A stretch of DNA of 64,000 nt, taken from IMG/VR virus record IMGVR_UViG_3300046742_000152, positions 1 to 64,000 of that record. One strand, 5' to 3'. Below the pieces are notes generated by a model. It was not told where the DNA came from. It ran no database searches and saw only the letters and a list, made by a program, of their open reading frames with translations. Below, piece after piece: positions 1-64,000 of the stretch. This DNA is from a virus. Position numbers and translations under genes: made by a program. Position 1 is the stretch's first letter. Every line of letters begins with the position of its first letter.

Positions 1-39
1 TTTTACGCTTTTAACGCTTTATTTATGATTGATAGAAAT

Positions 40-68
40 ACATTAATATATTTTTCACACATTGTCAA
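40..68 (-). promoter_or_regulatory. Sigma70-type promoter firing off the left edge
   Basis: Minus strand TTGACA, 17-base spacer, TAATGT. It matches the promoter class repeated through the window and would drive a gene lying before position 1. Confidence 0.55.
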
Positions 69-134
69 GAATTATTTTATGTGTGTTTTATTATATTAAA
101 TTTTTTGTATAATTATTTGGGTGTAATTATTATT

Positions 135-335
135 ATGAATATGGAGATATATAATTACATTGTAAGAGACTTATTAAGCTCTAGTGCGTTTTATTGGGTG
201 AATGGAACTCCCGAAAAAAGATTAATGAGGATAAAGGAATATGCTTGGCATCAATATAACAATATGAGTGACACTCAATTTGAAATATTATTAAGAAAAA
301 TAGAAATAAACAAAAAAATTAATAATAATAAATAA
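135..335 (+). CDS. Small hypothetical protein (66 aa)
   Basis: Not recognised. The frame is open from 81, but the internal ATG at 135 gives a more natural start (MNMEIYNYIV) because the upstream extension is an AT-derived hydrophobic run. The product is mixed charged and polar with a Lys/Asn-rich C-terminus. It is one of few plus-strand genes, and a 27-residue membrane peptide frame starts 1 base after its stop. No clear ribosome binding site is seen. Confidence 0.5.
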   Translation: MNMEIYNYIVRDLLSSSAFYWVNGTPEKRLMRIKEYAWHQYNNMSDTQFEILLRKIEINKKINNNK

Positions 336-336
336 T

Positions 337-420
337 ATGACTTTTTTAGAATTGTGGGATGTTTTTTTATTAACAATAATATTTGTTTTAATTATTTTTA
401 TTTTTTATCCTAATAAGTAA
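337..420 (+). CDS. Single-span membrane micropeptide (27 aa)
   Basis: ATG follows the stop of the preceding plus-strand gene by one base, suggesting translational coupling. After MTFLELWD comes a hydrophobic helix of about 17 residues and a short polar tail ending PNK. Unknown function. Its shortness and the AT-rich context mean it could be a chance frame. Confidence 0.35.
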   Translation: MTFLELWDVFLLTIIFVLIIFIFYPNK

Positions 421-429
421 TTATTTGCG

Positions 430-645
430 TTAATCTTCTTTTGGTTTAAATATTGGAAAGAGACATATTAAATTACTCTCTATTTTTTTCTCTTCAGTTA
501 TTTCGCCCATTATTGCTACCGCCCTTGCACCTTCCTTAACATCAATCCAATACATTTCTTTGATGATTTTTGAAGACATTATTTCGCTGAAACTCGTTTC
601 CATGTGATTTTCTACGAAATTTACACTTTGATCTTCGATGCTCAT
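430..645 (-). CDS. Hypothetical protein (71 aa)
   Basis: Not recognised. A soluble, acidic-to-neutral small protein (starts MSIEDQSVNF, ends FKPKED) with one predicted beta-rich centre. It converges with the plus-strand pair, their stops being 10 bases apart. No promoter of the TTGACA class is seen upstream. Confidence 0.5.
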   Translation of the reverse strand: MSIEDQSVNFVENHMETSFSEIMSSKIIKEMYWIDVKEGARAVAIMGEITEEKKIESNLICLFPIFKPKED

Positions 646-710
646 TTTATTTGTAATAATTTATTATTTAATTAATTTATTTATTTAATTGTAAAATTTT
701 TTATTATTGT

Positions 711-854
711 TTATTTTTTGTTATTTTCAAGTGAAAAAAAACCATATTTATTTCGTACATATTTTAAATTTTTTTCTTTTGAATTATTTTGTTTATCTTT
801 TATTTTTTTATTTAATAAATAATTTTTTATAATTGCCAATACTTTTATTCTCAT
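711..854 (-). CDS. Small basic hypothetical protein (47 aa)
   Basis: A short minus-strand frame from ATG at 854 with a hydrophobic N-terminus (MRIKVLAII) and a Lys/Asn-rich body. Unknown function. It lies in an otherwise very AT-rich stretch (646-1198), so random open frames are a real alternative. Confidence 0.35.
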   Translation of the reverse strand: MRIKVLAIIKNYLLNKKIKDKQNNSKEKNLKYVRNKYGFFSLENNKK

Positions 855-1100
855 CTTATTTTTATATAATTAATTTGCGTACTCCTCAATCATTATATTT
901 ATAATCTATTACATTTCAATATATTTATTATTTCTTGTGTGATTTATTATATTATATCTTATATTCTCTCTCTATATATATTGTATTATGTTATATATAC
1001 TAATGAATATTGATATATAAAGCAAGCACAAAGTAAAAATTATTTGAAATTATCATTTTCTTGTGTAAATTCATAGTTGTAAGGTTTATTTGAAAATAAA
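855..1100. other. AT-rich noncoding stretch
   Basis: About 250 bases of almost pure A/T with runs of TATA-like repeats. No supported gene, TTGAC-type promoter or GC-rich hairpin is visible. It may act as a spacer or hold promoters I cannot define. Confidence 0.4.
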
Positions 1101-1195
1101 TTAGATCACGCTTTTATGTGGTTACGGATCGGGTGATGAATTCTGACCAAGGACAAAGAGAAACCTCGCCACAATACCCATAGGAGAGAAAGGAT
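1101..1195. ncRNA. GC-richer structured island, possible noncoding RNA
   Basis: This roughly 95-base block is visibly richer in G and C than its surroundings and has no supported reading frame. On the plus strand TGTGG (1117-1121) can pair with CCACA (1169-1173), and GGGT (1131-1134) with ACCC (1176-1179). The two pairings interleave as in a pseudoknot. ATCAC (1106-1110) can also pair with GTGAT (1133-1137). It does not match a riboswitch, ribozyme or RNase P core I know. Strand is undetermined. It lies just downstream of the 1199-1339 gene on the minus strand. Confidence 0.35.
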
Positions 1196-1198
1196 TAC

Positions 1199-1339
1199 CT
1201 ATTTATTAGAAGAATTTTTATCTTGAATATATTTTACCATATCTTGATACTCTTCTTCGGAAATATCATCTTCTCCTATTAATTCATTTAGCTCGTCAAT
1301 ATTTGATACATCTTCTAATGTTTGAATTGTTTTACTCAT
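1199..1339 (-). CDS. Small acidic hypothetical protein (46 aa)
   Basis: From ATG at 1339, a helical and strongly acidic peptide (start MSKTIQTLEDV, core rich in D and E, end KNSSNK). It follows rIIB on the same strand with a 44-base gap. Unknown function. The composition resembles the other short acidic proteins of the 5-19 kb region. Confidence 0.5.
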   Translation of the reverse strand: MSKTIQTLEDVSNIDELNELIGEDDISEEEYQDMVKYIQDKNSSNK

Positions 1340-1349
1340 ATACATATAT

Positions 1350-1378
1350 TATATATTACAAGTAATAAAATTCTACAA
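1350..1378 (-). promoter_or_regulatory. Weak promoter candidate for the 1199-1339 gene
   Basis: TTGTAG, 17-base spacer, TATATA on the minus strand, ending 10 bases before the ATG. It has the same geometry as the better promoters but a poor -35 box. Confidence 0.3.
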
Positions 1379-1383
1379 AAATA

Positions 1384-2538
1384 TCACTCGACCACAATTT
1401 GTTGACCAAGAGGCAAGTCAAGAAAATCAAGAACATAACCTAACTCTTCGACAATACTTTTTACTCCAACATATCCAATTTTATTGGATTTACAAATTCT
1501 TAAATCTGCTATATCTTTAATTGTTGGAAAAATTCCTAGATTTAATTTATTAGTAACATACTTGCGAACGCTCTCCACAACTGAATCAACTCTATCTTCA
1601 TAACTATCTAGCAAATGAGGATTATTAGCTAATAAATCTTTAGGATTATTAAGATAATGATCGGCAACTCTATCTGCCATCTCTTCATCAACAAAATCAG
1701 AATCATCATCGTCATAATCGCAGTCTTCATCATCATCTGATCCATAAATGGGCTTATTAGCCTCGTAGACAGGTTTATTTAACTCTTTTCTTGTGTCGCT
1801 AATATCAGAGATCACCTTGTACTTAGAAACCCTAAGTTTTTGAAAGTCACAATCAGTTGGTACAGATACTGCATCAGCAGGATCAAACTCCACAAGAAGC
1901 AATCTTCCATCTTCTCCTGCCCAACTATCAGCATAATCGAATGAACCAACATGAAGACCAAAAGAACAATGATTATCCTTATTGTCATCTACGCATCTAC
2001 GAGCAACTTCAATTGTTGCACCAACCTCATTGAGAATTTGGTGACGATCATTAGTTTTCCCTTGCAATACAATTGTATCGGCATTACCTGTTGTACTCCA
2101 ATAATCAGATTGCACACCTTTGTACCCCAAAACCTTACCTTCGGGAGTATTCGCAAGAGACTTATAACTCATAAAAGAATAAAGTTCATTTACTGAATTT
2201 GCACTTGGATTAGCTTGCAAGCGAGTGATAAAGTTGGTAAGAGGAGCAGAATCTTTCATTCCTGCACGAAGCATATCAAGTAATTTGTCAACAACAACAC
2301 CATGCAAGCGATGACCTTTGTAATAAACGACTTCATCCTTAACTTCAATATCACCTTCAACAAAATTTTCGACTGCCTTGGCAACATCAATAAGATCACC
2401 GAGATCATCATATCTAGCATCAAGAATAGCTTTCTTGGCGAGTTGGAAATTTACATGATCTTTGCGAATTGTGTGTGGCTTGCCTTCCCAAAAGATTGTG
2501 AGTGAATTTTCTGTTAATTGATATGGTACTTGATTCAT
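1384..2538 (-). CDS. rIIB: rIIB-like protein
   Basis: Homologue of the phage T4 rIIB family, membrane-associated proteins that act with rIIA in lysis timing and phage exclusion. The order of the N-terminal half supports this: an HTH-like start, then a central block with FITRLQANPS (about 105-114) and a following SYKSLANTPEGKVLGYKGV segment (about 125-143) that are typical of the family. A very acidic insert (DDDEDCDYDDDD, about 268-279) precedes a helical C-terminal domain. The start at 2538 has AGGAG 8 bases upstream. Promoter at 2574-2602. It is the gene downstream of rIIA, the usual order. Confidence 0.8.
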   Translation of the reverse strand: MNQVPYQLTENSLTIFWEGKPHTIRKDHVNFQLAKKAILDARYDDLGDLIDVAKAVENFVEGDIEVKDEVVYYKGHRLHGVVVDKLLDMLRAGMKDSAPLTNFITRLQANPSANSVNELYSFMSYKSLANTPEGKVLGYKGVQSDYWSTTGNADTIVLQGKTNDRHQILNEVGATIEVARRCVDDNKDNHCSFGLHVGSFDYADSWAGEDGRLLLVEFDPADAVSVPTDCDFQKLRVSKYKVISDISDTRKELNKPVYEANKPIYGSDDDEDCDYDDDDSDFVDEEMADRVADHYLNNPKDLLANNPHLLDSYEDRVDSVVESVRKYVTNKLNLGIFPTIKDIADLRICKSNKIGYVGVKSIVEELGYVLDFLDLPLGQQIVVE

Positions 2539-2573
2539 AATTTTATTCTCCTATTTTTGTTTAATATATCTAT

Positions 2574-2602
2574 ATCTTAAATTGTTTTGTATATATTGTC
2601 AA
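2574..2602 (-). promoter_or_regulatory. Promoter of rIIB
   Basis: TTGACA, 17-base spacer, TAAGAT, about 35 bases before the rIIB ATG. The leader carries ATAGGAG, so this is a led, Shine-Dalgarno-type transcript. Confidence 0.7.
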
Positions 2603-2636
2603 GAATTATTTTTAAAAATTTGAGGGAGAGGAGCAA

Positions 2637-4934
2637 TTACGCTCTCTCTCCCCCATTCACATCACATAAGGAAATGTATTCAAAGAGAGTTTCGTTGGTT
2701 ACATTTTTGTCATTGTCTTGTTTTAGATTGACCCAATTGCTAACATGACTTGTAACAACTTGAAGTAAAGGATAATTTTTATCAAGTAATTTGAAATCCT
2801 GCATAATTGATTCTGCATCAACTTTTGTATCCAATATATCATCTAACCATGCTTCATCACCCAACTTAACGACATTGATAGCAACACTAAATCTACGATC
2901 ATCTGTATTCTCTTCCATAAGGAGTTTCCAATTTTCTGCACAACGAGCAAATAAATGGTCACCGAAAAGAGAAACATCAAATGTGTTATTGGTAAATACT
3001 TGACCATAACTCCAACGATATTCAGCGAAATTATTATCGGTAGATTTTTTGAATTGAATTATTTTGTATGCTGATTGACATTCTTTCTTATTGTTACGAA
3101 TGATGTTCTTGCAATAGTCAAGATAAAAATCAAAAAATGATACCCATGTACTTTTATCTAGTTTTTTGACATCTGCTGAACGCACACCGAATAATTGAAG
3201 ATTTTTTTCATCAGAATTATCTTCGGCTTTTTTGCGAACTCCCTTGCAGATTTTGTAAACTCTGTCAAGATCATAAGATTCACTATCAACCTTGTAGTTT
3301 TTGATTGGAACATAAATGATTTTACCATTGACAGAACCTTCAATTTCGCCTAGCTCAAGTGAATTGATTGGTTCGTTGACATTTTGCCAATAATCTGCAT
3401 TACGATAAGCATAACTAGATTTGTCAAACTTCATCTTGAACAATGGAATACAAGCACGACTTGTACCCGAAACTTTATTGCGAACAATTTTTTCCTTTTC
3501 TACTAGAGAAGAATATCTAATATGTTTTCCATCAACAAGATCAAATTGCCAATTATCATAAACTTCTGATTTGCCACATTCGCTAGTAGGATGAACAACG
3601 AAAACCCCTTTAAGATCGGGTAAATCATTCATCAAAGTGCGAACTCTAAGATTGTTGCCATGAGAAGAATCAATGTCTTGCATCATCACAAGATAATCGT
3701 CTTGACAATAAATGCGATTTGTTTTATCTGCTCTTACCTTGAATCCATTGCGAGAATCTTTATCTTCAACTTTTTCGTATTGAGTAATAATCAAATCTTC
3801 TGATAATTGATAGTCTCTTTGGAATGTAGAATTATCAATTTTGATACCTTTCCACTCGAAACTATTCTCAAATATTCCTCTTACTTGATAAGGTAGAGCA
3901 TTAACGACTTGAGCATAGTTTTTCTTTGCGTCCCACAAATCTTCACTATCGGCAAGTTTTTCTTTTGCAATAGTTTGAATATCTTGACTTACTCTGTAAA
4001 GAATCGCACAAATTTCTTTTTGAGTTGCTTTGTTATATTCTAGCGACTCACGACTATGATGCAATCTTACTGAACCAAGAGGCACACGAAAGTAGAAATT
4101 ACTTTGTTGTAAAAGTTGTTGAATTATTCTGCGAGAATCTTCGTTGGAAACAAAATTGCTAACAATAATTGCATTTGGATCAATTGGATAAGCAACTCTA
4201 CCCATAAGAACATGAGAATAATAATGGTTGTACCCATGCCTATTGTCATCTTCTGCAAAGAACCATTCATCAGTTTTACTTGACAAAACTTTTTTAGGAG
4301 TTTGTATAAAATCTTCTTCGACTCCAAGAAATTTTGGCATATCAGAATCAGAAAAGAAACGAAAGAATTTTTGCACAACATCTCTAAATTCGTTACGATC
4401 TTCTTCGGAGACTGCAACTTCGATGCTTAAACCTGTTGGTTCATTGCTTGGTTCTTCAAACAACTTTGTGATCTTGGTATCGTCATTTTCATCAACAAAT
4501 ACATTGTAAGAAGTTTTTGTGCCATCATGGTAAGAAACGCAAGTAAAATTGTCACCATAAGAAAGTGGAGCAAATTTACCAATACCGAAAGCACCAATGT
4601 AATTGTTGGATGTGCGTTTGGTTGATTTACCATACTTGGAATAAAGTCCGAAAACATCTTCTTGGCTAAGTCCACCCCCAAAATCACGAACTGCAAATGT
4701 TGGATTCATGGAAGTTGGTAACTTGATTTCGATTGGACGAGTAACACCTGCTTCAGCATTGGCATCAAGAGCATTGGCACTAATTTCTCTAACTACTGCA
4801 AGACGAGTGTTAGAGTAGTTATTGCGAAGAAGAGATGCAACATAACGCATATCTTCTGCATCAATCGTGCAATTAACTTGCTCGAAATCGTGTGAACTAA
4901 TTACTTCCTTAGATTTTTCCTGTGTGATTATCAT
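2637..4934 (-). CDS. rIIA: rIIA-like GHKL ATPase
   Basis: Large rIIA-family protein (765 aa), partner of rIIB. The GHKL (Hsp90/histidine-kinase type) ATP-binding fold is plain: the N box VREISANALDAN (about 48-59) supplies the Mg-binding Asn, the G1 box is DFGGG (84-88), and the G2 lid loop is GAFGIGK (114-120). The remaining 600 residues correspond to the family's long C-terminal half. AAGGAAAAC precedes the ATG by a few bases, and a promoter lies 33 bases upstream inside the end of the neighbouring gene. Inferred role: membrane energetics or exclusion and lysis control. The exact activity of rIIA is not settled in T4 either. Confidence 0.85.
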   Translation of the reverse strand: MIITQEKSKEVISSHDFEQVNCTIDAEDMRYVASLLRNNYSNTRLAVVREISANALDANAEAGVTRPIEIKLPTSMNPTFAVRDFGGGLSQEDVFGLYSKYGKSTKRTSNNYIGAFGIGKFAPLSYGDNFTCVSYHDGTKTSYNVFVDENDDTKITKLFEEPSNEPTGLSIEVAVSEEDRNEFRDVVQKFFRFFSDSDMPKFLGVEEDFIQTPKKVLSSKTDEWFFAEDDNRHGYNHYYSHVLMGRVAYPIDPNAIIVSNFVSNEDSRRIIQQLLQQSNFYFRVPLGSVRLHHSRESLEYNKATQKEICAILYRVSQDIQTIAKEKLADSEDLWDAKKNYAQVVNALPYQVRGIFENSFEWKGIKIDNSTFQRDYQLSEDLIITQYEKVEDKDSRNGFKVRADKTNRIYCQDDYLVMMQDIDSSHGNNLRVRTLMNDLPDLKGVFVVHPTSECGKSEVYDNWQFDLVDGKHIRYSSLVEKEKIVRNKVSGTSRACIPLFKMKFDKSSYAYRNADYWQNVNEPINSLELGEIEGSVNGKIIYVPIKNYKVDSESYDLDRVYKICKGVRKKAEDNSDEKNLQLFGVRSADVKKLDKSTWVSFFDFYLDYCKNIIRNNKKECQSAYKIIQFKKSTDNNFAEYRWSYGQVFTNNTFDVSLFGDHLFARCAENWKLLMEENTDDRRFSVAINVVKLGDEAWLDDILDTKVDAESIMQDFKLLDKNYPLLQVVTSHVSNWVNLKQDNDKNVTNETLFEYISLCDVNGGERA

Positions 4935-4966
4935 TTTTGTTTTCCTTTTTTGTGTGTGAGATTATC

Positions 4967-4995
4967 ATATTAGTATGAATATTGATCTTTGTCAA
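4967..4995 (-). promoter_or_regulatory. Promoter of rIIA
   Basis: TTGACA, 17-base spacer, TAATAT, overlapping the last codons and stop of the 4970-5380 gene. Leader of about 26 bases with AAGGAAAA. Confidence 0.7.
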
Positions 4996-5380
4996 GAACA
5001 AATAAATAATAAATATGTTTTCTGAATTGTGGCTCAATGCTTGCTCCACCATGTTCGGAGTATGTTAGTTTTACAATTTTATTTGGATATTTTTCTTTCA
5101 TGTTTTTTCTAACTGCTTCCATCCAAGGATTAAATGTTCGCCAATTTTGAATTGTTATTTTGTTTAAACTTGGATATACAGATATGTTTTGAAACTTATG
5201 TCCATACGGAAATGTTCTTGTATGTTTAATGTGGTTGCCAATACGAACATTAAAAAATTTAAGCCCTAAATCTTCTCTGTAATATCTCGTACTATCTGTA
5301 AAACGCAATTCCCATTTTTTACAATTACCATACAATGTATTACATATAAAAAAAAGTATAATTAATTTTACAAATTTCAT
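4970..5380 (-). CDS. Putative secreted protein (136 aa)
   Basis: Not recognised. An N-terminal Lys, a hydrophobic stretch of about 12 residues and a small-residue region (residues 1-20) look like a signal peptide. The mature part is basic and aromatic-rich (many Y, R, K, H). The ATG overlaps the upstream stop as ATGA, so translation is coupled to the 5377-5613 gene. It could act in the periplasm, for example in superinfection control, but nothing in the sequence fixes this. Confidence 0.6.
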   Translation of the reverse strand: MKFVKLIILFFICNTLYGNCKKWELRFTDSTRYYREDLGLKFFNVRIGNHIKHTRTFPYGHKFQNISVYPSLNKITIQNWRTFNPWMEAVRKNMKEKYPNKIVKLTYSEHGGASIEPQFRKHIYYLFVLDKDQYSY

Positions 5381-5613
5381 TTGTTCAAGTTTCTACATTC
5401 TCTTAACAATTCTTTTATTTTAAACCAACTTTTTTCGGGTGGAAATAATTTTTTATTTGCTTCAGAATCGTGTGATCTATATAAATCATCTGCAAATTCC
5501 TCTATCTTGGCTAATTTAATTAACATTATTTCTTGTGGAGTTAATTTTTCATATAATTCTTCATTAGATGCAAATATACTCACTTTTTTATTTAATGGAG
5601 TTACTATTTCCAT
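5377..5613 (-). CDS. Hypothetical protein (78 aa)
   Basis: Not recognised. A helical, charged protein (MEIVTPLNKKVSIF start). It starts 1 base after the stop of the 5615-5806 gene and overlaps the next start by 4 bases, so it sits mid-operon. Confidence 0.55.
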   Translation of the reverse strand: MEIVTPLNKKVSIFASNEELYEKLTPQEIMLIKLAKIEEFADDLYRSHDSEANKKLFPPEKSWFKIKELLRECRNLNK

Positions 5614-5614
5614 G

Positions 5615-5806
5615 TTATGCTACCCCCTTAGCTAATCTTTTGGCTTGAATTTGTTTCAATCTACGATCTGCCTCTCTTTGTTGGGCGAGAATACCTTCGG
5701 TTGCTTCGTTATAACCTAAGAACCTACGAGTAAAAGCAAATGGGTCTTTGCCTTTCACTTTGTTCATTACTGCGGTTGCTCTTGCACATTTTGCTATGTT
5801 TGCCAT
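5615..5806 (-). CDS. Small basic protein (63 aa)
   Basis: Not recognised. Strongly basic and helical (many K and R, end RLAKGVA), suggestive of nucleic-acid binding. Its ATG is preceded by AGGAGAAAAAAATT, and a promoter at 5841-5869 gives a leader of about 28 bases. First gene of a three-gene operon reaching 4970. Confidence 0.6.
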   Translation of the reverse strand: MANIAKCARATAVMNKVKGKDPFAFTRRFLGYNEATEGILAQQREADRRLKQIQAKRLAKGVA

Positions 5807-5840
5807 AATTTTTTTCTCCTATTTTGAATGTTATGATTAC

Positions 5841-5869
5841 ATCCTAGCAAATGATTTTCGGGTTGTCAA
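5841..5869 (-). promoter_or_regulatory. Promoter of the 5806-4970 operon
   Basis: TTGACA, 17-base spacer, TAGGAT. The leader contains AGGAG before the ATG at 5806. Confidence 0.7.
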
Positions 5870-6060
5870 ACTTTTTTTACTTGGATTACTTTATCTTGCT
5901 TTTCGGTCAATACTTCAATGCTATCTTGCTTTTGTTTTCTAGCAATTCGAGACGCTTTTCTTATCGCTATTGCTTCCCCTCGATATTCATCAACGATTTT
6001 GCCGAAATTTAAAACTTGAAAAAATTCTTTAAAGTTAGAATGTTGTATTATCTGTATCAT
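5866..6060 (-). CDS. Small basic hypothetical protein (64 aa)
   Basis: Not recognised. Helical, Lys/Arg-rich in the second half (ARKQKQDSIE). It follows the 6063-6401 gene with a 2-base gap. Its C-terminal codons overlap the -35 box of the next operon. Confidence 0.5.
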   Translation of the reverse strand: MIQIIQHSNFKEFFQVLNFGKIVDEYRGEAIAIRKASRIARKQKQDSIEVLTEKQDKVIQVKKV

Positions 6061-6062
6061 GA

Positions 6063-6401
6063 TTAATTTAATCCTATATTATTTGGTTGATTATTATTTA
6101 GCGTATTATTTGTTTCAATTTCAGAACAAATCTTATCTTGCGTGAAATCATTTATATAATAATTATTTGTAAAAATATCTTTTACATTTAAACCATTATT
6201 TGTTATTTGGTTTAGTTCTTTTTTTACATCATTTATCATGCCTTCAACTATTTCAAACGCTTGTTCCTTATTTGTCTTCTCACCTGTTTGTATATTATTA
6301 AGAACTTGATCGTCATCCAAGTCGTGATCCATGCGTTGCATCTCACTACGCATAAATAAGATTGCATCCAATTTTTCGTTTATTTCTCTTGCTAGATTCA
6401 T
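6063..6401 (-). CDS. Hypothetical protein (112 aa)
   Basis: Not recognised. An alpha-helical N-terminal two-thirds is followed by an Asn-rich low-complexity tail (NNTLNNNQPNN). The ATG begins 7 bases after the -10 box at 6408-6413, so the transcript should be leaderless. Confidence 0.6.
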   Translation of the reverse strand: MNLAREINEKLDAILFMRSEMQRMDHDLDDDQVLNNIQTGEKTNKEQAFEIVEGMINDVKKELNQITNNGLNVKDIFTNNYYINDFTQDKICSEIETNNTLNNNQPNNIGLN

Positions 6402-6407
6402 GATGTT

Positions 6408-6436
6408 ATACTAAAATACGCATGATGATAAGTCAA
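6408..6436 (-). promoter_or_regulatory. Leaderless-type promoter of the 6063-6401 gene
   Basis: TTGACT, 17-base spacer, TAGTAT. Six bases separate the -10 box from ATG. Confidence 0.7.
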
Positions 6437-6451
6437 TGCTTTTTTTGTTTT

Positions 6452-6598
6452 TTATTCAGAAAGTTCTTTTGCTACTCTAAGTAACTGATTTAAGCATCCC
6501 ACTTCTAATATGTGCATTTGCTCTTGCTCTTGTGTTGTAATCGGAAAATTGTTAATCTCTAAAATTTTTTCTTCAATTAATTGTATTACTTCTTTCAT
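6452..6598 (-). CDS. Small hypothetical protein (48 aa)
   Basis: A short helical acidic peptide from ATG at 6598 (MKEVIQLIEEKILE...AKELSE) with an internal Gln/Glu run (TTQEQEQM). No promoter of the TTGACA class is seen upstream. Unknown function. Confidence 0.45.
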   Translation of the reverse strand: MKEVIQLIEEKILEINNFPITTQEQEQMHILEVGCLNQLLRVAKELSE

Positions 6599-6695
6599 TT
6601 TTCTTATAATTTTTATTTTAACAATTTATTAAATAAATTAATTTGAATATTAAAATTTATTTTAATAAAGAATTAATTTAATCTTCTAAATATTT

Positions 6696-6926
6696 TTATT
6701 TAATTCCCCCATTTATATTTTCTAATCTATTATGCTCTACTTCTCTAAGTTTACTTGTTTTAATTTCTTCTTCAATTAAATTATGTATATTAGTTGTATC
6801 TTCTATTGCAGTACCGAAATACATATCAATTAAATCTGCCACTTGATCAACACACTCATATAAGCGATATTGATCTCCACCATTTTGTGGAACTCGAAAC
6901 TTAATTTCTTCTGTTATGTAATTCAT
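6696..6926 (-). CDS. Small acidic hypothetical protein (76 aa)
   Basis: Not recognised. I chose the inner ATG at 6926 (MNYITEEIKF) over 6953 because AAAGGAG lies about 10 bases before it and the promoter at 6974-7003 would give a leader of roughly 40 bases. Helical, with the acidic motif DLIDMYF. One of many short acidic proteins here. Confidence 0.55.
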   Translation of the reverse strand: MNYITEEIKFRVPQNGGDQYRLYECVDQVADLIDMYFGTAIEDTTNIHNLIEEEIKTSKLREVEHNRLENINGGIK

Positions 6927-6973
6927 GTCGATGTTTTCTCCTTTTGTAAACATATAGTTATTGATATGTCGAT

Positions 6974-7003
6974 ACTATAACTCTTTTCTGCTCCATGTGT
7001 CAA
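6974..7003 (-). promoter_or_regulatory. Promoter of the 6696-6926 gene
   Basis: TTGACA, 18-base spacer, TATAGT, inside the 3' end of the upstream gene. Confidence 0.55.
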
Positions 7004-7193
7004 CAACTAAATTCATTTGCTCTGATAAAGGTGCATCTTCACTAATTGGCTTGAGATGAACGCTAATCTTATCTTCGTAATCAGTATCATCAGTTGGTAA
7101 AAAGTGAAGTGTTGACATTTCTCCATCGAGAATAGCTTGAATATCGCTTGGAGTCAAGCCTATTTCTACATTATACTCTTTCGCAGTATTCAT
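6975..7193 (-). CDS. Small acidic hypothetical protein (72 aa)
   Basis: Not recognised. Acidic, with a beta-rich look (EVGLTPSDIQ-like opening, then IDG-type turns). Overlaps the upstream gene by 23 bases. Confidence 0.5.
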   Translation of the reverse strand: MNTAKEYNVEIGLTPSDIQAILDGEMSTLHFLPTDDTDYEDKISVHLKPISEDAPLSEQMNLVVDTWSRKEL

Positions 7194-7356
7194 TTAAATA
7201 AATTCCTTCGTTAATTAATTCGTCAGCAGTAAACTCCCTTGGCTCTTCCCACTCTTCATCTTGCAACCAATAAGTGCCTGTAAAAGAGTCGTATTCTAAC
7301 TTATTTAAGTTTTCTTCTATATAATCGTCTATATAATCGTCTGTGTAATTATTCAT
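7171..7356 (-). CDS. Very acidic small protein (61 aa)
   Basis: Start at 7356 chosen because its ATG overlaps the upstream TGA as ATGA. The N-terminus has a short repeat (DDYIDDYIEE) and the whole protein is rich in D, E, Y and W. Such compositions occur in phage DNA-mimic inhibitors, but that is only a suggestion. Confidence 0.55.
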   Translation of the reverse strand: MNNYTDDYIDDYIEENLNKLEYDSFTGTYWLQDEEWEEPREFTADELINEGIYLNEYCERV

Positions 7357-7583
7357 AATTTTAATTCCTTTGTTGTTGTTATATCTAATACCCCCCAATT
7401 CATTTGAGTATCGACATTAAAACCTAGATCAATTAACTTGTCAACGATAGAATGCCTATAATTCCAAATATCCCTGTCCCAATTATAATGATCACAAGTA
7501 GAGAGAGTATTTGAGCCATATTTATTTACCATCTCAACTTGTTTAGAGATAACTTTATTTAATTTTTCTTTTAATTCTTTCAT
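7353..7583 (-). CDS. Hypothetical protein (76 aa)
   Basis: Not recognised. Coiled-coil-like N-terminus (MKELKEKLNKVISKQVE) and a Trp-containing middle (YNWDRDIWNYRH). Overlaps both neighbours by 4 bases, hence co-translated. Confidence 0.55.
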   Translation of the reverse strand: MKELKEKLNKVISKQVEMVNKYGSNTLSTCDHYNWDRDIWNYRHSIVDKLIDLGFNVDTQMNWGVLDITTTKELKL

Positions 7584-7840
7584 GCGATCTCCAATCTATA
7601 ATAACCATTCTCGATTAATTCAGTATCAGTTAAAGATTCAAGACCATTATAATCTTCATAAACTTCACGAATATATTTGAGAGATTTGCCTACATAAAAC
7701 GAAGGAGAATATTCATCTGAATCTCTTCCATTGGATTTATCTGCTTCAATAATATAATCTAGCATTTCTTGTGGCTCAATATTCCACTTCATTTGAACAT
7801 GAAGATTTTTTTCTCTAAAGTGATCTCTTGTTTCTTTCAT
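7580..7840 (-). CDS. Hypothetical protein (86 aa)
   Basis: Not recognised. Mixed-charge soluble protein with aromatic residues, including YIREVYEDYNGLESL. It overlaps the neighbouring genes by 4 bases on both sides. Confidence 0.55.
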   Translation of the reverse strand: MKETRDHFREKNLHVQMKWNIEPQEMLDYIIEADKSNGRDSDEYSPSFYVGKSLKYIREVYEDYNGLESLTDTELIENGYYRLEIA

Positions 7841-8043
7841 TGAATATATTCCTTTTCTTGTAAATATTCTTTAAAATTAATTTTAAACTCTGCCAACCAA
7901 TTAGGACATTCCTCTGCAATCTCTGCTACTATTTGCCAAGGATCACCTAAATAATTGTCAATGTCAACATCATAATAGAATTTTATTTGAGCTTCTAAGT
8001 CCATGTCTTTTGTCCACTCTTCGTATGTTGGTAATTTTTCCAT
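7837..8043 (-). CDS. Acidic hypothetical protein (68 aa)
   Basis: Not recognised. An in-frame ATG exists at 8082, but it lies at the -35 box of a promoter. The ATG at 8043 (MEKLPTYEEW) falls 7 bases after the -10 box and is the likely leaderless start. The protein is rich in D, E, W and Y. It heads a cotranscribed run down to 6975. Confidence 0.55.
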   Translation of the reverse strand: MEKLPTYEEWTKDMDLEAQIKFYYDVDIDNYLGDPWQIVAEIAEECPNWLAEFKINFKEYLQEKEYIQ

Positions 8044-8049
8044 GTCGTT

Positions 8050-8078
8050 ATTCAAGTTGATTTTGCATGATATGTCAA
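8050..8078 (-). promoter_or_regulatory. Leaderless-type promoter of the 8043-6975 run
   Basis: TTGACA, 17-base spacer, TTGAAT (imperfect -10). ATG of the gene starts 7 bases after it. Confidence 0.55.
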
Positions 8079-8152
8079 GCATTTTGTTGTGTTTTCGATA
8101 AAAAAATAGTATTTATATAGTTAAACAATTATTTTGCATCTTTTATCATGCA

Positions 8153-8386
8153 TTATTGCAATCTACCCCCTGCATCTAATACATTGCGAAGACAACTTGA
8201 TTGCCCTGCTCTTGAAGTAACTTTCTTGGCATGAGCAAACGCACTAGGATCATTGAATGTTTGCATGACCATAGTTGATTTGTCGAGATAAACATTAAGA
8301 CCCTTCTTGGGAATCGAGTTTGCTATCTTCTCAGCATTGGCGATTGATTGATTTATGCTTTCTAGGAATGCTTCTGTTGTATTCAT
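8153..8386 (-). CDS. Hypothetical protein (77 aa)
   Basis: Not recognised. Basic C-terminal half with Ser/Arg/Gly (VTSRAGQSSCLRN). ATG lies 8 bases after the -10 box at 8394-8399, so the mRNA is predicted leaderless. Confidence 0.55.
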   Translation of the reverse strand: MNTTEAFLESINQSIANAEKIANSIPKKGLNVYLDKSTMVMQTFNDPSAFAHAKKVTSRAGQSSCLRNVLDAGGRLQ

Positions 8387-8393
8387 AACAAAA

Positions 8394-8422
8394 ATACTAA
8401 AATAGTTTTTTATTTATGTCAA
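8394..8422 (-). promoter_or_regulatory. Leaderless-type promoter of the 8153-8386 gene
   Basis: TTGACA, 17-base spacer, TAGTAT. Seven bases to ATG. Confidence 0.7.
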
Positions 8423-8424
8423 CA

Positions 8425-8685
8425 CTATTTTGAATATTTTTTAATTTCGTTGTTTTTTATGTCTAATTCGCTCTCTATAAGTTCTGCAACATTTTCACTA
8501 ACAGATATTTCGTGATCTTTGGATAGAGTATTTAATAATTGAACTAAATTTTTTCCTGTGTTATCTCTACCTTCATTCCCTGCTAGAAATAAATTATCTT
8601 TATTCATTAAAATAAGATCATCTATTTTAATTAAGATGTGATTCATGGCATCTTCACTACCCCTTATTCCTAATTGTATTTTCAT
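8425..8685 (-). CDS. Hypothetical protein (86 aa)
   Basis: Not recognised. Helical soluble protein (MKIQLGIRGSEDAM start, Lys-rich end). It is the first frame after tRNA-Cys, separated by a 140-base stretch with small hairpins. Confidence 0.5.
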   Translation of the reverse strand: MKIQLGIRGSEDAMNHILIKIDDLILMNKDNLFLAGNEGRDNTGKNLVQLLNTLSKDHEISVSENVAELIESELDIKNNEIKKYSK

Positions 8686-8824
8686 AGTTTACTTTAAATA
8701 TTTGCATGGAGAGTATCCATGACTAACTCCGATATAGTAGTAATCGAATTACTTTCTAGTCTTTTTTAGTTGATCAAGCAGGGAGTGTTCTTTTGGAGAG
8801 AACAAAAAGAGGTGAACCTAAAAG
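8686..8824 (-). other. Noncoding stretch with several small hairpins after tRNA-Cys
   Basis: No supported gene. It holds AGTAAT-tcg-ATTACT (6 bp) and GTTCT-CTCCAAA-AGAAC on the minus strand. The latter is a 5-bp stem with a 7-base loop like the anticodon arm of tRNA-Trp (CCA), but normal D and T arms are absent. Possibly a decayed tRNA or processing signals. Confidence 0.3.
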
Positions 8825-8899
8825 TGGACGCATGGATCAGAATCGAACTGACGAATAAGAGTTTTGCAGACTCCTGCCTTACCACTTGGCTACCATGCG
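8825..8899 (-). tRNA. tRNA-Cys (GCA)
   Basis: A 75-base cloverleaf: acceptor CGCATGG pairs with CCATGCG, discriminator base U73 as usual for Cys, CCA encoded. The anticodon stem GGAGT/ACTCT encloses CTGCAAA, giving GCA. The T arm contains GTTCGATTC. It sits between the 8917 lipoprotein gene and the 8686-8824 hairpin region, in the minus-strand transcript. Phage tRNAs usually top up codons rare in the host. Confidence 0.92.
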
Positions 8900-8916
8900 A
8901 ATTAAATTGTTTTGTA

Positions 8917-9237
8917 TTAATATTTAATATTAACTCCCCCTTGGACATAATTTGGTTCTTTCTTTATCCATTCGGGTAATTTTAATCTTTCTACTTTAAC
9001 ATATTCTGATAAATAAAATTTAAATGCTTCTTGATCATTATTTTCTTCTGCCCTCCTTATTTCTTCTAAATATTCTTTTTCTAATTTTTTATTATCGGCA
9101 TCTTTTGAGAGAACTGAATCTATCTCTGCTTGCATCTCTGATGAACGAGAGACTTTTGTATCTGTTGGATTTAAATTAGAGGAATGATTGCATCCTGTCA
9201 ATACCAAAATAATTAATAAATTATTAATCGTCCTCAT
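8917..9237 (-). CDS. Putative small lipoprotein (106 aa)
   Basis: The N-terminus has a hydrophobic stretch followed by LTGC at residues 12-15, a lipobox. The mature part is a charged, largely helical chain with Glu/Lys-rich coiled-coil character. Outer-membrane or periplasmic lipoprotein of unknown role. Spanin-like function is possible, but no partner is seen. It overlaps the upstream gene by 14 bases. Confidence 0.6.
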   Translation of the reverse strand: MRTINNLLIILVLTGCNHSSNLNPTDTKVSRSSEMQAEIDSVLSKDADNKKLEKEYLEEIRRAEENNDQEAFKFYLSEYVKVERLKLPEWIKKEPNYVQGGVNIKY

Positions 9238-9451
9238 GTACTTCTTCTTTCATTTCTTTTTTTATTTCTTCGTATATTTTATATAATAAATCTTTTTGTG
9301 CGTGATAAATTGTGTTTTGCTCTTGCCAAGGGATTTCACCAAGTTCGCCATGAGTTTCGGGAAACTTTATTTGTTTATCAACATTTCTTACTGCATACAA
9401 TGCCATGTTGAATCCATGCTTTGCTCCACTATTAAATTCATCGTGTGCCAT
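9224..9451 (-). CDS. Hypothetical protein (75 aa)
   Basis: Not recognised. The ATG at 9451 (MAHDEFNSGA) is chosen because the promoter -10 box ends at 9466, which excludes the earlier in-frame codons. Acidic C-terminus rich in E and K. Confidence 0.55.
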   Translation of the reverse strand: MAHDEFNSGAKHGFNMALYAVRNVDKQIKFPETHGELGEIPWQEQNTIYHAQKDLLYKIYEEIKKEMKEEVHEDD

Positions 9452-9453
9452 AA

Positions 9454-9882
9454 TCAATACCAACAACTATAAAATACTCGATAACCTTTGTCAAGCATTT
9501 TATGTGCTTCTGCGACAAAATTCAAATCTTGCTCCTTATAATAGTATTCATTTTCGGGATATGGTTTATCATTTTCATCTCTCCAAAAATATGAATCACT
9601 ACCCCAAAAGAATCCATTTGCTTCGGGCAAATTAAAATTCACAATATCATCTTGCAAATCATAAAGGTCTGCCCTAGTTAATTGCAACTCAACACAATTA
9701 AAATCACCACTAAGGTCATTATCTTCTTCAGATGGTTTCCAATTTGGTCTGCCCTTAGCTTCCCATAAGTCTTCCATCCAACCTTGTAAACGATTATGTT
9801 TTCTCCAATCGCAAATTCCAATATCATCGTCACTATTTCTCTTGCGAGGTGGACGAGCAAAAGCAAACATATCTAATCCCAT
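9454..9882 (-). CDS. Conserved phage/bacterial protein with WRKHNRLQGW motif
   Basis: Matches a small family seen in many phages: opening MGLDMFAFAR, then WRKHNRLQGWMEDLW (about 26-40), a FNCVELQL strand, a DLYDLQDDI helix, a GFFWGSDS turn and a C-terminal FYSCWY. I recall no experimental function for this family. Its last codons contain the promoter of the next gene (TTGACA at 9489-9494). Confidence 0.65.
   Translation of the reverse strand: MGLDMFAFARPPRKRNSDDDIGICDWRKHNRLQGWMEDLWEAKGRPNWKPSEEDNDLSGDFNCVELQLTRADLYDLQDDIVNFNLPEANGFFWGSDSYFWRDENDKPYPENEYYYKEQDLNFVAEAHKMLDKGYRVFYSCWY
9466..9494 (-). promoter_or_regulatory. Promoter of the 9224-9451 gene
   Basis: TTGACA, 17-base spacer, TATAGT, inside the upstream coding sequence. 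It predicts a leader of only about 8 bases. Confidence 0.65.
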
Positions 9883-9894
9883 AATATTTTCTCC

Positions 9895-10077
9895 TTATTT
9901 ATTTTCATATTTAATTTTAAAACCAAGATCAGTTAAGCACAAAAGATCAACTCTGTCAAGACTTTTTCTGCGAGTTAATAAGTTAAGATTTTCTGCATGA
10001 TTAGACTTAACGACCCATAAACTATCTTTTCTGTTCTTGTATTTTTTTTCTTTTACTATAATTTCTTGATTCTTCAT
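9895..10077 (-). CDS. Small basic protein (60 aa)
   Basis: Not recognised. Lys/Arg-rich (KEKKYKNRKDS, LLTRRKSL), plausibly nucleic-acid binding. ATG 7 bases after the -10 box, predicted leaderless. Confidence 0.5.
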   Translation of the reverse strand: MKNQEIIVKEKKYKNRKDSLWVVKSNHAENLNLLTRRKSLDRVDLLCLTDLGFKIKYENK

Positions 10078-10083
10078 GCTAAA

Positions 10084-10112
10084 ACAATAAAGTAAAAATT
10101 AACAGATGTCAA
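10084..10112 (-). promoter_or_regulatory. Leaderless-type promoter of the 9895-10077 gene
   Basis: TTGACA, 17-base spacer, TATTGT. Six bases to ATG. Confidence 0.65.
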
Positions 10113-10116
10113 GGAT

Positions 10117-10230
10117 TTAATCAGAATCTATGCTTAAAATAATTAAAACAAATAGCAAAATTAAGGTGCAACCAATAAAAACATTAACCGCATAAAAAAC
10201 ATCGGGTAAATTTTGCAACAATTTAGTCAT
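10117..10230 (-). CDS. Single-span membrane micropeptide (37 aa)
   Basis: From ATG at 10230, overlapping the end of the upstream gene by 8 bases: a short amphipathic start (MTKLLQNLPD), one hydrophobic helix of about 20 residues and an acidic tail (SIDSD). Similar in build to the micropeptides at 18134 and 47840. Unknown role. Confidence 0.5.
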   Translation of the reverse strand: MTKLLQNLPDVFYAVNVFIGCTLILLFVLIILSIDSD

Positions 10231-10528
10231 CTTTGATATTTGTTGGATTTAATTGTTTATTTACATTATGTTGCATACGAAGCATAATGCCATCTACATA
10301 TCCAAGATTGTTAAAGTCTGCTTGTTCAATGTTTGCCCCATTCTCAAGATCGTCAAGTATATTCTCACAAGCACTAATAATATCATACAAATAATATTCT
10401 TCTTTACTTATGTCTTCTGCATTTGCTTCTTCTTTCATTTCTTTTAATTCTGCGTTTTTTATATATGGTTCATAACCTTTTATGTTTGGAATCATTAATA
10501 AAGTATCATGGTTACAATAAATTGGCAT
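10223..10528 (-). CDS. Acidic hypothetical protein (101 aa)
   Basis: Not recognised. Helical and acidic in the middle (ELKEMKEEANAEDISKEE). Start overlaps the upstream stop as TAATG. Confidence 0.55.
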   Translation of the reverse strand: MPIYCNHDTLLMIPNIKGYEPYIKNAELKEMKEEANAEDISKEEYYLYDIISACENILDDLENGANIEQADFNNLGYVDGIMLRMQHNVNKQLNPTNIKDD

Positions 10529-11145
10529 TATGCTACTAATAAATCTTCTTCAATTAATTCGCCATTCTTTGTAGGGATAACAACATCTACAAGGAAATCT
10601 CTGATCATTTCTGTTATTTGAACCAATTCGTGGAATTCGTCAAAGTCTAAAGCGTGAGCATCACCTTGTCCACCATAAGACATACGATAACCTTCTCGTA
10701 ATGGTGCAGTTTTACCTGTGCTTTTTCTGACCCAATTTCCTGTTTGAGGGCATTTAACATATTGCCAAGGCTGATGAAAAGAGTTAAGGTAAACCAAAAT
10801 ATCTAAAGCACCCTTTGGGTTGCCAACACTATCTTTTTTTTCTGTCCAATCAATAAAGTCAATATTAGCAGATGGAAAATCTGATTTAACATCGGTTAAT
10901 TGAACCATAATTCCTTTGTAGTTTTCTTTGGTATAATATGTATATGGTTGCCCACCAAATTGATTTGTTTGAGTTGCTTTGCAACCTGTTTTCTCGCACA
11001 TTTTTCGATCACGATCACTTTTGCTCTTCCATGATAAAATATGTTCAGAGGGTAAAACCTTCTTGACTAATTGATTGCTTTTAAAGATAACATTTTCGGG
11101 TGACCATGTTTTCCAACGGACATTTGTATTTGCAAAATAATTCAT
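10528..11145 (-). CDS. Hypothetical protein (205 aa)
   Basis: Not recognised. Soluble, with Cys and aromatic residues (WKTWSPENV opening, CPQTGNWVRKSTGK around 127-140). One of the longer proteins in this block and first gene of its operon, with AAAGGAG five bases before the ATG and a promoter 32 bases upstream. This led, Shine-Dalgarno start contrasts with the leaderless genes around it. Confidence 0.6.
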   Translation of the reverse strand: MNYFANTNVRWKTWSPENVIFKSNQLVKKVLPSEHILSWKSKSDRDRKMCEKTGCKATQTNQFGGQPYTYYTKENYKGIMVQLTDVKSDFPSANIDFIDWTEKKDSVGNPKGALDILVYLNSFHQPWQYVKCPQTGNWVRKSTGKTAPLREGYRMSYGGQGDAHALDFDEFHELVQITEMIRDFLVDVVIPTKNGELIEEDLLVA

Positions 11146-11176
11146 TTCGTCTCCTTTGTTTAATTATTAAAACTAA

Positions 11177-11205
11177 ATCCTAAGAAACTTTTTCAACATT
11201 GTCAA
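11177..11205 (-). promoter_or_regulatory. Promoter of the 10528-11145 gene
   Basis: TTGACA, 17-base spacer, TAGGAT, inside the 3' end of the upstream gene. Leader of about 25 bases with AAAGGAG. Confidence 0.7.
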
Positions 11206-11350
11206 CAGAAAAATTTGCAAAATGATGTCCATGCTCATCGTAAAACGCTTGAACAACTTCAACTGCATCAAGCACATCGTTACTATTATCACCAAGAGCA
11301 GAGGTTTCTGCTTCATTTAAAACTAATTCTATCGCTTTTTCCAATTTCAT
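11180..11350 (-). CDS. Small acidic protein (56 aa)
   Basis: Not recognised. Starts at 11350, overlapping the upstream TAA as TAATG (MKLEKAIELVLNEAE). Helical and acidic. Confidence 0.55.
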   Translation of the reverse strand: MKLEKAIELVLNEAETSALGDNSNDVLDAVEVVQAFYDEHGHHFANFSVDNVEKVS

Positions 11351-11565
11351 TATTTTGTCTCCCAATTTTTTAATTTGCCAAAAGTTTGTTCCCACTCTTC
11401 TTTTATTTGAATGTTAGAGCATTCGTCAAGTGGTTCAACTCCGTATATTAACATATCAATTATGTCAGAAACATTCATGTTCATTGCCTCATATTCTGCA
11501 AGATCATATCTCATTTCGTCATAATCGGGATTACCTTCTCTTGATTCTCTTTGTGTGTTTCTCAT
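11350..11565 (-). CDS. Acidic hypothetical protein (71 aa)
   Basis: Not recognised. D/E-rich with a basic first dozen residues, helical (MNVSDIIDML segment). Coupled to the next gene by TAATG. Confidence 0.55.
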   Translation of the reverse strand: MRNTQRESREGNPDYDEMRYDLAEYEAMNMNVSDIIDMLIYGVEPLDECSNIQIKEEWEQTFGKLKNWETK

Positions 11566-11568
11566 ATT

Positions 11569-11772
11569 TTAATCTCCTTCGTTGGTTGCTACTACCAATA
11601 GTTTGACATCTTCTCCATCTCCTGTCAACCCAAAAATATCAATACAGGCTTGAAAAATTTCTCCATCTTCGGGAGCAACACTAATCCATGCACAATTTTG
11701 CCCATTTTTTGTTGTAACTATATCCCACTCATGTTCAAGTAGTCTAGCTTTTTGATATTTAGTTAGTTTCAT
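11569..11772 (-). CDS. Hypothetical protein (67 aa)
   Basis: Not recognised. Basic start (MKLTKYQKARLLEHEWD) resembling the opening of many small phage proteins, then a beta-rich acidic body. Confidence 0.55.
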   Translation of the reverse strand: MKLTKYQKARLLEHEWDIVTTKNGQNCAWISVAPEDGEIFQACIDIFGLTGDGEDVKLLVVATNEGD

Positions 11773-11920
11773 CTTCTAATTCTTCTAATTGTTTATATAA
11801 ATTATCTATATTTTTTTCTAATTCCATTATATATTTTATATTATGAGGTTCTTTAGCTTCAATATAATCTAATTCAATTTCTAATTTACGAATTTCTGTT
11901 TTTAATTCTTTATTATTCAT
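11759..11920 (-). CDS. Coiled-coil peptide (53 aa)
   Basis: Start at 11920 overlaps the end of the upstream gene by 8 bases. Nearly all of it is a charged amphipathic helix with heptad-like leucine and isoleucine spacing (LKTEIRKLEIELDYI), so probably a coiled coil. Confidence 0.5.
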   Translation of the reverse strand: MNNKELKTEIRKLEIELDYIEAKEPHNIKYIMELEKNIDNLYKQLEELEDETN

Positions 11921-12158
11921 ATTTTCTGTCAAAATTTTTAGGCTCAAGCTCTTTCCAATCCACTTCATCAGCTTTTATTTTCCATGCAATATCTCCATTT
12001 GTAGGATCAGCATATTCAATATTAAAATCACAATCATCAAGAGTTTTGTAGGGATCATACTCTCTTACTATTTGCTCTGCTTCATCTCGACTTTCTGCTT
12101 CGACATAAAAGGCATTAATTATTTTAATACCAACACAATATTCTCTTTTTTTACTCAT
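11913..12158 (-). CDS. Small beta-alpha-beta protein, DpnD/PcfM-like build
   Basis: The pattern (YCVGIKIINAFYVEAESRDE, then an EQIVREYD helix) is a strand, strand, helix unit like that of small DpnD/PcfM-type or sensor-like domains. A similar layout occurs in the 13077-13307 product. Function unknown. Confidence 0.5.
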   Translation of the reverse strand: MSKKREYCVGIKIINAFYVEAESRDEAEQIVREYDPYKTLDDCDFNIEYADPTNGDIAWKIKADEVDWKELEPKNFDRKYE

Positions 12159-12343
12159 GCTTTTTTATTTTTATAATATTCTTGATCTAACAAATCATCT
12201 AATAAATGAACGATGCCCCAACCTAACTCTCTGTCTAATGGAACAGGTTGACCTTCTTTTTCTTCAGCGGGTTTAAAGTCATGCCATAAAATAGATAACA
12301 AGTGATCCCTTTGTTTTTCTAGTAACTGATAATCAATGTTCAT
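12155..12343 (-). CDS. Hypothetical protein (62 aa)
   Basis: Not recognised. Helical, with a Trp/His pair and acidic C-terminal half. Overlaps both neighbours by 4 bases. Confidence 0.5.
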   Translation of the reverse strand: MNIDYQLLEKQRDHLLSILWHDFKPAEEKEGQPVPLDRELGWGIVHLLDDLLDQEYYKNKKA

Positions 12344-12879
12344 AAGTCTCTATTTAAGTTATCAAGTTGTGCTTCATGTTTAAATTCACTACCCCATTCA
12401 TCAACAGATTTATCAGATAAATCACAAGCGATTTCTATATTGCTAACATTATGCCATGCTTCATCTGCATTAACACTACCATCGGGATTTCGACTTGGTT
12501 TTTTAAATTTTTTATTACAATTATCTTCTATATGATTGGAAATAATTAATATGTCATCAGCAATACAAGCTAGACGATGCCTAAGTTCAAAATTCTCTTG
12601 AAGCAATCTATCTATATTATTTTTAGATATACTTTTTTCTTCTTGCAATAGTTTCATGTGATCCATTGTCAATTTATATTCCTCTTCCGTTAGGTAAGAA
12701 TAACTATCTAAAAATTCTTGTTTAGTTAATCTATTAAAATCTACCATTTTTTCTTCGTCATCGCAAAAATGTCTAGCAGGGATGTTGCAAACATAATGTC
12801 CTTTTTTGGCTCTCTCCGCAAGAGTCATGTTTACTGAATCTTCGTAAGTTGGATAATCGTCTCCTATAATTTCTTTCAT
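12340..12879 (-). CDS. Hypothetical protein (179 aa), coiled-coil centre
   Basis: Not recognised. An N-terminal soluble region (MKEIIGDDYPTYEDSV) leads into a long helix with coiled-coil character (about 60-115), then a mixed C-terminal region. ATG 7 bases after the -10 box, so a leaderless transcript is predicted. It heads a coupled run reaching about 11180. Confidence 0.6.
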   Translation of the reverse strand: MKEIIGDDYPTYEDSVNMTLAERAKKGHYVCNIPARHFCDDEEKMVDFNRLTKQEFLDSYSYLTEEEYKLTMDHMKLLQEEKSISKNNIDRLLQENFELRHRLACIADDILIISNHIEDNCNKKFKKPSRNPDGSVNADEAWHNVSNIEIACDLSDKSVDEWGSEFKHEAQLDNLNRDL

Positions 12880-12885
12880 GCCTTT

Positions 12886-12914
12886 ACCTTATATAAGTTA
12901 TTTATTATTGTCAA
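12886..12914 (-). promoter_or_regulatory. Leaderless-type promoter of the 12879-11180 run
   Basis: TTGACA, 17-base spacer, TAAGGT (a TATAAG at spacing 15 is an alternative). Six bases to ATG. Confidence 0.6.
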
Positions 12915-12918
12915 GCAT

Positions 12919-13074
12919 TTATTTTTCGGGTGGAAATCTACCATAGTTCCCCATGCCATCGTAATCCATAGAGTCAGCATTAATTTCACTCATTATTTTG
13001 TTCATTTGTTTTTTGGATGAACGCATATTTTGTTTGCGATAAAACCAATTAATTATTGTGCGAATTATTTTCAT
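12919..13074 (-). CDS. Small basic protein (51 aa)
   Basis: From ATG at 13074, 2 bases after the upstream stop. Basic N-terminal half (IRTIINWFYRKQNMRSSKKQ), with a Gly/Tyr/Asp-rich tail. Possibly membrane- or nucleic-acid-associated. Unknown. Confidence 0.5.
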   Translation of the reverse strand: MKIIRTIINWFYRKQNMRSSKKQMNKIMSEINADSMDYDGMGNYGRFPPEK

Positions 13075-13076
13075 GC

Positions 13077-13307
13077 TTATTCTCCTCTGATATATGCACC
13101 AAATTCATCATCATCCATATGCGATGTTCCACCAAGAGGATTGCAAGAAACAATATCCGCGTTCTCTTTCCATGCCTTACTAATTTCCCAATCACTATCT
13201 AATTGAGAGAAAGCCTTATTTTGGGCATCTTCGGGCGAATCTGCTACTATCTCAAAAGTACGATATGTCGTACTGCTCATTTCTACTTCGTATATTTTCT
13301 TTGTCAT
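13077..13307 (-). CDS. Small beta-alpha-beta protein (76 aa)
   Basis: YEVEMSSTTYRTFEIVADSPEDAQNKAF is a strand-strand-helix unit like that of the 11913-12158 product, followed by an acidic tail with a CNPLGG turn. Predicted leaderless: ATG 8 bases after the -10 box. Function unknown. Confidence 0.55.
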   Translation of the reverse strand: MTKKIYEVEMSSTTYRTFEIVADSPEDAQNKAFSQLDSDWEISKAWKENADIVSCNPLGGTSHMDDDEFGAYIRGE

Positions 13308-13314
13308 GGCTAAA

Positions 13315-13343
13315 ATAGTAATATAGCTACTCTAGCTTGTCAA
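13315..13343 (-). promoter_or_regulatory. Leaderless-type promoter of the 13077-13307 gene
   Basis: TTGACA, 17-base spacer, TACTAT. Seven bases to ATG. The -35 box lies in the final codons of the preceding gene. Confidence 0.7.
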
Positions 13344-13623
13344 GCGTTTTTTTAAACTCTTCATAAGTTATAGCTTCGCTTTTTTCAAAATCTTCGCATG
13401 GTTTTGCGAATTTTATTTTATCTATTTCTAATATTTCTTTGCCATCAATAATGTGTTTATTTACATCGTGAATCATTAACTCTAAAGTATCAAGTAAATC
13501 TTTTGGGTCTTCACCAACAATTTCGGGTTCTTCGCTATGAGCGAAAATTTCTCCATCATCATTATACATAACTTCGTAAAGACCATAAGTATTTTTGTCT
13601 TTAATTATTCTATAATTCCACAT
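13327..13623 (-). CDS. Conserved small protein, MWNYRII family
   Basis: The N-terminus MWNYRIIKDKNTYGLYEVMY and the following HSEEPEIVGEDPKDLLDTLELM match a small family found across bacteria and phages. It folds as strands followed by a helix, with no known activity. Three bases separate it from the upstream gene. Confidence 0.6.
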   Translation of the reverse strand: MWNYRIIKDKNTYGLYEVMYNDDGEIFAHSEEPEIVGEDPKDLLDTLELMIHDVNKHIIDGKEILEIDKIKFAKPCEDFEKSEAITYEEFKKTLDKLE

Positions 13624-13626
13624 TGA

Positions 13627-13953
13627 TTATTCCTCGTACATATAAATTGGAGTAAATTCACCGACATAAGCACCCTCAATATTAAAATGAAAATACTCTA
13701 TCGCCTCTTCATTCGTCATGCCTTCGTTCATTAGTCCACCAATTATTTGGTCGGCAGAGTAAACAACTCTGCCGTCACTAGAATAACCCATGATAGCATG
13801 ATCGTGACCATCAGCGAATAATGCTTCGGGATTATATTCAGCAATCGTTTCCTTTAATTGTTCGACTCGTTCAGATCGAATTTTTCTAATTTTATCTATT
13901 GTATCCATGTTTTTGTTGTCGTTGCAGACGCAATTTTTATCTCTGCAAGCCAT
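13627..13953 (-). CDS. Conserved phage hypothetical protein (108 aa)
   Basis: The C-terminal two-thirds (ALFADGHDHAIMGYSSDGRVVY, then GGLMNEGMTNEEAIEYFHFNI and GAYVGEFTPIYM) belongs to a family common in phage genomes but uncharacterised. The N-terminal 15 residues carry CRDKNCVCN, three cysteines that may not be native to the family. An ATG at 13908 (MDTIDKI) is an alternative start. Confidence 0.65.
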   Translation of the reverse strand: MACRDKNCVCNDNKNMDTIDKIRKIRSERVEQLKETIAEYNPEALFADGHDHAIMGYSSDGRVVYSADQIIGGLMNEGMTNEEAIEYFHFNIEGAYVGEFTPIYMYEE

Positions 13954-13954
13954 A

Positions 13955-14176
13955 TTACGAATAATTATCTAGCAACCAATTCATGTAATTTTTAAGTTCA
14001 TAAAAAAATCTTTCAGAATTATCTTGTTTAAACCAAAACGATAAATTCTCAATTAAATCACCTGTCTGATCTGAAACTCTTTGTAACTCTTCAATAGAAA
14101 AGTTACTATTGTTAATAATATCTTCAAGAATAAGTTTATTTGCAGTTACGAGTGCTTCTATTTGTTTTTCATTCAT
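13955..14176 (-). CDS. Helical hypothetical protein (73 aa)
   Basis: Not recognised. ATG at 14176 preferred over an upstream GTG at 14185. Mostly amphipathic helix (EKQIEALVTANKLILED). Confidence 0.5.
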   Translation of the reverse strand: MNEKQIEALVTANKLILEDIINNSNFSIEELQRVSDQTGDLIENLSFWFKQDNSERFFYELKNYMNWLLDNYS

Positions 14177-14378
14177 GGGTTTCACCTACATAATCTCCGC
14201 TTGATAAAATAATGTCTTCAACTAATTGCATGGTTTCATTTTGCATGAAAGGTTCTAACTTGTCAAGCAATTTATTAGCAATCATTTCTTGAGCAGATTC
14301 AGATTGCAAATTAATTTGACAAGTACCTGTGTTGGCACAAGCTATTTCCTTTAAAGTATTAAGTATTATCTCTTTCAT
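14169..14378 (-). CDS. Helical hypothetical protein (69 aa)
   Basis: Not recognised. Glu/Gln-rich helices with two cysteines (CANTGTC) in a short loop. Overlaps its neighbours by 8 and 20 bases. Confidence 0.5.
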   Translation of the reverse strand: MKEIILNTLKEIACANTGTCQINLQSESAQEMIANKLLDKLEPFMQNETMQLVEDIILSSGDYVGETHE

Positions 14379-14604
14379 TGTTTATAGATATTTCAAGGGA
14401 TTTAACAAATTGATTCAATGTCTCTAACCTGCTTTCGGCATCATCTAATAATGATAGAGATTCTTCCGCATTTTTATAAAAATCAGTAGTTGAATGATCT
14501 CCGATACCAATTGGTATTTCCCCTAATAATTTCAAGCTTAATTTTGCTTTAGCTATATCAGCTTCCGCTGAAGTTTTTAACATATTATATAATTCTTTAT
14601 TCAT
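14359..14604 (-). CDS. Helical hypothetical protein (81 aa)
   Basis: Not recognised. Two long amphipathic helices separated by a Gly-rich turn (GEIPIGIGDHS), a helical-hairpin layout. Confidence 0.5.
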   Translation of the reverse strand: MNKELYNMLKTSAEADIAKAKLSLKLLGEIPIGIGDHSTTDFYKNAEESLSLLDDAESRLETLNQFVKSLEISINNERDNT

Positions 14605-14613
14605 TTCATTATT

Positions 14614-14895
14614 TTATTTTTCAATTTTATTTCTACACTCCCAATTTGATTTTACCATTTCTCTTTGCCTTCTAAGTTCATTGCCTTGATTTTTTAATAT
14701 TGCAATAGCTTTGTTTTCATTCATGTCACCATAAAGAACTTTTTGAACGCAAACTTGCACTTCTCTTGCGGTAACTCGATAGGGGAAGTTTCTATAAAGA
14801 AACTTATAAAACTTGCCACTTATTTTGCCGTGCTTTAGTTTTTTATGCAAGAATCTTCTGTAATTGCAGTTTTTAGTATTATGTATTGGTTTCAT
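14614..14895 (-). CDS. Basic hypothetical protein (93 aa)
   Basis: Not recognised. Very basic N-terminal third (RRFLHKKLKHGKISGKFYKFLYR) and helical rest, probably nucleic-acid binding. Ten bases after the next upstream gene. Confidence 0.5.
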   Translation of the reverse strand: MKPIHNTKNCNYRRFLHKKLKHGKISGKFYKFLYRNFPYRVTAREVQVCVQKVLYGDMNENKAIAILKNQGNELRRQREMVKSNWECRNKIEK

Positions 14896-14907
14896 GATTT
14901 AATATAT

Positions 14908-15150
14908 TTATTTGCCATTTTCGCAATCTTTATGCCATTCGGCTACATATTTATTTGAACCCCAAAACCCACACACGCAAGGTTTATTATCTTTTTGATT
15001 TGCTCCATCTTGATAACCCTTGTCGTAAGATTTATTTGCATTTTTACTTAATATTTTTTCAAATTTTTGAGAAAGATATTCTTGTGCATCAGCAAAACCT
15101 TTATCATAACCCCTTTGATAAGAGATTGATTCTGTTATTTCATCATTCAT
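14908..15150 (-). CDS. Small protein with GYxxG repeats and CxC (80 aa)
   Basis: Two related segments, YQRGYDKGFADAQ (about 10-22) and YDKGYQDGANQ (about 42-52), each with aromatic-Gly spacing, are followed by CVCGFWGS. The build resembles short internal repeats of some phage proteins. Unknown role. Confidence 0.5.
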   Translation of the reverse strand: MNDEITESISYQRGYDKGFADAQEYLSQKFEKILSKNANKSYDKGYQDGANQKDNKPCVCGFWGSNKYVAEWHKDCENGK

Positions 15151-15386
15151 TTTCGTTTACCTTTGTTTTCAAATTTTCTCTTCCAATATTTTCCACAATC
15201 TCTTAATTGAGAATTTGCATCTCTAATATATTCTAATGTATCATTGATTAATTGTACTTGTGCGTCTAATGTTTGCGATTTGTTTTGATTTTTTATTTGA
15301 TCTAAAACTTCTTGAATAAAATTAATATACGGACAAGTATCGGGGGGTATTTCGGGTTCTTTATTATTTGGAAAAAGACTATTCAC
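15147..15386 (-). CDS. Hypothetical protein (79 aa)
   Basis: Not recognised. Pro-rich opening (MNSLFPNNKEPEIPPDTCPY), Gln/Asn-rich helical middle and a Lys-rich end. Overlaps the next gene by 4 bases. Confidence 0.5.
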   Translation of the reverse strand: MNSLFPNNKEPEIPPDTCPYINFIQEVLDQIKNQNKSQTLDAQVQLINDTLEYIRDANSQLRDCGKYWKRKFENKGKRK

Positions 15387-15400
15387 ATCATGCCTTTGAT

Positions 15401-15877
15401 TTACGCAAAATGAATTATACGACTATTATCCTCTTTATCGTAATCATGAAATTCATTATGGAAATAAGGTATGGAAATTGGTTCATCTTTCTTGGAGAAT
15501 TTGGAATCTAAAACATTTTCCACAATTTTTTTACAAATAGATTTTTTTGTATAAGTTTTTTTAGAGAAAACCCATGATCCATTTTCAAACTTCATATCAC
15601 CATTATTTAATAATTCATTAAGTTCTTCAATAATTCCTCGATAAATATTGTGAGCGATTATAATTCCCACTTGCTTAAAATTAAATAAATCACTAAGCGA
15701 ATTATTAAAACAAGACTCATATTTAAAAAGAGTATCTTCAATTGCATTATTAAGCTCTAAAGTTTCATCACTAGCACTAAAGTAAAGTTCTTGAAACCAA
15801 GGATCATCTAATAAAAAGAGGATATGTTTAGATAATTCTTCTTTGAATTTATTTTTCTGTTTTCCTATTTCATTCAT
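15401..15877 (-). CDS. Hypothetical protein (158 aa)
   Basis: Not recognised. Start at 15877 (MNEIGKQKNKF) overlaps the end of the upstream gene by 8 bases and lies 8 bases after a weak -10 box. Helical, with a central hydrophobic segment around VGIIIAHNIYRGIIEE, and a Lys-rich C-terminal half. Confidence 0.55.
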   Translation of the reverse strand: MNEIGKQKNKFKEELSKHILFLLDDPWFQELYFSASDETLELNNAIEDTLFKYESCFNNSLSDLFNFKQVGIIIAHNIYRGIIEELNELLNNGDMKFENGSWVFSKKTYTKKSICKKIVENVLDSKFSKKDEPISIPYFHNEFHDYDKEDNSRIIHFA

Positions 15878-16036
15878 ATTTTTTATATTTCCATACTTTT
15901 GCGTCTTTGTCAAGATTGCAACTCAAACCCATTATTCTATTGTATAGAGGATATAGCCAAGCAAAGCAATTATAATAAAATAATTTACTAATTAAGTCTC
16001 CAATGTGATATAATATTTTACTTAGGATCAACCTCA
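15870..16036 (-). CDS. Small putative membrane protein (55 aa)
   Basis: Start taken at 16036 (MRLILSKILYHIG), overlapping the upstream gene by 19 bases. The first 35 residues are hydrophobic and aromatic, followed by a Lys/Tyr-rich tail. One membrane association is likely. Confidence 0.4.
15885..15913 (-). promoter_or_regulatory. Weak leaderless-type promoter of the 15401-15877 gene
   Basis: TTGACA, 17-base spacer, AAATAT. The -35 box and spacing are good and the -10 box is poor. Seven bases to ATG. Confidence 0.35.
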
Positions 16037-16308
16037 TTAAATTTAGCTTTGATTGCTTCCTCGCAAAGTTCATTAAATGTAATACCTTTTTCGTGTGCAA
16101 CCATCATATATTTGAGCAATTGTTCGTCATCAAATTCTAGCTCCACGCTTTCATATTTGACTTTACGAATTAAAACCGAACCATTTTTCTCTTCAAATTT
16201 TAAATCATCACCTTCCTTCCAACCCAATCTTTCAAGAACATCGTTAGGGATAGTAAAAAACAAATCACCATCAGAGGTTTCTTTTAATATCACTTCTTTT
16301 TCAATCAT
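16018..16308 (-). CDS. AbrB/MazE-type DNA-binding protein (96 aa)
   Basis: DLFFTIPNDVLERLGWKEGDDLKFEE (about 15-40) is the swapped-hairpin AbrB domain found in transition-state regulators and in MazE-like antitoxins. A C-terminal helix (about 60-90) follows. Start at 16308 overlaps the upstream TGA as ATGA. No toxin gene of MazF or VapC type is recognisable beside it, so a phage transcription regulator or orphan antitoxin is more likely. Confidence 0.7.
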   Translation of the reverse strand: MIEKEVILKETSDGDLFFTIPNDVLERLGWKEGDDLKFEEKNGSVLIRKVKYESVELEFDDEQLLKYMMVAHEKGITFNELCEEAIKAKFNEVDPK

Positions 16309-16496
16309 TGTGATCTCGATCTTATTGAAGAGATGATACATTTTGCACCATGCTCGTTTTCTGTCATTAATGCCTCGCCATTCGTAAGCATAATTTTATA
16401 CATCATTTTACCCATGTGCATTCTTTCTTTTACATAAACAACTTGCTTAGGATTTATATGATATTTTTCTTGATTAGCGTCTTCTATTTGAATCAT
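16305..16496 (-). CDS. Small basic protein (63 aa)
   Basis: Not recognised. Beta-rich and basic (VVYVKERMHMGKMMYKIML). It sits just upstream of the AbrB-like gene and is coupled to it by ATGA. Confidence 0.5.
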   Translation of the reverse strand: MIQIEDANQEKYHINPKQVVYVKERMHMGKMMYKIMLTNGEALMTENEHGAKCIISSIRSRSQ

Positions 16497-16500
16497 AATT

Positions 16501-16818
16501 TTATTCAGTCATATTTTTATATAAATTATCTTGAAAATCTTGAACTTTGCGATGGTGTAACGCTTCATCCCAACCTTTGGTGTAACCATCATTGTATCTG
16601 CTATCTTTTAAATGACCTTGCGTATTATCATTTCTTTCTTCTTCAGTAAACCATTGATAGTCTGTATTGAACATATCATCTACATTGCTTGGGTGAAATC
16701 CTGCATTGACGAGCAAACCTTTAAATTGTTCTACTAATTCATTAAGATTTGTGCCGTCAAATGATTCGTCCGAATCAATACTATAAGTTTTTTTGTGCAA
16801 TGTAAGTGATAGTTTCAT
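16501..16818 (-). CDS. Hypothetical protein (105 aa)
   Basis: Not recognised. Start at 16818 (MKLSLTLHKKTY) is consistent with the promoter at 16842-16870. Middle contains YNDGYTKGWDEALHHRK, a motif with the aromatic-Gly spacing seen at 14908. Confidence 0.55.
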   Translation of the reverse strand: MKLSLTLHKKTYSIDSDESFDGTNLNELVEQFKGLLVNAGFHPSNVDDMFNTDYQWFTEEERNDNTQGHLKDSRYNDGYTKGWDEALHHRKVQDFQDNLYKNMTE

Positions 16819-16820
16819 AA

Positions 16821-17198
16821 TTAGTTCCAATCAAAGTCTATATTATAACCCACCGCTCTACGCTTGTCAAGTTTTTTCGATGGACAAGTTACTTCAATGC
16901 AAATATCTCTGCAAAGATGATCATCTTCTAAGATTGGAGAGCCTTCTTTATCCATCTCTTCTACCCAATCTATATTGAGATCGTTAGACGCAAAGAGATC
17001 ATATTCTGATCTGTCATCTAACCACATAATCGGGGTAGACCAATTGTCTGTATCATCTTCTTGCCTGATCGTCAACCAACTTTCTGAATAAGCATTTGAG
17101 ATTTCATTTGTATTTGAAATATGTTTTGATGGCAAACGATTTCGATTATATTGCTCTACCAACCAACTTTCTGACCTATTTTGCGTATTCATATTCAT
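16821..17198 (-). CDS. Acidic hypothetical protein (125 aa)
   Basis: Not recognised. Contains SWLTIRQEDDTDNW and several acidic runs. The C-terminal codons double as promoter. Start at 17198, with ATG 17192 as alternative. Overlaps the upstream gene by 23 bases. Confidence 0.55.
   Translation of the reverse strand: MNMNTQNRSESWLVEQYNRNRLPSKHISNTNEISNAYSESWLTIRQEDDTDNWSTPIMWLDDRSEYDLFASNDLNIDWVEEMDKEGSPILEDDHLCRDICIEVTCPSKKLDKRRAVGYNIDFDWN
16842..16870 (-). promoter_or_regulatory. Consensus sigma70 promoter of the 16501-16818 gene
   Basis: Perfect TTGACA, 17-base spacer, perfect TATAAT. It lies inside the final codons of the 16821-17198 gene. Leader of about 17 bases. Confidence 0.8.
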
Positions 17199-17769
17199 GT
17201 TCCATTAATTCTTTAATTTGATCTCTTGCATTTGCCCAATAAAAACTTTTCATCTCATCGGTTTGACCATATTGCTCTGCTTGAATCATTTTCATGCCAT
17301 AATCATGCCATACCTTGCATATTTTGTCAATATTTTTATCATCGGGTTTTACACTATAATGATTCCAACATCTTTCTCCATCAGCAGTTTCTGTCTCTAT
17401 CCATTCAGCAGGAAAACCTTGGGAGAAATACATTAAATTATTGTCTTTAGCGAACTCAAGAGCAAGAGATACAAAACTATCTTCTACTTCATGCGACTCA
17501 TAAAGATCAGCATCTTCATACCAAGAATCATAAACACTAATCTCAAATTGAAAAGTATCTATAATTGCAACATATTCTTGCTCAAACTTTTGTCGATTGT
17601 CGTCACCATGTTCTAATATGTCGAGAGTATGAGCTTTGCCATACCATTTCATGTGTCTCATGACTCTACTATTGTAGATGATCTTTTGAAACTCTTCAAG
17701 GAGTTCCGCATTAGACTTGTCCGTAAGGGGCGTTCTTCTAAAACTAACTGATAAACCTTCTCCGCTCAT
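17176..17769 (-). CDS. Hypothetical protein (197 aa)
   Basis: Not recognised. Acidic and aromatic-rich in the middle (YDSWYEDADLYESHEVEDS) and helical at both ends. ATG lies 10 bases after the -10 box, so the leader is at most a few bases. Confidence 0.55.
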   Translation of the reverse strand: MSGEGLSVSFRRTPLTDKSNAELLEEFQKIIYNSRVMRHMKWYGKAHTLDILEHGDDNRQKFEQEYVAIIDTFQFEISVYDSWYEDADLYESHEVEDSFVSLALEFAKDNNLMYFSQGFPAEWIETETADGERCWNHYSVKPDDKNIDKICKVWHDYGMKMIQAEQYGQTDEMKSFYWANARDQIKELMEHEYEYAK

Positions 17770-17778
17770 AATAACAAC

Positions 17779-17807
17779 AGATTAAAGCAAGCAAACAATT
17801 ATGTCAA
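17779..17807 (-). promoter_or_regulatory. Near-leaderless promoter of the 17176-17769 gene
   Basis: TTGACA, 17-base spacer, TAATCT. Nine bases to ATG. Confidence 0.65.
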
Positions 17808-18106
17808 GCTATTAAATCAGATTCTTTTACGAAAACACCATCAACCATCTTGCCTTTACGATCTTTTATATCCTCATAAGCAACCTTGAGACAATCTTCA
17901 AGGGAGACTTGATTTCTTTCACAAATGTTGATCATTACTACTAGCATATCTCCAATGTCGTCAAGAATAGGTTTTTCTTTGCATACAGAATCTGAAAGTT
18001 CCCCAAGTTCTTGTAATAACTTTAAAGTTTGAGTTTTATCGTCAGACCCATCAATGAGGTTACGATCTTTGTGCCATTGTATTATTTTATCTATTGTATT
18101 TTGCAT
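17804..18106 (-). CDS. MazG-like nucleotide pyrophosphohydrolase (100 aa)
   Basis: A single MazG-fold domain. The helix with QELGELSD (about 32-39) and the later DDIGDM (about 50-55) give the paired acidic metal-binding sites of the family, and RKGKMVDGVF (about 83-92) is the usual tail. Enzymes of this type hydrolyse NTPs or dNTPs to monophosphates. Phage versions are proposed to clean non-canonical nucleotides or lower alarmone-linked signals. Stands as its own gene. Confidence 0.75.
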   Translation of the reverse strand: MQNTIDKIIQWHKDRNLIDGSDDKTQTLKLLQELGELSDSVCKEKPILDDIGDMLVVMINICERNQVSLEDCLKVAYEDIKDRKGKMVDGVFVKESDLIA

Positions 18107-18133
18107 ATTAAAATGAATATATTAAAAAATAAA

Positions 18134-18211
18134 TTATAAAAAAAAGAATTGAAAGCTCAATAATAAGATAATCATTATAAGTAATAATATTAGCCAATCT
18201 GTTATACGCAT
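18134..18211 (-). CDS. Single-span membrane micropeptide (25 aa)
   Basis: From ATG at 18211: MRITDW then an almost pure Leu/Ile/Phe helix to the stop. Similar build to 10117-10230 and 47840-47908. A chance frame in AT-rich DNA cannot be ruled out. Confidence 0.3.
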   Translation of the reverse strand: MRITDWLILLLIMIILLLSFQFFFL

Positions 18212-18247
18212 TATTTATTAATTTCCAAAAAAATTGCACAAAATATA

Positions 18248-18637
18248 TTACACAAAATCTTGAAAAACTATTTCTCTTTTTCCATCTTTATTATAATTAA
18301 ATAAATATTGTGTTCTATCTGTATCTATTTGATGATAAGGATTGTCTTTAGTTGGTGGATCAACCGCATAGCAAGCAATGTCCCATGACCATTCACTTGG
18401 GTCACCATATTTAAACTCACCATCCTCGGTAAATTCTCCAACATCATCACCACAATAAATGTTGTAGTCTACAAAAGTGCCATCTTCTAATTTGTAACTA
18501 TTCCAATAGTCAAAGTTATCTCCTTCAGTTTCAACTTCGGGATTAAGTTCGACTTTTTTAATATGAGTCATCGCTAGGTCAATAATTGCTAACGCAACTT
18601 CTCTAGGAGCTTGCCAAGGTTTTTCTAATTCAATCAT
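18248..18637 (-). CDS. Acidic hypothetical protein (129 aa)
   Basis: Not recognised. Pro/Trp opening (MIELEKPWQAPREVALAII) then a helix, followed by acidic beta-rich body with GDDVGEFTEDGEFKYGD. Five bases from the upstream gene. Confidence 0.55.
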   Translation of the reverse strand: MIELEKPWQAPREVALAIIDLAMTHIKKVELNPEVETEGDNFDYWNSYKLEDGTFVDYNIYCGDDVGEFTEDGEFKYGDPSEWSWDIACYAVDPPTKDNPYHQIDTDRTQYLFNYNKDGKREIVFQDFV

Positions 18638-18642
18638 TATTT

Positions 18643-18900
18643 TTATTTTTTTAATGTTCCATCTCCGTACAGACTTTGGACTATAGGGTCATTATTTGTA
18701 TTGCATTTGTTTCTATTGGCTTCATATTCTTGCCACATCATTTCACAACGAGTTTTATGTAGCTGATTCATGCCAATGAGCATATTTAATAATTCATCTT
18801 CTGTATATTTTCGAGGTGCATCTCCGATAGCATAGATGAGTGCATCAATGTCATCTTGAATGTTGGACATATTGCCCATTGCTTCTTCTAATTTATTCAT
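18643..18900 (-). CDS. Helical hypothetical protein (85 aa)
   Basis: Not recognised. Two helices with Met/Leu-rich faces (YTEDELLNMLIGMNQLH). ATG lies 9 bases after a TATAGT box. Overlaps the upstream gene by 8 bases. Confidence 0.55.
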   Translation of the reverse strand: MNKLEEAMGNMSNIQDDIDALIYAIGDAPRKYTEDELLNMLIGMNQLHKTRCEMMWQEYEANRNKCNTNNDPIVQSLYGDGTLKK

Positions 18901-19384
18901 GGTATCTAACTATATATGTTTGAAAGCGTCTGTCAACTAAAATATAATTTAACATTGAGAAAATAATTCCCCAACTGCCTCCCGCAAGTCCACAAGAAAT
19001 CATCCAAGGTAAACCAAAAGTAGAAGTTGTACCATCGTGTTCATCTTGCCATTCAATATGATTTGCGACATTCTCTAAAGTTAAGTAAAAACCTTCATAA
19101 TCAACTGCTCTTTGTCCACCTATTCTGTCTTGAGTGTACATATTGTATATACCTTTACTTTGGGTAGCATCAGTCCAAGCAAAACTAAAGCTCCCCAAGC
19201 CTACTTGGTCTTCGTACATTGCATGACGATCAGCTTCATATGCCATAGGGTATCGGTCTTTTATTTGCCTAGCGATACCTGCACCCATGATATTTTGCGT
19301 GTTGCACGAATGGGCTATGAAATTTATATCATTAGGAAAGTCAAGAAGATTACCTTCTATTATTTTTATATTACTTTTTTGCAT
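18893..19384 (-). CDS. Macro-domain protein (163 aa)
   Basis: IKIIEGNLLDFPNDINFIAHSCNTQNIMGAGIARQI (about 5-40) is the ADP-ribose-binding macro fold: the Asp of NLLD, the Asn of SCNTQ and the Gly-rich GAGIA loop. A later glycine-rich segment (GLAGGSWG, about 139-146) is the phosphate-binding loop. Relatives bind or cleave ADP-ribose derivatives, and phage members could reverse ADP-ribosylation or consume a defence signal. Start at 19384 overlaps the upstream gene by 14 bases. Confidence 0.75.
   Translation of the reverse strand: MQKSNIKIIEGNLLDFPNDINFIAHSCNTQNIMGAGIARQIKDRYPMAYEADRHAMYEDQVGLGSFSFAWTDATQSKGIYNMYTQDRIGGQRAVDYEGFYLTLENVANHIEWQDEHDGTTSTFGLPWMISCGLAGGSWGIIFSMLNYILVDRRFQTYIVRYHE
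18909..18936 (-). promoter_or_regulatory. Near-leaderless promoter of the 18643-18900 gene
   Basis: TTGACA, 16-base spacer, TATAGT inside the end of the macro-domain gene. Eight bases to ATG. Confidence 0.6.
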
Positions 19385-19793
19385 TAGCTCTTTTTTCTCT
19401 AAGAAAATCTGAAGCAATTCCTTGCTCTTTATAATGCGAGTTGCTATCGCTAGGATAGTGTTTTGTTTCAGTTTTAAATCCTCTTGAAGGAGCGTATTTA
19501 GGCTTTAATGAGGCTATTAATTTTCTTCCTGCTGTGCTATAAGGGTTAGGTATAACAACATTTGGTTTTTTGGGATGAATCATATATCCCTCTTTAATTA
19601 AATCAAGCATTGGATGACCGATAGGCAATACCCATTGTCCGTATTCATTTTTAATAGCCCCAAAAGTATCCTTGGTAACTTTACAAGGATTGTAAACTTC
19701 ACCTTCGACAAAGCCAAATTTTTCATCTTTGTGGTTGCCAAAGCAAAAACTGAAACTAATAAGCAAAACTATGTTTAGTATATTTTTCATCAT
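19371..19793 (-). CDS. Putative secreted protein (140 aa)
   Basis: Residues 1-20 form a signal peptide (two Met, Lys, then ILNIVLLISFSFCFG). The mature chain is basic with many Pro/Gly/Lys turns. ATG 19793 lies 7 bases after the -10 box, while ATG 19790 is an alternative. Unrecognised family. Confidence 0.6.
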   Translation of the reverse strand: MMKNILNIVLLISFSFCFGNHKDEKFGFVEGEVYNPCKVTKDTFGAIKNEYGQWVLPIGHPMLDLIKEGYMIHPKKPNVVIPNPYSTAGRKLIASLKPKYAPSRGFKTETKHYPSDSNSHYKEQGIASDFLREKRANAKK

Positions 19794-19799
19794 GGTATC

Positions 19800-19828
19800 A
19801 ACTTAAATCAAAAAAAATTAAATGTCAA
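19800..19828 (-). promoter_or_regulatory. Leaderless-type promoter of the 19371-19793 gene
   Basis: TTGACA, 17-base spacer, TAAGTT. Six bases to the first ATG. Confidence 0.6.
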
Positions 19829-20369
19829 GCCTTAAAGGTATGATTGGCTTGCCATTTTCATCTTTATCTAGCACTCTCACAATCTTTGCTTTGTTTGAAT
19901 CAGCAACAAAGATATTCGGATGGTCATCTGCATTAAGTATTCTTTTTAGATTATTTGGATTTATTTCAACACACTCTAACAAATCTTTGCCATTATGCTT
20001 GTGTAGATCATAAGATTTTGGGTATAATCCTTCTTCTTGATTTAAGTAGCAAATAATTCTTCCATATTTTAATCGAGCTTTACTTTTATAAGATATATAG
20101 TTGCCTATTTCAAAAGATTTCTTCTCAAAAAGTTTTTGACGCGGGACATAATACTTAGTATTATCCCTTTTAATTTTAAATACTTTATGCTGACCAAAAA
20201 GATTCTCTATCGGTAGAAGAGTTCTAGGATGAACTAAAATACATTCAAGGGTTGGATTTGTTTTGCTATCGTCAAGAATAGTTACTATCTGACCAACTCG
20301 CCTTTTTATTTTTAAAGCTCTCTCTTTAATGTGATCGCCAACTTCTAATTTATTTAAATTTTTTTTCAT
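19818..20369 (-). CDS. Hypothetical basic protein (183 aa)
   Basis: Not recognised. Basic, beta-rich, with two similar halves: VGDHIKERALKIKRRVGQIV (about 10-29) and IGNYISYKSKARLKYGRIICY (about 91-111), each like the first strands of an SH3/KOW-type barrel. A nucleic-acid-binding role is plausible. Starts 4 bases inside the end of the UvdE gene. Confidence 0.55.
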   Translation of the reverse strand: MKKNLNKLEVGDHIKERALKIKRRVGQIVTILDDSKTNPTLECILVHPRTLLPIENLFGQHKVFKIKRDNTKYYVPRQKLFEKKSFEIGNYISYKSKARLKYGRIICYLNQEEGLYPKSYDLHKHNGKDLLECVEINPNNLKRILNADDHPNIFVADSNKAKIVRVLDKDENGKPIIPLRLDI

Positions 20370-21370
20370 GCCATTTGTTCTTGTAAAAGTTTAATTGCTT
20401 TATCTTTTTGTTTAACTTCACACTCCCATTTAACTTGCTCATCGGGGTCAATGGCAATAATAGGTGGAATATGACCGAGGGCAAAGTAATCTGCATGAGA
20501 GCGAGGTTTACTTGGGTTACCTTCCGACCAATGGAAGACAGGAGCAATGAAATTAGAAACAATATCTTCACTTTGCTTCTGATTGACCCATGTATAAGCA
20601 CATCTTTCTGCTTGATAATTTATACTTTCAACCTCTGAGGGGTTGCAAAAATCATGTAAATTATCGTAACAAACAGGAATGCTTACTCCCCACATATTAA
20701 ATAAATAATCACTAAATTTAATGCAGTTATCTACATTGAAGAAGCCTTTATCTTCGTTTTCGATAGTTAATCGTTTGTAAACACCTGCATCACACATAGA
20801 AAGATTACGAAAAAATCTAGTAGCAACTATCTCTAAGGTTTCATCTATTTTTGGAGTATAGTTGACATGAATATTCATCGGAGCAGTATGATCTTGAGGT
20901 AAGCCGACCATATCAAGGACACTTGCTTGAAAATTAAGTTCATTTATCGTGCGATTAACTTTTTCTCTATCGGGAGATGCGAGAACATTAAATTGATCGG
21001 GGTGAGAACCAATTGATATATCAAACTTTTTAGCAATTAAACCTACTAGCTCTAAGCCTTTTTCTATTCTTGCTTTGTGAGGCAAATCTCCAAGAGAAAT
21101 GTCCAAAGTTTGGTCGGTAAGGAGAGGAAAAAGAGCAGAACTAAGACGATAATGCCCAATATTTGAGGAATTGCAATGATTGACAATATATTCAGTAACA
21201 ACAACATTGTGCAAAATTCTTTCAGATAATTGATTGACCGCTTCATCTCTACCTTCTTGGTTACACAAATCATTGAAGCGTTTGCGAGTCATTGTGCGAA
21301 AAGAATATTTTTTCTTGTCCTTATCTTTTAACTCTTCACTAATGCAAGTTAAACCTAGTATAGTATCCAT
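20366..21370 (-). CDS. uvdE: UV damage endonuclease (UvdE/UVDE family)
   Basis: TIM-barrel repair enzyme that nicks DNA 5' of UV photoproducts (cyclobutane dimers and 6-4 products) using metal ions. Family signatures run in order: LGLTCISE at the N-terminus, GHYRLSSALFPLL (about 72-84), SIGSHPDQFNVLASP (about 119-133), MNIHVNY (about 164-170), LTIENEDKGF, VCYDNLHDFCNP (about 233-244) and PVFHWSEG. Full length for the family (334 aa). Predicted leaderless: ATG 7 bases after the -10 box. Gives the phage photoproduct repair, fitting a sunlit-water habitat. Confidence 0.85.
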   Translation of the reverse strand: MDTILGLTCISEELKDKDKKKYSFRTMTRKRFNDLCNQEGRDEAVNQLSERILHNVVVTEYIVNHCNSSNIGHYRLSSALFPLLTDQTLDISLGDLPHKARIEKGLELVGLIAKKFDISIGSHPDQFNVLASPDREKVNRTINELNFQASVLDMVGLPQDHTAPMNIHVNYTPKIDETLEIVATRFFRNLSMCDAGVYKRLTIENEDKGFFNVDNCIKFSDYLFNMWGVSIPVCYDNLHDFCNPSEVESINYQAERCAYTWVNQKQSEDIVSNFIAPVFHWSEGNPSKPRSHADYFALGHIPPIIAIDPDEQVKWECEVKQKDKAIKLLQEQMA

Positions 21371-21376
21371 GTCTGA

Positions 21377-21405
21377 AATATAGTATATTTAGGATTGTGA
21401 GTCAA
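21377..21405 (-). promoter_or_regulatory. Leaderless-type promoter of uvdE
   Basis: TTGACT, 17-base spacer, TATATT. Six bases to ATG. Confidence 0.7.
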
Positions 21406-21577
21406 GATATTTTTTTAAAATATTTAAATACTTTTCAACATCTTTAATTTCATTGGATATTTTATCTAAATTATTTTTATTAACTTTATTTACCGCATGA
21501 ATTAATTCAAGAGATAATTCATTGAGTTCTTCCACTAATTTTAGAAAATTATGTTGAGTTTCCGAGTTTAGTTTCAT
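21389..21577 (-). CDS. Short MazG-like helical protein (62 aa)
   Basis: LVEELNELSLELIHAV (about 13-28) and the later EIKDVEKYL resemble the EExxE and ExxD helices of the MazG superfamily, but the protein is very short. It may be a divergent small member or an inactive relative. Start at 21577 is 2 bases after the stop of the RuvB-like gene. Confidence 0.5.
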   Translation of the reverse strand: MKLNSETQHNFLKLVEELNELSLELIHAVNKVNKNNLDKISNEIKDVEKYLNILKKYLDSQS

Positions 21578-21579
21578 AT

Positions 21580-22506
21580 TTAAAAAGTTTTGCAAAGGTC
21601 AATGCCTTGACCTGTTATTTTTCTCTTTCCATCTATCTCAATTAAATTTTTATTTAATAAATAAAGTTCATGATCTCTCTGTAGGGCAGTTTTACTCATA
21701 CCAATCTTAGCCGCAAGTCCTGTGAGAGTTGCTGAACCACAATTATTTAGAGCTTGAAGAATTTGTTTTTCAGTATGAGTAATGCCAAAGGGAAGAATTC
21801 CAACTTTGTCGCACAAATCATCAAAATCTTCATTACTGAAGTAGGAACTTTCTTTTGCACCGCAATATAATTGTATTTCTTTAGAGCGTTTTACTGCACT
21901 ACGAGCATTACCTCTAATGGTCGAAGCAACCCTATCCTCAACACCATCCACGAACTGAATTTCGGGAATACAAAGCTGAACGATGGCAGATAAATCGTCT
22001 TGTGAATAAGGCTCAAAATCTACAGCAGTCATTCTATCTTTTAATGGGGGGAAAATTTTGTCAGTTTCAGTTGTTGCAAAAATAAAAGTTTGTTGCTTAA
22101 AATTAAATTCAAATGTCATTTCATTCCACTCGAAAGTTTTTCTACTATTAGTTTCGGCGTTAAAAATTGTTAAAAAAGCCATTGTAAGATCATGAGGCAA
22201 GGCATGACACTCATCAAATAAAATTGTAATTTCATTATCAGCAATAAGAGGTAGAAAAATTTGCTCAAAAAATTGTTCATTATTTTTAATGGTAGAGCAA
22301 TTTAATTCAAGAAACGATCTTCTGTCGCCATCTCTATTATAAAGATTCTTGGCGAAAGATTTGGCGAATTCAGTTTTACCCAAACCTTTAGCACCCGACA
22401 TTAATAGAAATGGGCATTGAGAGGTTTTGTGAAAAGCATCAAGATAGAAAGATAGCTTTTTCTTAACTGCATTCTGACCTACAAGATGAGAAAAGTAATT
22501 ATTCAT
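21580..22506 (-). CDS. RuvB-like AAA+ ATPase with winged helix
   Basis: Resembles Holliday-junction branch-migration motor RuvB. The order is VGQNAVKKKLSFYL at the N-terminus, Walker A GAKGLGKTE (about 39-47), Walker B ILFDECHALP (about 93-102), the sensor ATTETDK (about 145-151), an AAA+ lid, and a C-terminal winged helix (about 240-305). In RuvB the motor works on a RuvA-bound junction. No RuvA is visible here, so it may use host RuvA or be a clamp-loader-like relative. Overlaps the upstream gene by 8 bases. Confidence 0.75.
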   Translation of the reverse strand: MNNYFSHLVGQNAVKKKLSFYLDAFHKTSQCPFLLMSGAKGLGKTEFAKSFAKNLYNRDGDRRSFLELNCSTIKNNEQFFEQIFLPLIADNEITILFDECHALPHDLTMAFLTIFNAETNSRKTFEWNEMTFEFNFKQQTFIFATTETDKIFPPLKDRMTAVDFEPYSQDDLSAIVQLCIPEIQFVDGVEDRVASTIRGNARSAVKRSKEIQLYCGAKESSYFSNEDFDDLCDKVGILPFGITHTEKQILQALNNCGSATLTGLAAKIGMSKTALQRDHELYLLNKNLIEIDGKRKITGQGIDLCKTF

Positions 22507-22732
22507 TATCAAATTTGGTTAAAGTATATTCAATTTTAGAGTCAATGTCTTTAGTATCCACTTCTTTTGGCGAATTGTCAACAGAAATATCATCTTCCGT
22601 TTCATTTCCCATTAAAACCTGCAACCACTTTTTAGAAACAGGGATTTTGGTTTTGCATCCAACCCAATCGCTTAGGTCTTCATAACTAATTTCTGTATAA
22701 GGGCTATGTCCTTTTGGTCTTCCTCTTTTCAT
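22499..22732 (-). CDS. Hypothetical protein (77 aa)
   Basis: Not recognised. Basic opening (MKRGRPKGHSPYTE), reminiscent of AT-hook-like RGRPKG, then an acidic second half (ETEDDISVDNSPKEVDTKDI). RGRP cores bind AT-rich minor groove, which fits this AT-rich genome, but a single hook is weak evidence. Near-leaderless. Confidence 0.5.
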   Translation of the reverse strand: MKRGRPKGHSPYTEISYEDLSDWVGCKTKIPVSKKWLQVLMGNETEDDISVDNSPKEVDTKDIDSKIEYTLTKFDNE

Positions 22733-22741
22733 AATAAATTA

Positions 22742-22770
22742 ATATTATAATAAGAAATTAAGAATGTCAA
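22742..22770 (-). promoter_or_regulatory. Near-leaderless promoter of the 22732-21389 run
   Basis: TTGACA, 17-base spacer, TAATAT. Nine bases to ATG. Confidence 0.6.
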
Positions 22771-23375
22771 TAGTGTTTTGTATTTTCTCTGATTTGAGAA
22801 GCTTCTCTTTGTTGAGTGAATTGAAATAAGGACTCCAAGTCTTTATATGATATAAATTTTCTACGAACTTTTGATTGCCAACCCGATTTTTGTCTTAAAT
22901 TATTTTTTGTAAGCAAAGTATAGTGAGCTTCTTTATGTAAGCCACATCCGAAAGTTAGACAAAGCGTTAAGATTTTTTTTGTAATTCTAATTGGATTATT
23001 AATATTGCAGTCACGAAGTATCAAGGTGCGATCATCTATAGCGTCTTCTGCATAGGATCGTTGCTTTAGCCACTTTTTTTTATTCCATATTTTTTTTCCA
23101 TTATTTGGATTAATCGGTTTCGATGGTAAATTTTCAACAGGCTCATAACTTGGCATTTTGGCATGATAAAGAGTATGGCAACTTCCGCAAAGCGTAATTA
23201 AGTCACTCAATTTTTCATTACCAATGTTTTCATAAGTGCGATGGTGAACATGAAGTTCTGAGCTTGTACCACAAATAACGCAACGACATCCGTCTCTTTT
23301 TTTAACACGCTCTCTTTTAGTCTTCCATTCGGAAGATTTTAAATATTTTTTGTATTCGATTTTATTGATAGTGAT
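22767..23375 (-). CDS. HNH endonuclease, start codon non-canonical or lost
   Basis: A full HNH domain is encoded: SSEWKTKRERVKKRDGCRC, CVICG, HVHHRTY, CGSCHTLYH, i.e. two CxxC zinc pairs around the catalytic His. The reading frame is open back to a stop at 23385-23387, but the only ATG/GTG/TTG candidates lie inside or after the domain (the first is TTG at LSDLITL, removing half the HNH core). ATC codons at 23375 and 23369 sit 3 and 9 bases after a strong promoter, as the starts of leaderless genes do. Either a non-AUG leaderless start is used or the gene is decaying. The C-terminal half is basic and may bind DNA. Likely a homing-type nuclease. Confidence 0.6.
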   Translation of the reverse strand: MTINKIEYKKYLKSSEWKTKRERVKKRDGCRCVICGTSSELHVHHRTYENIGNEKLSDLITLCGSCHTLYHAKMPSYEPVENLPSKPINPNNGKKIWNKKKWLKQRSYAEDAIDDRTLILRDCNINNPIRITKKILTLCLTFGCGLHKEAHYTLLTKNNLRQKSGWQSKVRRKFISYKDLESLFQFTQQREASQIRENTKHY

Positions 23376-23378
23376 GCT

Positions 23379-23407
23379 AGTATATTATACTCATAAAGCA
23401 TTGTCAA
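23379..23407 (-). promoter_or_regulatory. Leaderless-type promoter of the HNH gene
   Basis: TTGACA, 17-base spacer, TATACT, near consensus. No ATG follows within 60 bases in the HNH frame. Confidence 0.7.
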
Positions 23408-23802
23408 GAGTAATTTATTTTATCCCATCTATTATCATAATTTAATCTAAAACTACCTGCGTATTTTTCTCCCCAAGAACACTCATTTGGGGCAAATAAA
23501 CTCATGAAATATTTTTGATTATCTTTTTTGTACAAATGATATATATTTCCAATGACAGGTTTCATTCTCATCTCTGCATTAAAAATGATTTCATTCCATT
23601 GCACATTTTCAGCAAGCTCCTCAAATTCTTTTTTTAATTTATTAAATAATTCTTCGTAATGCTTATTTGCTGAATGTACTGCACCAATTTTCCAACCACC
23701 AAGACTATGATCGGGTTTGATGACAGGGGCAGATAAATTACTTGCATATGGCAAGGCATAAGCATTTGGAACATAATTGTCTGGTAATTCTTTTTTACTC
23801 AT
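23404..23802 (-). CDS. DUF2452-family protein (132 aa)
   Basis: Matches the DUF2452 pattern: LPDNYVPNAYALPYASNLSAP (residues about 6-26), IKPDHSL, WNEIIFNAEMRMKPVIGNIYHLY (about 68-90), FMSLFAPNECSW, SFRLNYDNRWDK at the end. The family occurs in marine phages and bacteria; its function is unknown. Start at 23802 overlaps the upstream TAA as TAATG. Confidence 0.75.
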   Translation of the reverse strand: MSKKELPDNYVPNAYALPYASNLSAPVIKPDHSLGGWKIGAVHSANKHYEELFNKLKKEFEELAENVQWNEIIFNAEMRMKPVIGNIYHLYKKDNQKYFMSLFAPNECSWGEKYAGSFRLNYDNRWDKINYS

Positions 23803-23993
23803 TACCAATTTTTAATTATATTTGCTATTATAAATAAACAAGTCACCATATTTAGAACGACAATAATTGTTCTTAGGATTAAACTAAATCTAGCTTCCCG
23901 CAAAGAAAGAATTGGTATATCAGGTTGATCTTTGTCCGTTTTGCCGACTCGATGATCTAAAGTTCTAGCCCAAATTAACCAAAATTTTTTCAT
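23802..23993 (-). CDS. Conserved phage single-span membrane protein (63 aa)
   Basis: Opening KKFWLIWARTLDHRVGKTDKD is typical of a small protein widespread in T4-like and marine myoviruses, ending in one transmembrane helix (about 40-60, LILRTIIVVLNMVTCLFII). Function unknown. Coupled to the DUF2452 gene. Confidence 0.65.
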   Translation of the reverse strand: MKKFWLIWARTLDHRVGKTDKDQPDIPILSLREARFSLILRTIIVVLNMVTCLFIIANIIKNW

Positions 23994-24026
23994 TATTATG
24001 CGTGTTACACATAAAAAATATCTAAA

Positions 24027-24380
24027 TCAATCGTATACCCTGTAAGAGTCAGAATTTTTATGAAATGTACTTGCTTCAATTAATCTAACTGATCCATGAT
24101 GAGCGTGAAGTTGATGAGGTTTACCTTGTTCTATTTCGTATTTATCACCTTTATTTAAAATAATATAACTCGTATCCCCCGTTTTTGTATCAATTAATTC
24201 AAGATAAAGTTGCCCCTCTAGTATATAAAATACTTCATGTTTTTTTAGATGAAAGTGCATAGATGTATGGCAATCTTCTTTAATGAATAATTCTTTACCA
24301 CAATAATTTTCTTCTTTATTATTTGCGAACCATATTTCATGCCCCCATCTTTTTTCTACAAATTTAGTTTCAGTATTCAT
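24027..24380 (-). CDS. Cupin, mannose-6-phosphate isomerase type II-like
   Basis: A single cupin barrel: WGHEIWFANN (about 12-21), then metal-ligand motif HFHLKKHEVFYILEG (about 42-56) and the second motif GKPHQLHAHHGS (about 86-97). Family members bind a divalent metal and act on sugar phosphates or as sugar-biosynthesis cupins (WxcM or MPI type). Overlaps the methyltransferase gene by 4 bases, as part of a modification cluster. Confidence 0.7.
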   Translation of the reverse strand: MNTETKFVEKRWGHEIWFANNKEENYCGKELFIKEDCHTSMHFHLKKHEVFYILEGQLYLELIDTKTGDTSYIILNKGDKYEIEQGKPHQLHAHHGSVRLIEASTFHKNSDSYRVYD

Positions 24381-24952
24381 GATATTTTTTCAAAAACCGC
24401 CCATCCATGTCTCTCAGGAGAATCAATTATTGTTTTGTAATTAACATCCTCAGAAAGTTCAGCAAAATTTAATCTATTCTTTCGAGAACGAGTATCGTCG
24501 AGTAAGACAGTTTTTGCCCTATCTTTTAATTTTAAAAATTCAGGTCTAGTTGAAAACTCTCCCCCATCTAAAATTAGAAAATCAATCTGATTAGGCAATA
24601 AACCTAAAACATTAGGGCACTGATTCATGGCTTCAGTATCTATGCGAAGCCATTCTTGTTCTTTACCGCTAAGATTATCTCGGTCAAGATCTTCTTCCTC
24701 AATAATTTTACCAAATAAATAATGAATATTTTTAAAATTTGGTTTGCCTTCAATAGCAATTTTGTATTTCTCTAAACAGCATTCAATAGTAAAAAAAGAT
24801 TTATTAGTATTTTGAATTCCCTGCAACACGCATTGAGTAGACCCACCTCCTTCCCAAGTTCCTATTTCTACGATTGTAGAAACATCATTTCTCGAACAAG
24901 TTTCAGTAATAAATTTACCTGCATTTGAATCTAATTGAATTTGACCTCTCAT
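24377..24952 (-). CDS. SAM-dependent methyltransferase (class I)
   Basis: Rossmann-type: motif I VEIGTWEGGGSTQCV (about 28-42) and motif II FFTIECCLEKYKIA, with IDFLILDGGEFSTRP (about 123-137) as the acidic post-III strand. The layout resembles cephalosporin-hydroxylase/Methyltransf_24-type enzymes that methylate sugars or small molecules. Target unknown. The next gene is the sugar-type cupin. Confidence 0.7.
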   Translation of the reverse strand: MRGQIQLDSNAGKFITETCSRNDVSTIVEIGTWEGGGSTQCVLQGIQNTNKSFFTIECCLEKYKIAIEGKPNFKNIHYLFGKIIEEEDLDRDNLSGKEQEWLRIDTEAMNQCPNVLGLLPNQIDFLILDGGEFSTRPEFLKLKDRAKTVLLDDTRSRKNRLNFAELSEDVNYKTIIDSPERHGWAVFEKIS

Positions 24953-24994
24953 AATTTTATATATAAATAAGTTGATATTTTTGTATTATTTGGT

Positions 24995-25420
24995 TCACAT
25001 ATTGACGCTCCACTCTTCAGAATGACTTGTCCAATCCTTATATTTTTCGTCACCTCCGCGAATATACCAGTCAGAGTCAATAGTTAATTTTGAAGAAATT
25101 CCTCCACGAGGATTAAAAATCATCGTCAAGCGTAATCTGTCGGGATCATACGCTGAGTTTAAATGATCAAAAAATATATTAATTAATCTTTCGTATGAAA
25201 CCACAATATCCCTTAAACTGAAAACGTACTGCTTCAAGCTTTTTAACTCAATAATCTTATCTTTGGGATAAAAACTAATATAAGCATTTGCAAAATCGGG
25301 TTGATTTTTAACTCCAAGAAAAGTAAATTCGGGGATTTTTACTTTTATTTCATAAGCGTTAACACTTGGATTAGGTAAAGATTTTAAAAGATCTTGATTA
25401 ATTTCATCATATTTTTTCAT
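24995..25420 (-). CDS. QueF-like protein lacking the catalytic cysteine
   Basis: Clear QueF fold: EIKVKIPEFTFLGVKNQPDFANAY (about 24-47), IELKSLKQYVFSLRD (about 57-71), RGGISS near the end. QueF reduces preQ0 to preQ1 through a thioimide on the Cys of its C-P-x-T-G-x-P-D-F motif. Here that position is Gly36 with one residue deleted, and the conserved His of the FHE motif is Tyr (SYER). The Asp of PDF (D42) and the Glu survive. Ordinary reductase activity is therefore unlikely. It may bind 7-deazaguanines or serve another reaction. No other deazaguanine gene is in the window. Confidence 0.75.
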   Translation of the reverse strand: MKKYDEINQDLLKSLPNPSVNAYEIKVKIPEFTFLGVKNQPDFANAYISFYPKDKIIELKSLKQYVFSLRDIVVSYERLINIFFDHLNSAYDPDRLRLTMIFNPRGGISSKLTIDSDWYIRGGDEKYKDWTSHSEEWSVNM

Positions 25421-25478
25421 ATTTAAGAAATGATTTTACCATTATTATAACAATTTAAGTTAAATGTTCTAAAAAATT

Positions 25479-25931
25479 TCACATCCTACTCTTTACAATT
25501 TTATTATAATAATTATTATCCCAAAAACTATAATAATTTGTTTTATGCAACTTATTTGAATATTTATTTAACTCACTTAATTTTTGTATCATTAATATAG
25601 CATATTCTTTATTATTTGTTTTAATTCCATTTATTTTATTTATTTGATCGGGGTGATCCCATATTAACCACAGATCATTTATTTTTGCAAACTGCTGGTG
25701 ATCATTGCAAAATTCTTCTAGCCATTTTTTATCAAATTGTTTTGAGTCACCATAAATTAAATACAACATTGGATGATTTTTATTTTGTATGCAATCAAAT
25801 GCATCTGCCATAAAATTAGTAGATTCAATTATTTCGACTTTATTTAAAAAACTTTTAGCAAAAGGGCAGATGGCATGACCCCCTAATTCTTTTCTCTGTA
25901 AAGAGATGTAATCAATATAATCTTCTATCAC
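25479..25931 (-). CDS. Hypothetical protein (150 aa)
   Basis: Not recognised. An opening GGHAICPFAKSFLNK (about 17-31) and alternating strand and helix suggest an alpha-beta fold (LYLIYGDSKQF, LWLIWDHPDQ). It lies between the exostosin-like and QueF-like genes, so possibly in the same modification pathway. Confidence 0.5.
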   Translation of the reverse strand: MIEDYIDYISLQRKELGGHAICPFAKSFLNKVEIIESTNFMADAFDCIQNKNHPMLYLIYGDSKQFDKKWLEEFCNDHQQFAKINDLWLIWDHPDQINKINGIKTNNKEYAILMIQKLSELNKYSNKLHKTNYYSFWDNNYYNKIVKSRM

Positions 25932-25940
25932 AATTTTAAA

Positions 25941-26810
25941 TTATGTATGATCGTTAAGGTCGTCATGAATAATTTTAACCCAATTTGAAAAGTAAGCTAA
26001 ATCATTAGGTCGGTCTTTAACTTCATTATACAAATCTTCAATAAGATTTTTATTTTTAAGATCTTCTATTTTATCAAGAATTATAATTGGTAGTTTGGAG
26101 TATAATTTTTTATATATAGAGTATTCTTTGTAATTGGGGGAAATTGAACCTTGAGCTGCTTTTTGATTAGTGAAAATTGTTAAGGGGATTCTATTTAGAT
26201 ACAAAATTTCCCACAATCTATGAGTATCTAAACCATTACCCGCAGGACACAAAGTAATTTTATGATTTAAAATTTCTTGATGAAAATCAGGAACAGGTTT
26301 CCTTGCACCAGAAGTTATAAAGTCAATATCTTGCACAAAATCAAAGACAGCTTGTCTGTGAGGGGGATTTGTGCGAATGCTAAAATTAGAATATATGAAT
26401 TTTTCTGCTCGACTAACACTTTTTTCTTCGTCTGTGTACGAGATTAATAAATCTTGCAAATCTTTTGATCGATCATAATATACTCCATGATCAAATCCTC
26501 TGCGACATATTACGCTACTTTCCAACCCCATTGGAACAGGAACAAAGCGATCATCATTGCATAATACATTTTGACCATAAAGCCTCAATAAATTTGGAGG
26601 AGCTTTTGTTACATGATCTTCTGTAATTGGGAAATCAGAATTACCCGTTAACAAAATTATCTTTTTATTTAAATTTTTAAGATTTTCAAATTCTTGAAAA
26701 AGAAAATCTGTTTTGCAAAAAATTATGGTGACCGTAGGGGAATCTTTAATAATGTAAGAAAATTTATTAGTCTCAATATAGTTTCCAGCTCGTTGAACAT
26801 ACTCTTTCAT
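25941..26810 (-). CDS. Exostosin/GT47-like glycosyltransferase
   Basis: The C-terminal half carries the family's nucleotide-sugar-binding pattern, NHKITLCPAGNGLDTHRLWEILYL (about 183-206), followed by PLTIFTN. The N-terminal half alternates strands and helices as in a GT-B fold. It would transfer a sugar to a glycan or surface acceptor. Donor and acceptor are unknown. Neighbouring methyltransferase and acyltransferase-like genes suggest decoration of one product. Confidence 0.6.
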   Translation of the reverse strand: MKEYVQRAGNYIETNKFSYIIKDSPTVTIIFCKTDFLFQEFENLKNLNKKIILLTGNSDFPITEDHVTKAPPNLLRLYGQNVLCNDDRFVPVPMGLESSVICRRGFDHGVYYDRSKDLQDLLISYTDEEKSVSRAEKFIYSNFSIRTNPPHRQAVFDFVQDIDFITSGARKPVPDFHQEILNHKITLCPAGNGLDTHRLWEILYLNRIPLTIFTNQKAAQGSISPNYKEYSIYKKLYSKLPIIILDKIEDLKNKNLIEDLYNEVKDRPNDLAYFSNWVKIIHDDLNDHT

Positions 26811-26842
26811 TAATAATATTATAATATTATTTATATTTAATT

Positions 26843-27622
26843 CTATTTTTTGAAAAAGTTTTGATCATCATGTTTTTTAATTTTATCTAATTCTTTGGTA
26901 TTTATAATTCTAGAATCTCTTTCGCATAAAAATTTATAATGGTCAATGTCATCAGACCATTCTTCCCCCGTCCAAAATTCAAATCCTTTATAGCTTGACT
27001 TATAAATGCAGCAATTTTCGTAACCCATACCAGTGTACATATAGTCTTTATTATTTTTAATGCAATAATCTATTTCGGCAAGATTTGCATATTTGCCCAA
27101 ATATAATTTCGGATTTGAATAATCCCAAGCAAATTGAGTTGAAAACACACTATTACTCCCAACATCTCTCATGTAAGTAAAGGCTACGGGATTATGCCAG
27201 CCGCCACTTTCGGATGGAGCATGGTAAACTAAGAAAAATTTTCGATCTTTTTCTAGCTCAACTAAGGGTTCTAGCTTCCAAGGCTTAAACTGCTTGTATT
27301 CAAAATATTTTAAAAAGATATTATTTAATATATTAAGGTCAATTTCTTCGCATTCATATTTCTTTATTTGAATTTGACTGCATTTTTTTCTAGTTTTTTT
27401 TGTGCTTTTTGTTTCCTGAAATTTTTTAAGATTGATTCTTGTTTGTCGAGCTTGATACCAATGACTCCTATCTTCATTTTTTGGTAGAAAGTAGTCGTCT
27501 GGAAGCCAGCCCTGTTGCAATGCTGAATCTTCTTCGCTGAATGAAACTTTAGCCATGCAATCAAAGAACATATAATCATATTCGGCAATAGCGCCTGAAT
27601 AATGTTTAAAGTAAATTTTCAT
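26843..27622 (-). CDS. Ate1/Bpt-like GNAT-fold transferase
   Basis: The C-terminal half matches aminoacyl-tRNA-protein transferases in order: FSTQFAWDYSNPKLYLGKYANLAEIDYCIKNN (about 158-189), then MYTGMGYENCCIYKSSYKGFEFW. In Ate1 and Bpt this GNAT-type domain moves Arg or Leu from tRNA onto an N-terminus. The Cys-rich N-terminal domain of eukaryotic Ate1 is absent. A basic linker (KSTKKTRKK) lies in the middle. It could tag proteins or acylate a peptidoglycan or other acceptor like FemX enzymes. Confidence 0.55.
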   Translation of the reverse strand: MKIYFKHYSGAIAEYDYMFFDCMAKVSFSEEDSALQQGWLPDDYFLPKNEDRSHWYQARQTRINLKKFQETKSTKKTRKKCSQIQIKKYECEEIDLNILNNIFLKYFEYKQFKPWKLEPLVELEKDRKFFLVYHAPSESGGWHNPVAFTYMRDVGSNSVFSTQFAWDYSNPKLYLGKYANLAEIDYCIKNNKDYMYTGMGYENCCIYKSSYKGFEFWTGEEWSDDIDHYKFLCERDSRIINTKELDKIKKHDDQNFFKK

Positions 27623-27640
27623 ATTAATTAAACAAAGTAA

Positions 27641-27928
27641 TCACGAGTTAAATTGACGAAGAATAGCATAAGTAGTCTGTTTGAACATTTTGATGTATTG
27701 ATCGTAATCGTCGTAAACACAATTCCTTTTGTAAATTTGGTCAGAAGTCGTCTCATCACCTATTATTGAAATACCAAAATCAATTAATGAAAAAACCCCA
27801 TTAGGATGTATGCACATGCCATTCCATCGAGAGTTTTGTACTTTTTTGACAATTACTTCTAAGCCTTTATCGTCAGTAACAAGAATAGGAGCTCGGAGGT
27901 CGCTATATTCGTCCCAATTTACACTCAT
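27641..27928 (-). CDS. Hypothetical protein (95 aa)
   Basis: Not recognised. Start at 27928 (MSVNWDEYSD) overlaps the SpeD stop as ATGA, so it is translated together with SpeD. Beta-rich, with WNGMCIHPNGVFSLIDFG (about 36-53). Confidence 0.55.
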   Translation of the reverse strand: MSVNWDEYSDLRAPILVTDDKGLEVIVKKVQNSRWNGMCIHPNGVFSLIDFGISIIGDETTSDQIYKRNCVYDDYDQYIKMFKQTTYAILRQFNS

Positions 27929-28305
27929 GATTCTCCCATAATCCATCCTTTTGTTGAAGGGATAGATCGGTCTAAGAATTTACAACCAAGTGTCATCGGG
28001 GAGAATTTTCTAAACTCTTCTAAAACAATTTGGTAATCAAAAGGTTTGCAACTATATATATCTAACTGAACAAGATTGGGGTCAGTTTCTTCCCAAGAAT
28101 GCAGAGCAATATGACTGGTAGTAATTAAACAAAAAGAACTGATACCTTCATTTCCTTCTTTATCGCACCTAACTGATCGCGGAGCATAAAGGATTTTCAT
28201 ATCTATCAGGTCAACTAAATGACGAATCCAATCGCTTGTGAAAATAGTAGATGTAAAAGGGGTTGATTCAAAAGTTGAATTTACCATTAAATGTTTGTGA
28301 TCCAT
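27925..28305 (-). CDS. speD: SpeD-like pyruvoyl decarboxylase (S-adenosylmethionine decarboxylase family)
   Basis: A 126-residue prokaryotic-type proenzyme. The self-cleavage and active-site block reads FCLITTSHIALHSWEE with Ser64 (future pyruvoyl), His69, and LDIYSCKPF with Cys86, at the spacing of bacterial SpeD apart from a two-residue insertion. An N-terminal KHLMVNS replaces the usual HLV..F opening. It would decarboxylate S-adenosylmethionine for spermidine synthesis, although SpeD homologues in some phages are reported to have shifted to ornithine or arginine decarboxylation. No spermidine synthase is nearby. Start at 28305 chosen by domain fit; the frame is open further upstream. Confidence 0.75.
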   Translation of the reverse strand: MDHKHLMVNSTFESTPFTSTIFTSDWIRHLVDLIDMKILYAPRSVRCDKEGNEGISSFCLITTSHIALHSWEETDPNLVQLDIYSCKPFDYQIVLEEFRKFSPMTLGCKFLDRSIPSTKGWIMGES

Positions 28306-28318
28306 ATTTATGTATACA

Positions 28319-28771
28319 CTAAAACAATTTCCAATATTTAATTTCTTTTTTAAAGTCTGAAATTTTTGCCATACAAATAATATCTTTGCGCCCTCTTCTT
28401 TGATATAACCTGTATAGAGCTTCTTTGGACGAATTAACAAAACGATAATTGGTGATTTTTTTTCTCAACCAATCAAGCAAATCTTTTCTTCGAAAAATTA
28501 AAAAACAATCTTCTTGCTCGAAAGCGATGAAGTCAGCTTTACCTTTTAACCAGCCAACATTACCGCGAACGTTTTGTATCTCAAGCCAAGTTATATCATT
28601 ACTATATTCACCATCGGAACGAGAAATTTTTTTAAGACCTTTTACATCTACTAGAGAATTGTTAACTTTAAAATCCCAATGTTCGTGAATATCTTGATTT
28701 TTTGTAGATTTAGAAATTTTAAAATTTTTTTTTGCGCAGATATTTTTGAACCTAATTTCACTAGCGTTCAT
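28319..28771 (-). CDS. PD-(D/E)XK-like nuclease, paralogue A (150 aa)
   Basis: The pattern HWDFKVNNSLVDVKGLKK (about 31-48) supplies Asp and then D-V-K of a PD-(D/E)XK core. It is followed by WLEIQNVRGNVGWLKGKADFIAFE (about 62-85) and RRKDLLDW, then EALYRLYQRRGRKDIICM. The same skeleton appears in the 46290-46769 product, so the two are paralogues, but the DVK is intact only here. Function of the family in phages is unknown, perhaps homing- or restriction-like. Confidence 0.6.
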   Translation of the reverse strand: MNASEIRFKNICAKKNFKISKSTKNQDIHEHWDFKVNNSLVDVKGLKKISRSDGEYSNDITWLEIQNVRGNVGWLKGKADFIAFEQEDCFLIFRRKDLLDWLRKKITNYRFVNSSKEALYRLYQRRGRKDIICMAKISDFKKEIKYWKLF

Positions 28772-28773
28772 AA

Positions 28774-29160
28774 TTAACGTAAATATTCTTTGATATTGTT
28801 TTTATCTATTTCTAGTTGAGATATTAAATCTAGGGTAAGACTTTTGAGGGTGTTGATTGAATCAGGGCTGGCAAGATGATAGTCACCTAACTTTTTGTGG
28901 TCAGCGTGAGATGTATTATTGGGCGTATTATTTAATATATCATCTAAAGACTGCATTTGTTTACGATAAAGGTTGTGAAGTGAATTGATGGTATCTAGTA
29001 AATTATTTTTAAGATCTTTTTTTTCTCTATCATCTAATTGAATCATTTCATCTATATGAGAATCTAAGACAAAATGATAAGTCTGATAAATAGATTCAGA
29101 CTCTTCTATTTTATGGGAATAAAATTCAAAAGACTTCCAAGCCAAATCTAGGGAATTCAT
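28774..29160 (-). CDS. Helical hypothetical protein (128 aa)
   Basis: Not recognised. Long amphipathic helices throughout (EKKDLKNNLLDTINSLHNLY). Its ATG lies only 4 bases after the CCA end of tRNA-Thr, so tRNA 3' processing would yield an almost leaderless mRNA. Confidence 0.55.
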   Translation of the reverse strand: MNSLDLAWKSFEFYSHKIEESESIYQTYHFVLDSHIDEMIQLDDREKKDLKNNLLDTINSLHNLYRKQMQSLDDILNNTPNNTSHADHKKLGDYHLASPDSINTLKSLTLDLISQLEIDKNNIKEYLR

Positions 29161-29164
29161 AAAG

Positions 29165-29240
<76 letters not shown>

Positions 29241-29259
29241 GAACTTTATAATTAAAAAA

Positions 29260-29433
29260 TTAAAGAAATTTATGGAGAATAGCAAGCTCTTTAAGACCGC
29301 AATATTTAGCGAAATAAGAACTAAATTCAATGACTTGCTTATTTGTCCAATTATTTTTTTTAATTTCGTTTCCAACTTGAGTATATTTGCCATCAAACCA
29401 AAGGTCTGTAAGTTTTAAGTATTTTTTATTCAT
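29260..29433 (-). CDS. Small hypothetical protein (57 aa)
   Basis: From ATG at 29433. Basic and aromatic (KLTDLWFDGKYTQVGNEIKK, KYCGLKELAILHKF). Its ATG overlaps one end of an 18-base perfect palindrome that also covers the -10 box. It sits just before tRNA-Thr in the transcript. Confidence 0.55.
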   Translation of the reverse strand: MNKKYLKLTDLWFDGKYTQVGNEIKKNNWTNKQVIEFSSYFAKYCGLKELAILHKFL

Positions 29434-29449
29434 ATGATTTAAATCATAT
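29432..29449. promoter_or_regulatory. 18-base perfect palindrome over the -10 box, likely operator
   Basis: ATATGATTTAAATCATAT is its own reverse complement and covers the TATGAT -10 box and the start codon region of the 29260-29433 gene. Position and symmetry suit a homodimeric repressor. AT-richness raises the chance of a coincidental palindrome, but 18 bases is long. Confidence 0.45.
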
Positions 29450-29470
29450 ACAATATGAATAAAAAGTCAA
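29443..29470 (-). promoter_or_regulatory. Near-leaderless promoter before tRNA-Thr
   Basis: TTGACT, 16-base spacer, TATGAT. Nine bases to the ATG of the 29260-29433 gene. It should also transcribe tRNA-Thr. Confidence 0.6.
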
Positions 29471-29476
29471 TAAAAA

Positions 29477-29734
29477 TTATTCAGGAGACCAATCTAAAGC
29501 TCTTTCAACTTCAGATTTTGGCAGGGCACCAGTTGTTCGAGCGTAAGCAGAGCCATCTCTTTCAAAAATTAAAGTAGGTACAGACATAACTTGATATTCG
29601 GAAGCTATAGACCGATTTTCATCAATGTCTATAATATCTATATTTCGCCCTTCTTCTTTCAACTCTTCAATGGTTGGTTTAAAAAATTTACAAGGTCCGC
29701 ACCAGGAGGCAGTGAAATATTTTAATTTATTCAC
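29477..29734 (-). CDS. Thioredoxin-like protein (85 aa)
   Basis: TASWCGPCKFFKP gives the canonical WCGPC redox site (Cys12 and Cys15) at the end of the first strand, and VMSVPTLIFERDG contains the cis-Pro strand. It is shorter than typical thioredoxin (about 105 aa) because the N-terminal strand and helix are trimmed, as in phage T4-type glutaredoxin-like proteins. Could reduce ribonucleotide reductase or other disulphides. A possible partner with CxxC lies next upstream. Confidence 0.85.
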   Translation of the reverse strand: MNKLKYFTASWCGPCKFFKPTIEELKEEGRNIDIIDIDENRSIASEYQVMSVPTLIFERDGSAYARTTGALPKSEVERALDWSPE

Positions 29735-29737
29735 GTT

Positions 29738-30067
29738 TTAACTTTGAGCCTTGATTTTTGCGATTTCAGCTTCTACTTCACCATTGATTTCTTTCGCAAC
29801 TTCTTGATGCTTCTTATTTAAATCATTACGAAGATCTAGGACTTGCTTGGATTGTTCTATTGATAAGCCATGTAGAATCATATTTGATGCAATTTGACTA
29901 TACTTAGACATAGCCCCATTTTTAATGCACTGAGTGCATCCAGGCTTGCTAATCTCTATGTTCCAGGCTTCTCTAAGGATTTCAAAATCTGATTTATACT
30001 CAGTATCGTGCAAATCTTCTTCGAGAGTTGTGAAATTTTTTAAAATATTTTGCTGTTCTTCATTCAT
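29738..30067 (-). CDS. Hypothetical protein with CxxC (109 aa)
   Basis: Not recognised. Helical at both ends, with KPGCTQCIKNGAM around 41-53. A CxxC next to a thioredoxin gene (3-base spacing) could mean a redox partner, but this is only inference. C-terminal third is a charged helix. Confidence 0.5.
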   Translation of the reverse strand: MNEEQQNILKNFTTLEEDLHDTEYKSDFEILREAWNIEISKPGCTQCIKNGAMSKYSQIASNMILHGLSIEQSKQVLDLRNDLNKKHQEVAKEINGEVEAEIAKIKAQS

Positions 30068-30114
30068 AATATAGGATGTATTTAATTAAATAATAATTTA
30101 TTATTTAGAAAATT

Positions 30115-30690
30115 CTATTTTTTTTTACTTTTAAAAGACAAAATCTTTTCGCATAAATCATATAGTTCCAAAAGAGATAGTTCGCCTTTTGCATAATTAG
30201 CTTCCTTTAAGCAGATACCGAGGTTACTAAGATCATTAGTTCCACCTTTTGATGTGGGTATAATATGATCAAGGTGATAAGTTTCGGGTTTATTTAAATT
30301 AATTGGTAGTCCCGTTAAATAACAAATGGGCTTTTCACCTATATGATTAATCACATCTTTGCATGAGTAATTTTTTGAAATATTATTAACGATTGCATTA
30401 CCTTTATTTGATGACGGAGGTCTTTTCTTGAAAGTTTTAACTTTAGCTCTTAAAGTCTGATAATTAGCTCTTGTGCATCGAGCTTTAAAATTTGAGACTT
30501 TTTTGCATATTGGCTTCCTGTTTTTCACTTGTTTTTTGACCCTAGCTTTTTCAGAACCAGAACCGCAATGGTACGAAATAGTCGAAAGAGAACATCCTAT
30601 TTTTTTTTGAATTTGTTTATAGCTCAAACCTTTAGATCGAAGCTTGAGTATGATATCTTTCCTAGGTTGGTTATTATACTTCCTGTTCAT
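30115..30690 (-). CDS. HNH endonuclease with N-terminal HTH
   Basis: N-terminal helix-turn-helix (KLRSKGLSYKQIQKKIGCSLSTISYHCG, about 17-44) and basic linker, then the HNH core YHLDHIIPTSKGGTNDLSNLGICLKEAN (about 139-166), with the Asp-His pair and Asn present. A CYLTGLPINL cysteine precedes the core. Typical of phage homing endonucleases. Overlaps the sigma-factor gene by 17 bases. Confidence 0.75.
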   Translation of the reverse strand: MNRKYNNQPRKDIILKLRSKGLSYKQIQKKIGCSLSTISYHCGSGSEKARVKKQVKNRKPICKKVSNFKARCTRANYQTLRAKVKTFKKRPPSSNKGNAIVNNISKNYSCKDVINHIGEKPICYLTGLPINLNKPETYHLDHIIPTSKGGTNDLSNLGICLKEANYAKGELSLLELYDLCEKILSFKSKKK

Positions 30691-31213
30691 ACGCAGAAAA
30701 ATGTTTAGCGAAACGCTGAGCGACTCTAATTCTATATTGATAATAGCTAACTTGTTTAATATTCATTGCGTTCATAATTTCAGAGCGGCTTTTACCCTCT
30801 TTAAGAAGTTTAAAGAACTCTGTTTCTCTGCAGCTTAAATGTTTATTTTCTATTGTTTTGGTTAACTCTTGCTTTTTAGATAAAGATTCTTTATTGTCTA
30901 AAACTAAAAATGGATCAAAAATTGAGCAAGCTGTATTATCTAGATGATCCGAGGAACAGAACTCTCTAGATCTAGACGATTCACTTAAATATCTTTTTAT
31001 TTGAAACCTGCATATTGTAAAGCTCCAACTATAAAAACTTTTACTTGGGATATAGGTGTCGCGCTTTTTAATTAAAATAAATAAAGTATTTTGCAATATA
31101 TCTTGACAATCTTGATGATTGTAAATTCTAGATCTTATAAAATGCAATAATAAAGGTTTGATAATTTCAATTTTTCGATCATAACACTTTTCTTTATCTA
31201 TCACCAACTTCAT
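30674..31213 (-). CDS. ECF-like RNA polymerase sigma factor
   Basis: 179 residues. Region 2 is plain: LLLHFIRSRIYNHQDCQDILQNTLFILIKKRDTY (about 21-54) and SFYSWSFTICRFQIKRYLSES (-10 recognition helix region). A C-terminal HTH like region 4 (SCRETEFFKLLKEGKSRSEIMNAMNI) follows. It probably redirects host RNA polymerase to middle or late phage promoters. Confidence 0.75.
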   Translation of the reverse strand: MKLVIDKEKCYDRKIEIIKPLLLHFIRSRIYNHQDCQDILQNTLFILIKKRDTYIPSKSFYSWSFTICRFQIKRYLSESSRSREFCSSDHLDNTACSIFDPFLVLDNKESLSKKQELTKTIENKHLSCRETEFFKLLKEGKSRSEIMNAMNIKQVSYYQYRIRVAQRFAKHFSAYEQEV

Positions 31214-31467
31214 TTTAAATCATTTATTTTTATACTTAAAGAGTTATTATTTTCTTTTTTAATTGATAAATCAATTTCCGAGTAATGTTCGGTAAACAAA
31301 TGAAAATAAACTATCTCAAGTAATTCAGATAGATTAGTATTTTCAAAATCAACATCTTCTTCACAAACTTCTTCAGAATCAAGTTCTTTATATATCTTAT
31401 ATAATATATCTTCTAATTTTTTAAGGGGATCAGAATCATTGTTAAGGTCTTTATTAAAAGCTATCAT
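31210..31467 (-). CDS. Acidic hypothetical protein (85 aa)
   Basis: Not recognised. Acidic helical protein (KIYKELDSEEVCEEDVDFE) overlapping the sigma-factor start by 4 bases. An acidic neighbour in the same operon could be an anti-sigma or adaptor protein, without direct evidence. Confidence 0.5.
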   Translation of the reverse strand: MIAFNKDLNNDSDPLKKLEDILYKIYKELDSEEVCEEDVDFENTNLSELLEIVYFHLFTEHYSEIDLSIKKENNNSLSIKINDLK

Positions 31468-31694
31468 GGTAAAATTAGTCTATCGGAATCATTTTCTAAT
31501 TCTAAATTATTCCAATAATCGTGGTTGTATTTACTGTATTTTATATCATCAAATAATATAAGGATTTGTTTTGGAGAATTAGATTTAACTTCGTAGCCCA
31601 CAGCTGTTCCTTCGGGAACTCTACCACTGCCATCGATAAATTCAAAGCATTCATCGTAATCATGTTCAGAATAAATTATTTGACTAGACTTCAT
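31464..31694 (-). CDS. Acidic small protein, paralogue of 31913-32119 (76 aa)
   Basis: SSQIIYSEHDYDE, then EGTAVGYEVKSNSP and ILFDDIKYSKYNHDYW match the order and spacing of the 31913-32119 product. Tandem duplication with one gene between. Fold unknown. Confidence 0.55.
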   Translation of the reverse strand: MKSSQIIYSEHDYDECFEFIDGSGRVPEGTAVGYEVKSNSPKQILILFDDIKYSKYNHDYWNNLELENDSDRLILP

Positions 31695-31953
31695 CGCTGT
31701 TTATGCAATTACTCTCATCTTCCCAGCGATTAGCATAAGGATTTTTTTTCTCAATTGAAATAGTTTGACTTCTAAAGTTATTTTTTTTCATCATAGCATT
31801 ATGATAGCTTAAAGCTTGCTCAGCAGATTCAGCAGTGTAATAATGGAAGCTATCTAAGGCTGAGTGCCCTGCTCCAGCATTGTATTTAACTCTATATTCA
31901 AATAATTGAGGATCAGAATATTTCTTCTTTGAATTCATGATAAATATCTTCAA
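31684..31953 (-). CDS. Hypothetical protein (89 aa)
   Basis: Not recognised. Its C-terminal half (AEQALSYHNAMMKKN) is helical. ATG 31938 (MNSKKKYSDP) is an alternative start. It overlaps the upstream gene by 41 bases, longer than usual, which favours the inner start. Confidence 0.5.
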   Translation of the reverse strand: MKIFIMNSKKKYSDPQLFEYRVKYNAGAGHSALDSFHYYTAESAEQALSYHNAMMKKNNFRSQTISIEKKNPYANRWEDESNCINSDEV

Positions 31954-32119
31954 ATAAAACTAAGTCAATAGTATGAGCATCAAAAAGAGTTTCTTCTCTC
32001 TCTACTTCATATCCGACAGCAATACCTTCTTCAACTACGCTATCGTCTTTTTCCCAGAAGAATTCTTCATCTTCGCTTGCATAAATTAAATTTGAACTTT
32101 TTATTTTATTATTTCTCAT
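31913..32119 (-). CDS. Acidic small protein, paralogue of 31464-31694 (68 aa)
   Basis: SSNLIYASEDEEFF, EGIAVGYEVEREETLFD and LVLFEDIYHEF correspond to the same blocks in the 31464-31694 product. Very acidic. Unknown function. Confidence 0.55.
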   Translation of the reverse strand: MRNNKIKSSNLIYASEDEEFFWEKDDSVVEEGIAVGYEVEREETLFDAHTIDLVLFEDIYHEFKEEIF

Positions 32120-32133
32120 GATTATATTGTAAA

Positions 32134-32379
32134 TTATCCCTCAAACATTTCCAGTTGATTATTAGCGGGAAGGGAAGTTTTAGTCTCGCTTGGAGAAAGT
32201 TTTTTTTGCCGAAGCCAATTTCTTTGAGCCATGCGAACAACGAAACGCATAAATGCAAAAGCGTAAACCTTATTTAATTGGATGTAACCATTGAATCCAT
32301 CAGCTTCCATAATTGTAAAAGTTTTTGTTTCTTCATCGTATTCAAACTCTACGTTTTTTAGTTTTTTATTTATTTTCAT
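32134..32379 (-). CDS. Hypothetical protein (81 aa)
   Basis: Start at 32379 overlaps the helicase stop as ATGA. Basic middle with Phe/Tyr/Arg (YAFAFMRFVVRMAQRNWLRQ), with a polar tail ending EMFEG. Unrecognised. Confidence 0.55.
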   Translation of the reverse strand: MKINKKLKNVEFEYDEETKTFTIMEADGFNGYIQLNKVYAFAFMRFVVRMAQRNWLRQKKLSPSETKTSLPANNQLEMFEG

Positions 32380-34013
32380 TGTTCGCAAAAAACATTATTG
32401 TTAATCTCTACATCGACTCTATCATCAGGATATGTAATTTTAATCCTAATTAACCTGCCTTCGTCAAAAGCTGCCAAAAGTTGTTCGGGGGTAACATCTA
32501 AATCTTCTAAAATTTTTCTTGTCAAACTATGGTTTGGGCTTTCTAGTGCATTCCTTAATTCTTTTTTGCTTTCAGGAAAGTTTTTATTTTGAGCGTTTGG
32601 ATTATGAAAGCGAGTTAAACGATTCCCCCCGCCTTTTTCACCTTCCTCTCGAAGGACTTTTTGTATATCATTTTGATATGAATTTTCGTATTTTTCATGA
32701 GAAAAAGTAGGACTCGTTGCCATTAATAATTTGTCTTTATATTTTTCTTCATAGTATTTTCTAATTTCTTCATCTAACTTAATATTGTTAGGAATAATAT
32801 CATAATGTAAAACACTTCTAGTATATTTTCTAGAAAATTTAGCGTTCATATGAGTAGCTATAGCTACTGATTCTTGAATAAACGGGAGATCTTCTATGGC
32901 TTTGTCATTTAAGGAAGCAGAATCTATGTCAAAATTCGCCAAAAATTGAACAAGATTTTCATCAATATTATACATATTGCAAGGTATTGGAAAAGGGTTT
33001 TCTGGATCTCTGTACCCCATTAATCTACCAAGAAAAGATTGAGCAACTGAAGAAATAACTTTTCTGTCTTCAATAGCAAAAGCTATTCTGAGTTTTTCTT
33101 TGAGAGGGAATCTAATTCCCATAGATATGCCTTGACAGGCTATTATAATCGTAGGTTTATTGTATGATTCACGAAGAGCATTAGTGAAAGAGCTTTGAAT
33201 TTTTTTGCCATCGGTGGAGTTAACTGCAAGAGCATGAATTTTATCTTTAAAATGAAGATTTATTTTTTGAGCCAATTGCTCGCCATCATCTGCGGAACTA
33301 GCAACTCTGATAAGACCTATTGGGTATCCTGAGAGACCTTCTTTTGTGAAAGTTTGCTTTAAATCTTCAGAATCTAGGCGGCTTAACTCTTCTAATAAAA
33401 ATGGATGAAGCTCATTGTTTTCTAGTTTATTTATGCCATCAATAGGATTTTTAAAAATAATATTTTTATGATCTAAAAATTCTTGTGCGCCAAAATAATT
33501 TTCCCCCACTTCTAAATCTAAAGCATCAATTCTGCCAAAGAGTTCTTTACTCAAAGTGCCATGATTGTGAGCGTACATTAATTGCCAATTCGTAGCTCCT
33601 AAAAGAATATAAAATGGTCGTCCCCAATTTTTTTGCTTATAATATTTGTTTAAACCAATAATTAAGTCGTTAAACCTGGAATATTCTTTTTGCCCAACAT
33701 GAACTTCATCACAAGCAATAAATGGTGAATAGGGTATCGAGCCTCCGTTTTCTAAAATATCAAGCGTATCTTTTAGTTTTTCACATCTAACTTGAATATT
33801 TTGTTCTCTAATCGCTCGTTCATTTTCATCATACAAGTGATTGTCGCTAACAATAGGAATGAAAAGTCCGCTATCTTTAAACTCTGTTTGTAGGCATGGA
33901 ACAATGTCTGTTTTACCGCTTTGGCATGGCGCATTGCATATAATGGTATTGTATCCATCATTTCTTCTGTTTAGGATTTTACTTACATTGTTCTTAGTGT
34001 TTGGGTAATGCAT
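32376..34013 (-). CDS. SF2-type DEVH helicase
   Basis: 545 residues. Walker A APCQSGKTD (28-36), Walker B DEVH (102-105) inside FIACDEVHVGQ, motif III-like LLGATN (about 137-142), then a second RecA-like half with IIACQGISMGIRFPL (about 296-310) and an arginine-finger-type QSFLGRLMGY (about 337-346). The C-terminal 120 residues are charged. Unwinds or translocates on nucleic acid with ATP. Predicted leaderless from the promoter at 34020-34048. Confidence 0.75.
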   Translation of the reverse strand: MHYPNTKNNVSKILNRRNDGYNTIICNAPCQSGKTDIVPCLQTEFKDSGLFIPIVSDNHLYDENERAIREQNIQVRCEKLKDTLDILENGGSIPYSPFIACDEVHVGQKEYSRFNDLIIGLNKYYKQKNWGRPFYILLGATNWQLMYAHNHGTLSKELFGRIDALDLEVGENYFGAQEFLDHKNIIFKNPIDGINKLENNELHPFLLEELSRLDSEDLKQTFTKEGLSGYPIGLIRVASSADDGEQLAQKINLHFKDKIHALAVNSTDGKKIQSSFTNALRESYNKPTIIIACQGISMGIRFPLKEKLRIAFAIEDRKVISSVAQSFLGRLMGYRDPENPFPIPCNMYNIDENLVQFLANFDIDSASLNDKAIEDLPFIQESVAIATHMNAKFSRKYTRSVLHYDIIPNNIKLDEEIRKYYEEKYKDKLLMATSPTFSHEKYENSYQNDIQKVLREEGEKGGGNRLTRFHNPNAQNKNFPESKKELRNALESPNHSLTRKILEDLDVTPEQLLAAFDEGRLIRIKITYPDDRVDVEINNNVFCEQ

Positions 34014-34019
34014 GATATA

Positions 34020-34048
34020 ATCATAGCATTATATAAAACAAAAGTCAA
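34020..34048 (-). promoter_or_regulatory. Leaderless-type promoter of the DEVH helicase
   Basis: TTGACT, 17-base spacer, TATGAT. Six bases to ATG. Confidence 0.7.
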
Positions 34049-34054
34049 TAAAAA

Positions 34055-34717
34055 TTAAGTATAAATTATTTCAGCTCCTTTTATGCTCTTACCTATGAAA
34101 GGGTAAGGATTTTTTACGTATTGATTGATATTGAAAGTTTGAAAATGTTTTATTCGACTCATATTCACTAAATCGGGATGCACATACCAATCTTCGAAAA
34201 CATCGCCAGGTCCAAGGTTATGAACATTAAGAAAAGCAGGGACATAACCAGCGTTTTTAAAAATTTCTCTAGATTCTTCAACTGCAGGTATCAAAGATGT
34301 ATCACCTTTAAAATCGTGTTCATATGTTATAACTTTAAATTTAAAATCATGAAACACTTCTTCCTTTAATTGCTTTAATAAATGAAGATTGCCCATCGCT
34401 GGATCTATGTCAATTTGTAGATAATCCACTATGTTTGGAACAGAATGTTCTGAGAATAAATTTTTATAGTCGTGATTATGAGCGGAACCATGAATAAAGG
34501 TGGAATTTTTTCTATCGTTTAGCCATTTTAGATGAAGATTTGAGCAGTCAAAGGATAAACCTTTCCAATTAAATACTGTATCTAGGCAATAAGTGTTGCT
34601 TAACACACGCGGATCTAAAGCTCCGAATTCAAGAAAATAACCGTTAAACGGATGATTTAAAGTATTTAAAACAAATTTTTCTTGACCTGCTTGACTATTT
34701 GAAGTGTAGCTTAACAT
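34055..34717 (-). CDS. FkbM-like methyltransferase (220 aa)
   Basis: GQEKFVLNTLNHPFNGYFLEFGALDP (about 11-36) followed by LDTVFNWKGLSFDCS and VDYLQIDID (about 98-106) is the FkbM pattern: SAM-binding loop, glycan-pathway enzyme. It would O-methylate a sugar. Next to glycosyltransferases. The upstream TTGACC box is followed by a poor -10. Confidence 0.65.
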   Translation of the reverse strand: MLSYTSNSQAGQEKFVLNTLNHPFNGYFLEFGALDPRVLSNTYCLDTVFNWKGLSFDCSNLHLKWLNDRKNSTFIHGSAHNHDYKNLFSEHSVPNIVDYLQIDIDPAMGNLHLLKQLKEEVFHDFKFKVITYEHDFKGDTSLIPAVEESREIFKNAGYVPAFLNVHNLGPGDVFEDWYVHPDLVNMSRIKHFQTFNINQYVKNPYPFIGKSIKGAEIIYT

Positions 34718-34751
34718 ATGATGTTATATACACCCATTATTAAAATCAAGG

Positions 34752-35483
34752 TCAATATTTTTGATTAATTGATTCCATTAATTTTTCTAAATGAGTGATA
34801 TAATAATTTTCTGGAGGATTCGGTATGTCAGCGGGTTTTAAGCGGTGACAATAACAGTCAGGCACATTTTGCAAAAAAACTTCTAAAGAAATGTCACCAG
34901 CAAGATAACTTTTATATATATTCCAAGGAATACTTCCACCTTTATTTTGTTGAATGGTAGGTTGAGGTAAAATTCCTTGCTCGCGCAAATGAAAACCTAC
35001 ATCAACATCATCTATAACTAATTGTTTGTCAATAATTTTTTCTTCGTACAGAGCAACTAAAAGTTTAACCAAATCTTTGGAGATCCAGTATCCATATCCA
35101 GCGGCAAAATCAGCTACGCGATGTCTGCCGACGAAGCCTCCATAAAAATTAGAAATAGGTAAAGTCTCGGCAAAATTTTTAAGAGCGGGAAGATTTATAT
35201 AAGTGCTTAAACACGAACGATAAATATAATCAAAATCAAAATTAGCTAAACAATATTTAAAACAATCTAGAGTTTTAAAAATTGAAGAGCTTAAGGCATC
35301 TGCCGTTTCAAGTTGGAGCGTATCAATGAAAAAGTTATCTTCGGAGTAGTCACCCTCATAAAAAAAAGAAAAAACATCGTCGTCAGTTTTTTTTAACCAA
35401 GTTCGCTGGCAGATTTCTTTAGCTTGTTGATATTTTAAGCTTTTCGCTCCAAGAATAGGATTTAATATTTTAAACTTTTTCAT
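34752..35483 (-). CDS. Glycosyltransferase (GT31/fringe-like)
   Basis: CLANFDFDYIYRSCLSTYIN (about 77-96) is the strand with the nucleotide-sugar site of fringe-type GT-A enzymes. FYGGFVGRHRV, FAAGYGYWISKDLV (about 124-140) and IIDKQLVIDDVDVGFHL (about 150-166) follow in the usual order. The normal DxD is replaced by RSC, so metal use is uncertain. Overlaps the next gene by 14 bases. Confidence 0.6.
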   Translation of the reverse strand: MKKFKILNPILGAKSLKYQQAKEICQRTWLKKTDDDVFSFFYEGDYSEDNFFIDTLQLETADALSSSIFKTLDCFKYCLANFDFDYIYRSCLSTYINLPALKNFAETLPISNFYGGFVGRHRVADFAAGYGYWISKDLVKLLVALYEEKIIDKQLVIDDVDVGFHLREQGILPQPTIQQNKGGSIPWNIYKSYLAGDISLEVFLQNVPDCYCHRLKPADIPNPPENYYITHLEKLMESINQKY

Positions 35484-36678
35484 TATTAATGATATTAGAT
35501 ATTAATACGTATGAGTTGGTTTTTTTTGCACGAACAAAATTTTCATAAAACTGTTCAATCAAAGGATGGTTAATATATTTTTGAACGATAGCTGGCAAAT
35601 TAGATTCACGGTTTTCAATAGGGTACTCAAAAGTATAATTTAGGCACTGTTCAATTGAGGATTGAAGTTTTTCAATAGCGTTTTTAGAGACAATTTCTTG
35701 ATCGTTATATCGAGAGGTAAGGTCTTGAACATGCAGAACTTTTATGAAGGAAGATAGTGTTCCGATGTGTTCATCCATCATATTTCCCCCGCCAAAAGTG
35801 CCAGTTTGAATTTCTAAGCCTCCATGCGGTAAAAATGGACTGTTGGCCCGTGCGGTTCCAACGCCACAAATTATAATTTTAGCAGAATTGGCTATATTTA
35901 GTTGACTTTCAAAGTTATGTTGAGATAAATCGATGATTTGAAAATTAAATTTATTTAAATATTTTTTATTTAAAGCGGCAAATAAATTTTCTACGCCATG
36001 ATAGGGTCTTTTATTAGCTATGTAGTATATTGTATTGTTTTTGCCAACATCTTTATTGCGCGTGATATTATAACGATCATAAAGTCTATCAACAAAAATA
36101 TCAACAGGATCTTGTGTGTGTGCTTTTAGCTGTTTTCGGCTGCAGAAGTTTTTTTCTATGCAGCCAATGCCGACAGCGCATCCTATAATTAAATTTGGGA
36201 TTTTTAAAATAATTTCAGATTGAGCTGAATGAGGAGCGATGTCATTTTCTACCAAATGCCAACTAGACTTCACTGAATCTCCACAAAAACGTTTTAAAAG
36301 TTCCATGGGCCACTTACGATAATGACTCCACATGCTTGGAGAAACTAGCCAAATAAAATCATCTTCCTTGGCGGAATCTGGCATAAAATAAAAAAGCGAA
36401 TACCAACTAGAATACATACAATCCCATAAATTATGACCAGGATTTCCATGAAAATTATTTAGACACACAATTGGTCTGGGCTCTGTTTTAGCTTCTTTTA
36501 ATTTTTCTGCTCCAACTAAATTAGTTAAATCTGAAATAGGAAGCGTGTGAAATGGAACATAGTCTTGTGGATGAAGCGAAACATTTTCAAGGAGTTTCTC
36601 ACTTGAGTAATAATTTCCTTTATAAAAAAACACATCTTTAAGATGTTGAATTTTAAAGTTTTCAAAAATAGGGTTCAT
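35470..36678 (-). CDS. Glycosyltransferase (GT61/DUF563-like)
   Basis: A GT61-type layout: NPGHNLWDCMYSSWYSLFYF (about 79-98), a middle with beta-alpha repeats, and a C-terminal motif IICGVGTARANSPFLPHGGLEIQ (about 270-292) equal to the donor-binding loop. The order of genes suggests sequential sugar addition. Confidence 0.6.
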   Translation of the reverse strand: MNPIFENFKIQHLKDVFFYKGNYYSSEKLLENVSLHPQDYVPFHTLPISDLTNLVGAEKLKEAKTEPRPIVCLNNFHGNPGHNLWDCMYSSWYSLFYFMPDSAKEDDFIWLVSPSMWSHYRKWPMELLKRFCGDSVKSSWHLVENDIAPHSAQSEIILKIPNLIIGCAVGIGCIEKNFCSRKQLKAHTQDPVDIFVDRLYDRYNITRNKDVGKNNTIYYIANKRPYHGVENLFAALNKKYLNKFNFQIIDLSQHNFESQLNIANSAKIIICGVGTARANSPFLPHGGLEIQTGTFGGGNMMDEHIGTLSSFIKVLHVQDLTSRYNDQEIVSKNAIEKLQSSIEQCLNYTFEYPIENRESNLPAIVQKYINHPLIEQFYENFVRAKKTNSYVLISNIINNEKV

Positions 36679-37025
36679 TCAAAAATGAAATGAAACCACG
36701 CCAGAGTTACTTTTCGGTTTTCATTAAAATGCAGCAAAACTTGACCTTTATGTGTATTTCCTGCAACCTTAAAAGTAAAATCTGATAGAGAATCTTCTTC
36801 TTGGTGAATTGTGCTTGTAAAATTAAAATCGAATTCTTCTTCAAAAAAATGTTTTAAAAATGTTTTAAAATTATTTTTCCCCCCCAATTTATGAAAATTG
36901 TCTCTATAAATAATATTATCTGCGCAAAGATCAATTAAAGTATCAACTTTTTTATATTTATAAATAGAAAGGAAAAAAACAGCTAAATCAGAAGAATTTA
37001 AATGCGGTATGTGTAAATCGCTCAT
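36675..37025 (-). CDS. NTF2/SnoaL-like fold protein (116 aa)
   Basis: The small cone-shaped alpha-beta fold is suggested by a helical start (DLAVFFLSIYKYKKVDTLIDL) followed by an ADNIIYRDNF turn and long strands, with the C-terminal VTLAWFHF strand. Such proteins occur in polyketide and sugar pathways. Role unknown. Coupled to the GT61-like gene by a 4-base overlap. Confidence 0.5.
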   Translation of the reverse strand: MSDLHIPHLNSSDLAVFFLSIYKYKKVDTLIDLCADNIIYRDNFHKLGGKNNFKTFLKHFFEEEFDFNFTSTIHQEEDSLSDFTFKVAGNTHKGQVLLHFNENRKVTLAWFHFIFE

Positions 37026-37044
37026 AAAAATATATACACTGGAT

Positions 37045-38439
37045 TTAGATTACTGTAACATCTAAAAGAGCCAAATCATTCCAATAGTCTTTAAAGCGAC
37101 CTCCGCAAAAGCAGCAATTTTCACTTTTTTCAGATGATTCATGACGTTTCACTTCAGTTAAAAGGCTATAAGGTTTTCCTTTTAAAGATCGAACTAAATA
37201 AGCTTCTCCTGTATACCCAATGCGCTCTAAAAAATGAGCAAAAGCGCTGTCAATAAAGAAAACTTGCTTCGCTTCAAGCACTAATTTTTTGAGCAAAAAC
37301 ATATTGCTGAAAATGTTTTCTTCTTGTTTGATGTAGATAAGTGGGTAATCGCAAGTGTGCCCTTTTAAATCAACATCTAATAAGTTAACAGGGTTTTTAT
37401 TTTTGGACCATTCTGCGCTGCAAATTGCATAATCGCCAGTAATATTATATAATTTTTTTAAATGATCAGCAAGAGCTGTTTGACGCTCATCTTCAGCTGG
37501 GGGTTTAAATTTTGAAAGAGATAATGAATAACTCAATTGGTGAAAATGATAAAATCCATAACTGAAGTTTTGCCCCAACTGAACCAAATTATTTACATCT
37601 CCTGAGATTACAGGTTTAAAATTAGGATGATCTCTTACAAGTTGTAAGGCTCCCTGTTTCCAATGGCGATTGCCAGAGCCAGAGACGGAGGCGAATTCAA
37701 CTTTTGGATTTTCTTGGAAGAAATAATCGAGTTGATCTTTATTATGTTTATGAGAGGCAACTATGACTTTATCGTATATTTCTGATAAATGATTAATTAA
37801 TCCAAAGCATATAATCTCATCTCCAAGGCCGAGATGGGTATAATAGATTACCCCTTCTGGCTCTACATTTATGTCTCTTGCGTAACCTGGAAACGTATTA
37901 CCTGTAGCGCACCAATCCCATATCTCAGAGATCAAGGGCCCAAAAAAACTTAAGGATTCTTCAGGTGGATCAACTTCAGATAAAGTTTCAAGGTCTACAA
38001 AATGAAACCAATCACGAAAAGTAGAATCTATTGGAACTCCAGCTCTAGGTGGATTAGATATAAAAGCATGATCAGCAGTGTAATTTTGGTAATGTGGGTA
38101 ATCACGGGGAAACATATGTTGATTCATTCCATGGTTCTTAAAATCAGAATCAGAACAACCAAAAACTTCAGTTGCACTACAAAACAAATCATAAAGAAAG
38201 AGTTTTTTTCCTTCTCTTTCTATTTCTATTATGGAAGGAGGTCTACCAACGCTTGGTATCTTTTCAGTATTTTTAAAAAACCAAGCATTGCGTTCGGCCC
38301 ATGCTCTTGGCGCCATAAAAATGTTTTTATATAAGTATTTTTTAATAAATTCTAGAGTTAGTACCTCGCCCGCTTCTAACGCTGGATCTCCAGATCTAGC
38401 GGTCCTAAGTTTAATATTAATGTTTTTTAATAATTCCAT
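37045..38439 (-). CDS. Putative glycosyltransferase (464 aa)
   Basis: The central block GVIYYTHLGLGDEIICFGLINHLSEIYDKVIV (about 194-225) resembles GT9 heptosyltransferase openings (THLGxGDxI). It lies in a cluster with an HldD and an HldE-type enzyme. Many aromatic residues and four cysteines near the end (ENCCFCGG). Heptose transfer is therefore tempting but unproven. Confidence 0.5.
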   Translation of the reverse strand: MELLKNINIKLRTARSGDPALEAGEVLTLEFIKKYLYKNIFMAPRAWAERNAWFFKNTEKIPSVGRPPSIIEIEREGKKLFLYDLFCSATEVFGCSDSDFKNHGMNQHMFPRDYPHYQNYTADHAFISNPPRAGVPIDSTFRDWFHFVDLETLSEVDPPEESLSFFGPLISEIWDWCATGNTFPGYARDINVEPEGVIYYTHLGLGDEIICFGLINHLSEIYDKVIVASHKHNKDQLDYFFQENPKVEFASVSGSGNRHWKQGALQLVRDHPNFKPVISGDVNNLVQLGQNFSYGFYHFHQLSYSLSLSKFKPPAEDERQTALADHLKKLYNITGDYAICSAEWSKNKNPVNLLDVDLKGHTCDYPLIYIKQEENIFSNMFLLKKLVLEAKQVFFIDSAFAHFLERIGYTGEAYLVRSLKGKPYSLLTEVKRHESSEKSENCCFCGGRFKDYWNDLALLDVTVI

Positions 38440-38470
38440 TTAATGTCCACAAAGAATATTACACAAAAAA

Positions 38471-39382
38471 CTATTGTTTATCTATCCAATCTTCTAGCTT
38501 TTGAGTTGGTTCCCAGTGTAAAATATTTTTAGCTTTACTATTATCAGCTAAGGTCTCTTTTGATTCGCCCAGTCGAGCTTCAATATGAATAAAGTCACCT
38601 CCAATTAAATCTTTTATTTCTAGAACAGAATGATTTAAACCTGTGCCTAAATTTATTAGTTGACCAACGACTTCCTTGTTCTCAAGGTTGGAAGCTAGAA
38701 CATTAGCTCTAGCTATATCTCCCACGTATGTAAAATCTCGTTTTTGAGTTCCGTCTCCTACTACAGTCATCGGTTCTCCAGCATTTTTTTGACGAAGAAA
38801 GATTCCAATTACTGGAGCGTATTGACCTTTAAGAGGCTGTCGCTCTCCGTAGACATTAAAATAACGAAATGAAACTGTTTCGAGGCCAAATAAATCTGTA
38901 TACATTTTACATAATTCTTCACCAGCAGTTTTTGTTACAGAATACGGATTTAAACAATCTTTTGGCATGTCTTCGTTCAATGGGCATTCATTTTTTAAGC
39001 CATATGCGGCTGAAGTAGAGCTGTAAATGACTCTTTTTACATTATTATCCCTAGCCGCTTGAAGAACGGAACAAGTACCTAAAACATTTGTTTTTGTAGC
39101 TAAAATGGGGTCTTTTAATGTTGGTTGAATCCTAGCTTCTGCAGCAAGATGAAAAATAACATCAACATCTTTACATAAAGGTGAAAAATGTTCAAAGTCG
39201 CAAATATCTACTTTATAATTTTCTGTATCATCGCGCCAATTAAATACTTCATTAGCATCAGAAGATTCGTTATCTACAACAACAACTTGATAATTTAAGT
39301 CAAGTAATTGTTCAACTATATGTGAGCCAATGAATCCAGCCCCACCTGTAACTAAGCATTTTTTAATTTTATTATTTTTCAT
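38471..39382 (-). CDS. NAD-dependent sugar epimerase, extended SDR
   Basis: Rossmann GGAGFIG (about 13-19), SSTSAAYG (about 122-129), catalytic YSVTK (about 148-152) and FRYFNVYG (about 172-179) put it in the UDP-glucose/UDP-GlcNAc 4-epimerase-like group. It makes nucleotide-sugar precursors for the glycosyltransferases. The motif TATAGTCCACT lies immediately before the ATG, shared with 48447. Confidence 0.75.
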   Translation of the reverse strand: MKNNKIKKCLVTGGAGFIGSHIVEQLLDLNYQVVVVDNESSDANEVFNWRDDTENYKVDICDFEHFSPLCKDVDVIFHLAAEARIQPTLKDPILATKTNVLGTCSVLQAARDNNVKRVIYSSTSAAYGLKNECPLNEDMPKDCLNPYSVTKTAGEELCKMYTDLFGLETVSFRYFNVYGERQPLKGQYAPVIGIFLRQKNAGEPMTVVGDGTQKRDFTYVGDIARANVLASNLENKEVVGQLINLGTGLNHSVLEIKDLIGGDFIHIEARLGESKETLADNSKAKNILHWEPTQKLEDWIDKQ

Positions 39383-39425
39383 AAATATTATAGTCCACTT
39401 TATTTTTTTTGCGTTGTAATTTTTT

Positions 39426-40631
39426 TTATAAATACAGTTTTGAGACGATGGTGTCAGCTATTCCAAAACAAGATGTTGCTGCTGGCGAAGGCGCATTGCA
39501 AACATTAACTATTGAACCTTCAGTTTCAATCACAAAATCATCAATTAAATTCCCAGAGGAGTCAATTGCTTGAGCTCTTATGCCTGATGGAGAAGATATC
39601 ATATCTTTAGATTGAATTTCTGGCACAAGTCTTTGTAAAGCTTTTGTAAAAGCTAATTTATTAAAAGATCTATAGATTTCTCCCAAGCCCATTTTCCAAT
39701 GTTGCGAAGCCATTTTCAAGAACCCTGGATAACAGATTGAATCCAAAGCTTCAAAAAGATTGACATCAAATTTTTTATAAGATTCTTTTCCAAAAGAAAA
39801 AACGGCATTAGGACCACACTCGACAGAGCCATCTATACCTCTGGTAAAATGCACACCAAGAAAAGGGAATTTAGGATCAGGTACTGGGTAAATTAAATTT
39901 TTGCAAAGATGTTGAGAGGATTTTTTAAGTTTAAAATATTCACCTTTAAATGGTATTATTTTTAAAGAAGGATTCGCTCCAGAAATTTTAGCAATTTTGT
40001 CAGAATAAAGCCCTGCGCAGTTGACGACTGTTTGAGATAGAATTTCTGAATCTTTGGACTGAATCAGGATCTGTTTGTTTTTTAATTTTTTAATTTTTGT
40101 GACCTCAAAATTATAAAAAAATTGATCGTATTCAGAATTTTTTATTAAAGAAGTTAACTTTTTGCAAACAGCTGTATAGTCAATAATTCCGCATTCTTTA
40201 ACGTGAATAGCTTCTACACCTTTTGCATGGGGTTCAATTTCTAGTAATCTATTTTTAGAGATTAATTCGCAGTCAACTCCATTAGACAATCCTCTGGAAT
40301 ATAACTCTTTTAGTTTTGGTAACTCTTTCTTATCTGTAGCTACAATAACTTTTCCGCAAAGTTCAAAATTAATATCATGATCTAAACAAAATTTTTCTAG
40401 AATTTTTTTACCAGACCTACAATTTAAAGCTTTTTGAGAGTTTGGCTTGTAATAAATTCCAGAATGGATAACACCAGAATTTCTACCCGTTTGATGTAGG
40501 GCAAAAGTTTTTTCTTTTTCTATAATAGCAATTTTAGCATTGGGGAATTTTTTGCGAATGTTGTAAGCGGTAGAAAGTCCTACTATACCAGCTCCAATTA
40601 TACAAAAATCAAATGCTTGTTGTTCACTCAT
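39426..40631 (-). CDS. lhgO: LhgO-like FAD-dependent L-2-hydroxyglutarate dehydrogenase
   Basis: FAD-binding GAGIVG at 13-18, then ALHQTGRNSGVIHSGIYYKP (about 44-63) and the GIIDYTAVCKKL segment, typical for the LhgO/L2HGDH family. The C-terminus holds SPSGIRAQAIDSSGNLIDDF. Family members oxidise L-2-hydroxyglutarate to 2-oxoglutarate. In a polysaccharide cluster the true substrate may be another 2-hydroxyacid. Overlaps the upstream nucleotidyltransferase gene by 4 bases on one side. Confidence 0.75.
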   Translation of the reverse strand: MSEQQAFDFCIIGAGIVGLSTAYNIRKKFPNAKIAIIEKEKTFALHQTGRNSGVIHSGIYYKPNSQKALNCRSGKKILEKFCLDHDINFELCGKVIVATDKKELPKLKELYSRGLSNGVDCELISKNRLLEIEPHAKGVEAIHVKECGIIDYTAVCKKLTSLIKNSEYDQFFYNFEVTKIKKLKNKQILIQSKDSEILSQTVVNCAGLYSDKIAKISGANPSLKIIPFKGEYFKLKKSSQHLCKNLIYPVPDPKFPFLGVHFTRGIDGSVECGPNAVFSFGKESYKKFDVNLFEALDSICYPGFLKMASQHWKMGLGEIYRSFNKLAFTKALQRLVPEIQSKDMISSPSGIRAQAIDSSGNLIDDFVIETEGSIVNVCNAPSPAATSCFGIADTIVSKLYL

Positions 40632-41029
40632 GATTTAATTTTATTGATGATGGCAGATGTTGAAAGATCGTCAATTCGCTCTAGAAAACGAACTTCTTTA
40701 GCAAAATCAGCACCAATGATTTTTTGATTTTCATAATCACTTCCGAGCAGCATGATGTCTGGAGAAACCATTTTAACTAAATTCTCTAACTGAAGATCGG
40801 TGTAAAATTCAAAAACCATATCTACATATTTGATGGATTCCAGGATGGTTTTACGCTCATGATAATTTTTAAAAGGTCTCTTTGAACCTTTTTTATCCGA
40901 AACTCTTGAATCAGAATCTAGGCCAACTATAACGTGTCCACCACAAGATAAATGCCTAGCTGATTTTAGAAGTTTTATGTGAGAAGAATGTAAGACATCA
41001 AAAGTTCCATTACACCATATAGTTTTCAT
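40628..41029 (-). CDS. HldE C-terminal-like adenylyl/cytidylyltransferase (133 aa)
   Basis: NGTFDVLHSSHIKLL (about 7-21) is the HxxH nucleotide-binding motif, followed by VDMVFEF and PDIMLLGSDYENQKIIG. A final STSAIINKI is the ISTxxI motif of HldE-C and TagD. Predicted to make ADP-heptose or CDP-glycerol; the neighbouring HldD favours ADP-heptose. No HldE kinase domain, HldA or GmhB phosphatase is nearby. Confidence 0.65.
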   Translation of the reverse strand: MKTIWCNGTFDVLHSSHIKLLKSARHLSCGGHVIVGLDSDSRVSDKKGSKRPFKNYHERKTILESIKYVDMVFEFYTDLQLENLVKMVSPDIMLLGSDYENQKIIGADFAKEVRFLERIDDLSTSAIINKIKS

Positions 41030-41055
41030 AATTATATGATAAAAAAAACTTTTAA

Positions 41056-41265
41056 TTATTCTAGTAAATCTTCATCAGATTCAAATTCGATATTGCCCTC
41101 ATTTGATAGTTCTATTATTTTTTCTTGCAGTGCTCCTATCATGGTAATTGTATTAATATCATACTCGTCAATATATCTATAAATTAAATTCTCAAGATCA
41201 ATGCGAAACGAATCTGTTTGCTCATCATAATCTCGTGGACCACCAATATAAAAGTCATCATCCAT
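41056..41265 (-). CDS. Acidic hypothetical protein (69 aa)
   Basis: Not recognised. Very acidic (start MDDDFYIGGPRDYDEQ, end ESDEDLLE). Overlaps the HldD gene by 8 bases. Confidence 0.5.
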   Translation of the reverse strand: MDDDFYIGGPRDYDEQTDSFRIDLENLIYRYIDEYDINTITMIGALQEKIIELSNEGNIEFESDEDLLE

Positions 41266-42094
41266 GAGTTAAGTAATCTTCTACTGTTTGAAATTCTATA
41301 TCAACATATTTTAAAAGTTTACTGATGTCAGCCTTTGTGTAAGATTGATACTGAGTTTTGAGGTCATCAGGCATAGATATATAACTTTTACTGACATTAT
41401 ATTTTTCACAAATTAAATTGGCAACTTGCTCAAAAGAGATTGGGCTGCCAGTTCCAACATTGAAAATTTCAGAAACATTTTGGTGGAGCATTTTTTCGTG
41501 AATTTTACAAATATCATTTACGCAAATAAAATCTCTAAGATATTCATTGCTGTTTTCAAAAAGTTTTATAGATTTTTCGCGCTGAGCTTGAATGGAAAAC
41601 TTTGTAATAGGCGAAGCCTGATTTTTTTTATGTTCTTCATGATTGCCATAGACATTAAAGTACCTAAAACCTTGAATCCAAATATTTGAATCGCGGTAAT
41701 GTTTTTTTACATGTCGATCAAAGAGATATTTGCTCCAAGCATAAGGATTTAAGGGGTAAACAGAATCGTTTTCATTAAAACTTTTATTATTGCCATATAC
41801 ACTGGCAGAACTAGCATATTGAAAGTTGCATTGATTTTTTTCACAAAGAGACAGAAGCTCTATACTGTATTCTAAATTATACTTAAGAATTTTTTCTACA
41901 TTTTTTTCAGTAGTAGTACTAATAGCGCCTAAATGTATTACCCATTCATATTGAGAGCAGTCGGGAAACTTAAGATCTTCATTTAAATCTTGATCAAATC
42001 CTTCAACTGTATAATTTAAAGCTTTAAAGTTCGATAAATAATTGTGGAGATTTTTACCAATGAAGCCTTTATGCCCTGTTATAAGAATGCGCAT
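41258..42094 (-). CDS. hldD: ADP-heptose 6-epimerase (HldD) homologue
   Basis: Extended SDR: GHKGFIG (7-13), EWVIHLGAISTTTEKNVEKILKYN (about 50-73), SSASVYG, PYAWSKYLFD with YxxxK, FRYFNVYGNHEEHK and EYLRDFICVNDI all follow the HldD/RfaD order. Interconverts the C6 epimers of ADP-manno-heptose, for inner-core LPS or a related glycan. Full length for the family (278 aa). Confidence 0.75.
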   Translation of the reverse strand: MRILITGHKGFIGKNLHNYLSNFKALNYTVEGFDQDLNEDLKFPDCSQYEWVIHLGAISTTTEKNVEKILKYNLEYSIELLSLCEKNQCNFQYASSASVYGNNKSFNENDSVYPLNPYAWSKYLFDRHVKKHYRDSNIWIQGFRYFNVYGNHEEHKKNQASPITKFSIQAQREKSIKLFENSNEYLRDFICVNDICKIHEKMLHQNVSEIFNVGTGSPISFEQVANLICEKYNVSKSYISMPDDLKTQYQSYTKADISKLLKYVDIEFQTVEDYLTHG

Positions 42095-42125
42095 AATAAT
42101 ATTATATTAATTAAAGTTTGAAATT

Positions 42126-42153
42126 CAAAAAAAAGGGGGGCAAAGCCCCCCTT
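42126..42153 (-). terminator. Strong intrinsic terminator
   Basis: On the minus strand AAGGGGGGC-TTT-GCCCCCCTT forms a 9-bp GC-rich stem with a 3-base loop, followed by a run of T. It ends the 43098-42176 transcription unit, which is notable because intrinsic terminators are otherwise hard to find in this window. Confidence 0.85.
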
Positions 42154-42175
42154 GTTTAAAGCGGTTAAAGTAAGA

Positions 42176-42439
42176 TTAACCTTCTGAATCACATTTACTG
42201 CGCGAGCAAGAGCTGTTTTTTGCCAGCAAAGCTACGACAAGAATTAATGTTAGGAAAGAAGTGAAGCCAGTTTCTGGACCCACAAATCCTCCAACTAAAC
42301 CTTGAAGATTTCCTATAACATCAACAGGAGCCGATGTACCGAAGACAGCTTGAACGATAATAAGTAGTCCAAGAACGCTAAGTAATGTTGCTGCAATGCC
42401 TTTTACAGCGCAGCTTATTGTATCTAGTGTGTTTTTCAT
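42176..42439 (-). CDS. Small two-span membrane protein (87 aa)
   Basis: Two hydrophobic helices (about 13-32 and 58-74) with a Gly-rich loop between (NLQGLVGGFVGPETG), then a basic, Cys-containing C-terminus (SSCSRSKCDSEG). No family recognised. Pinholin- or pilin-like behaviour is conceivable. Transcribed with the outer-membrane gene, ending at the terminator. Confidence 0.6.
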   Translation of the reverse strand: MKNTLDTISCAVKGIAATLLSVLGLLIIVQAVFGTSAPVDVIGNLQGLVGGFVGPETGFTSFLTLILVVALLAKNSSCSRSKCDSEG

Positions 42440-42453
42440 AATTGTATTTTATA

Positions 42454-43098
42454 TTAGAAATTAAAAGTTAAGGCTGTTCCAAAGACAAATTCTCTATCAA
42501 TGTCATCAGCGTCTACCAAATCAGCAGAAGCTGATAAGATTGCTCCTTCGCCTACAGAACGAGATAAATTAGCTCCTAATCCATAATAAGAACGATCAGT
42601 AGATTCCGTAGTGTCAGTATTTCCAGCGGAAGCATGTACGCAAAGGTCTACAACTTCAAGATCAAATTGATGCTTTAAAGAACCTTCAAATGTATAGAGC
42701 TTATCATCTACATTGCGATAAACAGATAAAGTGGGGCTGCCCACAATATTAAGAGAAGCTTTTACTGCAATTTCAGAGAGCGCATCGCCAGCGACATCTT
42801 CAAAATGATTAAAACCTCCGTAGAGAGAAAAAAGCTCATCAGCAAATGATTCACTAATTCCAAAAGCAATACCATAGCTATCAACTCCAGTGTCAATAGA
42901 TTGATTAGTGCATAGATGAAAACTAGCATTTAAACTAGCTACAGATTGCTCAAGATCGATAGAAGCTTGAACTGATTCAAGAGCCTTTTGCTCGCCCCGA
43001 TAAAAGAAATCGGAAGCATATCCAATCTTAGCGGAGTTAGCTAAGGCGACGTGAGAAAGCCCGAAGGCTAGTAATAATGATACGATTTTATTTTTCAT
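42454..43098 (-). CDS. Outer-membrane beta-barrel protein, Gcw_chp-like (214 aa)
   Basis: Signal peptide 1-20 (cut after VALA). The mature chain opens AKIGYASDFFYRGEQKALES, the hallmark of the TIGR02001/Gcw_chp family of barrel proteins, and alternates polar and hydrophobic residues through about eight amphipathic strands. It ends with Phe (ALTFNF), the outer-membrane sorting signal. A phage protein of this type may alter the host envelope, for example blocking a receptor. Confidence 0.7.
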   Translation of the reverse strand: MKNKIVSLLLAFGLSHVALANSAKIGYASDFFYRGEQKALESVQASIDLEQSVASLNASFHLCTNQSIDTGVDSYGIAFGISESFADELFSLYGGFNHFEDVAGDALSEIAVKASLNIVGSPTLSVYRNVDDKLYTFEGSLKHQFDLEVVDLCVHASAGNTDTTESTDRSYYGLGANLSRSVGEGAILSASADLVDADDIDREFVFGTALTFNF

Positions 43099-43111
43099 AT
43101 ATATTTATTTG

Positions 43112-43786
43112 TTAAATGTTTAAATTAAAAAGATAATCATTGTGCCCATTATAAACTTGACCAGTTTCGTTTTTAGGATTTGGTTCAGAGGTGAAAGCAC
43201 TGATGCAACCAAGTCCAGCGCCATAATCTACAGGAGCTAGAGAATAATTTTTAGAAAACATGAAACTAGAAATAATTTCTAGCCCTGAATCTCTTTGTGA
43301 ATAATCTTTTTCAGTAACTTCAATTAAAACTTGATGAATTTTTTGTTTTTCAAAATTAATACCTTTTAAAACTTCTAATTCATAACCTTCGACATCAAGA
43401 GAGAAGAAGTCTATGTCTCCAATATTAGTTTCATCTAATATAGATTGCAATGTTCTAGCTTGTACTGTGTGCGTCGCAGGTCTGCGAGTTCTTAATCCTC
43501 CAATCGAAGACATTGCCCTACCGTCAAAATCTCCATCTGCAGTAGAGTCTTGATAATCAAAAGAAACACAAGCGCAATTAAAATAAAAGTTATTAGGTCG
43601 TGTAGTTTTTAACTTTTCGAATTGAATTGGAGCAGGTTCAATTAAAATTCCAGTCCAATCATATTCGCTTTGAAGCCAATTGGTATTAGATTGAAAATGA
43701 CCGTCAACTGCACCCATTTCTATATATTTACCTTTGTAAGAGGGTTGATTTAAATTCTTAATATTTTCTTTTAAACGTTCTTTCAT
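43112..43786 (-). CDS. FkbM-family methyltransferase (224 aa)
   Basis: KYIEMGAVDGHFQSNTNWLQ (about 19-38) and WTGILIEPAPIQFEKLK (about 43-59) are the SAM-binding blocks, then IDFFSLDVEGYELEVLKG (about 130-147), the classic FkbM motif. Methylates a sugar hydroxyl. Overlaps the next gene by 4 bases. Confidence 0.75.
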   Translation of the reverse strand: MKERLKENIKNLNQPSYKGKYIEMGAVDGHFQSNTNWLQSEYDWTGILIEPAPIQFEKLKTTRPNNFYFNCACVSFDYQDSTADGDFDGRAMSSIGGLRTRRPATHTVQARTLQSILDETNIGDIDFFSLDVEGYELEVLKGINFEKQKIHQVLIEVTEKDYSQRDSGLEIISSFMFSKNYSLAPVDYGAGLGCISAFTSEPNPKNETGQVYNGHNDYLFNLNI

Positions 43787-44355
43787 TTTATTCTTATTTC
43801 TTTCCAGTTAATAAATTTATTTTTTATTAGATCTCTAATGTGTCTTTGTTTTTGATTTAGTTGACTCTTGCCACTTTTAATTTCAATAAATGTTATTTCA
43901 TCATCTCCAAAAGATATGTAGTCAATAGGTCTACCTAAAAAAATGCAATTTTCTGGCTCAAAATCAAATTGATCTAAGAAGGGAGCTAGAGTTTCTGCAA
44001 TTTGACCCAGGCGAACTTCACTACTTTTCTTTTGACTTAAAACTTTTCTTCGGCTTTCAGTCTCTTCTAGGAGGCGATTTTCTAAGTTAAGATTAGTTTC
44101 TGTTAGTATTTTTTCTTTTTCGTTAAGTTCTTTTCTTTGGAGCTTGATGAGATCTTGCTCGGATTGAAAAGATTTTTGAAGTTGATTTAATTGATCTTTT
44201 AAGAATGTATTTTCCGTGCGTAGATCGGCGTTAAAACTAGAGTTAGATTCATATTTTAAATTAGATTTGGATTTGCGAAATTTCTGATAAAGAAATAAAT
44301 TTACTAGTACAAGTATAATACACAATAATATGTAAAATTCAATAGAAAAAAACAT
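43783..44355 (-). CDS. Membrane-anchored Holliday-resolvase-like endonuclease (PF10107 type)
   Basis: An N-terminal transmembrane helix (about 5-23), a coiled coil (about 45-105) and a C-terminal nuclease: LAPFLDQFDFEPENCIFLGRPIDYISF (about 125-151) followed by ITFIEIKSGKSQLNQKQRHIRD. The Asp and E-I-K give the restriction-like catalytic core of the Endonuc_Holl family. Substrate not known. Confidence 0.65.
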   Translation of the reverse strand: MFFSIEFYILLCIILVLVNLFLYQKFRKSKSNLKYESNSSFNADLRTENTFLKDQLNQLQKSFQSEQDLIKLQRKELNEKEKILTETNLNLENRLLEETESRRKVLSQKKSSEVRLGQIAETLAPFLDQFDFEPENCIFLGRPIDYISFGDDEITFIEIKSGKSQLNQKQRHIRDLIKNKFINWKEIRIK

Positions 44356-44961
44356 TTACAATTTCCTAAACACCATTATAGTCCTCTTAAAATAAGGAGC
44401 AAATGCATCATTTCTGAGTTTGGTTTGAGCGTCTAGATCTAAAGCGTAACCTAATGACTGAAATTGAGACTCTACATAATCATTGTTTTGGCAGTTTACA
44501 TGACCATCTCCACCTTGACCCTTGATGGCCCAGCTTAATATAATACCTTTTGATGAGTTGTGGTGAAGATTATCAATAAAAATAGATTCAAATTGCTTTG
44601 GAATATGTTCGCCAACTTCAAGACAAAGTACCCAATCAAAAGGCTTGGGAAAGCGAAAGGGTTTATGAAGCTCTAATACAGAGCAAGATCCATTGGTAAG
44701 CTCGTAAGTGTTGGGGCTACCATCGTAGCCAAAGCTGTTTATTCCGCTCTTTTTGAGTTGATGCGTATAAAAACCTAATCCACAGCCAAAGTCTCCAACA
44801 GTTTCTGGGTTTTCGTTTGTTAACAATTCTATGATTGAGTTGCAAAGATAAAAATCATGGACATGATGATCCATTACGTTTTTTTTATTAAGTCCGTGCC
44901 AAATTCCATTAGAATCAATACTAAAAGAATCATTGGCTGTTGTCATATTTTGAGTGCTCAT
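44356..44961 (-). CDS. SAM-dependent methyltransferase (201 aa)
   Basis: GDFGCGLGFYTHQL (about 57-70) is motif I; SFGYDGSPNTYEL and FDWVLCLEVGEHIP (about 108-121) follow. The C-terminal YFKRTIMVFRK is the usual last strand. Sugar or small-molecule methylation likely. Adjacent to the nuclease gene without gap. Confidence 0.65.
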   Translation of the reverse strand: MSTQNMTTANDSFSIDSNGIWHGLNKKNVMDHHVHDFYLCNSIIELLTNENPETVGDFGCGLGFYTHQLKKSGINSFGYDGSPNTYELTNGSCSVLELHKPFRFPKPFDWVLCLEVGEHIPKQFESIFIDNLHHNSSKGIILSWAIKGQGGDGHVNCQNNDYVESQFQSLGYALDLDAQTKLRNDAFAPYFKRTIMVFRKL

Positions 44962-45194
44962 TTTTTTGTAATTGAAATTATGCGATCATGGCGAAAGGAT
45001 CGAATTTGCTTTCTTCCGAAACAATAAGCTTTAAATCCAATGTTGTTTCTTTGAGATTCTTTGTTGCCAAAAGAATTATACAAATTAATTGAACCAATTT
45101 GATATGTTTTTGTTTTGCCATTTTCGTTTTTATATACAATATAATATTTTGGCCCAAAAAATTTTTGAAAGAGGAGCTTGATTTTATTCAACAT
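44958..45194 (-). CDS. WYL-like small protein (78 aa)
   Basis: A basic start, then YYIVYKNENGKTKTYQIGSI and a C-terminal GFKAYCFGRKQIRSFRHDRIISI that resembles the final strands of WYL ligand-binding domains. No HTH is present. Low-confidence match. Confidence 0.45.
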   Translation of the reverse strand: MLNKIKLLFQKFFGPKYYIVYKNENGKTKTYQIGSINLYNSFGNKESQRNNIGFKAYCFGRKQIRSFRHDRIISITKK

Positions 45195-45384
45195 TTAAAT
45201 CTATATTATTTTTTTCACAATAAGCAACAGCGTAACCAGCTTTGAAGTTAAAGTGTCCAATGAAAATCGATAGCGCGATAATAATATAAGGCTCAAATCT
45301 TTCAAAGCCTAAACTGTGAAAAGATAAACATGTTAGTATAATAAAAGGCAAAAATTTATTTAAAGAAAAATTTAATATCATCAT
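45184..45384 (-). CDS. Small membrane protein (66 aa)
   Basis: Two hydrophobic stretches (about 7-24 and 30-48) joined by a short Phe-rich loop. Ends in an acidic tail. Unknown; overlaps the next gene by 11 bases. Confidence 0.5.
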   Translation of the reverse strand: MMILNFSLNKFLPFIILTCLSFHSLGFERFEPYIIIALSIFIGHFNFKAGYAVAYCEKNNIDLNVE

Positions 45385-45386
45385 AA

Positions 45387-45707
45387 TTAATAAGTGGTTA
45401 TATATGTTTTTGTCAGGTCTGGCTCTAAAACGCCCTTGCCATGAGAATCAGTGAACGCAGAACTCAATGTAAGGCTATCATGATTATCTAAAAAATTATC
45501 TAAGAAATCACTAAAAACATAATTTTTAGTCTCAGAAATAGAAACAAGAACCTCGCAAGAGTGCAATAAGATATCTTTGTGAAATTTAGGTTTAAAATTT
45601 GATGAAACTAAAAAATCGGAATTGAGTAAATCTTGATGAGCTTTGTATAAAACTTCTTTAGAGTTCGAAGAAAGTACAAGTGAGTATTGAGCGATAAGAT
45701 CTTTCAT
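45387..45707 (-). CDS. Hypothetical protein with SHGKG motif (106 aa)
   Basis: Not recognised. Helical, Ser-rich. Near its C-terminus SAFTDSHGKGVLEPDLTKT carries a SHGKG motif also present in the neighbouring 45704-45919 product. Confidence 0.5.
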   Translation of the reverse strand: MKDLIAQYSLVLSSNSKEVLYKAHQDLLNSDFLVSSNFKPKFHKDILLHSCEVLVSISETKNYVFSDFLDNFLDNHDSLTLSSAFTDSHGKGVLEPDLTKTYITTY

Positions 45708-45919
45708 TTTGAATGTTTTGACCAGCTAGGTTTAAATGAGTTAGGAAAAATATCTTCAAAGTTTTTTTCAAAGTTTTTCGTTACTTTTCTTGGCGAATCG
45801 CCCTTTCCATGAGAATTGACTGAGTTAAAAATTGAATCTGTTTTGCAGCTTCCACCCTGCTTGCATTGATGCTTGCGAAAACCATCAATCGCTGAACTGA
45901 CTTTTTTATTCTCTGACAT
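45704..45919 (-). CDS. Basic small protein with SHGKG motif (71 aa)
   Basis: NSVNSHGKGDSPRKVTKN (about 28-45) has the same SHGKG and nearby TK as its neighbour, with a Cys pair (CKQGGSC). Lys/Ser-rich. Predicted leaderless: ATG 7 bases after the -10 box. Confidence 0.55.
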   Translation of the reverse strand: MSENKKVSSAIDGFRKHQCKQGGSCKTDSIFNSVNSHGKGDSPRKVTKNFEKNFEDIFPNSFKPSWSKHSK

Positions 45920-45925
45920 GATATT

Positions 45926-45954
45926 ATATTATTTTAAAAAAGAGAGTTTGTCAA
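45926..45954 (-). promoter_or_regulatory. Leaderless-type promoter of the 45919-45387 pair
   Basis: TTGACA, 17-base spacer, TAATAT. Six bases to ATG. One of few of this class inside the structural and glycan half. Confidence 0.7.
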
Positions 45955-45957
45955 GTT

Positions 45958-46293
45958 TTAAATACCGTAGATCGAGTTTAATATAGACCTGGATTTATTC
46001 CTCAATGACTCTTTAAGTTTTGACTGTTCTAATTTTTCGTTTTCTAGTTGCTCTTTCTGGCTAACAAGTTCAGTCTTCTCTTCTTCCTCTTGCTCTTCTA
46101 CAGCATCAACACCTTCAGCAATTACTAAAAAAGTAATGCGATGATCTGCATCGGAAGCAATTAATTCTTTTGAGTAATCTATTAAATCAAGGTACTGATC
46201 TTCACTCATTGACTGATACGATTCCCAAGAAGGAATTTTACCCATTAAAGAGTTGCTAGTTATTAATGCAAAGTCTATCTGTTTTTGATTCAT
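45958..46293 (-). CDS. Hypothetical protein with acidic coiled coil (111 aa)
   Basis: Not recognised. N-terminal helices (residues 1-60), then a Glu/Gln-rich coiled coil (AVEEQEEEEKTELVSQKEQLE), and a short basic end. Overlaps the upstream gene by 4 bases. Confidence 0.5.
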   Translation of the reverse strand: MNQKQIDFALITSNSLMGKIPSWESYQSMSEDQYLDLIDYSKELIASDADHRITFLVIAEGVDAVEEQEEEEKTELVSQKEQLENEKLEQSKLKESLRNKSRSILNSIYGI

Positions 46294-46769
46294 GATTTAT
46301 TCCATGTGGTTGTTTCGGGCAACACTATTAGATCTACTAAATTAACTTGAGTTATTTCATCAAAATGATTTTCCCTTTGAAATAATTGGTATTTTGCTTC
46401 CCAAGGATTAGCTACAATGGATTTTGAGAAATCTATTTTAGAGTGAACAAAATCAACAAGCTTTTTTCTTGGACAAAAAATGTACTGAGTGGGAGACTCA
46501 AAAACAATAAAATCAGCCGAGCCGTAAAGCCAACCTGGTTTACCTTTAAAATTTTTAATTTCAACCCAAACCCATTTATTGCTTTTTTTTCCAGAAAAAG
46601 CCTTAAAGCATAGCGATCTAGAGCTTGGGCTCGAATCAGGCGATTTGCCCAACAAAAATAAATCAATAAAACTTGAATATTGATTTTTAGTTGGAAGTTT
46701 TATTTTAAAACCTTTGCTCTTAGCAAAAGTTTTAAATTTATCTAAAGACTTTGATGAGGATTTATTCAA
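46290..46769 (-). CDS. Nuclease-like protein, paralogue B (159 aa), core degenerate
   Basis: WVWVEIKNFKGKPGWLYGSADFIVFE (about 67-92), PRKKLVDFV and EAKYQLFQRE align with the 28319-28771 product. The segment matching its DVK reads CFKAF, so the acid and lysine of the active site appear lost. It may be inactive or use another residue. Confidence 0.5.
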   Translation of the reverse strand: MNKSSSKSLDKFKTFAKSKGFKIKLPTKNQYSSFIDLFLLGKSPDSSPSSRSLCFKAFSGKKSNKWVWVEIKNFKGKPGWLYGSADFIVFESPTQYIFCPRKKLVDFVHSKIDFSKSIVANPWEAKYQLFQRENHFDEITQVNLVDLIVLPETTTWNKS

Positions 46770-46952
46770 TTAAAGAAACTGATGAGGTTTTTTAGTTTTT
46801 ACTAAAGTAAAATTGTTTTTAGAGTTGCTGTCCCAAGTAGAAAAAGCTTCTTGCATTTTTCGAATGTTTGAGAGCGCGGTGTCCTTACTTAAATAAAAAT
46901 TAGGTTCAGCTTTCCTACCATTTCGCAGGATAATATAAACGGCTTGCTCCAT
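46770..46952 (-). CDS. Small basic protein (60 aa)
   Basis: Not recognised. Beta-rich (AVYIILRNGRKAEPNFYLSK) and basic. Adjacent to the nuclease-like gene. Confidence 0.5.
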   Translation of the reverse strand: MEQAVYIILRNGRKAEPNFYLSKDTALSNIRKMQEAFSTWDSNSKNNFTLVKTKKPHQFL

Positions 46953-46957
46953 AGAAA

Positions 46958-47320
46958 TTAAAATGGGGTTTCATCATCAATCCCTGCAGGTTCTGAAGTC
47001 TGTTCAGTGGTAGAGCTTTCAACCGCATTTACATTATTAGAAGAATTTTCTTTAGCAACAACTTTATTGTCATCTAGAGATAGTCCGTCAGAAACTGATG
47101 GAGAAAAATAAATTATTACATCAGGAGCATTAGGGTTTTCACTTTTTCTTTTATTTGAAAATCCAACAATATTGACAAAACCATCTTCGTCTGCAAGTTT
47201 TGAGATATTTATTTTACCTGAAAAATAATTTTGAGTTTTTCCAGATTTTTTCCAAAGAGCTCCTAATTCGCGCTCTTTCCATTCGTTGTTAGACTCTTGA
47301 GTTTTATTTGTCTCTTCCAT
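46958..47320 (-). CDS. Small protein with SSB-like acidic tail (120 aa)
   Basis: The first 75 residues (ERELGALWKKSGKTQNYFSG...) look like a small single-domain protein that recurs in phages and bacteria. A Ser/Thr/Asn-rich linker follows and the protein ends GIDDETPF, like the SSB C-terminal peptide (DDDIPF). That peptide docks repair and replication proteins, so this may recruit the same partners. Confidence 0.55.
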   Translation of the reverse strand: MEETNKTQESNNEWKERELGALWKKSGKTQNYFSGKINISKLADEDGFVNIVGFSNKRKSENPNAPDVIIYFSPSVSDGLSLDDNKVVAKENSSNNVNAVESSTTEQTSEPAGIDDETPF

Positions 47321-47376
47321 GATATTATATTTTTTGTGTTATATTGATGATTTATTTTATAATAAATAAATGCTGG

Positions 47377-47541
47377 CTATATTCTATTAAACTTTTGTTT
47401 AAGTTCAGAAATTATTTTAATTTTATCTTCCGCGCTAAGAGCAGCGTAGGATTTTTTAAACCGTCGAAGCAGTCTTTTTTGCTCTGGTAGACCTTGGTAG
47501 CCCATTATATCTTTTATTTGTTTTAATTTAGATTTGTTCAT
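47377..47541 (-). CDS. Small basic protein (54 aa)
   Basis: From ATG at 47541. Helical, rich in K and R (QKRLLRRFKKSYAAL), with MGYQGLPEQ near the start. Nucleic-acid binding is possible. Not recognised. Confidence 0.5.
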   Translation of the reverse strand: MNKSKLKQIKDIMGYQGLPEQKRLLRRFKKSYAALSAEDKIKIISELKQKFNRI

Positions 47542-47594
47542 GTGTGAAGATGCTATAATCTATATATTATATATTATAACGAAATTTTCAAAAT

Positions 47595-47843
47595 TTATAA
47601 ATGAGATTCTACATCAGAACAAAGATTAGAAAGTAATTCACCGCTAATTCTGACTTTATGTTTGTTTCTAATGACGTGATAAAAATTTTCATTTTGAACC
47701 AAGATAATTAAACTACATTTATTATATAAAGATTGACCATGAGCTTCAATAAATAAAACTTCTAAAGAATTAATAATATAGTCTTGAGTTTGATTAAAAC
47801 CAAAGCGAAAGTTGTAATTATCAGTTTTATCAATAATAATCAT
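47595..47843 (-). CDS. Hypothetical protein (82 aa)
   Basis: Not recognised. Alternating strands and helices. Start overlaps the stop of a 22-residue peptide gene as ATGA. Confidence 0.5.
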   Translation of the reverse strand: MIIIDKTDNYNFRFGFNQTQDYIINSLEVLFIEAHGQSLYNKCSLIILVQNENFYHVIRNKHKVRISGELLSNLCSDVESHL

Positions 47844-47908
47844 GACATGAAATTAGCGTAAAATCCGTAACAAAAAATAAAATAAACAATTAGTTGTAAA
47901 ATTTCCAT
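47840..47908 (-). CDS. Membrane micropeptide coupled on both sides (22 aa)
   Basis: MEILQLIVYFIFCYGFYANFMS. Its ATG overlaps the upstream TAA as TAATG and its TGA overlaps the next ATG as ATGA, the same two couplings that join real genes here. One hydrophobic helix with Cys and several aromatic residues. Real gene likely despite length. Confidence 0.5.
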   Translation of the reverse strand: MEILQLIVYFIFCYGFYANFMS

Positions 47909-48447
47909 TATCTATATTCCTTTCTCAATAATCTCCATCTATCTGAATCAATTGGTTTGCTGCCATTATCTATAGCATACAACATTTCAACAACTTCGTC
48001 AAGACTATTATAAATATATTTATGAGGTAGCATACCGAGCATCCACAAGGGTGTTTTAGCTTTACCCCCTTCCATGCTTATGAAGATTGGTTTTTTTTCT
48101 CTAACGGCTGTAACAATTTCTTCAGCACTTCCCCAGCTAGCTACATCAGGAACAAGATGCGCAATAATAAAATCGCTCCTATCTACCAAGTTTAAGTCAT
48201 AAGCTCGAACCATTTTCATTTTATCTGTAACTCTGTCATATTGTTTTGTTTTCATCCAAGTTTCCATCTCTCGACGGGAAGTTTCATCTTCTTCAACGTC
48301 TTTCATGAAAGGCTTTTCGTAAGGATTAAAGCAAGTAATATTTAACGACGAAAGTTTATCGGTAACTTCTTTTCTCCAATCTCTGCCGCTAAGATATTGC
48401 ATATGACCGACTAAGTAGGTGCGAGTTTTATATAAAAGATTTTTCAT
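47908..48447 (-). CDS. Nucleoside 2-deoxyribosyltransferase-like protein (179 aa)
   Basis: TYLVGHMQYLSGRDWRKEV (about 11-29) and CFNPYEKPF match the N-terminal substrate loop of the family. VDRSDFIIAHLVPDVASWGSAEEI (about 107-130) is the central strand with catalytic Glu in the SAEEI segment. Enzymes of this group exchange or hydrolyse the base of deoxynucleosides or dNMPs. May manage phage or host nucleotides. Confidence 0.65.
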   Translation of the reverse strand: MKNLLYKTRTYLVGHMQYLSGRDWRKEVTDKLSSLNITCFNPYEKPFMKDVEEDETSRREMETWMKTKQYDRVTDKMKMVRAYDLNLVDRSDFIIAHLVPDVASWGSAEEIVTAVREKKPIFISMEGGKAKTPLWMLGMLPHKYIYNSLDEVVEMLYAIDNGSKPIDSDRWRLLRKEYR

Positions 48448-48489
48448 AAAGTATAGTCCACTGTATTCAGGTTTGCTGAATATTTTTTT

Positions 48490-49536
48490 TTAAGATTTTG
48501 ATTTTCTGAGAGGAGTTAAAAGGCCTTTCTTAACAAATTCTCCACGCATTCTTTGGCAAGAATTTAATGGCGCTCCAATTTTTTTTGAAACAGAAAGTAT
48601 AGAGTTCCCTTTTTTAAATAATTTAAGCATGAGAAGCTTTTGAGCTTCAGTAAAAGGGCGATTGATAGAAGTAACTAAAGGTGTTAGTTTCAAACTTCTT
48701 ATCGCCCCGCTAATTTTTGGCATGCTATATTTATTATTAAATAATATTTTATTAATTTCTTGCCCCGAATAAGTTCTAGGGTTTTTTAATATAAATTTTT
48801 TAATCTTTTTTTTATCAGAGCTATGTATCACAGGATTATCTAAGCCTTGATCAAAAAAACTATTCATAGATTGCTTCCCTTTGGAAATGTCATTGGAATT
48901 ACCTCCTTGAAGAACTTCTTTGGCATCAAAAAAATGATTTAGTTTTTCTTGTATCCCAAGAAACATTGTTGAGATTGCTTGATGGGTTACTTCAAGCTCT
49001 TCAGAGATTTTCACTTGACTAAGACCTTTTTGATAAAAAGATAAAAGCTTGCACTCTTTTTCTGTTAAAAGGTAACAGTATTTAGTGAGCACATGAAAAA
49101 ATTGTTTTGAATTCGATTGAAAATAAATTTCATCATTATCAAGTTCTTTATTCTCTTCACCTTGAGTTTCAATAGCTGCTTCAAAAACAGTTTTAGTTCC
49201 ATCTTCGGTCTCTGTGTATCCATCAAGTTTGCGACGGTTGTATGATTTATTAGTGAATCTATAATGCGCCCAGACAGCTTCATTTTTTACATAATGATAA
49301 GCTATTTTCTTAAACTCTGATTGGTTAAAATCTTGGTCACTAGGAAAAGAATTTAATATCTTCTCTTTATTTTTTAATAAATGTAAGTTGCATTCACTGT
49401 AAATTTCTTCGTCAGAAAGAGCGTGAAAACTTTTTTTAAACTTCCCAACTATTCTTTTAATATCTTCTTGAAACTCAATGAGATATTGATCAAACAAATC
49501 TGAGTTTTTACAATTTACTTGTTTACTGTTTTCCAT
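48490..49536 (-). CDS. Sigma-like transcription factor with extra HTH (348 aa)
   Basis: The N-terminal part carries a sigma region-2-like helical block (DEEIYSECNLHLLKNK) and around 155-195 a region-4-like HTH: YCYLLTEKECKLLSFYQKG, then LSQVKISEELEVTHQAISTMF. A further helix-turn-helix-like segment lies at 310-340. It is larger than ECF factors. Upstream is the Fis-like regulator, with which it overlaps by 22 bases. Confidence 0.6.
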   Translation of the reverse strand: MENSKQVNCKNSDLFDQYLIEFQEDIKRIVGKFKKSFHALSDEEIYSECNLHLLKNKEKILNSFPSDQDFNQSEFKKIAYHYVKNEAVWAHYRFTNKSYNRRKLDGYTETEDGTKTVFEAAIETQGEENKELDNDEIYFQSNSKQFFHVLTKYCYLLTEKECKLLSFYQKGLSQVKISEELEVTHQAISTMFLGIQEKLNHFFDAKEVLQGGNSNDISKGKQSMNSFFDQGLDNPVIHSSDKKKIKKFILKNPRTYSGQEINKILFNNKYSMPKISGAIRSLKLTPLVTSINRPFTEAQKLLMLKLFKKGNSILSVSKKIGAPLNSCQRMRGEFVKKGLLTPLRKSKS

Positions 49537-50582
49537 GTTAATTTACCGTCATTATTATATGAACTTGGATATTCTTTCGACCAATTTACAAAAGATTTAG
49601 TTCTGTCCATCCATCGTTTGAATGTAGCATCTTTTACGCCTAAGCTTGCAGCAGCTTTGGTTCGAACATTACCGTTTGCCAGAAGAGCTTTTTTAATTTT
49701 AGGGATTAAAGATTTTCTATAAATATCTCTAGATTCAGCTTTGGCTTTCCTTAAATTTTTAATCCTTTTAGCTTCAGCTTCTAGACTTTTATCAAAAAAA
49801 GGAACTCCGTTTTGCCTCCTTTGTTCCATGACTTTTTTTTGCGCTGCCGAACGCTGCTCTTTAGACACTCTGGGCGGTGTAGGTTTTTCAAATGGGTATT
49901 CAGTGTTCCACCAGTCTCTGGTTTCGCATCTAGCCATTAACTTATATAAAGTTGATCGACCAATCTTAAGGTGTTCAGCAGCTTTCTTGCGGCTATTATT
50001 ATTTACAACTAAAGCGTTAATAATTTGATTTTTTGTTCGACGCATTTCTTCCTTGTCCCATTTAACCCATTCGCCACCATTCCAAACAAGACCTTTTCTT
50101 TCATTAAGTTTTTTGCAAACTCCTTTGCGATTTTGTCGAGCCCAATTTTGAGCACCTCTTTTAAAACCTATATTCTCGCAGTCTTTTGCGCTAGATTTAT
50201 TGAATCTATTTGTGTAACCCTCAGGTCGAGGTAGATTTTTTTTAAATAAAAAATTATTAACGTTTGGGAAAGCTGATCGGCGGATATTTTCCCAGTCAGA
50301 AACAGATAATAGTTTGTTGGTATTTGTATGTTTGTATTGTTTATGAAGCATGTATCCTAATACCGCTTTCACTTTTACATTTAAAGAGTCTTCTTTACTT
50401 TTCTCAATAAGAATAGTTTTAGCTATAAGATAAGAACGGGCCTTGATAAAAGTTGCATAATCTTTTTCAGTACCATCTTCGTAGCGCTCTGTATAATACA
50501 TAAGCCAATACTGAGAAAAAGAAAAAGTTTTTTTCCTAAAAGCTTTTTGGCAATTCGTTGCTTTTCTTCCGCGTTTTTTCAT
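49515..50582 (-). CDS. DNA-binding protein with two Fis-type HTH motifs (355 aa)
   Basis: IINALVVNNNSRKKAAEHLKIGRSTLYKLM (about 190-219) and IKKALLANGNVRTKAAASLGVKDATFKRWM (about 304-333) are two copies of the Fis/HTH_8 motif. The rest is basic. ATG at 50582 fits the -10 box; an ATG at 50591 would lie against it. Probably a phage regulator or an adaptor for DNA. Confidence 0.65.
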   Translation of the reverse strand: MKKRGRKATNCQKAFRKKTFSFSQYWLMYYTERYEDGTEKDYATFIKARSYLIAKTILIEKSKEDSLNVKVKAVLGYMLHKQYKHTNTNKLLSVSDWENIRRSAFPNVNNFLFKKNLPRPEGYTNRFNKSSAKDCENIGFKRGAQNWARQNRKGVCKKLNERKGLVWNGGEWVKWDKEEMRRTKNQIINALVVNNNSRKKAAEHLKIGRSTLYKLMARCETRDWWNTEYPFEKPTPPRVSKEQRSAAQKKVMEQRRQNGVPFFDKSLEAEAKRIKNLRKAKAESRDIYRKSLIPKIKKALLANGNVRTKAAASLGVKDATFKRWMDRTKSFVNWSKEYPSSYNNDGKLTWKTVNK

Positions 50583-50591
50583 AATAAACAC

Positions 50592-50620
50592 AGTTTATCA
50601 CGAAAATATAAAGAAGTCAA
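50592..50620 (-). promoter_or_regulatory. Near-leaderless promoter of the Fis-like regulator
   Basis: TTGACT, 17-base spacer, TAAACT. Nine bases to ATG. Confidence 0.65.
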
Positions 50621-50621
50621 G

Positions 50622-50789
50622 TCATTTCCATTTGCAATAGTTTGGATTTTCAGATCTCTTTCGGCGCATATAGTCTCTTTTTTGCGCTCTGCGCCGAGCT
50701 AAATCTGACTCATCATATTTTTTTTGAGCTTTTCGCTGAGCTTCTGTTGTTTTATATTGTTTTTTACACAGTGGTTTTGAATTTTTCAT
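50622..50789 (-). CDS. Small very basic protein (55 aa)
   Basis: From ATG at 50789. Rich in K, R, Q and Y (AQRKAQKKYDESDLARRRAQ, YMRRKRSENPNYC). Probably nucleic-acid binding. It starts divergently from the plus-strand operon at 50853. Confidence 0.5.
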   Translation of the reverse strand: MKNSKPLCKKQYKTTEAQRKAQKKYDESDLARRRAQKRDYMRRKRSENPNYCKWK

Positions 50790-50852
50790 TCTATAATAAA
50801 ATAAAAGGTGTAATTTTGAGGGATTATTTTTATAATAAATTATTACACATAA

Positions 50853-51662
50853 ATGAAAACAAAAAGAAAAATATTAATAATGGGATTGCCAGGTTCTGGA
50901 AAAACAACTTTGGCAGAAATTCTAGTGAGCAAATTAAACGCCGCATGGTTTAATGCAGATGCTGTAAGGCAAGACATTTATACTGAATTAGGGTTTGATT
51001 ATGAAGATAGAATAAAACATGCTACTAGAATGGGGAAGCTCTGCGATTGGGCTAAAATCGGAGGGAACTATGTTGTGGCAGACTTTGTATGTCCTGTTCA
51101 GGAAACTCGCGAAGCTTTTAATGCAGACTTTGTGGTATGGGTTGACAGAATTCAAGAAGGTAGATATGAAGATACAAATAAAATGTTTGAAAAACCTTTG
51201 GAATACGACATTAGGCTGATAGATGGCAGTCCTGAAGAATGGGCTGAGCAAGTCATTAAAAAATTAAACGAAACCGAGCAGTGGGATAATCAAGCGCCCA
51301 CAGCTTTACTCATAGGAAGGTATCAACCTTTTCATATTGGTCATAAAACTTTAGTAAAAGAAGCTGTAGAGCGTACAGGACAGTGTTGTATAGCTTTAAG
51401 AGATGTAGCAGGTATTGATGAGAAAAATCCATATAATTTTGAGAAAGTAAAGCAAGAGATATACTCAGCATGCGTAGAATTTGGAGATAAAATTAAAGTA
51501 GTAGAGCTTCCAAATATTACTGATGTATTTTATGGAAGAGGAGTAGGTTACAATATAGAACAATTAGAATTAAGCAAAGAGCTACAAGCTGTATCCGCAA
51601 CAAAAATCAGAGCGGGGGAAATTGGTCAAGACGGAAAGCCTACTGGTAAAAGACCTGAGTGA
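50853..51662 (+). CDS. P-loop kinase fused to nucleotidyltransferase (269 aa)
   Basis: N-terminal half: MGLPGSGKTTLAE (Walker A, 10-22) and NADAVRQDI, as in APS kinase (CysC) or polynucleotide-kinase-like enzymes. C-terminal half: GRYQPFHIGH (155-164) and SATKIR (248-253), the HxGH and ISxTxIR motifs of NadM-like NMN adenylyl/cytidylyltransferases. It would phosphorylate a small substrate and then attach a nucleotide, releasing pyrophosphate. The third gene of the operon is a pyrophosphatase. APS-to-PAPS and NAD salvage are both candidates. Confidence 0.65.
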   Translation: MKTKRKILIMGLPGSGKTTLAEILVSKLNAAWFNADAVRQDIYTELGFDYEDRIKHATRMGKLCDWAKIGGNYVVADFVCPVQETREAFNADFVVWVDRIQEGRYEDTNKMFEKPLEYDIRLIDGSPEEWAEQVIKKLNETEQWDNQAPTALLIGRYQPFHIGHKTLVKEAVERTGQCCIALRDVAGIDEKNPYNFEKVKQEIYSACVEFGDKIKVVELPNITDVFYGRGVGYNIEQLELSKELQAVSATKIRAGEIGQDGKPTGKRPE

Positions 51663-52042
51663 TGAAAAAATATAATACAATTTTTTGTGATATAGATGGA
51701 ACTATATTCAAATATAGGCAATTTGCAAATTATACAACCGAAGAGTGTGAAGTGCTGCCAGGAGTATTAAATAAACTAAACTCATGGAAGGATCAGGGTC
51801 ACATGATCATTCTAACAACGGCTAGACCTGAGGATCTTAGAGACTTAACAATTAATGAATTAAATAAAAATAAAATACCATATGATAGGATCATAATGGG
51901 TATTGAAAGGGGCGCAAGGATTTTAATTAATGATAAAGATCCTAAGTTAAATACTCCAAGAGCCCTTGGAATTAATTTGCAGAGGGATCAAGGGATGGTT
52001 TTTGACACAGTTAAACTTGATCCTGAATCAAATATATTTTAA
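51662..52042 (+). CDS. HAD-family phosphatase (126 aa)
   Basis: FCDIDGTIFKYRQF (about 8-21) gives the DxDGT nucleophile motif, TTARPEDL (about 56-63) motif II, and a later LINDKDPKLN the metal-binding Asp pair. A short C1-type cap is absent. ATG overlaps the upstream TGA as TGATG. Removes a phosphate in the operon's pathway. Confidence 0.7.
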   Translation: MKKYNTIFCDIDGTIFKYRQFANYTTEECEVLPGVLNKLNSWKDQGHMIILTTARPEDLRDLTINELNKNKIPYDRIIMGIERGARILINDKDPKLNTPRALGINLQRDQGMVFDTVKLDPESNIF

Positions 52043-52554
52043 TGAAATTAAATCTACAGGCAAAAGAATATCCAGAAACTTTTTTTGGAATAATAGAAAT
52101 TCCAAAAGAATCTAATGTTAAGTGCGAGCTGAATGAAAATTTTAATATGATAGAGTTTGATAGAGAACTTAGTAACTCTATGATATATCCCGCAAATTAT
52201 GGATTTATCCCCTCTACTTTAGCAGAAGATGGAGATCCTGTAGATATAGTCATGCTAGATACAGATCCTCACATTGAGGCAGGAACATTAGTAAAACTAA
52301 AACCGTTAGGTTTGTTAAGAATGATGGATTGTGGATACATTGACAATAAAATTGTCACAACTACAGTAAAAGAAAAAAGTATTAAAGATATTGATGATAT
52401 CTACCCAAGATTTCTTGAAAAAACTAAAGATTTTTTTGCAAATTATAAAAATTTAGACAACCAGAAAGTTATAGTAGAAGATTGGAAAAACGCTGAGGAG
52501 GCTAAAATTTATTTAAAAGATAAATTAATGCCTAAGACAAAATTTCTAAAATAG
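52042..52554 (+). CDS. ppa: Inorganic pyrophosphatase (170 aa)
   Basis: Family I PPase: IIEIPKESNVKCEL (about 18-31), YPANYGFIPSTLAEDGDPVDIVML (about 52-75, with the DGDPVDI metal motif). Hydrolyses PPi, pulling the upstream nucleotidyltransferase forward. Starts at TAATG. Its end overlaps the DUF1501 gene by 23 bases tail to tail. Confidence 0.85.
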   Translation: MKLNLQAKEYPETFFGIIEIPKESNVKCELNENFNMIEFDRELSNSMIYPANYGFIPSTLAEDGDPVDIVMLDTDPHIEAGTLVKLKPLGLLRMMDCGYIDNKIVTTTVKEKSIKDIDDIYPRFLEKTKDFFANYKNLDNQKVIVEDWKNAEEAKIYLKDKLMPKTKFLK

Positions 52555-53812
52555 GAGTGCCTTTATGAGCTATTTGGAACGGTCTTCCAGATGGAGAATA
52601 ATGAATGTCATTTATAGAGAGACCCAAGGCATATGCAATTGTAGCATTTAAATCTTCAGGTCTAACTGGATTCAAGTCAACTTCCATTCCTTTGTCGTCG
52701 CTCTGACCATAAATTGTCCCGCCTTTGATAGCTCCCCCAGCAAAAAAAGCTGAGAAAGCTTTAGGCCAGTGATCTCTACCATCTCTTGGATTAATTTTTG
52801 GTGTGCGACCAAACTCAGATGTTAAAACTACCAACGTCTCATTTAATAAACCTCGGAGTTCAAGATCAAAGAGTAGTGCTCCTAATGCCTTGTCAATGTC
52901 CACGCAATTTGCCGCAACGCGATCAAAGTTATTATCATGTGTATCCCAACCTCCGCGAGTAACTTCTACATAGCGCACTTTATTTTCAATCAATCTTCTG
53001 GCTAGTAAGCATCCCTGACCGAAATTGCTTTCGCCATATAACTCAGTCATCGCTTGTGGCTCAGCTGAAATATCGAAAGCTTTTAAATCTTCACTTTGCA
53101 TTAGTTTTACAGCGTCTTTGTATAAATCAGTATACGCACGAATTTGTTTTTGATTATACCTCTCACTAAACACAGAATTTAATTGCTCAGCTGTTTTTAT
53201 TCTATCGTTAAATTGTGAACTATCTAAATAGTCAGCCATTGAACTGTTTGCTAGCCCCGCCTTAGGATTTCTTATTGGTAAAGCTCCGTAACGAGATTCT
53301 AAAAAGCCAGCTCCCCCTCCTCCTCCTCCAATCTTTACATTAGTGGGAATACTTCTATTTATTGACCCAGAAAGCTTAGAAACCCAGCTGCCAAAAGTAG
53401 GGTGTACAATTGTTCCGCGCTTTTGATAACTCGTATGCATTAAATAGCTAGCCTGTTCATGAGCCCCTTGGTTGCTTGTCACCGAGCGAACAATGGCTGC
53501 ATTATGCATATGCCTCGCAACTGTAGGCAAGTTTTCAGAAAGAAAAACATCATCAACCGTTGTCTTGATAGACTCAATTGGACCTTGGACATCAGGGCTT
53601 TGAGGCTTTGGGTCAAAGGTGTCAAGATGCGACATTGCTCCAGCCATGTTTAAGTAAATAACATGGCGAGCTTTAGCGGGGCGAGAACCTGGTGTTAAAG
53701 CGTAAGCGTTATCATGAATATATGATCCGACCAATGGCATTAAGCCAACTCCCAAATAAGATTTGGCAGCTCTAGCAATAAATTCTCTTCTGTGTATTTC
53801 GTGATTTTTCAT
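52532..53812 (-). CDS. DUF1501 family protein (Tat-exported, 426 aa)
   Basis: An N-terminal RREFIARAA motif (8-16) and following hydrophobic segment form a Tat signal. The rest matches DUF1501, of the alkaline phosphatase/sulfatase-like superfamily: HVIYLNMAGAMSHLDTFDPKP (about 49-69), EFGRTPKINPRDGRDHWP (about 337-354). The family is abundant in Planctomycetes and Verrucomicrobia, and its activity is not settled. ATG is 7 bases after the tmRNA 3' end. I have not seen this family described in phage. Confidence 0.8.
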   Translation of the reverse strand: MKNHEIHRREFIARAAKSYLGVGLMPLVGSYIHDNAYALTPGSRPAKARHVIYLNMAGAMSHLDTFDPKPQSPDVQGPIESIKTTVDDVFLSENLPTVARHMHNAAIVRSVTSNQGAHEQASYLMHTSYQKRGTIVHPTFGSWVSKLSGSINRSIPTNVKIGGGGGGAGFLESRYGALPIRNPKAGLANSSMADYLDSSQFNDRIKTAEQLNSVFSERYNQKQIRAYTDLYKDAVKLMQSEDLKAFDISAEPQAMTELYGESNFGQGCLLARRLIENKVRYVEVTRGGWDTHDNNFDRVAANCVDIDKALGALLFDLELRGLLNETLVVLTSEFGRTPKINPRDGRDHWPKAFSAFFAGGAIKGGTIYGQSDDKGMEVDLNPVRPEDLNATIAYALGLSINDIHYSPSGRPFQIAHKGTPILEILS

Positions 53813-53819
53813 AATAAAT

Positions 53820-54182
53820 TGGTGGACGTGGGGAGAGTCGAACTCCCGTCTTTAAATTTTCAAAAATATACATCTACAAGTTTAGTTTATTTTTTTTTAA
53901 GTTATGACATAAACATCCAACTAACCATTTCAATTATTCGCAGTTTATGATATGGATAAACTTTTATCTGTTTTGCAGATAGATGACCCCACAATCCTTT
54001 TATCTGCGTCAAAGGTTGTAAGGTAGCAGAATTAAGCTGCTAAAGCAAGCTGCTCGCTTTGAGGCGAGTAAGCTTGAATACGTGACTTATTGCCATGTAA
54101 ACTTTTGCATCTTTTTGAGGAGCCAGATGCACTCCTACTTGCAATATACTAATCCAACTTAAATCGAATCCAGTACACGCCC
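53820..54182 (-). ncRNA. ssrA: tmRNA (ssrA)
   Basis: The 5' GGGCGTG pairs with 3' CACGTCC, then ACCA: a full tRNA-like acceptor. The T arm GGGAGTTCGACTCTCCC and GGATTCGAT at the 5' side are standard. The tag reads GNKSRIQAYSPQSEQLALAA, if GGC at 54094-54092 is the resume codon, stopping at 54034-54032. The LAA end is the usual Clp degron. At 363 nt, normal length. Rescues stalled ribosomes and marks products for proteolysis. ClpC-like unfoldase upstream. Confidence 0.92.
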
Positions 54183-54335
54183 ATAAAATTTTAAAGAACA
54201 AGTTATATACTATATACCATAGTAATTGAATTAATTACACATAAATTAAATATTTGTGTATATCATATTATGATACATCACGTTTCTGCACCACAAATAT
54301 TAAGTTTGATAGCGATAGTAATCATTTTAAGTTGC
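54183..54335. other. Intergenic stretch between the ClpC-like gene and the tmRNA
   Basis: About 150 AT-rich bases with no gene. It must hold the tmRNA promoter unless the tmRNA is processed from the ClpC transcript; no TTGACA-class promoter is evident. Confidence 0.4.
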
Positions 54336-56792
54336 TTATAATTTTGTGAAAATAAATTTATTATTTTTATAATCAAACTCAACAGAGTCATTATCGGATA
54401 TTTTTTTTGACAAAATATTTTTACAAAGGACTGATTCTATATGTTGATTAAATAATCTTTCTATAGGTCTTGCTCCCAAATTTAGTTCTTGCAACTTTAA
54501 AAGTAAAAAATCTAAAACGTTTTTTGAAATTTTAATTTTAATCTTTTTACCCTGTAATCTTTTGTTTAGCATTTTAATATAAATTGATATTATATCTTCA
54601 TAGTGATCATTGGTAAAATTTGAAAAAATAATAATATCACTTATACGATTAACAAATTCAGGGGAGAAATGTTTGCAAGCAAGTTTATGAATTTTTTCGT
54701 TGACAATATCTTGATCTATTTCAGCAGAAAGGAAGCCGACTGATTGAGAAGGTTTATCTAAGATGTCACTACCCAAGTTTCCAGTTAAAATAATTAAGCA
54801 ATTTTGAAAATCAGCTGTTCTACCATAGTTATCAGAAAGTTTTCCTTCATCTAATATTGAAAGAAGAGATTTTAATACATCAGGATGAGCCTTTTCAATC
54901 TCATCAAAAAGAACTACGCTGTAAGGCTTTTTGCGAACTTGATCAACTAAGTTACTACCCTCTTCATAGCCGACGTAACCAGGTGATGACCCTGTAATTT
55001 TTGAAGAGCTGGCAGAATCTGAAAACTCTCCCATATCAATTCTAATAATTTTATCTTCTCCTCCAAAAATAAATTTAGACATTTTTTTTGCCATTAAAGT
55101 TTTACCAGTACCAGTTTTCCCCAACAAAAGAAAAACACCCGCTGGTTTGTTCGGGTTATTCAATCCGCAAGCGGCTCTCTGAATGGATTGACAAATTTTT
55201 TGAACAGCAGTATTTTGTCCTATAATTTCTTTTTTAAGATTACCTTCTAATTTTAGATACTTATCATCTGAAGTCGAAGAGATAATTGAAAGTGGGATTT
55301 TAACTTTTTGAGAAATAATTTCTTCTATATTATTCTTCGTGATATATATTTTTTTCTTAGCTATTGTCTTTTGCCACTCATCTAATATTTTTTGATATTT
55401 TTCAAAGAGATCATCAATGCATTCTCCTAAAACTTGCTTCCTATCTTTGTCGGAAGTTGATTCTTCTTGGTCAATTAAAGACTCCAAAGAAGATTCTAGA
55501 TTTAAAATTTCTTGAGGGCGATTAAAATTTTTAACTTTTGCTTTTGCGGCAGCTTCATCTATAATGTCTATAGCCTTGTCAGGTAAAAAACGATCATTGA
55601 TATATCTAGAGCTAAGCTCTACCGCAGCTTCTAGAGCATTTCTTCTAAATTTAACTTGATGAAAAGATTCATATTCTGGCGCTAAGCTTTGCAAAATATT
55701 AAAACAGTCTTTTTTTGAAGGTTCTGAAACTAAAACTGTTTGGAATCTCCTGGATAATGCCGAATCTTTTTCTATAGAGTTCTTGAATTCTTTTAACGTG
55801 GTAGCTCCAATGCATTTTAAATTTCCACGAGCTAGTAAAGGTTTTAAAATATTTGCGGCATCCATTCCCCCTTCGGAATTTCCAGCTCCCATTAAAGTAT
55901 GAATTTCATCAATAAATAAAATATTATAATCAGAAGATTGAACTTGTTTTAAAATTTCTTTCAAACGTTCTTCGAACTGACCTCGATATTTAGTTCCTGC
56001 AATAACACTATTTAGATTTAACCCAAGAACTTGAGAGTTTAAAAGTATATCAGGCACTTGCTTCGATACTATTCTTTGAGCCAAACCTTCTATTAAGGCT
56101 GTTTTTCCCACCCCCGCTTCGCCTAAAATGATTGGATTATTTTTTACACGGCGACATAAAATTTCAATTACTTGGTCGATTTCTTCTTCTCGATTTACGA
56201 CTTGATCAAATTTACCTTCACTGGCTAATGCGGAATAATTAATAGAAAACTGATCTAAAGAGCTTGGCTCAAGATCTTTTTTTGGAGAAGGATTTGATTT
56301 GCGATCCTTAGTTTTGTTTAAAAATTTCTTTAAATCTTTACGCTTTTCTTCGACGTCGCCTTCAAGAGACAATTGAACAGCATCAAAAATAGAATTAGGT
56401 TCCAAATTAAAACTTAAAAATAGATTTTGAACGTTAGGGTTAGATCGTAAAGATAAAAAGATATGCTCAACCCCAACGTAATCATGTCCATAAGTCATGG
56501 CTAATTTAGAAGACTCTCTTAATAAAATTTTAAAGCTTTTTGAATAAGAGATATCAACTCTTTGATCGTTGGGCAAAAAAGAAGCAGGGAACTCTAGGGT
56601 TTTATTTTTTAAATCTTGCATGGAAAACGCAGACTCTCCGCCCATAGAATAAAACAAACTATCTTGAACTTTAAAAATTCCATACACTAAATGTATTGGT
56701 TCAACTAAATTAATCCTAGAATCAACACACAAATTTTTGGCAATTTTAATTGCTTGTTGAACGCGAGGGGTAAAGTTTGGAAGTATATCCAT
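54336..56792 (-). CDS. ClpC-like AAA+ unfoldase (818 aa)
   Basis: Full-length class 1 Clp ATPase: Clp_N repeats (1-150), AAA1 Walker A GEAGVGKT (224-231) and DEIH (295-298), a short M-like region (about 420-480) as in ClpC, and AAA2 Walker A GKTGTGKT (558-565) with DEIEKAH (630-636). The loop ends in VGF (685-687), the ClpP-docking tripeptide lost in ClpB. So it can probably feed host ClpP. Overlaps the polymerase gene as TAATG. Confidence 0.85.
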   Translation of the reverse strand: MDILPNFTPRVQQAIKIAKNLCVDSRINLVEPIHLVYGIFKVQDSLFYSMGGESAFSMQDLKNKTLEFPASFLPNDQRVDISYSKSFKILLRESSKLAMTYGHDYVGVEHIFLSLRSNPNVQNLFLSFNLEPNSIFDAVQLSLEGDVEEKRKDLKKFLNKTKDRKSNPSPKKDLEPSSLDQFSINYSALASEGKFDQVVNREEEIDQVIEILCRRVKNNPIILGEAGVGKTALIEGLAQRIVSKQVPDILLNSQVLGLNLNSVIAGTKYRGQFEERLKEILKQVQSSDYNILFIDEIHTLMGAGNSEGGMDAANILKPLLARGNLKCIGATTLKEFKNSIEKDSALSRRFQTVLVSEPSKKDCFNILQSLAPEYESFHQVKFRRNALEAAVELSSRYINDRFLPDKAIDIIDEAAAKAKVKNFNRPQEILNLESSLESLIDQEESTSDKDRKQVLGECIDDLFEKYQKILDEWQKTIAKKKIYITKNNIEEIISQKVKIPLSIISSTSDDKYLKLEGNLKKEIIGQNTAVQKICQSIQRAACGLNNPNKPAGVFLLLGKTGTGKTLMAKKMSKFIFGGEDKIIRIDMGEFSDSASSSKITGSSPGYVGYEEGSNLVDQVRKKPYSVVLFDEIEKAHPDVLKSLLSILDEGKLSDNYGRTADFQNCLIILTGNLGSDILDKPSQSVGFLSAEIDQDIVNEKIHKLACKHFSPEFVNRISDIIIFSNFTNDHYEDIISIYIKMLNKRLQGKKIKIKISKNVLDFLLLKLQELNLGARPIERLFNQHIESVLCKNILSKKISDNDSVEFDYKNNKFIFTKL

Positions 56793-59332
56793 TATCTGAT
56801 GTCTCCTAATTTCATGTAAATTTTTTCTTGCAAAGGTAAAATATTGTCAGCGAAAATAATGTCCGAAAACTTAGAACCAATTACACCTATTATATCATCT
56901 TTTTCTGGAAGTTTTTTTCCAGAATCTAAATATTCACTGTATTTAGCGCCTCTTGAATTATCCATGAACATTACTGGGTATTTACCATATTCATCATGTA
57001 ATATAAGTTTTACATATTTATTACCATTTCTGCTAGTGCCTTTATAATAATCAAAAACAATTCCAATAAATTTCCCTCTGCAAGAATCATTATTATAAAA
57101 ATCATTTGAATTATATATAATTTCAGAATCATTGAATACAGATTTTAAGTCACTACTATAACTATAACCCAAAAGCTTACTTTCAAAATACCAATTAGCA
57201 AATTTTTCATACTGCTTATTTTGTAAATAAATAGATTTATATTTTTCATATTTTGATTTAAAAGTATTAAATCTAGACTCCTTCATTAAAGGCTTGCCAT
57301 CTTTAGCAATTAAACCTTCTTTTGCGGCAGCGATAATATCTAGCAACATATAATTATATTTGGGAGCTAGGTCAATCGTTAATTTTTTTTCGCGATCAGT
57401 CAAAAGATTAAAGGACTGCGCTTCTAGAGCAAGCAGGGATCGACTGCAAGAATAACTAGGTAAGCAGCCAGCTTGAATCAAAGATGAAAGTATACCAATA
57501 TTAAGACCAGACTCTTTTGCTTGAACAAAAGTTTTAAATTTATTAGGCTGTTTTTTAGATCGAAACTTACTCAAAGATTGCAAAGATTTTTCACTTACAC
57601 CTTTGATGCTATTTAATCCAAATCTAATGTCCGAGTTTTCTTTAGAGAAATCCATTTCAGATCTCTCTAAATCTGGAGGTAATAATTTTATATTAAAAAA
57701 GGATAATTCTTTGCTGATTTGACTAATTTCTTCTTGAGGAGCTGGTTCAAACTTTGTCATTTTTAGCAAACTTAGAAAAAACTCTTGAGTATAATTGAAT
57801 TTTAAAAATGTAGTCCATGCTGCTAGCGTAGAATAGGCTATAGAGTGACTCTTATTAAAAGAATAATTTGCGCTATCTTCAGCGACCTTCCATAATATTT
57901 CACCAACTTCAGGTGGCAGATTATTTAAAGAAACTTTTTCTTTAATTTTATCTTGCCATAAAGACATTTGATCAACTTTTTTCTTTCCAACGATTCTCCT
58001 TAATTGTTCGGATTCGTCAAGGGAGAACCCAATCCTAACAGCCATTTTCATTAACTGCTCTTGGTATAAAGGTATGCCTCCTGTGTAGCTTAATTCTTCA
58101 GCAAAAAAATCATGAATAACATTAGAGTCATTTGTTTTTACGTATTCAGCATAAAGTTCTGTAAACTCCAAAGCCCCTGGACGAGCAATCGCTATAACCG
58201 CGCTAAGCTGCTCTAAACTTTTGGGTTTCACGGTTTTGCATACGCGAAAATTAGTATCAGCTTCAATTTGAAAAAGACCATGTGGAGATCTTAAGCTTTC
58301 TTGAAGAGGTAAGTAAATTGAAGGATCGTCTAAATTAACTTTTTTAATATCTACGTTAATATTATTACACACATCGTAAATAACACTCAATGTTCTTAAC
58401 CCAAGAATATCGAACTTTACCATGAGTTCAGAGACCCAATTCATGTCGTAACCAGTAATAATTGAGCCATCATTGGTGGATTGAAGAGGGCAAATTTCAG
58501 AGATTTTAAAGAATGATATTGCAATGCCAGAAGGGTGGACTCCTGTATTTTTATATAAGCCTTCGAGTTTTCGAGCTATTTTAAAGCACTCAGGATTTTC
58601 TTTTGACCAAGATAAAAACCTTTCACTTTCTTCAGTAGCTTTTTCCAAAGAAAAAACTTTACCAAATTTCTTGGGTATTAGGTCACTCACAGCATTAACA
58701 TCTTTTTCAGAAAACTCACTGACAATTTTTCCGCATTCTTTAATGCATAGCTTGCTGCTTAAACTGTTTAAGGTTAAAATTTTTGAAGTTCTTGAGGGGT
58801 TTTTCGCTTCAATGTAATCAATAACTTTTTGCCTATGCTCGTAAGCAATATCATTATCAACGTCAGCTAATAAGCTTCCGTCAAGATATGTTATTCCATC
58901 TACTTCAATTTTTTTTGCTCGACTTTCTGAAACAAATCGTTCGAAAAATAGTTCATACTTTACGGGGTCAATGCTGGTAACACCGATTAAAAATAAGACT
59001 AATGATCCTGCAGCTGACCCTCGACCAGGTCCGACGGGAATATTATTTTCATGACAAAAGTTAATAATATCCCAATTCAAAAGAATATAATCTGTGAAAC
59101 CAAGTTTGTTTAAAATTTCGAGTTCTGAAGATAATCTGGCAGAATAATTTTTACCTAAACTATTTTCTTTTAATTTTTTATCACACAAATTCTTTAAAAA
59201 AGTAAAATTATCAACATCATCTTTTAAATTTAGGCGTTCGTAGTATTTTTTATCTATTTCGATTTGGGGTAGGCGAACTCCAGGGGGTACACAATTTTTA
59301 TATTCAGTAAAATTATTAAAAAAATTTTTCAT
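56792..59332 (-). CDS. DNA polymerase III alpha, catalytic part (846 aa)
   Basis: C-family polymerase core without its PHP domain: GPGRGSAAGS (101-110), catalytic DVD (D157, D159) and KFDILGLRTL with D308. Finger, thumb and helix-hairpin-helix regions follow, and a C-terminal OB-fold-like segment (about 735-830). It begins at what is position about 250 in DnaE. ATG at 59332 overlaps the exonuclease TAA as TAATG; an ATG at 59350 is less likely. The PHP part is a separate gene at 59960-60715. Confidence 0.9.
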   Translation of the reverse strand: MKNFFNNFTEYKNCVPPGVRLPQIEIDKKYYERLNLKDDVDNFTFLKNLCDKKLKENSLGKNYSARLSSELEILNKLGFTDYILLNWDIINFCHENNIPVGPGRGSAAGSLVLFLIGVTSIDPVKYELFFERFVSESRAKKIEVDGITYLDGSLLADVDNDIAYEHRQKVIDYIEAKNPSRTSKILTLNSLSSKLCIKECGKIVSEFSEKDVNAVSDLIPKKFGKVFSLEKATEESERFLSWSKENPECFKIARKLEGLYKNTGVHPSGIAISFFKISEICPLQSTNDGSIITGYDMNWVSELMVKFDILGLRTLSVIYDVCNNINVDIKKVNLDDPSIYLPLQESLRSPHGLFQIEADTNFRVCKTVKPKSLEQLSAVIAIARPGALEFTELYAEYVKTNDSNVIHDFFAEELSYTGGIPLYQEQLMKMAVRIGFSLDESEQLRRIVGKKKVDQMSLWQDKIKEKVSLNNLPPEVGEILWKVAEDSANYSFNKSHSIAYSTLAAWTTFLKFNYTQEFFLSLLKMTKFEPAPQEEISQISKELSFFNIKLLPPDLERSEMDFSKENSDIRFGLNSIKGVSEKSLQSLSKFRSKKQPNKFKTFVQAKESGLNIGILSSLIQAGCLPSYSCSRSLLALEAQSFNLLTDREKKLTIDLAPKYNYMLLDIIAAAKEGLIAKDGKPLMKESRFNTFKSKYEKYKSIYLQNKQYEKFANWYFESKLLGYSYSSDLKSVFNDSEIIYNSNDFYNNDSCRGKFIGIVFDYYKGTSRNGNKYVKLILHDEYGKYPVMFMDNSRGAKYSEYLDSGKKLPEKDDIIGVIGSKFSDIIFADNILPLQEKIYMKLGDIR

Positions 59333-59970
59333 TATATGTTTGATTTCCAAATCATTGATTTAAATACTTTGAAGTTTTGCTCAATATCGTAAAGCGCATC
59401 ATGAAGTTTGTTTTCGTCAAAATCTATTTTAAATTTCTCACAAAGAGATTTTAAATTAGTTTTTAAACCTCTCTTCTTTATTTTTTGAAGTTTAAATTGC
59501 CACAGCGTTAGATCAGTTTCATCATACTCAATGTCAAGAGCGTTAGCTTTAGCTATACAATTCGTATCTATTAATCTATCTACATAAGAATAATCAGAGC
59601 GTTTTCCGCATAATAATCGATGAATGTTGTGAATGAAAATATCAAAACCTATAATGTTATGACCGACTATATAATAGTCAGGATTATAAATATAACTTTC
59701 AAATAAATTTAAAACTTCCAAAGGGTCTGTAGCTCGTTTTTGATAAACAGACTCTTTGAATCCAGTTACTTGCTTTGCTCCATCAGAAATTTTTAAATCA
59801 TTCCAGCGTAAATAAAAATCATATTTTTTTTCGATTTTATCGTGACTGCAAATTAAAAAAGCTAATTGCCAAGGTTTATTATCTAAGGATGCTAAATTTA
59901 AGCTGCAAGTTTCATAGTCAAAAACTATAAATTTCTTATTTTTTTTAAATCTTAATAAATTAGAGTTCAT
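59332..59970 (-). CDS. DnaQ-type 3'-5' exonuclease (212 aa)
   Basis: DEDDh exonuclease: Exo I FDYET with D18 and E20, Exo II HNIIGFD with D110, and Exo III HDALYD with H190 and D195. Proofreading subunit of the polymerase. The gene lies between those for the PHP domain and the catalytic part of Pol III alpha, and overlaps both (11 bases upstream and TAATG downstream). Start at 59970 chosen over 60024 for domain fit. Confidence 0.85.
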   Translation of the reverse strand: MNSNLLRFKKNKKFIVFDYETCSLNLASLDNKPWQLAFLICSHDKIEKKYDFYLRWNDLKISDGAKQVTGFKESVYQKRATDPLEVLNLFESYIYNPDYYIVGHNIIGFDIFIHNIHRLLCGKRSDYSYVDRLIDTNCIAKANALDIEYDETDLTLWQFKLQKIKKRGLKTNLKSLCEKFKIDFDENKLHDALYDIEQNFKVFKSMIWKSNI

Positions 59971-60715
59971 TGTAATTTTCCTTCCAACTTTCAAAACAAA
60001 ACTCACGACTTCCAAAGCCTTCAAGGTTAGGCTTAGATAGAGAGCTTTTTTTTAAGAAACCTCGATTGCAAATGCATTTATAAGTCTGCAAGGCATCTGC
60101 ATCTTCTCGATTTTTGTAGAAAATGCTTTTAGTTAATTCGGTTTTAAAACCATTATCTTTGCAAAATTTATTAACAATTTTATTTAAAATAAGGTCAGTA
60201 GGTAAATTGTTATTCTCTAAAAAAAAGATAGGATCAGTAAAAGAAAAATTTGGCAAGCAGTTTGAGAACAAAAAACTATTTTGATATAAAAAAGAATCAT
60301 AAAAAGGAATAGCTAGAATTAAATCATCATTATTCCAAAACTTTTTGAGACATTTAAAGGTTCCAACGCCATCAAAATCGCAATGAATTGAGCTATATAT
60401 CAAATTTAGTTTCTTGCAACCCTCATCATTTTTAGCTAAAACAATAACTTTATGAACAGAGGGAGACTCGGTTTCCGAATCACATTTAATCATAAGCCTT
60501 AACCCGAATACCAAATGAATATTTTCTTCTAAAGATATTTTTCTTGCCTGAAGAAAACCAGTTGGAGCATCCTCTATAAGAACGAACTGCTTTAAATCAT
60601 TTTCTAATAAAATATCAAAAATCGAATCAGAGCCTGAAGAGTTAGGAGAGCCTGGAGGATTTAGGGTTAAAATACTTTTGCCTATACTATAATGAGACTT
60701 AAATAAAGGTAACAT
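59960..60715 (-). CDS. Separate PHP-domain subunit of DNA polymerase III alpha (251 aa)
   Basis: Opening LFKSHYSIGKSIL, then DSIFDILLENDLKQFVLIED and a KISLEENIHLVFGLRLMIKC segment match the PHP start of DnaE. ALQTYKCICNRGFLKKSS near the end corresponds to the end of PHP. The metal-binding HxH of active PHP enzymes is replaced by HYS, suggesting a structural role. It stops where the catalytic gene's homology begins. Confidence 0.75.
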   Translation of the reverse strand: MLPLFKSHYSIGKSILTLNPPGSPNSSGSDSIFDILLENDLKQFVLIEDAPTGFLQARKISLEENIHLVFGLRLMIKCDSETESPSVHKVIVLAKNDEGCKKLNLIYSSIHCDFDGVGTFKCLKKFWNNDDLILAIPFYDSFLYQNSFLFSNCLPNFSFTDPIFFLENNNLPTDLILNKIVNKFCKDNGFKTELTKSIFYKNREDADALQTYKCICNRGFLKKSSLSKPNLEGFGSREFCFESWKENYNEL

Positions 60716-60726
60716 ATAATCTGTTT

Positions 60727-60755
60727 AGTTTACCAAAAAACCAATTAAAAGTCAA
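60727..60755 (-). promoter_or_regulatory. Near-leaderless promoter of the PHP-exo-pol-ClpC run
   Basis: TTGACT, 17-base spacer, TAAACT. Eleven bases to the PHP gene's ATG. Confidence 0.65.
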
Positions 60756-60758
60756 GCT

Positions 60759-61082
60759 TTATCTAAGAGATTTTAGAACTGAGATAATATATTCAATATT
60801 ATCATAAGAAATTTTTTCAACATTAAGATTTGATCTTGATTGACCGATTAAAAACCCATCTTCATTTTCAAAATCTCGTATCAAGTATGATATGAAATCA
60901 TGAGCCCCGTATTGCTTTAACCAATTCCAGTACATAGTTCTAGTTCCTTGCTTGCATTTTAATAAAACATCGTCAAAAATATACGTCTTTGCGTATAGAG
61001 TAACATCTCTAAAAGGATAAATTTGACTAGGCGGCTCACATAAATTAGATTCAATAATGAGTTTCACATAGAATGTATACAC
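60759..61082 (-). CDS. Hypothetical protein (107 aa)
   Basis: Not recognised. Beta-rich start (MYTFYVKLIIESN) and helical end. It sits within the replication genes, 3 bases after the nuclease-gene stop, so a DNA-replication accessory is likely. GTGTATACA lies just before the start codon. Confidence 0.55.
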   Translation of the reverse strand: MYTFYVKLIIESNLCEPPSQIYPFRDVTLYAKTYIFDDVLLKCKQGTRTMYWNWLKQYGAHDFISYLIRDFENEDGFLIGQSRSNLNVEKISYDNIEYIISVLKSLR

Positions 61083-61085
61083 AAA

Positions 61086-62150
61086 CTATAAATCAAAACT
61101 ATCTTTTTGAGTATTAAATTTTGGACAACCTTCGTAATGCATTTTTTCTAAATATTCCCCCACACTGTCATCTGGTGATAATTTATGCTCTTCACCTTCT
61201 TTGGCGGTTTTAATTATATTACCATCCGAATCTTTCAGGGCAAAAAAATCAAAAGGAAACTTATAATTACAATGCCACATAGGTGTTCCATCTTTTTTAA
61301 GTTGACCTGGCTGTTTAGCAAATCCGCAAGATAGCGGACCAGAGAAACTCTTGTCTTCGGGGTATGGCTGGTCTGCAGCAAAATTAGAGCAAGCAGTGTT
61401 ATAATTAAAGTTATCTAGATAAGATTGAATTTCTGTTAAGTGATACTCAAATCCATCAAGCTCATTAAGTGACATGGGTTCCATTTTTAGTACACCCTCT
61501 CCGTCTAAACCTAATAAATCAGATTCTAAATCAAATTTTAAAAAAAGGAATTCTGTTTGAAGCTCTTCGCAGTTGGGGTACATTTTTTTAACTGCCAAAC
61601 AATAAATTAAATTTTGTAAATTATTAGTAATTTCTTTTCCAACATAAACTTTTTTACTAGTTTTAAAATCCCTAATAACAGCTCTCTTACCTTTATCGTA
61701 CAAAAATAACTTATCTATAAAACCATATATATAATAATGTTTGTCACCATCATCGATCTCGATGTCAAAAGTTTTTTCCGATAAAGCTTCAAAAGGTTTT
61801 TCGTTTGAATCTCCGTAAAAATCATGATTTAAGCCATTCACAATGAAAGCGTCGATCATATCTAAATCTTCCGCAGAATTAACTGGAGGATCTTGTAGTC
61901 GAGCTTGAGTCTCAACTAATTTTAATACTGCTTTTGAGCCCGAGATAGAATTTTGTTTTATAATATTATTATAATGCTTTTTATGTCTATCTTTACCTAG
62001 GTATTCAAATATATTATGACACACACTACCTTTAGAAGCTCCTGAATTAGATGAATCTGGGATTTGATTGATATATTTGCACCAATAAACCCACGAGCAC
62101 TTTTCTACCGTGGAAATTCTACTCGCTGATAATCTAACTTTCTTACTCAT
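61086..62150 (-). CDS. PD-(D/E)XK nuclease, RecB/Cas4-like (354 aa)
   Basis: RLSASRISTVEKCSWVYWCKYI (about 6-27) is the N-terminal Cys-containing motif of Cas4/RecB-type nucleases, GFIDKLFL then VIRDFKTSK (around 155-180) the catalytic Asp and D-F-K. Four cysteines (C15 plus a C-terminal cluster) may bind an Fe-S cluster. Typical in phage replication or recombination cassettes. Overlaps the primase gene by 8 bases. Confidence 0.75.
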   Translation of the reverse strand: MSKKVRLSASRISTVEKCSWVYWCKYINQIPDSSNSGASKGSVCHNIFEYLGKDRHKKHYNNIIKQNSISGSKAVLKLVETQARLQDPPVNSAEDLDMIDAFIVNGLNHDFYGDSNEKPFEALSEKTFDIEIDDGDKHYYIYGFIDKLFLYDKGKRAVIRDFKTSKKVYVGKEITNNLQNLIYCLAVKKMYPNCEELQTEFLFLKFDLESDLLGLDGEGVLKMEPMSLNELDGFEYHLTEIQSYLDNFNYNTACSNFAADQPYPEDKSFSGPLSCGFAKQPGQLKKDGTPMWHCNYKFPFDFFALKDSDGNIIKTAKEGEEHKLSPDDSVGEYLEKMHYEGCPKFNTQKDSFDL

Positions 62151-63204
62151 ATTCAGACAAATATTTTATATTATTAAATAAATTTTTCGATAAAATCTTA
62201 TTAGAAAAAAGTTTTTTAGAATAGTTCAAAACTTGATTGCATATTTTTTTATGAGAAGCGTAATTAATTTCTTTTTTAATTAACCAATTATCAAAATCTG
62301 CAGCATTCATATCTCCAAAATCATTTTTAGTAGGTAAGCATATTCTTATTTTTTCAGCAGAGAAATAGCTTAAAAGCTTTAAAAATAATTTAATCGCAGA
62401 CTCTTTTCCGATATTTCTAGATTTCTGATTGTCGTTGTTCAATGAGATGCATATGTTTTTAGGATTTAACCCCATGATAATAGAGCATAAATGAGGGGAC
62501 AAAGAAGTTCCAAACGTCACCAAGCAATTTTTAAAACCTCGCTCGTATAGAGAAAGCATGTCGCCAACACTCTCCACTAAAATAATTTCTTTGGATTCTT
62601 GAATGCTATTTAAAATCGGAAAAGAATTAGTAAGGCGATCAAAATTATATAATGGATAAGCCCATGAACTTTTCTTTCCCATGTGCTTCCATTTTGGTCT
62701 ATTGCTAGATTGCGACATGTCTCTACCAGCAACCCCATGAATTTTTTGAAATTTATTAAAAATAGGAAAAACATATCTTTGGTACATTGCACCCGCAGTA
62801 CACATTCCTGAATTAAAAAAATTTAAAGTTTCATCGCTGATACCTTTGTTGTTGTAGAATTTATAATGAGGAAGTAGATTCTCAAACTCTTTAGAATTAA
62901 AAGTAGTCTCAGATTTTAAATGCGAAGATATTTTATTATTTTCAATTCTATCACTGAGATTAGTATTGGATAAAATTTCTTTAGCCGCAGAACTTCCAAC
63001 AGTTTTCTCGATTAAAACTGAGAAAGGCATGTAAGAGTCACCCGTGACATAATCTTTCCAAACTCCACTACCTTTAAAAATTTGAACAGCCTGAGGGTTG
63101 TCGCCACCTCGGTAAACAGCTGTTGATTGCCAGTATTCCCCGCGATCAAGAAGCGGATACTCTAAGTCTCTTAAAACACTTTCAATTTGTTGAGGATTGT
63201 TCAT
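62143..63204 (-). CDS. DnaG-type primase with TOPRIM domain (353 aa)
   Basis: The TOPRIM block EIILVESVGDMLSLYERGFKNCLVTFGTSL (about 207-236) has the Glu and the ICISLNNDNQ strand the metal site in altered form. The N-terminal half (KFYNNKGISDETLNFFNSG, AGRDMSQS) matches the RNA-polymerase part of phage primases. No zinc-finger is obvious at the start. Makes primers for the polymerase below. Stops 1 base before the helicase gene starts. Confidence 0.75.
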   Translation of the reverse strand: MNNPQQIESVLRDLEYPLLDRGEYWQSTAVYRGGDNPQAVQIFKGSGVWKDYVTGDSYMPFSVLIEKTVGSSAAKEILSNTNLSDRIENNKISSHLKSETTFNSKEFENLLPHYKFYNNKGISDETLNFFNSGMCTAGAMYQRYVFPIFNKFQKIHGVAGRDMSQSSNRPKWKHMGKKSSWAYPLYNFDRLTNSFPILNSIQESKEIILVESVGDMLSLYERGFKNCLVTFGTSLSPHLCSIIMGLNPKNICISLNNDNQKSRNIGKESAIKLFLKLLSYFSAEKIRICLPTKNDFGDMNAADFDNWLIKKEINYASHKKICNQVLNYSKKLFSNKILSKNLFNNIKYLSEYE

Positions 63205-64000
63205 TTAAATTGGCAGCTCTCCATCTTGAGAATTTGGGGAAGTGTCTAAAGTATTAATAGTTTGACCTTGCTCAAGCAAGTCTACCAAATCACCACAATC
63301 TTTTATTTTAAAGTTATTAAAATCAAGGTTGATATAGTTTTTTTTCATTGACCCATCAGGCATTTCTACTAAATTTTGCAAACGAGCAGTATCAGAGCCA
63401 TGATTTCTAGCTTTTTCAATTTTCATAATATGCCTACCGCAAAAAACTGGATCAGACTGTAATTCATCAATAGTTTTATTGCGTAAGATCAGCATGTGAG
63501 AACAAAATTGTTTTATTCTGTGACTTAAAGATATTACGCTTTCGTCATCTACTACTGCATCTGAATTTCTGTTGCCAACTGTTCCAATTCTATTGGCTTG
63601 CACACTGGTCATTAAAGAAACCATAGGTCTTCCTTCAAAAACAAGATCTCTTTGAATTAATTTTTTGAATTTGTCTACCATTTCCCCTACAATTTGATAC
63701 TCAGTTTTAAATTTACTAGTAGACTCAAAACTTGATTTAATATAATCAAAATTAATAATTAATTGGTTACCCCTGCCTATTTGAGAATAATAATATCTTT
63801 TTATATAAGAGATAATTTCATCCGTGCATTTTCCACCAACGTTATAATAATCATATATAATATCTCCATTACTAATCTTAGTTAAGGCAGATTCTACGCG
63901 TGGTTTTAAATTTGAATCATCTGCCCAGTCGCCACTTTCAATTAAATAAAGAGGGACATTTGAATAAGAGGCTAACATTCTAAATGCAATTTCTTCTTCG
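63205..64000 (-). CDS. DnaB-type replicative helicase, 3' part
   Basis: Partial: reading frame continues past the right edge without stop. From the edge it reads EEEIAFRMLASY, where the family has an E...RMLA helix after Walker A. Walker B QLIINFDYIKSS follows, with SLMTSVQANR and IMKIEKARNHGSDTA as motifs 3 and 4. The ATG at 63978 is internal. Upstream of primase, as in typical phage cassettes. Confidence 0.85.
   Translation of the reverse strand, partial: EEEIAFRMLASYSNVPLYLIESGDWADDSNLKPRVESALTKISNGDIIYDYYNVGGKCTDEIISYIKRYYYSQIGRGNQLIINFDYIKSSFESTSKFKTEYQIVGEMVDKFKKLIQRDLVFEGRPMVSLMTSVQANRIGTVGNRNSDAVVDDESVISLSHRIKQFCSHMLILRNKTIDELQSDPVFCGRHIMKIEKARNHGSDTARLQNLVEMPDGSMKKNYINLDFNNFKIKDCGDLVDLLEQGQTINTLDTSPNSQDGELPI

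Follow-up and report, generated by a model that had tools for sequence, protein, structure and literature searches.

Genes at the locus

The window (the whole stretch of 64,000 nucleotides that was analysed) is part of a linear virus record of 73.9 kb, which is itself partial. The genes that concern us here lie on one strand and are listed in Table 1. The stop codon of dnaE overlaps the start codon of clpC (TAATG), clpC is situated 153 bp upstream of the tmRNA gene, and a DUF1501 gene begins 8 bp past the CCA of the tmRNA. The preliminary description of this DNA had paired the tmRNA with the unfoldase in the span 53820–56792, and thereby left out the tight upstream partner of clpC, dnaE.

Table 1. 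Positions of the genes and smaller elements around the tmRNA in the window
Feature	Positions	Strand	Basis
DUF1501 protein	52532–53812	minus	Pfam DUF1501, E 3e-110
One-piece tmRNA gene (ssrA), 363 nt, CCA encoded	53820–54182	minus	Rfam RF00023, 128.5 bits
Tag reading frame and stop, GNKSRIQAYSPQSEQLALAA, resume codon GGC	54032–54094	minus	Frame common to relatives
PK1 pseudoknot upstream of the resume codon	54106–54136	minus	Covariation
clpC–tmRNA intergenic stretch, partly conserved with L003	54183–54335	minus	Alignment
ClpC-type unfoldase (class 1 Clp ATPase) of 818 aa, with N domain, D1, short middle domain and D2	54336–56792	minus	
VGF, residues 685–687, predicted ClpP-docking loop	54732–54740	minus	Alignment with B. 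subtilis ClpC
dnaE, DNA polymerase III alpha core	56792–59350	minus	Pfam PF07733/PF17657

The stretch between clpC and the tmRNA possibly holds a promoter or an operator; a search of it for promoters and terminators gave nothing above the shuffled background. In the related phage contig L003, the gene at the DUF1501 position is absent and a pyrophosphatase follows the tmRNA instead. The DUF1501 gene of the window is an accessory gene, inserted relative to L003. A DUF1501 gene also directly follows the tmRNA in distant phages (a close copy in L359, 4809–6089, and a sequence-similar gene in L025, 12950–14233), and in L034 a DUF1549/DUF1553 gene (14195–16222) begins directly after the tmRNA. The N-terminus of the DUF1501 protein of the window resembles a Tat signal. 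On the opposite strand, a cassette at 50853–52554 encodes a kinase/nucleotidyltransferase fusion, a HAD phosphatase and an inorganic pyrophosphatase, and is kept also in L003 and G096 (L359). The DNA polymerase III alpha of the window appears to be split into an N-terminal part (59960–60715), a DnaQ-like exonuclease (59332–60024) and the core, in a gene order identical to that of L003.

The tmRNA gene

The tmRNA was the only one found in the window by cmscan, as a full-length match to the Rfam model (E 6e-50), with a score far beyond the gathering score of 47. The acceptor stem (GGGCGUG/CACGUCC) is paired in all seven positions, including the alanine identity pair G3.U70; an intact T arm and the 3′ end ACCA are also encoded. 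The strand carrying the tmRNA folds with a z-score of −4.7, which none of 100 shuffled sequences equalled. The pseudoknot PK1 comprises the stems AGGAG/CUCCU and UGCAUC/GAUGCA, most pairs of which are retained in 57–65 of 66 phage tmRNAs with numerous compensatory changes; in the second stem, conservation is lower at the two outermost pairs, the first (40 of the 66) and the last (51). The resume codon, GGC (54092–54094), was set through comparison with relatives, and the frame which it opens runs to TAA (54032–54034), giving a tag of 20 amino acids. Thus, the intact acceptor and T arm, and the tag ending in LALAA, that had been reported for this gene are all borne out. Complete by sequence, fold and covariation, the tmRNA of the window is apparently a working one. 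A chance match was rejected because of the Rfam score, the covariation and the selection on the tag (see below), and a pseudogene, decoy or integration scar because the tag is intact and selected.

ARAGORN, run on the window, did not report this tmRNA, and in L003 (10610–11048) it began the tag at an internal codon. Phage tmRNAs can, therefore, be missed or misread by this program, and counts and tags of phage tmRNAs that are based on it may be unreliable.

The ClpC-type unfoldase

The protein encoded upstream of the tmRNA belongs to phrog_4871 (742 bits), and its best solved relatives are the ClpC proteins of Bacillus subtilis (587 bits) and Staphylococcus aureus (586 bits). The earlier reading of this neighbour as a class 1 Clp ATPase with VGF in the ClpP loop agrees with the alignment to B. 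subtilis ClpC, in which the VGF of the phage protein falls on the VGF of the ClpP loop. Among 67 viral relatives the loop reads [VILM]GF in 64, although the flanking residues vary, and the Walker A and B motifs of the two AAA+ modules, D1 and D2, and the pore loops are intact. The Pfam match to Clp_N (21.9 bits) is barely above the cut-off of 20.7. In an AlphaFold2 model (pLDDT 82.7, pTM 0.54), the VGF is within a flexible loop of low pLDDT, the middle domain is short (helices 427–445 and 449–479), and the PDB folds closest to it are those of ClpC–ClpP and MecA–ClpC–ClpP complexes. The top NCBIfam scores are for ClpB, at 748 bits, short of the equivalog cut-off of 1232, and there is no ClpC model among the matches. 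The best reading of the gene is that it encodes a ClpC predicted to dock ClpP, because the VGF loop is aligned and retained, the motifs are intact, the modelled middle domain is short and the fold matches are to ClpC–ClpP. A scan of the genome collection found no close bacterial relatives of the window ClpC. Many ClpC matches in the phage collection (e.g., in records OR846837 and OR844991) are probably contamination of phage assemblies by bacterial contigs.

No gene for ClpP or SmpB was found in the partial 73.9-kb record, which accords with the earlier remark that no ClpP was visible. Among 45 records with both clpC and a tmRNA, SmpB is missing in 44, so that host SmpB would be needed. ClpP is missing in 41 of these records and present in four (G033, G045, G036 and G022). 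In G033, clpP is directly upstream of clpC, with the tmRNA 1.5 kb away; in G045, clpP is 0.7 kb from the tmRNA; and G036, a phage of 270 kb, has tmRNA, SmpB, ClpP and ClpC together. No phage ClpS adaptor was found in 32 records.

Co-occurrence and spacing of clpC and the tmRNA

ClpC relatives were taken from viral contigs (82 records), and 24 of these had a tmRNA above the Rfam cut-off. In the other direction, ClpC was present in 21 of 38 records selected by a tmRNA 5′-end motif, and in 14 of the 16 such records of at least 95 kb, counts to be read in the light of a motif that derives from clpC phages, records that are fragments and related phages that are counted repeatedly. ClpC was present in none of 41 control records selected by a random 15-mer; given total lengths of 3.5 Mb (motif) and 1.9 Mb (control), zero clpC in the control would be expected about once in 10,000 under equal density. 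A tmRNA without clpC is not rare, being found in eight of the 41 control records, seven of which look like one phage type (equal length and score). Among huge and cultured phages with Clp ATPases, two of eight have a tmRNA; under stricter filters none was found in Klebsiella phage fENko-Kae01, Salmonella phage Munch or Sinorhizobium phage Phosso, all of which have Clp ATPases. A permuted (alpha-type) tmRNA was considered as an explanation for clpC phages lacking a tmRNA and was rejected, as none was found in 20 records, the window included.

Where both genes are present, 40 of the 45 records have them on one strand. In 25, the tmRNA follows clpC on that strand at a distance of no more than 6.5 kb, and in six (plus L254) at less than 200 bp, whereas in about a third it is more than 10 kb away or on the opposite strand. 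On the ClpC tree, the arrangement with less than 200 bp occurs in two separate clades; a third clade has the tmRNA 1.3–1.4 kb from clpC with one ORF between, a fourth has it at 5.7 kb, and phages in a clade whose ClpC lacks the N domain have a spacing of 2.0–2.6 kb. L254 and L005 are 97–99% identical over their shared DNA, but only one of them has a 2.7-kb gene block separating clpC from the tmRNA; this implies that the junction takes up cargo and that adjacency can be lost in this way. The consistent adjacency expected of a dedicated tmRNA–ClpC operon is not seen across the members. L004, a phage of the ClpC group, also has a GOLLD RNA (13316–13722, 314 bits) on the opposite strand, 0.3 kb from its tmRNA.

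Tag peptides

The phage tmRNAs from these searches gave 68 distinct tag frames of 20–41 amino acids, under an extraction that demanded at least 12 amino acids, a final Ala and the common start pair; tags below that length, such as ANDNVYALAA (L139 and L180), fall outside the 68. Control phages lacking clpC have tmRNA tags of 12 and 14 amino acids (ALTGVTQLALAA and ANNDIEFEDYALAA). The types comprise GNK[SN]R[IV]..LALAA (20–21 amino acids), a basic type of 31–33 amino acids with an internal duplication (GNKNRVRALGFKNRLAAKRFGFKGRKLALAA), acidic types of 34–41 amino acids (GEGYYSIEELLEAAREEYDNLVQFEQAEELEMVA) and further basic forms of 38 amino acids. Phage tags often end in MVA, AVA, SVA or TVA. 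In groups of close tags, pN/pS is 0.18 (31 amino acids), 0.28 (34 amino acids) and 0.43 (the 20-amino acid GN.. group, to which the window belongs); therefore, the tags are translated and constrained. A tblastn search with six tag types for a phage gene from which the odd tags could have originated yielded only one more tmRNA tag, GNTIAKLSTLGLIRTEEVTVA, in L055 (14141–14203, about 2 kb downstream of clpC); Rfam had missed this tmRNA because it is cut off by the contig end.

The tag of L003 is of an acidic type unlike that of the window, yet the two ClpC proteins are 80% identical. With tag types placed on the 39 tips of the ClpC tree, at least 15 switches of type are needed; tag and ClpC are thus not locked together in their evolution, and the same tree gave no sign of co-specialisation between them.

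A Halobacteriovorax metagenome-assembled genome (MAG; L396, 1501–1866; L395; L249) contains a related phage contig. A contig of more than 1 Mb in this MAG, which is probably of the host, encodes the tag ANNDFAPAMAA (11 amino acids), unlike the phage tag. Halobacteriovorax may point to the host, provided that the binning is correct; the MAG contigs L249 and L254 are phage contigs, and the binning may be wrong.

Possible partnership with the tmRNA or with dnaE

In the group that includes the window, dnaE ends 3–78 bp before clpC in every dnaE–clpC locus examined, also where no tmRNA is visible. The link of clpC with dnaE is thus closer than that with the tmRNA, and ClpC may serve replication first. 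Taken further, ClpC would be a member of a replication module, translationally coupled to dnaE, and would act with host ClpP to remodel or degrade proteins of replication; the tmRNA would merely end the gene block and act alone via host ClpXP. The handling of the lambda O protein by ClpXP is a precedent for Clp action on a replication protein. The stop–start overlap in the window and the great distance of the tmRNA from clpC in several phages also speak for this explanation, which is nonetheless rather unlikely, as clp genes and tmRNA lie close together also where no dnaE relative was found beside clpC (2.0–2.6 kb in the clade of L004, L059 and L068; 5.1 kb in L033; and G033, with its clpP), and as G045 has clpP beside the tmRNA. 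The loci without an adjoining dnaE keep alive the suggestion in the preliminary description that tmRNA and ClpC belong to one phage-controlled unit of rescue and degradation. What stands of it is a clp–tmRNA neighbourhood that recurs in several ClpC clades, some with clpP beside; set against a fixed unit are the stricter link to dnaE, the phages with a distant tmRNA, the free swapping of tag types and the near-constant lack of SmpB.

Two other explanations concern the nature of the genes themselves. If the unfoldase acted without ClpP, in the manner of ClpB, as a disaggregase of virion or replication proteins or as their chaperone, the best NCBIfam scores would be accounted for, though these are far under the cut-off; the ClpC-type short middle domain of the model and the conservation of the VGF/IGF loop, which ClpB is not known to have, make this very improbable. 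Slighter still is the chance that the tmRNA is a decoy titrating host SmpB, as proposed for the tag-less tmRNA of DS6A, or the scar of an integration into host ssrA: integration often takes place at tmRNA genes (PMC11915505), and a phage tmRNA consisting only of the tRNA-like part is known to inhibit host tmRNA (PMC4131195), but here purifying selection acts on a complete tag frame, the PK1 pairs covary, and the phage tags are wholly unlike the bacterial tags met in this work.

Proposed role

On balance, the evidence leans towards the phage tmRNA and a ClpP-dependent ClpC both serving protein quality control during infection. It consists of an intact tmRNA whose tag frame is under selection, ATPase and ClpP-loop motifs that are unbroken, and a recurring neighbourhood; clpP beside clpC in G033 is indirect support for the predicted binding of ClpC to ClpP and for degradation. 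The phage tmRNA would be charged by host AlaRS, loaded by host SmpB, and would enter ribosomes stalled on broken messages, which would be abundant after the destruction of host DNA and mRNA. The stalled chains would receive the long phage tag and would be degraded by Clp proteases, i.e., phage ClpC docked on host ClpP and/or host ClpXP/ClpAP, so that ribosomes would be freed and amino acids recycled under phage control. That ClpC itself reads the tag is a tentative and somewhat doubtful addition. It is an unlikely, more speculative extension that a large group of marine phages has a private pathway, in which phage ClpC, seated on host ClpP or, in a few phages, on a phage ClpP, recognises the long tags as degrons. 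Tag types would then be swapped between phages like cassettes, with a better fit to the host or evasion of its adaptors and proteases as possible gains.

In a large group of uncultured phages, the recurring pairing and the unusually long and varied tags suggest a phage-run version of bacterial protein quality control during infection. Recurrence of the tmRNA beside a presumably ClpP-competent unfoldase bears on the question of why phages carry tmRNAs. As the tags vary strongly in length and charge under selection, phage control of rescue and proteolysis becomes testable, protease by tag, and the natural tags and Clp parts are on offer for controlled degradation.

Comparison with known systems

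Taken singly, tmRNA, SmpB and Clp proteins have each been described from phages (PMC9004378, PMC7162821, PMC4131195, PMC11242549); a literature search of incomplete coverage found no account of a recurring clpC–tmRNA neighbourhood or of long, swapping phage tags. One survey gives tmRNAs, by ARAGORN, in 402 of 18,146 phage genomes, Melnitz among them (PMC9004378), and tmRNAs of mycobacteriophages and phage G have been described (PMC4131195). The window resembles Melnitz and these other phages in having a complete tmRNA gene in a lytic phage, with presumed rescue via host SmpB. The tmRNA of Melnitz is in two pieces and under glutamine riboswitch control, and no clp gene is discussed alongside it in the available part of the report (PMC9004378), whereas that of the window is in one piece and adjoins a phage clpC; the tags here are also much longer and more varied than those of Melnitz and other phage tmRNAs. 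Quality-control genes likewise share a genome with a tmRNA in huge phages that encode SmpB (PMC7162821) and in Sinorhizobium phage AP-J-162, which has several Clp proteins (PMC11242549), although no tmRNA–clpC neighbourhood or tag analysis was found in either report.

The phage protein is like ClpC/MecB of B. subtilis and S. aureus in its domain order, Walker and pore motifs, short middle domain and VGF/IGF ClpP loop; it differs in belonging to a diverged phage clade (about 36% identity, from the fold match), in having no ClpS in sight and in being coupled to dnaE. The system as a whole can be compared with ssrA and ClpXP/ClpAP of Escherichia coli, in that a C-terminal degron ending in Ala is made by a tmRNA. 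Bacterial tags are most frequently 10 amino acids long (PMC11915505), and the ssrA tag of E. coli is about that length, whereas the phage tags have 20–41 amino acids and are strongly basic or acidic, and the unfoldase is of the ClpC type.
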